From a candidate division Zixibacteria bacterium SM23_81 (GTDB taxonomy: Bacteria > SM23-81), in contig LJUY01000072.1 of assembly GCA_001304015.1 (NCBI GenBank), positions 1 to 20,682 of the forward strand: a stretch of 20,682 nt of DNA, in the 5' to 3' direction. The position numbers and the translations under genes were made by a program. The notes beneath the pieces were generated by a model that had not been told where the DNA came from, did not search any database, and was given only the letters and a program-made list of their open reading frames with translations. Below are positions 1 through 20,682 of this stretch, in pieces. How positions within the stretch are numbered: position 1 is the first letter of the stretch; the number at the start of each line of letters is the position of its first letter.

Positions 1-1
1 C

Positions 2-448
2 GATTCATACTGGTCAGCAAGTGGTGGTGACATCTACTACAATTCTGGCAATGTAGGAATCGGAACCAGCAGTCCTGAGGTACCGCTTCACGTACAGGGC
101 GGTACCGATGTGTCCCTTGCTGGTGGAGGTTTCTTCGTCATGGGGCAGACCAATTCCGCCAATATTGCCATGGACAGCAATGAGATAATGGCCCGCAACA
201 ATGGTAGTGCCGCCTACCTCCATATCAACAGGGATGGCGGAGATGTGATCTTCAACGAGAATGGTGGAAACGTGGGTGTCGGCGCCGCAAGTCCGGCCAG
301 GAAATTACATGTCAACGACGTTCTCAGGCTGGAGCCGCGTTCTACATATCCTTCCAGCCCAAGCGATGGTGATATCTGCGTCGTAGGTAGCGCAGGCGGC
401 CGGCACATCTACTGTCACTTAAACGGTGCTTGGAGACAACTGGATTAG
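2..448 (+). CDS. C-terminal part of a GNVGIG-repeat surface/tail-fibre-like protein (5' end outside window)
   Basis: The reading frame is open from the window edge to a TAG at 446-448, so only the last 148 residues are present. Two copies of a motif of the form N-x-G-N-V-G-(I/V)-G-x-x-S-P-x-x-x-L-H-V lie at residues about 18-35 and 85-102. This motif is known from bacteroidete-type surface proteins and phage tail-fibre/spike proteins, where it forms beta-structured repeats. The tail (PSDGDICV, then LNGAWRQLD) matches the usual ending of such proteins. An internal GTG at 110 could open a shorter frame, but the motif copy upstream of it shows the gene starts outside the window. I see no transmembrane segment. 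A strong terminator follows 71 bases downstream. A structural or adhesive surface role is inferred; a prophage tail protein is the alternative, although no other phage gene is visible. Confidence 0.75.
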   Translation, partial: DSYWSASGGDIYYNSGNVGIGTSSPEVPLHVQGGTDVSLAGGGFFVMGQTNSANIAMDSNEIMARNNGSAAYLHINRDGGDVIFNENGGNVGVGAASPARKLHVNDVLRLEPRSTYPSSPSDGDICVVGSAGGRHIYCHLNGAWRQLD

Positions 449-519
449 AAAAGCCCAGTAGATGAAGGTGTAAGGCACAGTTAAATATTGAAATGACTGT
501 ATCAGACCCTTTTTTCCAG

Positions 520-546
520 GGGCACAGCACGCTGTGCCCATTTTTT
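520..546 (+). terminator. Rho-independent terminator of the GNVGIG-repeat gene
   Basis: A perfect 9-bp stem, GGGCACAGC (520-528) with GCTGTGCCC (531-539), has a two-base AC between the arms and is followed by a run of six T at 541-546. The hairpin core closely resembles the one at 3941-3966 after the TonB-receptor gene. Confidence 0.85.
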
Positions 547-921
547 ATGGCCCCCCTGTGTAAGTTCAAAGCGAGGCTTTTTATAAACAAGAAGCGAAAC
601 GAACCTTAAAAAGTCTGGAATCCTTGGCGCGGGCCTTCCCTTCACCTCAACAGTCACTGTTTTCTTTCTCAGCCCAGGAGTTATGTAACTTTTTTGAGAA
701 AATCCTTGACAATGGAGAGGGTTTGCATAACTTTGCCAATAGCGACGGTCAATCGTGCCTTAAAATCTCTTTCTGGATTCTTCAAACAGGATGGTTTGGT
801 GACGTTTTGCCGCTTTTTGGGTGAAGTGCCTTCTGTCAGTCCAGATTGGAGGGGAGTTTTATCAACGTTCCCTTCACTTCATATCTAGAGGCTTTAATCC
901 GGTAGAGGAGGTGGTAAATTT
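547..921 (+). other. Gene-free upstream region and long leader of the TonB receptor
   Basis: No convincing gene lies here; the two short plus-strand frames in it have no good ribosome site and no recognisable protein character. It holds a 13-base palindrome (AACAGT-C-ACTGTT, 649-661), an AT-rich stretch at 689-702, and a promoter-like pair at 706-733. If that promoter is used, the receptor mRNA has a leader of roughly 260 bases. I looked for a cobalamin riboswitch core, which is common before vitamin B12 receptors, and did not see one. Confidence 0.5.
706..735 (+). promoter_or_regulatory. Putative promoter for the TonB-dependent receptor
   Basis: TTGACA (706-711) is followed, after 16 bases, by TAACTT (728-733). 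The -10 element reads on as TAACTTTG, which also fits the TAnnTTTG form of the Bacteroidota -7 element. An A/T-rich stretch (CTTTTTTGAGAAAAT) lies just upstream, as in an UP element. The 13-base palindrome at 649-661 could be an operator. The call rests on pattern only. Confidence 0.5.
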
Positions 922-948
922 ATGGTGAAAGAACAACGGGAGAGGTGA
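922..948 (+). CDS. Possible 8-residue leader ORF before the TonB receptor
   Basis: ATG at 922 is preceded by AGGAGGTG (906-913), the perfect complement of the 16S anti-Shine-Dalgarno, at a spacing of 8 bases. The frame encodes MVKEQRER and stops at TGA 946-948, 50 bases before the receptor ATG at 999. Such a strong ribosome site on such a short frame suggests a regulatory leader peptide or a relic of an older, longer N-terminus lost by a frameshift. It has no recognisable attenuation codon run. Confidence 0.3.
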   Translation: MVKEQRER

Positions 949-998
949 CTATCCCCATAAACAAGCAGAGCCGAGAAGTCGAAAAAGGAGAGATAAAA

Positions 999-3929
999 AT
1001 GAGAGGAGTAAGATTTCATACAATCCCAGCGCTGCTGTTGGCGCTTTTGTTTCTTGCTCTGCCACCATCAGCTTTTGCCGCGGATGGCATCATTACTGGC
1101 GAGGTGACCGACAACAAAACAGGCAACCCATTGCCTGGCGCCAATGTGATAATTGAAGGCACTTCCATCGGCGCAGCCACGGACATGGATGGCAAATACG
1201 TCATTTTGCAGGCACCCGAGGGCACCTTCGATCTCAGGGTGACTTTCATAGGCTACCATCCGATGACTACCTCGGTGATCGTGGTGGCGAACGAGACCGT
1301 GGTTGTCAACTTCAGCCTGAATCCAACTGTCATAGCGGGCATGGATATCGTGGTAACGGCCAACCGCGCCCGGGAGCGCGAGACCCCCGTTGCCTTCACC
1401 AACGTGACCACCGAGCGCATTCAGGAGGAGTTTCACGGACAGGATGCGCCATTGCTCTTAAAAGGCACACCTGGGGTCTATGCCGTGGCCAATGACGGTG
1501 TGGGAAACGGCGAGTCCACCCTCAGGGTGCGGGGATTCGACCAGAACCGGGTCTCTGTGATGATCAACGGCATCCCGACCAACGACCCCGAATCGAAGGC
1601 CGTTTACTGGTCCAACTGGGGCGCGGTGTCTTCAGGCGCCTCGAACGTCCAGGTACAGAGGGGAGCAGGCTCCGCGCTATACGGCGCTGGCACCTTCGGC
1701 GGCTCCATGAATATCGTCACCCTCAATCCCGCTCCCAAACGATCCATCGGGGCCCTATTCAACTGGGGGGATCCTGAGCTTGTGATGTTCGGCCTGAATT
1801 ACAACAGCGGCCTGATCAAAGACAAGTTCGCCATGGCCCTGAAGGTGGAGCGCAAGATGGGCCAGGGAGCGCGGCTGGGTTCTTACTATCAAGCTTTGAA
1901 CTATTACCTCTCCCTGGCCTATTACATGTCAGACCGGCAGTCGTTGAAGATGGTCTTGCATGGCGCGCCCCAAGAGCATGGTTACACTTATTCTGGTCCC
2001 ATCGAATTCTTCGAGAAATACGGGTATGATGCCAGCCCTTCCTATTTCATCAGGGAGGACTACGCCAATACGCTACCCGATGGCTTAAATAATGAGCCCC
2101 ATCTTGGCCTGACAGACGGCGTGCGAGAGGCCGTTGGCGGCGGCTGGGTGGCCTTGGCCCATAACTTTTACCACAAGCCACAGCTTGAGTTCCACCACTC
2201 CTACGAATTCAGCCAGAAATCGGCACTGAACACCACCTTGTTTGGGTCCATCGGCCGGGGTGGGGGATCATCGCTGAACTTTGCTGGTTTTGTACCTGGA
2301 CCATTCGGTGGTGGGCCCTACAATCAGTTTAACCACGACAGGGACGATGAGGGCGTCCTCGAGAACCTGGATTTTGTGTTGCAAAACGACCCTTACCAGC
2401 GGACATCCTATTCCATACACAACCAGTTCGGCATCTTGAGTACTTATGAAACCACTGTAGACAATGTTGTGAAGGTGAATTTCGGCGGCGAGGCCCGCTA
2501 CTGGTTTGCCGATCATCCAGGATACGTGAGCAACACATATGGAATTGAGGGCAGGGCCAACCGCTCTTATGGCCTCATCGATCTGAATGGAGATGTCCAG
2601 AGGTTCAGGCGTACCATCTATCAAAACGATATGGAGAACGATGCCGATTTCGTGCTCTTCAATTTTACACAACCCGACGATCCCACTTTTAAAAGCCAGT
2701 ACCGCAATTACTCCAGCAAAAAGCCACAATTTACGGTCTTCGCCAGCCAAAACACACGGCTGCTTGAAGGCAGAATGAACATCATGATGGCCGTGCAGTT
2801 CCGGTCAATTACCTACAGGCTGGAAGAGAAGATGCCCAGCGATAATGCTGTAGGTGTTCAGATCGGCATAGATGCGGATGACGACGGTGTCGTCGATGCG
2901 GGAACTGGTGAGTTAGAGGGTCAGGCTGTTCCCAATGAGGGTCCGGTGAATGATAACGAGTTCATCATGGTCGGTCAAAATGGCGAGGTCGTGAGATTCG
3001 AGCTGGTGGACAAGAGCCGCACGACTTCATTCGCTCAACCGAAGTTCGGCATCAATTACAACGTCAACGAGAACCTCAACATTTTTGGAAACGTCTCCTA
3101 TGTTCAGAACGAGCCTGACCTCGGCGTCTTTTACAACTACGGTCGCCCGCATCCCAATCCGCAAGATGAAAAGCTTACCGACATCGAGCTTGGATTCGGC
3201 TGGAAGTCCGAAGGCCTGAATGCTAAGGTGAACCTCTACGAGATGACTTGGAACAATAAGAGCACCGAGATCGAGGACCCCTCCAAAGCGGGCCAGCCTG
3301 GCTATAGCCGCACGGGGGGGCGCACCGAGCTGATCGGCTCATCACGCCATTGGGGTCTTGAGGTCGAAATGGCCGCCGACCTCGGCAAGACTTTCAAGGA
3401 CTCCGGCATCCCACAAGGCCTTGGCGTCCGCGGCTCTCTTACCTACATGAACAACGTATGGAGCGAGATTCTCGACGAGGCCATGTATGACGTAGATGGT
3501 AACCCACGTGTATTTGGCGAGAACGGAGAAACAGGTGAGGATTTCTACTTCAAGGATCTGAAGGGCACCCACGTGGCCAGCGGTCCCCAAACCATGATCT
3601 CTTTCGGTCTCACCTATGAGAACCGGCATTATTTTGGCGGGGTGGACGTCAACTGGTACGGCCGCTATTATGCGCTGGATGGCGATTTGCCCATCAAGCT
3701 GGAGTCGGCGGAGTACGGTGACGAGGATAGGTGGAGCAATACCTTCGACACCTTTGCCCTACTCAACCTCCGTGCCGGTATCAAGCTGCCCCTAGATCAA
3801 GTAAACGCCACTTTGAGCGTGCAGGTCTACAATCTGCTGGATAAGGAGCATCTGGTCGATGCCGACTCGTATGGCGTGATACCAGGAGGCCTGCGTACCA
3901 TCAGGGTATCGCTGGCAGCCAGCATTTAA
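999..3929 (+). CDS. TonB-dependent outer-membrane receptor with carboxypeptidase-regulatory-like domain
   Basis: A 976-residue receptor for energised uptake of a ligand across the outer membrane. I chose ATG 999 because AAGGAG sits 8 bases upstream and a classic signal peptide follows (hydrophobic residues 9-22, likely cut after SAFA-27); the in-frame GTG at 945 would bury the signal. Residues 31-108 are a CarboxypepD-regulatory-like beta-sandwich (ITGEVTD, then a G-(A/S)-x-x-D-x-D-G-x-Y signature). A TonB-box-like DIVVTA (116-121) leads into the plug (about 127-245, with LRVRGF and the conserved RGAGSALYGAGTFGG). The rest is a 22-strand-type barrel ending LRTIRVSLAASI. The architecture matches SusC/CirA-like receptors of the FCB group. 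No SusD partner is present, so substrate cannot be named; siderophore, vitamin or glycan are all possible. An acidic DADDDG loop near residue 628 may bind calcium. Confidence 0.93.
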   Translation: MRGVRFHTIPALLLALLFLALPPSAFAADGIITGEVTDNKTGNPLPGANVIIEGTSIGAATDMDGKYVILQAPEGTFDLRVTFIGYHPMTTSVIVVANETVVVNFSLNPTVIAGMDIVVTANRARERETPVAFTNVTTERIQEEFHGQDAPLLLKGTPGVYAVANDGVGNGESTLRVRGFDQNRVSVMINGIPTNDPESKAVYWSNWGAVSSGASNVQVQRGAGSALYGAGTFGGSMNIVTLNPAPKRSIGALFNWGDPELVMFGLNYNSGLIKDKFAMALKVERKMGQGARLGSYYQALNYYLSLAYYMSDRQSLKMVLHGAPQEHGYTYSGPIEFFEKYGYDASPSYFIREDYANTLPDGLNNEPHLGLTDGVREAVGGGWVALAHNFYHKPQLEFHHSYEFSQKSALNTTLFGSIGRGGGSSLNFAGFVPGPFGGGPYNQFNHDRDDEGVLENLDFVLQNDPYQRTSYSIHNQFGILSTYETTVDNVVKVNFGGEARYWFADHPGYVSNTYGIEGRANRSYGLIDLNGDVQRFRRTIYQNDMENDADFVLFNFTQPDDPTFKSQYRNYSSKKPQFTVFASQNTRLLEGRMNIMMAVQFRSITYRLEEKMPSDNAVGVQIGIDADDDGVVDAGTGELEGQAVPNEGPVNDNEFIMVGQNGEVVRFELVDKSRTTSFAQPKFGINYNVNENLNIFGNVSYVQNEPDLGVFYNYGRPHPNPQDEKLTDIELGFGWKSEGLNAKVNLYEMTWNNKSTEIEDPSKAGQPGYSRTGGRTELIGSSRHWGLEVEMAADLGKTFKDSGIPQGLGVRGSLTYMNNVWSEILDEAMYDVDGNPRVFGENGETGEDFYFKDLKGTHVASGPQTMISFGLTYENRHYFGGVDVNWYGRYYALDGDLPIKLESAEYGDEDRWSNTFDTFALLNLRAGIKLPLDQVNATLSVQVYNLLDKEHLVDADSYGVIPGGLRTIRVSLAASI

Positions 3930-3940
3930 GCCCTAACGGT

Positions 3941-3966
3941 CAGGGGCACGGCGTGCCGTGCCCCTG
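3941..3966 (+). terminator. Hairpin after the TonB receptor (terminator-like or dispersed palindrome)
   Basis: A perfect 12-bp stem, CAGGGGCACGGC (3941-3952) with GCCGTGCCCCTG (3955-3966), starts 11 bases after the stop codon. No T-run follows (AATGTTTGC), so it is a weak intrinsic terminator at best. It may instead be a mobile-type palindrome or protect the mRNA 3' end. Confidence 0.55.
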
Positions 3967-4050
3967 AATGTTTGCAAAGGATTCTTAGAGAATGCCCTCC
4001 GGCAAACTCCAAACCTGCGGGAGGCTGAAAGAGAAATCGCGCCACACACA

Positions 4051-4082
4051 TGTAGGGGGCGTATTGCTATACGTCCCCTACA
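4051..4082. repeat. REP-like palindrome, TGTAGGGG-type
   Basis: TGTAGGGGGCGTAT (4051-4064) pairs with ATACGTCCCCTACA (4069-4082) across a TGCT loop, giving a 14-bp stem with a single G-T position. From memory, the form GTAGGGGCGTAT...ATACGCCCCTAC is a common dispersed intergenic palindrome in several bacterial groups, of the kind propagated by REP-associated tyrosine transposases. Only one copy is in this window, so dispersal cannot be confirmed here. Confidence 0.6.
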
Positions 4083-4250
4083 ACCGTAAATTGGGTGGAA
4101 TCATACCTATCCGGCAGTAATCTTCTCCCGGATCTACACCCATATCTTACCGCAGAGGAGTGAGGATCAAGGGAAATACTTAACCGTATGATTGAACATC
4201 GGGAGCTGGGGGCGGGGTCTCTCGCCCCTCATCCCTCACTCCTTTTATTC
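4083..4250. other. Rest of the convergent gene-free zone
   Basis: No gene is visible. A 10-bp inverted repeat, AGGAGTGAGG (4156-4165) with CCTCACTCCT (4234-4243), spans 88 bases, and GGGGCG / CGCCCC arms lie between its arms. Together with the hairpins at 3941 and 4051 and an imperfect one at 3996-4024 (CCTCC-G-GCA / TGC-G-GGAGG), this makes the whole 3930-4309 gap unusually palindrome-rich. Confidence 0.45.
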
Positions 4251-4282
4251 AAAAAGAAAGCCGCCGATAGCGCATCGGCGGC
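4251..4282 (-). terminator. Rho-independent terminator of the TldE-like remnant
   Basis: Read on the minus strand, a 9-bp stem GCCGCCGAT / ATCGGCGGC (arms 4274-4282 and 4260-4268, five-base loop) is followed by TTTCTTTTT. It lies 27 bases after the stop codon of the TldE-like frame. Confidence 0.8.
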
Positions 4283-4309
4283 TCATTTGTCTCCGTACAG
4301 TAACAATTC

Positions 4310-4617
4310 TCACGTTCCACTCACGGTGATCTCGGCAACCCGGAAGGTGGGACAACAAGTCCCCCGGTCGAAGACCATTTCGTTGCCCACAGCATCGACG
4401 TTTTTCATCATGTCCAGCATCTTGGAGGCGATGGTCACCTTTGCCACGGGCTGGGCCAGCTGGCCGTTGTCGATCCACACTCCCGTGGTCCCCACGGAGA
4501 AGTCCCCGTCGACCACGATGGGCAGGCCCAAACCCTTGGTGGTGGCCTGGTTCATGATCTCCACCTTCAGATCGCCCGGCGAGGAATCCTTCTGCCTCTC
4601 AAACGGCTTTTTCGCAT
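4310..4617 (-). pseudogene. C-terminal remnant of a TldE/PmbA-type metallopeptidase
   Basis: About 85 in-frame residues (4564-4310) match the extreme C-terminus of the TldD/PmbA family: GDFSVGTTGVWIDNGQ, then PVAKVTIASKMLDMMKN, an AVGNE motif and a final ITVSG. Full PmbA proteins are about 450 residues and work as TldD/TldE heterodimers that trim peptides, so this is only the last fifth. A good ribosome site (AAAGGAG, spacing 6) precedes ATG 4617, but that frame hits a stop after 16 codons. A slip of one base at the five-A run near 4610-4614 would join it to the PmbA-like frame, giving a protein of about 101 residues. The frame itself has no ATG before 4555. Most likely a truncated, decaying gene; a sequencing error in the A-run or programmed frameshifting are alternatives. 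Confidence 0.65.
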
Positions 4618-4699
4618 ATGAAGCTCCTTTGTAAGGTTCTCTGTCACAGACGAATAAAGGTGATATTTTTTAGGCTTCGGTCATCTCTCAGAATAAAAT

Positions 4700-4732
4700 A
4701 AAAAAACCGCAGAGCAGTCTATACCTCTGCGG
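4700..4732 (-). terminator. Rho-independent terminator of the lamin-tail protein gene
   Basis: On the minus strand an 8-bp stem CCGCAGAG / CTCTGCGG (arms at 4725-4732 and 4707-4714, ten-base loop) is followed by seven T (4706-4700). It stands 30 bases after the stop codon. Confidence 0.88.
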
Positions 4733-4762
4733 CTGAACCAGACGGATTTTACACTGTTTCTC

Positions 4763-5425
4763 TCAACGAAACAACAGTTTAATTTTGCTCCATGTGGATC
4801 TCTGGGCCACCGGAGCGCTCTGGTTGGAAGCCCCCGGAGTGGCATGAGTGAACTCGACGAAATCGACGGCTGGATTGTTGCTATCGCTGCCGTTCGGGCT
4901 TCTACCCAAGCTGGATCCCGCAGCGACTGCGGGCGCACCCCCACCACCCATCTCCCCACCATCGCCATACCACATAGCGTCGATATCTTTTTGCCCATCC
5001 GCCGACAGATGAAGATCATCTCCCTCATGATCGAGGCTTAACTGAGAATAATCTTGACCATACTCGATAACCTGAACACCTGAAGGCACAGTCCACCGGT
5101 CAGTAAAGCATTTCCCGTCGTGGTCTTTGCTATCGTCCAAATCGTTAACCAACAACAAATATCCACCAGCAGGAATGAAAGTACCCGTCACAAAGACCAG
5201 ATCACGGCTTTTGGCATTTCCCATGAGAGGATGATCGGCCATTATCCATCCGCTGATGTCCATATCCTCCGTTCCTAGATTGTACAGCTCAATCCACTGT
5301 AGGTCGTCGTCAAGATCGTCGGTGTCCCCATGGTACATCACCTCGTTGATCACTACCTGAGCTTGGCAAAAACCGATGGCGAAAAGAAAAACGATTGTGA
5401 TGAACAGAGGAAGAAAAATCTTCAT
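4763..5425 (-). CDS. Secreted lamin-tail-domain (LTD) protein
   Basis: A 220-residue exported protein. I place the start at ATG 5425 because AGGGGGTG lies about 9 bases upstream; the GTG at 5437 overlaps that site. Residues 1-22 are a signal peptide (MKIFLPLF, hydrophobic core, cut near CQA/Q). Residues 24-130 form a lamin-tail Ig-like fold: VVINEVMYHG, DLQWIELYNLG, DISGW and FIPAGGYLLLVND are the family signatures. Bacterial LTDs occur in secreted nucleases, phosphatases and surface proteins and are thought to mediate anchoring or ligand binding. No catalytic domain follows; the C-terminal part is Gly/Asp/Ser-rich and ends SKIKLLFR, without a recognisable type IX sorting tail. The gene stands alone, with its own promoter (5477-5505) and terminator (4700-4732). 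The precise role is unknown. Confidence 0.85.
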   Translation of the reverse strand: MKIFLPLFITIVFLFAIGFCQAQVVINEVMYHGDTDDLDDDLQWIELYNLGTEDMDISGWIMADHPLMGNAKSRDLVFVTGTFIPAGGYLLLVNDLDDSKDHDGKCFTDRWTVPSGVQVIEYGQDYSQLSLDHEGDDLHLSADGQKDIDAMWYGDGGEMGGGGAPAVAAGSSLGRSPNGSDSNNPAVDFVEFTHATPGASNQSAPVAQRSTWSKIKLLFR

Positions 5426-5476
5426 GGTGCTCTTCACCCCCTGGGCAACTCTTTACTGCTGGGAGAATCGAACTAC

Positions 5477-5505
5477 AATATATCAACAGATGACAATGAT
5501 GTCAA
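5477..5505 (-). promoter_or_regulatory. Near-consensus sigma-70-type promoter for the lamin-tail gene
   Basis: On the minus strand, TTGACA (5505-5500) and TATATT (5482-5477) are separated by exactly 17 bases and lie about 50 bases upstream of the ATG at 5425. The -10 reads on as TATATTG. It is the best promoter in the window. Confidence 0.8.
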
Positions 5506-5660
5506 GGGTTTTTGTCCATTTTTTTATCGAAGAAGATGGGATCGCCAGATTGTTCTAACCTGTATAAAATTAGTGGATTAAGAGTTGAACACGGAAGATT
5601 TTTACGACCAAACCCTTCCTTGACGAGTTCCTGTAAGGCTATGGGGATGGATGCATACAT
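5502..5660 (-). CDS. Possible small hypothetical protein (52 aa) or gene remnant
   Basis: An ATG at 5660 opens a frame of 52 residues beginning MYASIPIALQELVKEGFG and ending FFDKKMDKNP, with the stop at 5504-5502 inside the -35 box of the next gene. The frame stays open upstream into the end of the acetyltransferase gene (residues EIEDLPVG precede the ATG). The composition is protein-like, but there is no good ribosome site and I do not recognise a family. It could be the relic of a larger gene. The alternative is plain intergenic DNA, 170 bases between two genes. Confidence 0.22.
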   Translation of the reverse strand: MYASIPIALQELVKEGFGRKNLPCSTLNPLILYRLEQSGDPIFFDKKMDKNP

Positions 5661-5677
5661 TCCCACGGGGAGATCTT

Positions 5678-6148
5678 CTATCTCGGATTTTCCAGCCGCT
5701 TCTCCATGACCACATCAAATCCCCAAGGTTTATCTATCTTGCCGGTGATACCGTATCCCAACTTCTCGTAAAAGGTGATAGCCCACAAGGCTATCCCTAA
5801 GGTGTGCAGCTTTACTCGGCAGAGACCTTTCTCCATGGCCCTTTGTTCCAGATGCCTCACCAAAGCAGTTCCTATTCCCCTCCTCTGGTATTCCGGAAGG
5901 ATGTAGACCCAGTGAATCTGGCCCATATCCACACCTTCTACGGACAGAGCGGCGACGCCAACGATGACATCCTCACTTCTATAGACGAAGAACTGCATTC
6001 TCTCAAAAAGAGCATGGAGTTCCTGGAGAGACAACACAGGATCTTTGAAATGCTCTTTCAGAAAGACGCTCTGATACGCCTTTCGATTGCTGGTGTTGAT
6101 AACGAACAGAATATTTTCAACCTCTTCGATGGACGCTTTCTCGATCAC
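5678..6148 (-). CDS. GNAT-family N-acetyltransferase
   Basis: 156 residues, the usual length of a single-domain GNAT enzyme that moves an acetyl group from acetyl-CoA to an amine. Motif A is clear: IHWVYILPEYQRRGIGTALV at residues 78-97, with the pyrophosphate-binding Q-R-R-G-I-G-T loop at 88-94. Motif B follows (AITFYEKLGYGITGK, 123-137). The start is a GTG at 6148 with GAGGT 8 bases upstream; there is no in-frame ATG before residue 51. It is cytoplasmic, with no signal peptide. It stands 104 bases beyond the beta-helix gene, with no terminator visible between them. The substrate cannot be told from sequence: GNATs of this type act on ribosomal protein N-termini, small amines or antibiotics. 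Confidence 0.85.
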   Translation of the reverse strand: MIEKASIEEVENILFVINTSNRKAYQSVFLKEHFKDPVLSLQELHALFERMQFFVYRSEDVIVGVAALSVEGVDMGQIHWVYILPEYQRRGIGTALVRHLEQRAMEKGLCRVKLHTLGIALWAITFYEKLGYGITGKIDKPWGFDVVMEKRLENPR

Positions 6149-6252
6149 TTAGGGTTACCTCATGAACTTTAAACGCCTTCAGGAGTTTCGATCGATGAGG
6201 ACATCACACCCGTTCTTTTCGCGGGGGCTCACGAAGCGATCCTCTTCGGCGC

Positions 6253-8118
6253 TCATCTGAGAACCACCAACTTTTTGGTATCAACAAGATGCCCAGCTGT
6301 GAGACGATAGCAATAAATACCACTAGCCACCTTTTCGCCCTCCGCGTCTTGTCCATCCCATTGGATGGTATAAGCCCCCTCCTCCTGCAATTCTTGAACC
6401 AAGGTCCGAACGAGCTGTCCGCAAATGTTGTAAATTTGAAGGGTCACATATGAGGGAACATGAATCTGATATCCGATCTCTGTGGCCCGATTACATGGAT
6501 TGGGATAGTTTTGATCCAGATGAAACGAAACCGGCACTGGATATTCCTCATCTCCGTTCTTTTCTCCCACGTCAATGGCTTCTATGGTAACTGTATCGCG
6601 TTTTGTAGAGTCGACGTGAGCCCATATTATGATTGTGTCGTTGGAATGCACACCAATCTGATTGTTTACGTCGCTGCTGAAGGAGGCCACAGTTACCATA
6701 CCGCGATAAAGACCCGTCGCAGCGCCCGTTTCAATGAGAGCGGCTCCTATACCATGGGGATCCTTCTGGCTAGTGATGATGACTAAAGCGGGCTCGATGA
6801 AGGAGCTATTCCAATCGACGCCCTCTAGCTGGAGGTAGAGCGAGTCTCCGATTCCCAACCTGCGCATAACTGGGAGAGCGTAGCTGCTATCGCTCATCGC
6901 GGCCACCGAACTTACCTCTGAGGGCTCTCCGGGAATGCTGTCGCGGGGGGAACTGAGGAAGGGAAAGAAGTTGCAGTCCCCCTGAATAAGAAAGGCTATA
7001 GATAAAACGTCCGTCAGCCACCAGAAGTTGTTGCTCAGATCGATGCTCTGTGTTGTGGTATTGATAACCTCATAGTCTCCCGTTTGATATGTATTGCAAT
7101 AAATGTGGTTATGGTTGGCGGTGACTGGACCCGAGTCGGAAATAAGATACACGCCGTCGACGTTGTCCAATATGATGTTGGCGCTTACCGTCGGAGAGGA
7201 GTTTCCTAAAGTACGCACTCCTCCCCCGAAAGCGCCCACATTGGAAACAATCGTATTGTGCTTGATCAATGGGGCACAGTCGTAGCAGCATGCAATGCCA
7301 GCCCCATTCTCTCCAGCGATGTTCCCAATGACCACGTTGCCCATAATTGTGGGCGAAGATCCCATGTAACAGTCAAGCCCCGCCCCGGTTTGTATTACAT
7401 GATTGCCCTTAACGAAATTATAGCGAATCACTGATGAAGAGTGATCGTTAAAAACGCCTCCACCCCATCGAGCAGTGTTGTGGGAAATGGTGTTGCTGTC
7501 GATGACCGCTGAGGAATAATAACAATAGATGCCTCCGCCAAAACGAGAAGCGGTATTTTGAGCGATGTGGTTGTCGACGATCCTCGGGGCTCCCAAATGA
7601 CAATAAATGCCGCCCCCAGACCCGGTGCCTCCCTCGACAGCATTTTCCCTAATGACGTTGCCCTTTATCAACAAGAATGACTCACTGCAATAAATGCCGC
7701 CACCATTGGAACTCCATCCGCCGGTAATAGTGAAGCCGGAGGTCACCGTGAGGTTGTCAAGGTTTTGACAATCCAGCACCCTTTCGGTCATATTGGCGTC
7801 GATGACCGTTGACAATGTCCCTTCCTCACTGGTCAAAACCACACCGTTCTTCATGATTATAGGAAAAACCTCTCCCGACGAGGTATCATATTCTCCCGGT
7901 GCAACGAGGACAGAATCGCCCTCTGTTGCTGAATCTTCCACGGCTGCTTTAATGGTTATAACCTCAGCAGGTACATACCATGTTTTCGCCTGAGCGCTGT
8001 TTCCCGAGATCACCGCACACATAGAAAGAAGACCAATTGAAAACCTAATCCTGGCAAAGATCCTCGTTTGGCACTGGGCCCACTTCTTTCCTCGACGATT
8101 CATCATGATCATCTTCAC
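6253..8118 (-). CDS. Secreted right-handed beta-helix protein with type IX-like sorting tail
   Basis: About 621 residues if started at GTG 8118, 12 bases after AAGGAGGG; ATGs at 8112, 8106 and 8103 are alternatives. The frame is open further, to 8289, but that stretch contains the terminator of the upstream gene and cannot be coding. A long basic n-region and hydrophobic core (ending SAQA/K near residue 44) form the signal peptide. The body has seven beta-helix rungs of about 26 residues, most opening with G-G-G-(I/V), such as GGGIYC, and carrying N-x-(I/V)-x-x-N turns; this is the Pectin_lyase/Beta_helix fold. The last 95 or so residues are a FlgD-Ig / Por secretion tail (LDQNYPNPCNRATEIGYQI, VRTL, WDGQDAEGEKVASGIY). 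Surface export by a type IX-like system is inferred. No catalytic residues of a known lyase stand out; polysaccharide binding or adhesion is plausible. Confidence 0.87.
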   Translation of the reverse strand: MKMIMMNRRGKKWAQCQTRIFARIRFSIGLLSMCAVISGNSAQAKTWYVPAEVITIKAAVEDSATEGDSVLVAPGEYDTSSGEVFPIIMKNGVVLTSEEGTLSTVIDANMTERVLDCQNLDNLTVTSGFTITGGWSSNGGGIYCSESFLLIKGNVIRENAVEGGTGSGGGIYCHLGAPRIVDNHIAQNTASRFGGGIYCYYSSAVIDSNTISHNTARWGGGVFNDHSSSVIRYNFVKGNHVIQTGAGLDCYMGSSPTIMGNVVIGNIAGENGAGIACCYDCAPLIKHNTIVSNVGAFGGGVRTLGNSSPTVSANIILDNVDGVYLISDSGPVTANHNHIYCNTYQTGDYEVINTTTQSIDLSNNFWWLTDVLSIAFLIQGDCNFFPFLSSPRDSIPGEPSEVSSVAAMSDSSYALPVMRRLGIGDSLYLQLEGVDWNSSFIEPALVIITSQKDPHGIGAALIETGAATGLYRGMVTVASFSSDVNNQIGVHSNDTIIIWAHVDSTKRDTVTIEAIDVGEKNGDEEYPVPVSFHLDQNYPNPCNRATEIGYQIHVPSYVTLQIYNICGQLVRTLVQELQEEGAYTIQWDGQDAEGEKVASGIYCYRLTAGHLVDTKKLVVLR

Positions 8119-8243
8119 TCTGTTCAGTTTCCCTCCTTCGGCCCGTCTTCTATGAATACGCAGACCAGCTCTTTTTGTTACCTTTCGATACATCAATGCA
8201 TCAAGTTCACCTTCAATTGCCGGATGATTTAAAGAACTCATAG

Positions 8244-8273
8244 AAAAAGCCCGATCCACCCCCGGATCGGGCT
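8244..8273 (-). terminator. Rho-independent terminator of the yyaL-flavodoxin-ogt operon
   Basis: On the minus strand a 10-bp stem AGCCCGATCC / GGATCGGGCT (arms 8273-8264 and 8257-8248, six-base loop) is followed by a T-run (8248-8244). It lies 36 bases after the ogt stop codon and resembles the hairpin at 11884-11909. Confidence 0.87.
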
Positions 8274-8308
8274 CGTTAAATATCATCATTCAGATGCATC
8301 CTGGAACT

Positions 8309-8830
8309 CTACTGGGATGCTCCCCGATTTTCCAAATCCAGAAGATATTCTTTGCGCCACAAACCGCCGTCATAGCCCCCTAATGTCCCGTCGCTCTTGA
8401 TCACTCGATGGCAGGGCACCACAATGGCTACAGGATTTTTGCCATTAGCCCTTCCCACCGCTCGATGTGCCTGGGGTTTCCCCACTGCTCGGGCGACCTG
8501 GCCATATGATGCGGTTTCTCCATAAGGAATGTCCAACAGTTGTCGCCACACCGCCATTTGAAAGGGCCTCCCCCTCATGTCCAGGGATACGGAAAAGGTC
8601 TTTAGGAGTCCTTTGAAGTATTGATTCACCTCGAACTCAAGCTGATCCAAAACCGCTTTTGGGTTGCCAGTCATTTCCAGATTGTGCCGTTTCTGAATTT
8701 GAGTTGTGATTTTGTCGAGACTGCCTCTATCTTGAAATTCAAGGAGACAACACCCCTGCCCTGTGGCGCCGGCTATCAACTTGCCCACAGGGCTTTCCAA
8801 GTCTCTGTAGAAAATTTGATCCGTATGCAT
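8309..8830 (-). CDS. ogt: Methylated-DNA--[protein]-cysteine S-methyltransferase
   Basis: 173 residues, the standard length for Ogt/MGMT. It repairs O6-alkylguanine in DNA by suicide transfer of the alkyl group to its own cysteine. The active-site motif V-P-C-H-R-V is at residues 138-143 with nucleophile Cys140. The HTH-like DNA-binding segment is seen as GETASYGQVARAVG (104-117) and the arginine-finger region as HRAVGRANGKNP (122-133). GGYDGGLWRKEYLL (151-164) is the usual C-terminal signature. The N-terminal ribonuclease-H-like domain (SPVGKLIAGATGQG) is intact. There is no Ada-type N-terminal zinc domain. It starts at ATG 8830, 27 bases after the flavodoxin-like gene, as the last gene of the operon, and is followed by a terminator. 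Confidence 0.93.
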   Translation of the reverse strand: MHTDQIFYRDLESPVGKLIAGATGQGCCLLEFQDRGSLDKITTQIQKRHNLEMTGNPKAVLDQLEFEVNQYFKGLLKTFSVSLDMRGRPFQMAVWRQLLDIPYGETASYGQVARAVGKPQAHRAVGRANGKNPVAIVVPCHRVIKSDGTLGGYDGGLWRKEYLLDLENRGASQ

Positions 8831-8857
8831 GATATTTTCCGCGGTCTTGACCTCTGC

Positions 8858-9340
8858 TCAATCCCTAAATTTTTTAGCCAACATAGCCACCCTTCTCCCC
8901 AACTTAGCGGCATTAGCGGCAGTCTTCTTATCGGGAGCTCCGGTGCAGGCAATCCCATAGTGACCAGTGGCATCCAAAGGATCACCTGCGATGATCATTC
9001 CATAGATGAGCAGAGCCTGAATGATGGAGAAGATGGTGGTTTCTTTGCCCCCGGAGGGATCGGCGGAGGTGGCGAAGGCCGCCCCAATTTTGTCCTCCAT
9101 TTCGCGGCGGATGCCCACATATTTGTCGAAAACCTCCTTCAGCTCCGCGGCCATGGTCCCGAAATATACGGGTGAGCCGGCGATGATGCCATCGGAGGTC
9201 ACAAAATCCTCCTTTTTCACTTCGGAGACCTGCTTCAAGACACATTTTACACCTTGGACCTCTTGAACGCCTTTGGCAATTTCCTCGGCCAGCTTTTTGG
9301 TGTGACCCGTTCGTGAATAATACATCACCAGGATCTGCAT
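8858..9340 (-). CDS. Flavodoxin-like / WrbA-type NAD(P)H:quinone oxidoreductase
   Basis: 160 residues starting at ATG 9340, with AAGGTGG five bases upstream; the in-frame GTG at 9349 lies in that ribosome site. The protein opens MQILVMYYSRTGHT, where S-R-T-G-H-T (9-14) is the FMN phosphate loop of the flavodoxin fold. DGIIAGSPVYFGTMAAELK (about 50-68) matches the second FMN loop and the WrbA-family GSP-x-YFG-x-MA motif. FMN binding and a role as an electron carrier or two-electron quinone reductase in the cytoplasm are inferred from the family. It is 23 bases downstream of the yyaL reading frame and 27 bases before ogt, so it is almost certainly cotranscribed with both. WrbA proper is usually near 200 residues, so this is a shorter relative. 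Confidence 0.88.
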   Translation of the reverse strand: MQILVMYYSRTGHTKKLAEEIAKGVQEVQGVKCVLKQVSEVKKEDFVTSDGIIAGSPVYFGTMAAELKEVFDKYVGIRREMEDKIGAAFATSADPSGGKETTIFSIIQALLIYGMIIAGDPLDATGHYGIACTGAPDKKTAANAAKLGRRVAMLAKKFRD

Positions 9341-9363
9341 AGTACCCACCTTTGTCTAAAGAT

Positions 9364-11518
9364 TCATTCTTGTTGATCACCAGATTCTATCAGGGAAATC
9401 ATCTCGGCCACCTCGGTGGTGGGCAATTTGCAGACGTAGTTCTCACACACATAGGCAGTGGCTTTGCCATCCACCGTCGTTTGTCCTTTTATCATGGGCG
9501 CTAGCTGCTCGATGGCCTGACCTTGCTTGCCCTCAGGGTGGAGGATGAGAATCTTGTTCGGAAGGAAGCGACTGCGAAGGGCTCCTAACATCTCTTGCCG
9601 AGTTTCCAGCGATGACAACCTCCTTTATCGGGCCCAAGGCAAAATCCAGGGCGATGAGAAATTGAGAATACCCGGTTGGCGAGCCGCTGACTTGGCCTCC
9701 GAACCTCTCCATGAGCTGGGCAGCCTTTTTCTCCAGCTCCTGCCTCATGGTCATCCGGCCGAGACGCATGAGATTCAGGGCGGCCACCGAATTGCCAGAG
9801 GGTATGGCGCCGTCGTAAGCCTCTTTGGTCCTGGCAATAAGATGTTCACCATCGTCGCCGGTAAAATAGAGTCCGCCGGCCTCCTCATCCCAGAACAACT
9901 CCATCATATCATCTGTGAGGGCTAGCGCCTCTTGGAGATAGCGGACTTGAAAGGTCGCTTCGTAAAGCTCGATCAATCCCCATACGAAGAAGGCGTAATC
10001 GTCCAAATAGCCCAGGAGCGCTGCTTCGCCCTCCCGGTAACGGTGCAGCAGCCGACCATCCTCCTCCCGGTAACGGTGCAGCAGCCGACCATCCTCACGG
10101 CGCAACTTCTCAAGGGAGAAATCGGCGGCTCGACTGGCGGCATCGGTGTATTCCGGCCTGTTGAGTACTTGAGCGCCTCTGGCAAGGGCTGCGATCATTA
10201 GGCCGTTCCAATCGGTAAGGATCTTATCGTCCTTGGAGGGGTGAATCCTCCCCTGGCGAGCTACAAAGAGCTTTTGACGGGACTGTTCTCGTATCTTTTC
10301 CAGCTCTTCTGGAGAAACACATTCGCCCTCAGCAAATGCTTCAAGAGATTCTACCTGGTGCAGGATGTTTTTGCCGTTCTCAAAATTGCCCTTTTGAGTA
10401 ACGCCATAAAAACGGCCCAGGAGTTCTCCCCACTGCTGCCCGAGGATGGCTGTCATTTCCTCCTTTGTCCAGATGTAAAATTTCCCCTCCTCATATTCGC
10501 TATCGGCATTTTCCGAGGAGTAAAATCCTCCTTCAGGAGAGGTCATATCCCTGAGGACATAGGAGAAGATCTGCCCAGCCACTTGTGAATATCGCTGCCG
10601 CCCGGTGGCCTGATAAGCCTCCAGGTAGACAATGGCCAGCATAGCCTGGTCATAGAGCATCTTCTCGAAGTGCGGAATCAGCCACTGGGAATCGGTGGAG
10701 TACCTGTGGAATCCATAGCCGAGGTGGTCATATATTCCGCCGTGGCTCATGGCATCAAGCGTTTTCTCGACCATGACCAGGGCCTCCTTTTCACCCCTGC
10801 GCTTCCACCAGCGGAGAAGAAGCGATAGATTATGAGGGCTGGGAAACTTGGGAGCCAAGCCGAATCCGCCGTGCGCCTCGTCGAAAGAGCTCGAAAATCG
10901 CTTGTAGGCCCGATGCATATCCTTTTGGGAGAGAGCACCACTCTGTGAAGACGAGGAAAGATCTCGAACCGCGTGGGCAATCTGCTCGCCAACCTGAAGA
11001 ATTCGCGCGCGATCGCTCTCCCAAAGATCGACGATCTGCCCAAGAACCTCAGGCAATCCGGGGCGCTCGAATTTCGCCTCCCTGGGAAAATATGTGCCGG
11101 CGAAGAAAGGATTCTTATCCGGGGTCATAACGATGGTCAGGGGCCAGCCCCCGAAGCCGGTCATGGCCTGACAGACAGCCATGTAGATGTTGTCGATGTC
11201 TGGGCGTTCCTCCCGGTCCACCTTGATGGCCACAAAGTGCCGGTTCATCAGTTGGGCGATTTCCTCGTCTTGAAAGGATTCCTCCTCCATCACATGACAC
11301 CAATGACAGGCGGAGTATCCGATGGACAGGAAAACGGGCTTGTCCTCCTTTTCTGCTTTTGAGAAAGCTTCTTCGGTCCAGGGATACCAATCTATGGGAT
11401 TGTCGGCATGCTGCAGAAGGTAGGGACTCTTCTCAAAGATGAGCTTATTATGCCGAGGTCCTCCACGGGGGGGAACCATTTTGGAGCTGCGAGAATTTTT
11501 TCTTCCCTCAGCTTTCAC
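9364..11518 (-). CDS. yyaL: YyaL/DUF255 thioredoxin-domain protein (SPATA20-like), frameshifted near its 3' end
   Basis: A cytoplasmic protein of about 716 residues once the break is repaired. It starts at GTG 11518, five bases after AGGAGG. The N-terminal thioredoxin-like domain holds [16 protein letters not shown] (32-47) and CHWCHVM (Cys71, Cys74); the middle is the glycoside-hydrolase-like alpha/alpha barrel of the family ([32 protein letters not shown]). After EVVIAG the frame runs into unrelated residues and stops at 9533, whereas the next frame continues the family C-terminus (RSRFLPNK, then a [14 protein letters not shown] tail) down to 9364. Dropping one base at the three-T run 9603-9605 restores a single protein. 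A perfect in-frame duplication doubles residues 475-485. The family's function is poorly known; a redox or nucleotide-sugar-related role has been proposed. It is the second gene of an operon with a flavodoxin and ogt. Confidence 0.85.
10030..10096. repeat. Perfect 33-bp tandem duplication inside yyaL
   Basis: Two adjacent identical 33-base units, 10030-10062 and 10063-10095; identity continues one base into a third unit. The unit encodes [11 protein letters not shown] on the minus strand, so the duplication adds 11 residues without breaking the frame. Family members typically have one copy at this place. Confidence 0.95.
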
Positions 11519-11793
11519 TTCACCCTCCTAGGGGAATTCGCTGATGCCAAGAAAAATGACCGCCAGGCCACAGCAGATGACAACAATGAGACCAGAAAAG
11601 CTGTTATATTTGGCCTGCGTTTCAGAGCGTTTCTCAAGTCATAGGGCACCATCCAGCTCTGTTGGCCGATGGTCAGGGCAATTTCTTCACCAATGAATTT
11701 GATCACAGAATCCGTCTCCTCAGGAGCAGATAATCCGCTCTCCCTGCGCCCATTTCTCAGTACCAGGACGAGTGAAAAAAATAATAGCGCCAT
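11515..11793 (-). CDS. Small hypothetical membrane protein preceding yyaL
   Basis: A 92-residue frame whose stop overlaps the yyaL start in a GTGA arrangement typical of translational coupling, which is the main reason to accept it. ATG 11793 has a weak AGGA three bases upstream; TTG 11865 and GTG 11859 are alternative starts in the same frame. It begins with a hydrophobic stretch ([12 protein letters not shown]) and has a second one near the C-terminus ([15 protein letters not shown]), so two membrane passes are possible with an acidic middle ([15 protein letters not shown]). I do not recognise the family. The region before it holds the hairpins that end the preceding operon, so a promoter should lie between about 11800 and 11883, although I see no good match. 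It could be a chance frame. Confidence 0.42.
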
Positions 11794-11883
11794 AGTTCCT
11801 GGACAATAACCTTTTTTAAAAAACCAGAATAAATGGCCGTCATCTCCCCTCTCAGACACCCTCAACCACCCCAGAGACTAACA

Positions 11884-11949
11884 AGCCCAATCCGAGATCG
11901 GACCGGGCTGAAAGATAAATCAAGAGCGGCGATCACCGCGACCGCCGCT
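11884..11949 (-). terminator. Paired hairpins closing the nucleotidase operon
   Basis: After the nucleotidase stop, the minus-strand RNA meets a 7-bp stem (arms 11943-11949 and 11925-11931, AGCGGCG / CGCCGCT) and then an 11-bp stem with two G-U pairs (arms 11899-11909 and 11884-11894, AGCCCGGTCCG / CGGATTGGGCT). The first is followed by CTTGATTTATCTTTC and the second only by TTGTT. The T-runs are weak, so termination may be partial or Rho-aided. Confidence 0.55.
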
Positions 11950-11966
11950 GTGTCTGGCAGGCTTTC

Positions 11967-13646
11967 CTATAAGCTGCCCAGCATGTGCTTCAGTTTCGGG
12001 TCCATCTGCGCGGTGTTATCCTCCATCCAGCGCCCATCTAATCTCGGGTTAAGGGGGCTATGATTCTTGACATAGGATTCTACCATGCTCCTGACCATCA
12101 CGCCGGTGTAATAGATATCCTCCTGGGGTACCGTCTTCAGAATCTCAAGGCCGATGTTGCCCTGGGCGATATAGTCAGTGGTGGCCACCTTGTAAATTTT
12201 GTTCGGATTCAGCGTCTCGCCCCCAATCTCAAAGGTGGTGATGCGGTCGAAATCGGATCTGTTCCGGTTGAAAACGATCCTGGCCCCGGACATGATCACC
12301 CCGGCACGCATGCCCTTAACCCGCCACTCCATCACGGTCTTCAAAAACTCTCCGGTCATGTTGATGACCACCACCCGATTGCCAAAGGGCAGAACGTTGA
12401 AGATATCCCGGGGGGTGATTTCCCCCTCGGAGATCTCGGCGCGAACCCCGCCCAAATTAGTGAAGGCGAAATCGGCCCCCGTTCTCTCCCGCATGGCGTC
12501 CATGGTCACATGTCCCATCAGATTGGTGGCTGCATCTCCCCGGTGCAACCTGGTCAGGGTCTGTCCCACCGGCTCGTCCATCCCTTTCTCGGCCTCGGCG
12601 ATGAGGGAGTCCACCTTCACGCACATGGCATTGAGGGGGCAGAATTCGTCCTCAAACAGCGTAATCAGACCGCCATCCACAGCCGGAAGGGAGTATCCGG
12701 AAATGCTTTTGGTCTGGGGGTCTACCTCAAGGGTCACCTGACCAAGACCGGTGAAACGGCCATAGTTTTGAAAAAGAAGGGTGTGATGTGAGGGATCCTC
12801 CCAGGGCTCCCGGTATCCCTTTTCGATGTGTCCACAGAACATCAAGTCTATCCCCGACACCTGATGGGCCAGCTCCATGGCGTTCAGCCGCCACTGCTTC
12901 TTCTCTCCCCGCTGTTTCCGCTCCTCGATCTCACCCCAACCCTCCTCGGGATCGTACGGGATACCCATGTGCACCAGGCCGATGACCATATCGGCCCCCT
13001 TCTCTCGCACCTCCTTGACGTACTTCTCCATCACCGGGGCAACGGGCAGAAACTTCAAGTTCTCGACGTTCTTGGGAAAGGCATAGATCGGTGTGTCCGC
13101 GGTGGTGAGCCCGATGATGGCCACCTTCAAGCCCTTCACATCTTTGATGACGTAAGGCCTGGCGTAGTCCACGATCTTGCCTGTCTTCGCATCTATGGTG
13201 TTTGCGCTGAGGAAGGGAAATTTCGCTATTTTGCTCAGTCGGCGCAAATTCTCCACGCCCTCGTCGTACTCGTGATTGCCGATGCCCAGGGCATCGTAGC
13301 CCAACATGTTCATAGCGTGGATGATGGCCTCGCCTTTGGTGAGGGTTCCCACCGGTGTCCCCTGGAAGATGTCCCCGGCGTCCAGCAGCAGAAAACCATG
13401 ATCCTTTTTTTCAGCCTGTTCCCGTGCGCAGCAAATGTAGCGGCCTGCGGTGGCCGCGCCGCCAACGATGGGTGGGAACTCCCGGTTCAAAAAGGTGGCC
13501 TCACTGGAGCCGATGTGGCCGGCGATGTCATTGGTGTAAACGATGTCGATGATAATAGGCTCCGAGGCCAGGGACAATCCACTAGCGCAGAGTAGAAGGC
13601 TAAAAAACAGACTTACATAAAACGTACTTCGAATCGTGTTGTTCAT
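11967..13646 (-). CDS. Exported UshA-like 5'-nucleotidase / 2',3'-cyclic phosphodiesterase family protein
   Basis: 559 residues starting at ATG 13646 (GAGG eight bases upstream), with a signal peptide (core FYVSLFFSLLLCASG, cut near SLAS/E). The metallophosphatase domain spans about 30-310: YTNDIAGHIG (Asp40), LLDAGDIFQG (Asp92), GNHEYDEG (Asn124, His125), LVHMG (His226) and CGHIEKG (His273). The C-terminal substrate domain (about 360-540) has NLGGVRAEISEGEIT and LPFGNRVV. Family members hydrolyse nucleotides, cyclic nucleotides or related phosphoesters outside the inner membrane. Two metal-site positions differ from UshA: the His of D-x-H is Ala42 and the Gln after G-H-x is Glu275, so metal binding or substrate may be altered. 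It is the last gene of the six-gene operon, 17 bases after the FadL-like gene, and could salvage phosphate or nucleosides from incoming or extracellular nucleotides. Confidence 0.9.
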   Translation of the reverse strand: MNNTIRSTFYVSLFFSLLLCASGLSLASEPIIIDIVYTNDIAGHIGSSEATFLNREFPPIVGGAATAGRYICCAREQAEKKDHGFLLLDAGDIFQGTPVGTLTKGEAIIHAMNMLGYDALGIGNHEYDEGVENLRRLSKIAKFPFLSANTIDAKTGKIVDYARPYVIKDVKGLKVAIIGLTTADTPIYAFPKNVENLKFLPVAPVMEKYVKEVREKGADMVIGLVHMGIPYDPEEGWGEIEERKQRGEKKQWRLNAMELAHQVSGIDLMFCGHIEKGYREPWEDPSHHTLLFQNYGRFTGLGQVTLEVDPQTKSISGYSLPAVDGGLITLFEDEFCPLNAMCVKVDSLIAEAEKGMDEPVGQTLTRLHRGDAATNLMGHVTMDAMRERTGADFAFTNLGGVRAEISEGEITPRDIFNVLPFGNRVVVINMTGEFLKTVMEWRVKGMRAGVIMSGARIVFNRNRSDFDRITTFEIGGETLNPNKIYKVATTDYIAQGNIGLEILKTVPQEDIYYTGVMVRSMVESYVKNHSPLNPRLDGRWMEDNTAQMDPKLKHMLGSL

Positions 13647-13663
13647 TTTCGTTGCCTCACAGA

Positions 13664-14917
13664 TTAAAATTGATAATCGATGCTCACCATGGCGCGCAGC
13701 AGAGATTCTTTCACCTTATCCTTGCCCTCCCTCTCCACACCGCCATAGTAGCTTTCCGGAAACAGATCCGTCCATCTCCAGGAACGAGTTCCCACCTCTC
13801 CGCCAAAATCGATATGAAACTTCTCCAGAGAGAAGCCCGTGCCGAAAGTCACGGCCGTGGTGGTGACCTCTTTGTCCTGATAACTGGGTTGATATCGAAA
13901 GCCAAACCGAAAAGGATAACCCAGGAAAAAGCGATGCTCCAGGCCGCCCGAGAATTGCCAGACGTCGTCAAATTCCAGTGTGTCGTTGGCCGCGTCCTGG
14001 AAGTGAGACCATTTGGTAAATTCCACATCGAAATGGAGACGAGCGGTCAGGTCGTTTCGAGGGCGGTACTCGACTCCCATGGCGATGCTGTAAGGATAGG
14101 TTAGCTCCAGCTTCCTGGAGGAATCGGGCGAAAGGGAGGATTTGCTGAACAGCTTGGCCGTCCCGTCCAGATTGGCTTCAGATCGGTAGGTGAGACCAAG
14201 ACGAATCCTGGGAGATATCTGGGCCATGGCACCCAAGTTGACGTTCATGCCGTCGCAGTCCACCTCTTGACGGTCCAGGGCGATGATAGTGTCTCCGAAG
14301 GCTTTGCTCTCGAATTGTCCATCTCCATTGAGAAAGTTGAGCGCGGCCCCCAAATTGAGCCACGAAGTGACTTTCTCGGCCAAGCCCACGGAAATGGCGT
14401 AGATCCCTCCTCGATGCTCCATGATGTTGTTGCCGACAAAGAGGTCGTTGTCATCACGCACTTCCTCGTGGTATTGGTATTTCCAATCGTATACGGGGTA
14501 GCCCGCTACACCTATAGTGGGAATAGGGCCCTGGTCAAAGTTCTTGGCTACCCCAAAGGCATATCCACCGTAAAGATGGGAGTTCATGGCATATGTGTTG
14601 AAACCCACAAAGCTGTCGAAGGAATCGTGGTAGGGAAAGGCTCGATCCTCGTCGACCTTCACCACCTGAACAGAGCTGGTGACCCCGAAATTCTTGATCT
14701 CAGACAGGCAGGCGGGATTCACACCCAGGGCAAAGGCGTTGTTCTGGAAAACCACGCCGGTGCCTCCCATGCTCAAAGATCGGGCGTCCAAGGAGCCAAT
14801 TTTCTCTCCGTAAGGATAGCTAAAATAAGTAAACGCTGCGCTTTCATTGGAAAAAAAGCATGCGGCCAAAAGAGACAGCACCAGCAGAAGCAAAAGCCCT
14901 TTGAGAAAAACCATCAT
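13664..14917 (-). CDS. OmpP1/FadL/TodX-like outer-membrane beta-barrel protein
   Basis: About 417 residues. GGAGG touches the first ATG (14923) too closely, so ATG 14917, seven bases downstream of it, is the likelier start. A hydrophobic signal (FLKGLLLLLVLSLLAAC) is followed by the FadL-type N-terminus (RSLSMGGTGVVFQNNAFALGVNP, with the N-P-A-C variant of NPAGL). Alternating amphipathic strands run to a terminal aromatic (SIDYQF), as expected for a barrel inserted by BamA. FadL relatives pass hydrophobic or aromatic molecules across the outer membrane; some FCB members have other cargo. L-A-A-C at residues 17-20 fits a lipobox, which is odd for a barrel; signal peptidase I cleavage a few residues later is the alternative. 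It is 27 bases after the HhH-barrel gene and 17 bases before the nucleotidase, hence cotranscribed. Confidence 0.85.
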   Translation of the reverse strand: MMVFLKGLLLLLVLSLLAACFFSNESAAFTYFSYPYGEKIGSLDARSLSMGGTGVVFQNNAFALGVNPACLSEIKNFGVTSSVQVVKVDEDRAFPYHDSFDSFVGFNTYAMNSHLYGGYAFGVAKNFDQGPIPTIGVAGYPVYDWKYQYHEEVRDDNDLFVGNNIMEHRGGIYAISVGLAEKVTSWLNLGAALNFLNGDGQFESKAFGDTIIALDRQEVDCDGMNVNLGAMAQISPRIRLGLTYRSEANLDGTAKLFSKSSLSPDSSRKLELTYPYSIAMGVEYRPRNDLTARLHFDVEFTKWSHFQDAANDTLEFDDVWQFSGGLEHRFFLGYPFRFGFRYQPSYQDKEVTTTAVTFGTGFSLEKFHIDFGGEVGTRSWRWTDLFPESYYGGVEREGKDKVKESLLRAMVSIDYQF

Positions 14918-14944
14918 CCTCATACCTCCGGATTTGCCGAATTC

Positions 14945-17470
14945 TTACCAACTGTAATCTATCTGCAAACGGTAACTTCGATTCTCGTCCCTGACGTTGG
15001 ACCCTTCCGGGTCGGATCCAAATGGATCGTTGAAATTTCGGGTGTCGATGTAGGATTGAGCCCGCATCTGGTCAATGGTATACTTGAACCTTAAGGCCAG
15101 GCGATCTGAGATGCGATCGGACACAGAAAACCAATAGCGATAGGATTCGCCGTCCAGAACGACGAACTCGCTGTCCTCAAAGTTCCAGAAGAACCCATCG
15201 TAGATCCCAAAGAAAGCACGTAGCTTCAGCCGGTCGTTGAAATTGTGTGTCATCGAAATTCCCAGCGCCTCTGAGGGGGATGTGGCATTGCCGGTGCTGG
15301 GATTGTTTCCATCCGGCTCCACGTTATCGATCAGGCGTGGACGGGGCGGCCAGCGGGTATAACCCGTGACGTAGATGGTTTCCAGCTCGTCGTAGCCAGA
15401 GATGCGAAGCCTCAGGCGTAACCGCGTGTCGATGTTCTTAAAGCTCGTCGCGGTGAGAGTGTTGTCCTCATCCCGGTAGAGATAATTTTGGCGTAACTGG
15501 AGCCTTACCGGATAGATGGGCTGATAGTCGATCTTGGCCACCACGCGCATATGCTGAGCGTTGTCGGCCTTCCGTTTCCAAAGGTCGAACTCCAATTGGG
15601 GTGTGAAGGCCTGGGAGACGCGATAGCGAGAGGTGACGTAGAATCCCTCCTCGGCCTGGGGCTGTGCGGAATTATCAAACACCATGGCGTATAAAGGATT
15701 GGTCATGTAGAACTCGTCCTCGAAGATGGTTCTCTTGAGTCGCTGATAATTGGAGAAAGCACGGCAGTAAGGGTTGTCATAGGCTACGTCGTAGTTTCGA
15801 TAGATCCCCAAGATGTTTAAGTTGTTATACTGCGTGTAAGCGCTAAGAACCAGCGCTTGAGGGTTGCCGTCCAGCTCCACTTGGCGATCGAAATTCCGGC
15901 CTTTATCCAGGATGGCATACTCCCCCTGCAGGGAGATGTTCTTGCAGATGGTCTGAAAATCCACCCCGTATACCCGCCGATAATCGTCCCACCACTCCTC
16001 AGCTCCCGCACTTCCGTGGGGACTCTCGAAGGAGTTGAGGTATTCACTGTCGGCCGCAGTTGTTTTATCCCGACGATCTGTTACGGTGGATAGTTTGGGG
16101 ATGAAGGGGCGGTCGTAGATGCTCTCATAGAAGGTGAAGCCCAGATGGGTGCCCAGCCAGGGGCTATATCTCAGATTGCCACCCCAGGTCTTCTCGCGGA
16201 GAACATCCCTCATGGGCAGATAACCAGCTTCGGACAGAATTTTGTTTTCGACCTTGGGGGTCATGATGATGTAGCTATTGGCCGTGGAATCGGCATTGAG
16301 GATGACGTCCTTCTTATCCCATGAGAAGAAGAACAATCCCCTCAGCTTCCAGAAGGAGGCCTGCATGGCGATCCCGTCCAGGGCGAACTCCTCGGTGCGA
16401 GAGAGATCACCGACGATCCCATCCAGCCTTTTATCCCAAGAAAAGCCTGATTTTCGCGGTTTGAAGAAATCGGTGTTCTCCATCACCAGCCCTTGACCGA
16501 TGGTTACCATATAATTGCCCAGATAGAGGCGGTCCAGGTGAAGGGGACCCAGTTGCTGATTCTCGATGCCCACAAATCGTTTCACCGTGGGAAAGGTGCG
16601 GGTCGTGAACAGGCTGGTATGTCCCATCTTGACGTCGGTCAAGGGCAATTCCTCGCCCAGTCCCCGATAGGCCATAAAGCCGGCCCGGATCTTCTGACCC
16701 CAGCGCATCCTCACTTTATGAATGGTGGCCGGAGAGGCGTTATCTAAGCCCAGGCGGTCCCACCAACGCACCTCCCCTTCATTCAACAGTTGATCAAAGT
16801 CGCTGAAAAGCGGCGTGTTGTAAAGGCGAAATTGGTAATCGCCGTGGAACTCCAGCCCCTTGTCCGGCTCTGAATAGCGCAGGAAATTCCTGGCGTTGCG
16901 GTATCCCCAGTCGGAGATGCCCGGCACTCGCCCCAAATCCTGCCTGCTGCGCAGCCCGCTGGTCCTCTGCCGCTGCTGAACGATGGCCAGGGCATCGACC
17001 GGAGAGACGTTCTGCAGGTTCATCAGGTCGGTGATGGTGGCTGTGTTGACGTTGATGGGGTCCTTGGCCTGATCGATCCAGATGTCGATAAGCCCCTCAT
17101 TGGTTCCTTCTTGAGCGGCCCACTCTTCGATGCGGTAGTAGATGGCGTTCATCCGGGCGATCTCCTCGTCCATCTCCTTGACTGGCAGGATCTCAATCAG
17201 GGGCTTGATGCGATCGAATTTGCGCTGATCGAAGCCAGGCAGTTTGCGGATATCGTAGATGCTTTTGAAGTAGGAGGTATACTCACGATATTCGTACAGC
17301 GTCAGGGCATCTTGTTCTTCGATGGGCAGAGACCGAAGCTCCTCCAGAGTGGCCCGATTGATGTCCAGTTGCCGGAGCGGGGGCTCTACGGCATCATAGG
17401 CCAAGATCACCCTCGGTTCCACCAGGAGCAAAAGGCTGGCGATGATTATCAACAGTGATTTTCTGATCAC
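14945..17470 (-). CDS. ComEA-type helix-hairpin-helix domains fused to a large outer-membrane beta-barrel
   Basis: 841 residues starting at GTG 17470 (GAGGGG six bases upstream), with a signal peptide (SLLIIIASLLLLVEPRVILA). Two HhH modules of the DNA-binding ComEA type follow: residues about 34-94 (LDINRATLEELRSLP, YDIRKLPGF) and about 138-198 (INVNTATITDLMNLQ, DLGRVPGIS). From about 205 to the end the protein is strand-rich, with alternating hydrophobic and polar residues and many aromatics, ending RSYRLQIDYSW; the terminal aromatic is typical of a BamA-inserted barrel. In competence systems ComEA binds incoming DNA in the periplasm. Placing such domains on the periplasmic side of a barrel suggests a DNA-binding or DNA-passing pore, but this is inference. 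Similar HhH proteins with long uncharacterised C-termini exist in Bacteroidota. It lies between PorV-like and FadL-like genes at 26- and 27-base spacings. Confidence 0.85.
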   Translation of the reverse strand: MIRKSLLIIIASLLLLVEPRVILAYDAVEPPLRQLDINRATLEELRSLPIEEQDALTLYEYREYTSYFKSIYDIRKLPGFDQRKFDRIKPLIEILPVKEMDEEIARMNAIYYRIEEWAAQEGTNEGLIDIWIDQAKDPINVNTATITDLMNLQNVSPVDALAIVQQRQRTSGLRSRQDLGRVPGISDWGYRNARNFLRYSEPDKGLEFHGDYQFRLYNTPLFSDFDQLLNEGEVRWWDRLGLDNASPATIHKVRMRWGQKIRAGFMAYRGLGEELPLTDVKMGHTSLFTTRTFPTVKRFVGIENQQLGPLHLDRLYLGNYMVTIGQGLVMENTDFFKPRKSGFSWDKRLDGIVGDLSRTEEFALDGIAMQASFWKLRGLFFFSWDKKDVILNADSTANSYIIMTPKVENKILSEAGYLPMRDVLREKTWGGNLRYSPWLGTHLGFTFYESIYDRPFIPKLSTVTDRRDKTTAADSEYLNSFESPHGSAGAEEWWDDYRRVYGVDFQTICKNISLQGEYAILDKGRNFDRQVELDGNPQALVLSAYTQYNNLNILGIYRNYDVAYDNPYCRAFSNYQRLKRTIFEDEFYMTNPLYAMVFDNSAQPQAEEGFYVTSRYRVSQAFTPQLEFDLWKRKADNAQHMRVVAKIDYQPIYPVRLQLRQNYLYRDEDNTLTATSFKNIDTRLRLRLRISGYDELETIYVTGYTRWPPRPRLIDNVEPDGNNPSTGNATSPSEALGISMTHNFNDRLKLRAFFGIYDGFFWNFEDSEFVVLDGESYRYWFSVSDRISDRLALRFKYTIDQMRAQSYIDTRNFNDPFGSDPEGSNVRDENRSYRLQIDYSW

Positions 17471-17496
17471 AGTTCTCCCCTCGGGCAAATGTGCTT

Positions 17497-18396
17497 TCAG
17501 TCTCTACCGAAACGATAAGAGATGGCAAACTGATGGGTTAAGGGCAGCACCGAGTGGTTGATCAAAGCATAGTCGAAATGGACTCCTCCATAATTAAAGC
17601 CCAGCCCTCCCATAACCCTGTCGGGCTTGGTCTGAACGCCGAAGCGAAGGGCCACAAAAGAGGCGATCTGGGCCTCGATGCCACCATCCAACCGAGTCTC
17701 TGCCCCGAACCTCTTAGACAGGTCCAGCAGCGAGACCACGCCAGGATAGGGTTGATAGGCAAAGCCAAAAGTCATGTATCGGGGGAGATCCTCCCGATAT
17801 CCCTTGCCCATGCGCGGCTGGTTGAGATTCCGGATGGCGGCGCCCATGCGCGTCCTGCTTCGCAGCACGGCTATTAAGCCCAAGTCGACCCCCACAGTCT
17901 GAGCAGATCCCAAAGGCTGTCCCAAATGAGAGGTTCCAAATTCCAAGGAATAGAGGTTCAAGGTGTATCCCAGAGCTAGAGAGGAGTGCACGTCACTCAT
18001 CACGGAAAAACCGTGGCCCAGGCTAAAAGTCTTCTCGCTCTGCAAATCCTCGTCCCCATAGGTGACCGAGAACTTCTGAAAACCCAAACCCATCACGCCA
18101 TACTTGGGCAAAGGAACGGTGACGCCGGCGGCCATGTGCTCCAGAAAATCCAGTCCGTAGGGTCGATGGTAAGAGCTGAACAGCTGATAGTTCCTCAGCT
18201 GGCTCAGCCCTGCGGGATTATAGAAAACGGCGCAGCCGTCATCGGCCAGGGCCGCGAAGGCCCCTCCCATGGCCCGCGTTCTTGGACTGGGGCCGATATT
18301 GTCGAACACGGCCACCGCAGACTCACCCATCAGGAAGGTAGTCAGCACAACCAGGATGGTCACCCATCCCGCTGTTCTCCTTTTTCTCAAAGTCAT
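17497..18396 (-). CDS. PorV/PorQ-like outer-membrane protein (UPF0164-type)
   Basis: About 299 residues. AGAGGAG directly abuts the ATG at 18396, so the TTG at 18390, six bases after it, may be the true start; the open frame back to GTG 18465 overlaps pspC and has no ribosome site. A signal peptide (VTILVVLTTFLMGESAVA/V) precedes the family N-terminus RTRAMGGAFAALADDG, then FYNPAGLSQL, followed by amphipathic strands to YRFGRD. PorV/PorQ relatives are outer-membrane components of the type IX secretion pathway, where PorV shuttles cargo to the surface attachment complex. In FCB candidate phyla many uncharacterised PorV-like proteins sit beside other barrels and exported proteins. Here it could assist export or assembly of the FlgD-tailed protein encoded upstream or the HhH barrel downstream. 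Confidence 0.83.
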   Translation of the reverse strand: MTLRKRRTAGWVTILVVLTTFLMGESAVAVFDNIGPSPRTRAMGGAFAALADDGCAVFYNPAGLSQLRNYQLFSSYHRPYGLDFLEHMAAGVTVPLPKYGVMGLGFQKFSVTYGDEDLQSEKTFSLGHGFSVMSDVHSSLALGYTLNLYSLEFGTSHLGQPLGSAQTVGVDLGLIAVLRSRTRMGAAIRNLNQPRMGKGYREDLPRYMTFGFAYQPYPGVVSLLDLSKRFGAETRLDGGIEAQIASFVALRFGVQTKPDRVMGGLGFNYGGVHFDYALINHSVLPLTHQFAISYRFGRD

Positions 18397-18457
18397 CTCC
18401 TCTGTGAGAGAATTGGCAGAAAATGTCTCTTCATCAATCGGCAATATAATCCTCAGT

Positions 18458-18676
18458 CTAGCCACTCTCTGGCGCCTCGGGCACCACCAGCCAGGCGATG
18501 AGATAGGCCAGCACGCCTCCGCCCCCGGCTAGGGTGAAGAAGATCCACAACAAACGAATCAAAACCGGATCCACATCGAAATATTCGCCGATCCCGCCGC
18601 AGACCCCGGCCAGTTTGCGATCTTTCCGGGAGCGATACAACCTCTTCGGTCCTGTTGGGGCGCTTTTTCCGCTCAT
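18458..18676 (-). CDS. PspC-domain small membrane protein
   Basis: 72 residues starting at ATG 18676, with GAGG five bases upstream; the in-frame GTG at 18682 overlaps the ribosome site. RLYRSRKDRKLAGVCGGIGE (about 13-32) and FDVDPVLIRLLWIF (34-47) are the PspC signature, followed by a glycine-rich turn and a second hydrophobic stretch (GVLAYLIAWLVVP), as in the usual membrane-embedded PspC fold. In enterobacteria PspC senses inner-membrane stress, often caused by mislocalised outer-membrane secretins or porins. Its place upstream of three outer-membrane barrel genes fits such a monitoring role, but stand-alone PspC proteins are common and may act otherwise. It is 29 bases after the OB-fold protein gene and 61 before the PorV-like gene. 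Confidence 0.92.
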   Translation of the reverse strand: MSGKSAPTGPKRLYRSRKDRKLAGVCGGIGEYFDVDPVLIRLLWIFFTLAGGGGVLAYLIAWLVVPEAPESG

Positions 18677-18705
18677 AAGCACCTCGAAGTGAGAATGAAA
18701 TTCAC

Positions 18706-20682
18706 TCAGTCCAGAGGCATCCCCACGACGATGGGCACCTGATCTGTGGTGGTCTTTCCCTCGTCTCGGTCCGTAGCCTCCAAATGGCAGATGTAAACCC
18801 CCACAGGAACCACCTCTCTCAACTCATCCCTTCCGTTCCACATCGCCTGCCCAGGGCCGGCATACTGTTCCTCATCGATTAAAGTGCGCACCAGTCTTCC
18901 CTCGATGTCGAACAGGCGCATGACTACACGGCTGTTGGTGGGCACGTTGAACTCGATCAGGAAGCCGTCGTCCTCTGAGAAAGCATGACGATTGGGCACA
19001 AACACCCGAGGCTCTATGGCCAGGACGGCCTCTTTCAACCCTTCCACGGTCACCTTAGGAGAATTCTGAATATCCTTGAGGGATTGTCCCTCCATGGCGG
19101 TTTTGATGCGAAAGGTGGATGTTTCGCCAATTTTGGGGGCATCCAAATAGGAGATGGCGATGATCCCCGGCTCACACACGGCGGCCCCGTGAATGAGAAT
19201 GGTCCGATCCCCGGAGATCTCCAGGCTGGTGCCCTCGGGAAATCCCACTCCCGAGAGCTGAACACCTGTGGTGTCCGGACGGTTCCAGGTCCAGCTCATG
19301 GGGATCACCACGGAGATGTCGGTCAGGATGCAGTCGACGTCGCTCCAGATGGTGATGGTCTCAGTGAGGTTCTTCCTCGAGGCCTTCACCTTCGAGGGGG
19401 AGATGGAGGCATATCCGATGCCCTCGGTGACCGGCTGACCCTCGAAAATATCCTCCTGATAGCCGGTGAGCATCTGATAAGAGGTGCTGTACACAGAGCC
19501 CGTCCCGATGGCGGTGATTGTGTCGCCCTCGGCGAACTCGCTGACGTCGATGCCGGTGGTCTCCCAGATGCGAATGGTGTACCGCCCGCTGCCATCGTCG
19601 ATATTGAGGTTATAACCCCCGCCAGCGTAATAGGGATCCTCCTGCATGACGCCGGTCACCTGGATCCAGGTGCCATCCCATTCTCCCGATTGGGCTCCGT
19701 CGGTGGACAGGATGACGGGATCGGGCAGGGGCTGGTTGGTATCCAGGACCGTCACGGAGACATCGGTGATCTCGGTGGTGGCGTCGATCGCTCCAGTGGC
19801 CAGATAGTCCTCGATGGTGCCGGTGACCTCCACCAGATTTCCTCTGGAAATGGTGGGGATGATGTCAAAGTCAAAAAGGTTGATGCCCCGCCCGGACTCG
19901 TCCTGCAGGTAGGCTCGGGTATACTGATCGTCCAGCACCCCCGCTCCGATGGTCACTACGCCTTTGATGGTAACGACCTTCCCCTCGTATTCGCCGACAT
20001 TGGCCTGTATGTCAGCGATGGGGGTGTACTGCGTTTCCTCCTCCCCGACCATCACCTGCGGTGAGCTGGCGATCTCTGCCAGAGTTCCCCCGGCTACTGC
20101 CGTTTTCACCACAAAAATGGATGTCGTGGCCGTTCCCGGCGAGGTCAGGCCAGCCACGATGACCTGGCCGATATCGGCATCGGTCACCGCGGCTCCGTTG
20201 ACGGTGATGGTATCACCGCTGACCGCCGTAGTAGCAACGGAAAAGCCTGCCCCTGAAAGGCTTACGTCCGAGGCATGGGCAGACCAGTTCCAGTTTTGAG
20301 GAACGATGATGGCCACCGAGAGCAGTGTGTTGCTGCCGTCCCCCACCACTGTGAGGGTCTCGGTCACTGCCTGGGAAATGTCCACGCTATCGGGCCAGAT
20401 GGAGGCTGTTCCCGAGCCATCCCCGGGCATGCCCGCGCGCACCGTATATGAATAAGTACTAGCGGGCGCGTTGGTTGGATCAAAAGATTCCAGGGCCTCG
20501 TTATCGACGGCCTGGATGTAGTAGTCAACGGTCGTCCCCTCTGCCTGGGGGCCGATCTGGCCAGTATAGACGTCATCTCCGGCCGTCTGGTCCGGGGCGA
20601 CCCCGTCATCGGCCATGGCTGTGGACTGCCAGGAAGATCCCCCATCCGTGGAGTAAAAGAGAGACACAGAAGAGACAGACCC
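18706..20682 (-). CDS. Large secreted OB-fold protein with duplicated Ig-like domains and FlgD-type tail (5' end outside window)
   Basis: The frame is open to the window edge, so the N-terminus is missing; 658 residues are visible (numbered here from the GTG at 20667). FYSTDGGSSWQST to TYSYTVRAG (1-78) resembles an Ig-like segment often found in secreted hydrolases. Two related domains, A (86-208) and B (417-543), share S-P-x-x-V, PxxWxW, V-x-(L/S)-S-G-x-G-F and an H/N-G-A-A-V motif. Between them are two OB-fold-like modules (about 216-300 and 305-410: YEGKVVTIKGVVTIG, YLQDESGRGINLF, WIQVTGVM, LNIDDGSGRYTIRIW), as in secreted nucleases and nucleic-acid-binding proteins. The C-terminus (about 555-640) is a FlgD-Ig tail (FNVPTNSRVVMRLFDIEGRL, VRTL, GVYICHLEA). 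No nuclease motif is visible in this part. It is the first visible gene of the six-gene operon. Confidence 0.82.
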   Translation of the reverse strand, partial: GSVSSVSLFYSTDGGSSWQSTAMADDGVAPDQTAGDDVYTGQIGPQAEGTTVDYYIQAVDNEALESFDPTNAPASTYSYTVRAGMPGDGSGTASIWPDSVDISQAVTETLTVVGDGSNTLLSVAIIVPQNWNWSAHASDVSLSGAGFSVATTAVSGDTITVNGAAVTDADIGQVIVAGLTSPGTATTSIFVVKTAVAGGTLAEIASSPQVMVGEEETQYTPIADIQANVGEYEGKVVTIKGVVTIGAGVLDDQYTRAYLQDESGRGINLFDFDIIPTISRGNLVEVTGTIEDYLATGAIDATTEITDVSVTVLDTNQPLPDPVILSTDGAQSGEWDGTWIQVTGVMQEDPYYAGGGYNLNIDDGSGRYTIRIWETTGIDVSEFAEGDTITAIGTGSVYSTSYQMLTGYQEDIFEGQPVTEGIGYASISPSKVKASRKNLTETITIWSDVDCILTDISVVIPMSWTWNRPDTTGVQLSGVGFPEGTSLEISGDRTILIHGAAVCEPGIIAISYLDAPKIGETSTFRIKTAMEGQSLKDIQNSPKVTVEGLKEAVLAIEPRVFVPNRHAFSEDDGFLIEFNVPTNSRVVMRLFDIEGRLVRTLIDEEQYAGPGQAMWNGRDELREVVPVGVYICHLEATDRDEGKTTTDQVPIVVGMPLD

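Follow-up and report, generated by a model that had tools for sequence, protein, structure and literature searches.

The minus strand of the 20,682-nucleotide stretch of DNA analysed here (the window; candidate division Zixibacteria bacterium SM23_81, contig LJUY01000072.1) carries a conserved and previously undescribed operon. It encodes a secreted protein with OB-fold and lamin-tail (LTD) domains, a PorV-like barrel, a protein combining helix-hairpin-helix domains with an outer-membrane barrel (HhH-barrel) and, usually, a FadL-like barrel and a 5'-nucleotidase. There is about an even chance that its products, drawing on the type IX secretion system, form a complex that captures and scavenges nucleic acid at the cell surface.

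The six minus-strand genes and the domain calls of the original prediction are borne out, at the place it gave, by coordinates and profile matches. The run opens with an exported multi-domain OB-fold protein (18706..20682) whose 5' end is cut by the contig end at 20682. A small PspC-domain protein (18458..18682; PspC E 2e-16), a probable PorV/PorQ-family outer-membrane barrel (17497..18465; NF033709 E 3e-18), the 847 aa HhH-barrel protein (14945..17488; HHH_3 plus predicted barrel), a FadL/BamG-superfamily barrel (13664..14923; Toluene_X E 2e-13) and an exported UshA-type 5'-nucleotidase family protein with an altered metal site (11967..13646; 5_nucleotid_C E 8e-34 and Metallophos) follow. Intergenic gaps measure -8 to 23 bases when the longest starts are used; taking 18396, the likely PorV start, widens the PspC-PorV gap to 61 bases, as originally given. 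A hairpin 3' of the nucleotidase gene on the same strand (11925..11949), with a weak T tail, is a possible end of the operon. Further along the minus strand lies a gene for an exported LTD protein (4763..5437). In the sister genome (G001) the orthologous gene follows that of the nucleotidase at a distance of about 300 bases, which makes the LTD protein possibly an associated part.

The neighbourhood search around the HhH-barrel gene that the original prediction had proposed was strongly positive. A PorV gene lies 5' of the HhH-barrel gene in 29 of the 30 checkable genomes, an OB-type gene 5' of this pair in 27 of 28, and a FadL-like gene 3' of the HhH-barrel gene in 25 of 30. Since the OB-PorV-HhH-barrel order is kept in about 30 genomes from several phyla, at identities of roughly 28-80%, the cluster is not due to chance. 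The 5'-nucleotidase gene is present at the cluster in 17 genomes; loci without it include L044, L046, L056-L058 and L113. LTD genes are repeatedly found beside the cluster in relatives. The same genomes also contain a second PorV-HhH-barrel pair unaccompanied by the remaining cluster genes; the pairs fall into two paralogous families. One relative (G075) shares synteny and HhH domains only, its barrel giving no match to a barrel-only profile, and the HhH-barrel profile found no match in the 167 genomes of the G092 phylum. The PspC gene, which had been counted as part of the system, occurs at the cluster only in the window's genome (G000) and its sister, and is ruled out as a core component in favour of an incidental, local extra.

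The full-length sister-genome orthologue of the OB protein (L053:3841-6597) has 918 aa and a signal peptide, and is 70% identical to the window copy. It answers the question whether the cut first gene encodes a nuclease domain: scans of this protein and of further OB proteins detected neither an EEP nor an SNase catalytic domain. In the window protein both the OB profile (E 0.0015) and FlgD_ig (E 1.8e-5) are sub-threshold by sequence. Overall confidence is low in the AF2 model of this orthologue (pLDDT 57, pTM 0.31), of which the well-predicted domains alone were used. These include two OB folds (residues 474-580 and 576-677) that align with nucleic-acid-binding OB folds at Z 10-12 (VIA-align) and place a tandem OB-fold pair at 19450..20028 (minus strand) of the window. 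The net charge of this pair is -26 in the window copy and -24 to -26 across its family. The OB region of the orthologues matches ExeM/NucH (E 9e-12 to 6e-23); in L053 the NF033681 match (E 9e-12) is confined to the OB part, an ExeM/YhcR-type OB region. The nuclease activity of ExeM itself requires its OB-containing region (PMC6085458). Orthologues also carry DUF5689 and LTD domains. The DUF5689 profile describes a generic OB family, which also matches Bacillus subtilis and Bacteroides, and was rejected as a specific marker, being found in 9 of 98 relatives as well as in B. subtilis. Conservation in the OB protein is highest in its C-terminal FlgD_ig-like domain (18709..19023, minus strand), which resembles a type IX sorting domain: the window copy scores 25 bits against FlgD_ig (cut-off 27) and that of the orthologue L056 19.4 bits against Por_Secre_tail (cut-off 23).

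The neighbouring PorV-like protein matches NF033709 over its whole length with 66.5 bits (cut-off 90). Its partner, the HhH-barrel, is predicted to combine a pair of HhH domains in the periplasm with a wide barrel. HHH_3 (PF12836) matches in two copies (E 5e-20), with the corresponding helices in the AF2 model: HhH domain 1 (17186..17371, minus strand), with hairpins LPIEEQDA and LPGFDQRKF, and HhH domain 2 (16877..17062, minus strand), with a near-invariant QNVSPVDA hairpin. The G-h-G DNA-contact signature is absent from all four hairpins in 15 of 15 aligned sequences of the window's family, where HhH1 is neutral to acidic. The original prediction held that loss of the DNA-binding hairpin surface would count against it; the HhH fold is upheld, the G-h-G hairpins are missing and HhH1 is mostly acidic. 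The remainder (14948..16852, minus strand) is modelled as an outer-membrane barrel with about 24-26 strands (AF2 pLDDT 67, pTM 0.65), whose best structural neighbours are FimD/PapC usher barrels (Z about 16). A PDB sequence search with the full HhH-barrel profile matched HhH proteins and no barrel, and the protein has no SprA match.

SprA is encoded in 11 of 11 full carriers of the cluster among 98 relatives, versus 24 of these 98 overall; that of the window's genome (C94) scores 799 bits summed over the frame. A canonical HhH protein adjoins SprA in four genomes (G000, G001, G002 and G061), which suggests a possible link between such proteins and type IX secretion. The type IX connection, suggested by SprA and by the sorting-like domain, had been missed in the original prediction.

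The window nucleotidase retains a signal peptide and both the Metallophos and 5_nucleotid_C domains. A complete dinuclear metal site was scored as DxH, GDxxQ, GNHD/E, H and GHxH/Q, and the window copy is incomplete: it reads NDIAG and GHIEKG (DxH to DxA, GHxH to GHxE) where most relatives have NDxHG and GHxH. A metal-ligand histidine is lost in G000 and G001, and most ligands in the G033 phylum. Phosphate recovery, as first proposed, is therefore doubtful for the window copy. In all four G033-phylum genomes an exported NucT-like PLD protein is encoded between the FadL-like and nucleotidase genes; the HxKxxxxD and GSxN motifs are intact in the four sequences, marking a putative nuclease. A distant version of the cluster in another relative (G097) includes a PorV-OB-OB-HhH fusion protein, a protein with five canonical ComEA repeats and LysM (net charge +16) and, beside the HhH-barrel, an LTD/ComEC-type metallo-beta-lactamase protein. 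The G097 HhH-barrel has a homologous barrel region (E 4.7e-21).

On the capture and scavenging reading, the OB/LTD protein would be exported by type IX secretion via its C-terminal domain, anchored to the cell surface by a PorV-like barrel of its own and, judging from its domain families, would bind extracellular nucleic acid or fragments of it. The PorV-like barrel and the wide HhH-barrel, whose genes adjoin in two paralogous families, may form a physical complex. The HhH-barrel would be the route over the outer membrane, with the HhH domains as periplasmic adaptor or receptor, and the FadL-like barrel and 5'-nucleotidase (plus, in one phylum, the exported PLD nuclease) would trim the products and pass them on. 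Gene linkage, protein families, predicted folds, SprA co-occurrence and an analogy with transformation genes of Riemerella (see below) speak for this reading; the loci devoid of nucleotidase and the generic nature of DUF5689 speak against it.

A nucleic-acid role is favoured. The DNA reading of the original prediction, which was right about the cluster, is plausible. In relatives the cluster gains canonical ComEA repeats, LTD proteins and the NucT-like nuclease; the ExeM/YhcR-type OB pair with LTD points the same way. The altered hairpins, the acidic OB pair, the lost metal ligands and the separate ComEA-like protein described below count against it. A stronger version is tentative, with rather better than one chance in four: a previously undescribed machine of FCB bacteria would import nucleic acid across the outer membrane, with the PorV-partnered HhH-barrel as its channel and the OB/LTD receptor, exported by type IX secretion, feeding it, independently of the type IV pilus/secretin route. 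The leading rival, with roughly one chance in four, is a complex associated with type IX secretion that assembles or displays surface proteins and has no particular connection to nucleic acid. Here PorV-like barrel and HhH-barrel would serve as a dedicated station for export or anchoring of the OB/LTD protein, and the HhH domains solely as a protein-protein scaffold, as in GspK of type II secretion. The constant presence of SprA, the PorV adjacency together with the second, solitary pair, the conserved sorting-like domain, the degenerate hairpins around a near-invariant QNVSPVDA, the usher-like barrel and the SprA-adjacent HhH proteins all suit this explanation. It leaves unexplained the recurring nucleotidase, the NucT-like nuclease, the ExeM-type OB and LTD domains, and the ComEA repeats and ComEC-type hydrolase of G097.

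Natural competence, with the HhH-barrel as an outer-membrane channel to ComEC that replaces or stands beside the type IV pilus secretin, is improbable. In its favour are the wide predicted barrel, the five ComEA repeats of G097 and a transposon screen in Riemerella anatipestifer, where transformation required a DUF5689 surface protein, the outer-membrane protein encoded next to it and, independently of these, an HhH protein (PMC8459023); the literature linking transformation to type IX secretion, to DUF5689 or to Krumholzibacteriota yielded nothing further. ComEC is encoded in 11 of 11 carriers, although this is uninformative for so common a gene. Against it, the hairpins lack G-h-G, a nucleotidase suits the breakdown of DNA more than its import in intact form, and carriers also encode secretins as well as a free-standing canonical ComEA-like protein. 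The latter is present in nearly all carriers, which led to rejection of the HhH-barrel as a simple ComEA replacement. As the window's genome encodes one (L086, hairpins PGIG and RGIG) along with ComEC and secretins, the cluster need not serve competence. Scavenging of another polymer or a hydrophobic nutrient (e.g. polysaccharide or lipid), with sugar-binding OB folds and the nucleotidase a general phosphatase, has less to commend it still. OB folds are known to bind oligosaccharides too, the FadL superfamily and the acidic OB pair are compatible, and a CBM-like domain (G075) and CAP-domain genes (G006 phylum) occur in relatives; the recurring enzymes are, however, nucleotidase and nuclease, with no recurring glycosidase or lipase in the cluster. 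Least probable is a BAM-like module for the assembly of outer-membrane proteins, in which BamG would be represented by the FadL-like barrel and a BamH-type canopy by the surface protein. BamG is the best NCBIfam match of the FadL-like protein (E 5.6e-24), and BamG and BamH are reported in most FCB phyla (PMC12611786). The score is only 82-85 bits (cut-off 250), whereas another gene of the same genome (C37) reaches 178 bits and its G001 counterpart 177, and the identification was rejected. By sequence the FadL-like protein appears nearer BamG than nutrient FadL, yet the best BamG candidate of the genome lies elsewhere. Genes for BamA, BamD or a peptidyl-prolyl isomerase are absent from the vicinity, and such a module would leave the nucleotidase unexplained.

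The cluster bears on how bacteria that lack a classical pilus route, uncultured FCB phyla in particular, transport nucleic acid or pieces of it across their outer membrane, a process that type IX secretion is not known to serve. The OB-PorV-HhH-barrel operon supplies named genes and a defined PorV/wide-barrel partnership amenable to expression, structure determination and testing. Should the DNA reading prove wrong, the operon would still define a second type of giant barrel with a PorV partner, next to SprA.

Several known systems share parts of this design. The extracellular nucleases ExeM, NucH and YhcR (LTD, OB and nuclease) resemble it in the ExeM-type OB region, the LTD of the orthologues and a probable link to extracellular DNA use. 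In contrast, the operon's OB protein has no catalytic nuclease domain, and any nuclease activity would reside in separate genes of some phyla only. The DNA-degradation loci of Ca. Izemoplasma likewise cluster an LTD protein, nucleases and phosphohydrolases for DNA scavenging, but in cells with no outer membrane, where ABC transporters replace the barrels and PorV and HhH-barrel are missing (PMC8289736). In Riemerella, RA0C_RS04920 (DUF5689), RA0C_RS04915 (outer-membrane) and RA0C_RS02645 (HhH) may be analogous to the OB/DUF5689 surface protein, its neighbouring outer-membrane protein and the HhH domains. There are differences: the RA0C_RS04915 barrel is TonB-receptor-like with a carboxypeptidase-regulatory domain, the HhH part is a protein in its own right whose gene lies at another place, and PorV, FadL and nucleotidase are not named (PMC8459023). 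Likeness to Bacteroidota BamG (PMC12611786, PMC12578637) lies in the FadL-superfamily barrel and a weak model match, which a different gene of the genome far exceeds. The two periplasmic HHH_3 domains resemble ComEA but are here fused to a barrel and shorn of G-h-G hairpins, in genomes that encode separate canonical ComEA-like proteins. The type IX PorV/SprA pair offers a parallel in that a PorV-like protein accompanies a barrel of great size, the candidate cargo ends in a domain resembling a sorting domain and the carriers encode SprA; SprA has 36 strands, whereas the HhH-barrel, with about 24-26, is far smaller and bears HhH domains.

The six minus-strand genes of the original prediction (11967-20682) are present as it described them on gene and domain reading. 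They are separated by -8 to 23 bases when the longest starts are taken, and downstream of the nucleotidase gene lies a hairpin whose T tail is weak. The window is an entire contig (C15, 20,682 bases) from an assembly of metagenome type totalling 3.07 Mb, and its end truncates the first (OB) gene. The orthologue in the sister genome (G001) is full-length (918 aa, 70% identical to the window copy). In it an ExeM-type OB region and a tandem OB pair are recognised, the C-terminal domain is FlgD_ig-like, and a choice-of-anchor-X stretch scores below threshold. A nuclease domain, about which the original prediction had asked, was not found in this full-length protein.

The HhH-barrel protein (14945-17488, 847 aa) was searched for in 98 relatives, one genome collection and further phyla, and the loci were then read gene by gene. 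Neighbours were counted in 32 genomes, those sharing a phylum not being independent: 29 of 30 checkable genomes have a PorV-family gene immediately upstream in the same orientation, 27 of 28 encode a secreted OB/LTD/FlgD_ig protein upstream of PorV, 25 of 30 have a FadL-like gene after the HhH-barrel, and 17 include a nucleotidase-family gene in the run. Orthologues of the HhH-barrel therefore do adjoin OB-type and nucleotidase genes, as had been proposed, and the opposite pattern, in which they never lie beside such genes, was not seen. One locus (L115) departs from the core order, and KSB1-type loci (L056-L058) and G010 (L046) retain OB-PorV-HhH alone. By label, carriers are Zixibacteria-, KSB1- and Krumholzibacteria-type MAGs, with two more phyla reached through G006 and G033; among the loci compared, PspC is limited to the window's genome and its sister. 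A KSB1-type copy also occurs in a bin titled Candidatus Puniceispirillum, an alphaproteobacterial name (L065, DYHQ01000037.1), which is probably mislabelled or mixed.

In the AF2 model (pLDDT 67, pTM 0.65, alignment of 15 rows), the HhH-barrel is predicted to have two HhH domains behind a signal helix, with a barrel of about 24-26 strands beginning at residue 213. Among known structures it comes closest to the FimD/PapC usher barrels (Z about 16 over 380 residues, rmsd about 4-5 A), a predicted likeness of size and fold class which says nothing about cargo. The same genomes encode a second, shorter family of 660-690 aa with one HhH domain. The barrel-only profile also recognises the barrel of this family, at E 3e-9 in G077 and 1e-17 to 1e-21 in most. 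PorV lies directly upstream of the shorter gene in G000, G001, G002, G004 and G056, and is absent from that position in the G077 and G061 loci read. In the window's own genome, the pair of PorV and shorter HhH-barrel (671 aa) at L049 1320-4187 (C72) has no OB, FadL or nucleotidase gene beside it. Since the shorter family is also PorV-paired in five genomes and its barrel matches the profile, the recurring unit is PorV plus HhH-barrel.

All four G033-phylum genomes, which belong to one family and two genera, share the gene order OB(DUF5689/ExeM)-PorV-HhH-barrel-FadL-like-PLD-nucleotidase family. Their PLD protein carries a signal peptide, keeps the HxKxxxxD/GSxN motif intact and scores below cut-off against NucT-type models; NucT of H. 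pylori reportedly salvages purines from extracellular DNA, going by the title of work by Liechti and Goldberg from 2013. The adjoining nucleotidase-family proteins (L048 5765-6673, L109 3205-4101, L110 7504-8412, L111 12092-12997) have lost nearly all metal ligands; normal phosphatase action is therefore unlikely, and they are apparently pseudo-enzymes. The window and G001 copies are altered at two positions of a single metal site. Behind the nucleotidase come LTD genes in G001 and OB/LTD genes in G072 and G069. In the G006 phylum, two exported CAP-domain proteins are encoded between the FadL-like and nucleotidase genes in loci covering both (L047 5831-7368, L116 51-1631, L118 4402-5959).

The most telling relative is G097, whose run (C44, 30000-52700; L125, L141, L142) encodes a 1422 aa LTD/ComEC-type metallo-beta-lactamase/FlgD_ig protein, PorV, a PorV-OB-OB-HhH fusion, a protein with five canonical ComEA repeats and LysM, a small HhH protein and an HhH-barrel whose barrel region is homologous; type II secretion genes (GspC, D, E, F, G and minor pseudopilins) come after it. 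In this single distant genome, the run ties PorV, OB and HhH modules to one another and to DNA-type domains. The SprA profile search detected no SprA in G097. A syntenic relative, G075 (C14, L126), encodes a PorV-HhH-TPR fusion, and the FadL-like gene there is immediately followed by an LTD gene; the barrel of this relative gave no match to the barrel-only profile.

Surface nucleic-acid capture and scavenging is our favoured reading of the operon, held at about even probability. The usual hallmarks of nucleic-acid binding are lacking in the window family. The OB pair is modelled well locally and resembles the OB folds of anticodon-binding, RPA, Stn1 and HIN proteins (Z 10-12), but these predicted matches are suggestive only because OB folds bind many ligands, and the pair is strongly acidic in the window family (-24 and -26), less so in relatives. 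G-h-G is absent from all four HhH hairpins in 15 of 15 window-family sequences; a near-invariant QNVSPVDA replaces it in the second domain, and the net charge of the first ranges from -7 to +1. A stand-alone ComEA-like protein of the window's genome (L086) has PGIG and RGIG hairpins and a net charge of +3. Scavenging of another polymer is improbable, and a BAM role for the operon more improbable still.

The serious rival is a role in display or assembly, tied purely to type IX secretion and not involving nucleic acid; it is possible though clearly behind capture and scavenging. The link to type IX secretion, on which the favoured reading also builds, shows in SprA, which exceeds its cut-off in all 11 full HhH-barrel carriers against 24 of the 98 relatives (hypergeometric 2e-8; 2e-6 with the window's own phylum collapsed, kinship being only partly accounted for). 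Moreover, the best-conserved part of the OB proteins is a C-terminal domain resembling sorting domains, which in the window falls just below the Pfam cut-off. Near the operon, 6253-8289 encodes an exported beta-helix protein with a type IX-type sorting domain at its C-terminus (Por_Secre_tail 2e-6, FlgD_ig 5e-12), which makes it a probable substrate of type IX secretion. The gene immediately downstream of sprA codes for a canonical ComEA-like HhH protein of some 150 aa in at least four genomes (L127, G000 C94; L128, G061 C1; G001 C258; L050, G002 C25). Natural competence proper is unlikely, because carriers also have secretins and a canonical ComEA-like protein.

The operon's parts all come from known families; neither their conserved combination nor the wide HhH-barrel paired with PorV was found in the open-licence papers searched. 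In Riemerella, an FCB member, a screen linked DNA uptake to a surface protein of the DUF5689 type and the outer-membrane protein next to it, and also to an HhH protein (PMC8459023). By analogy at domain level, this is an experimental precedent from independent work for both arrangements.
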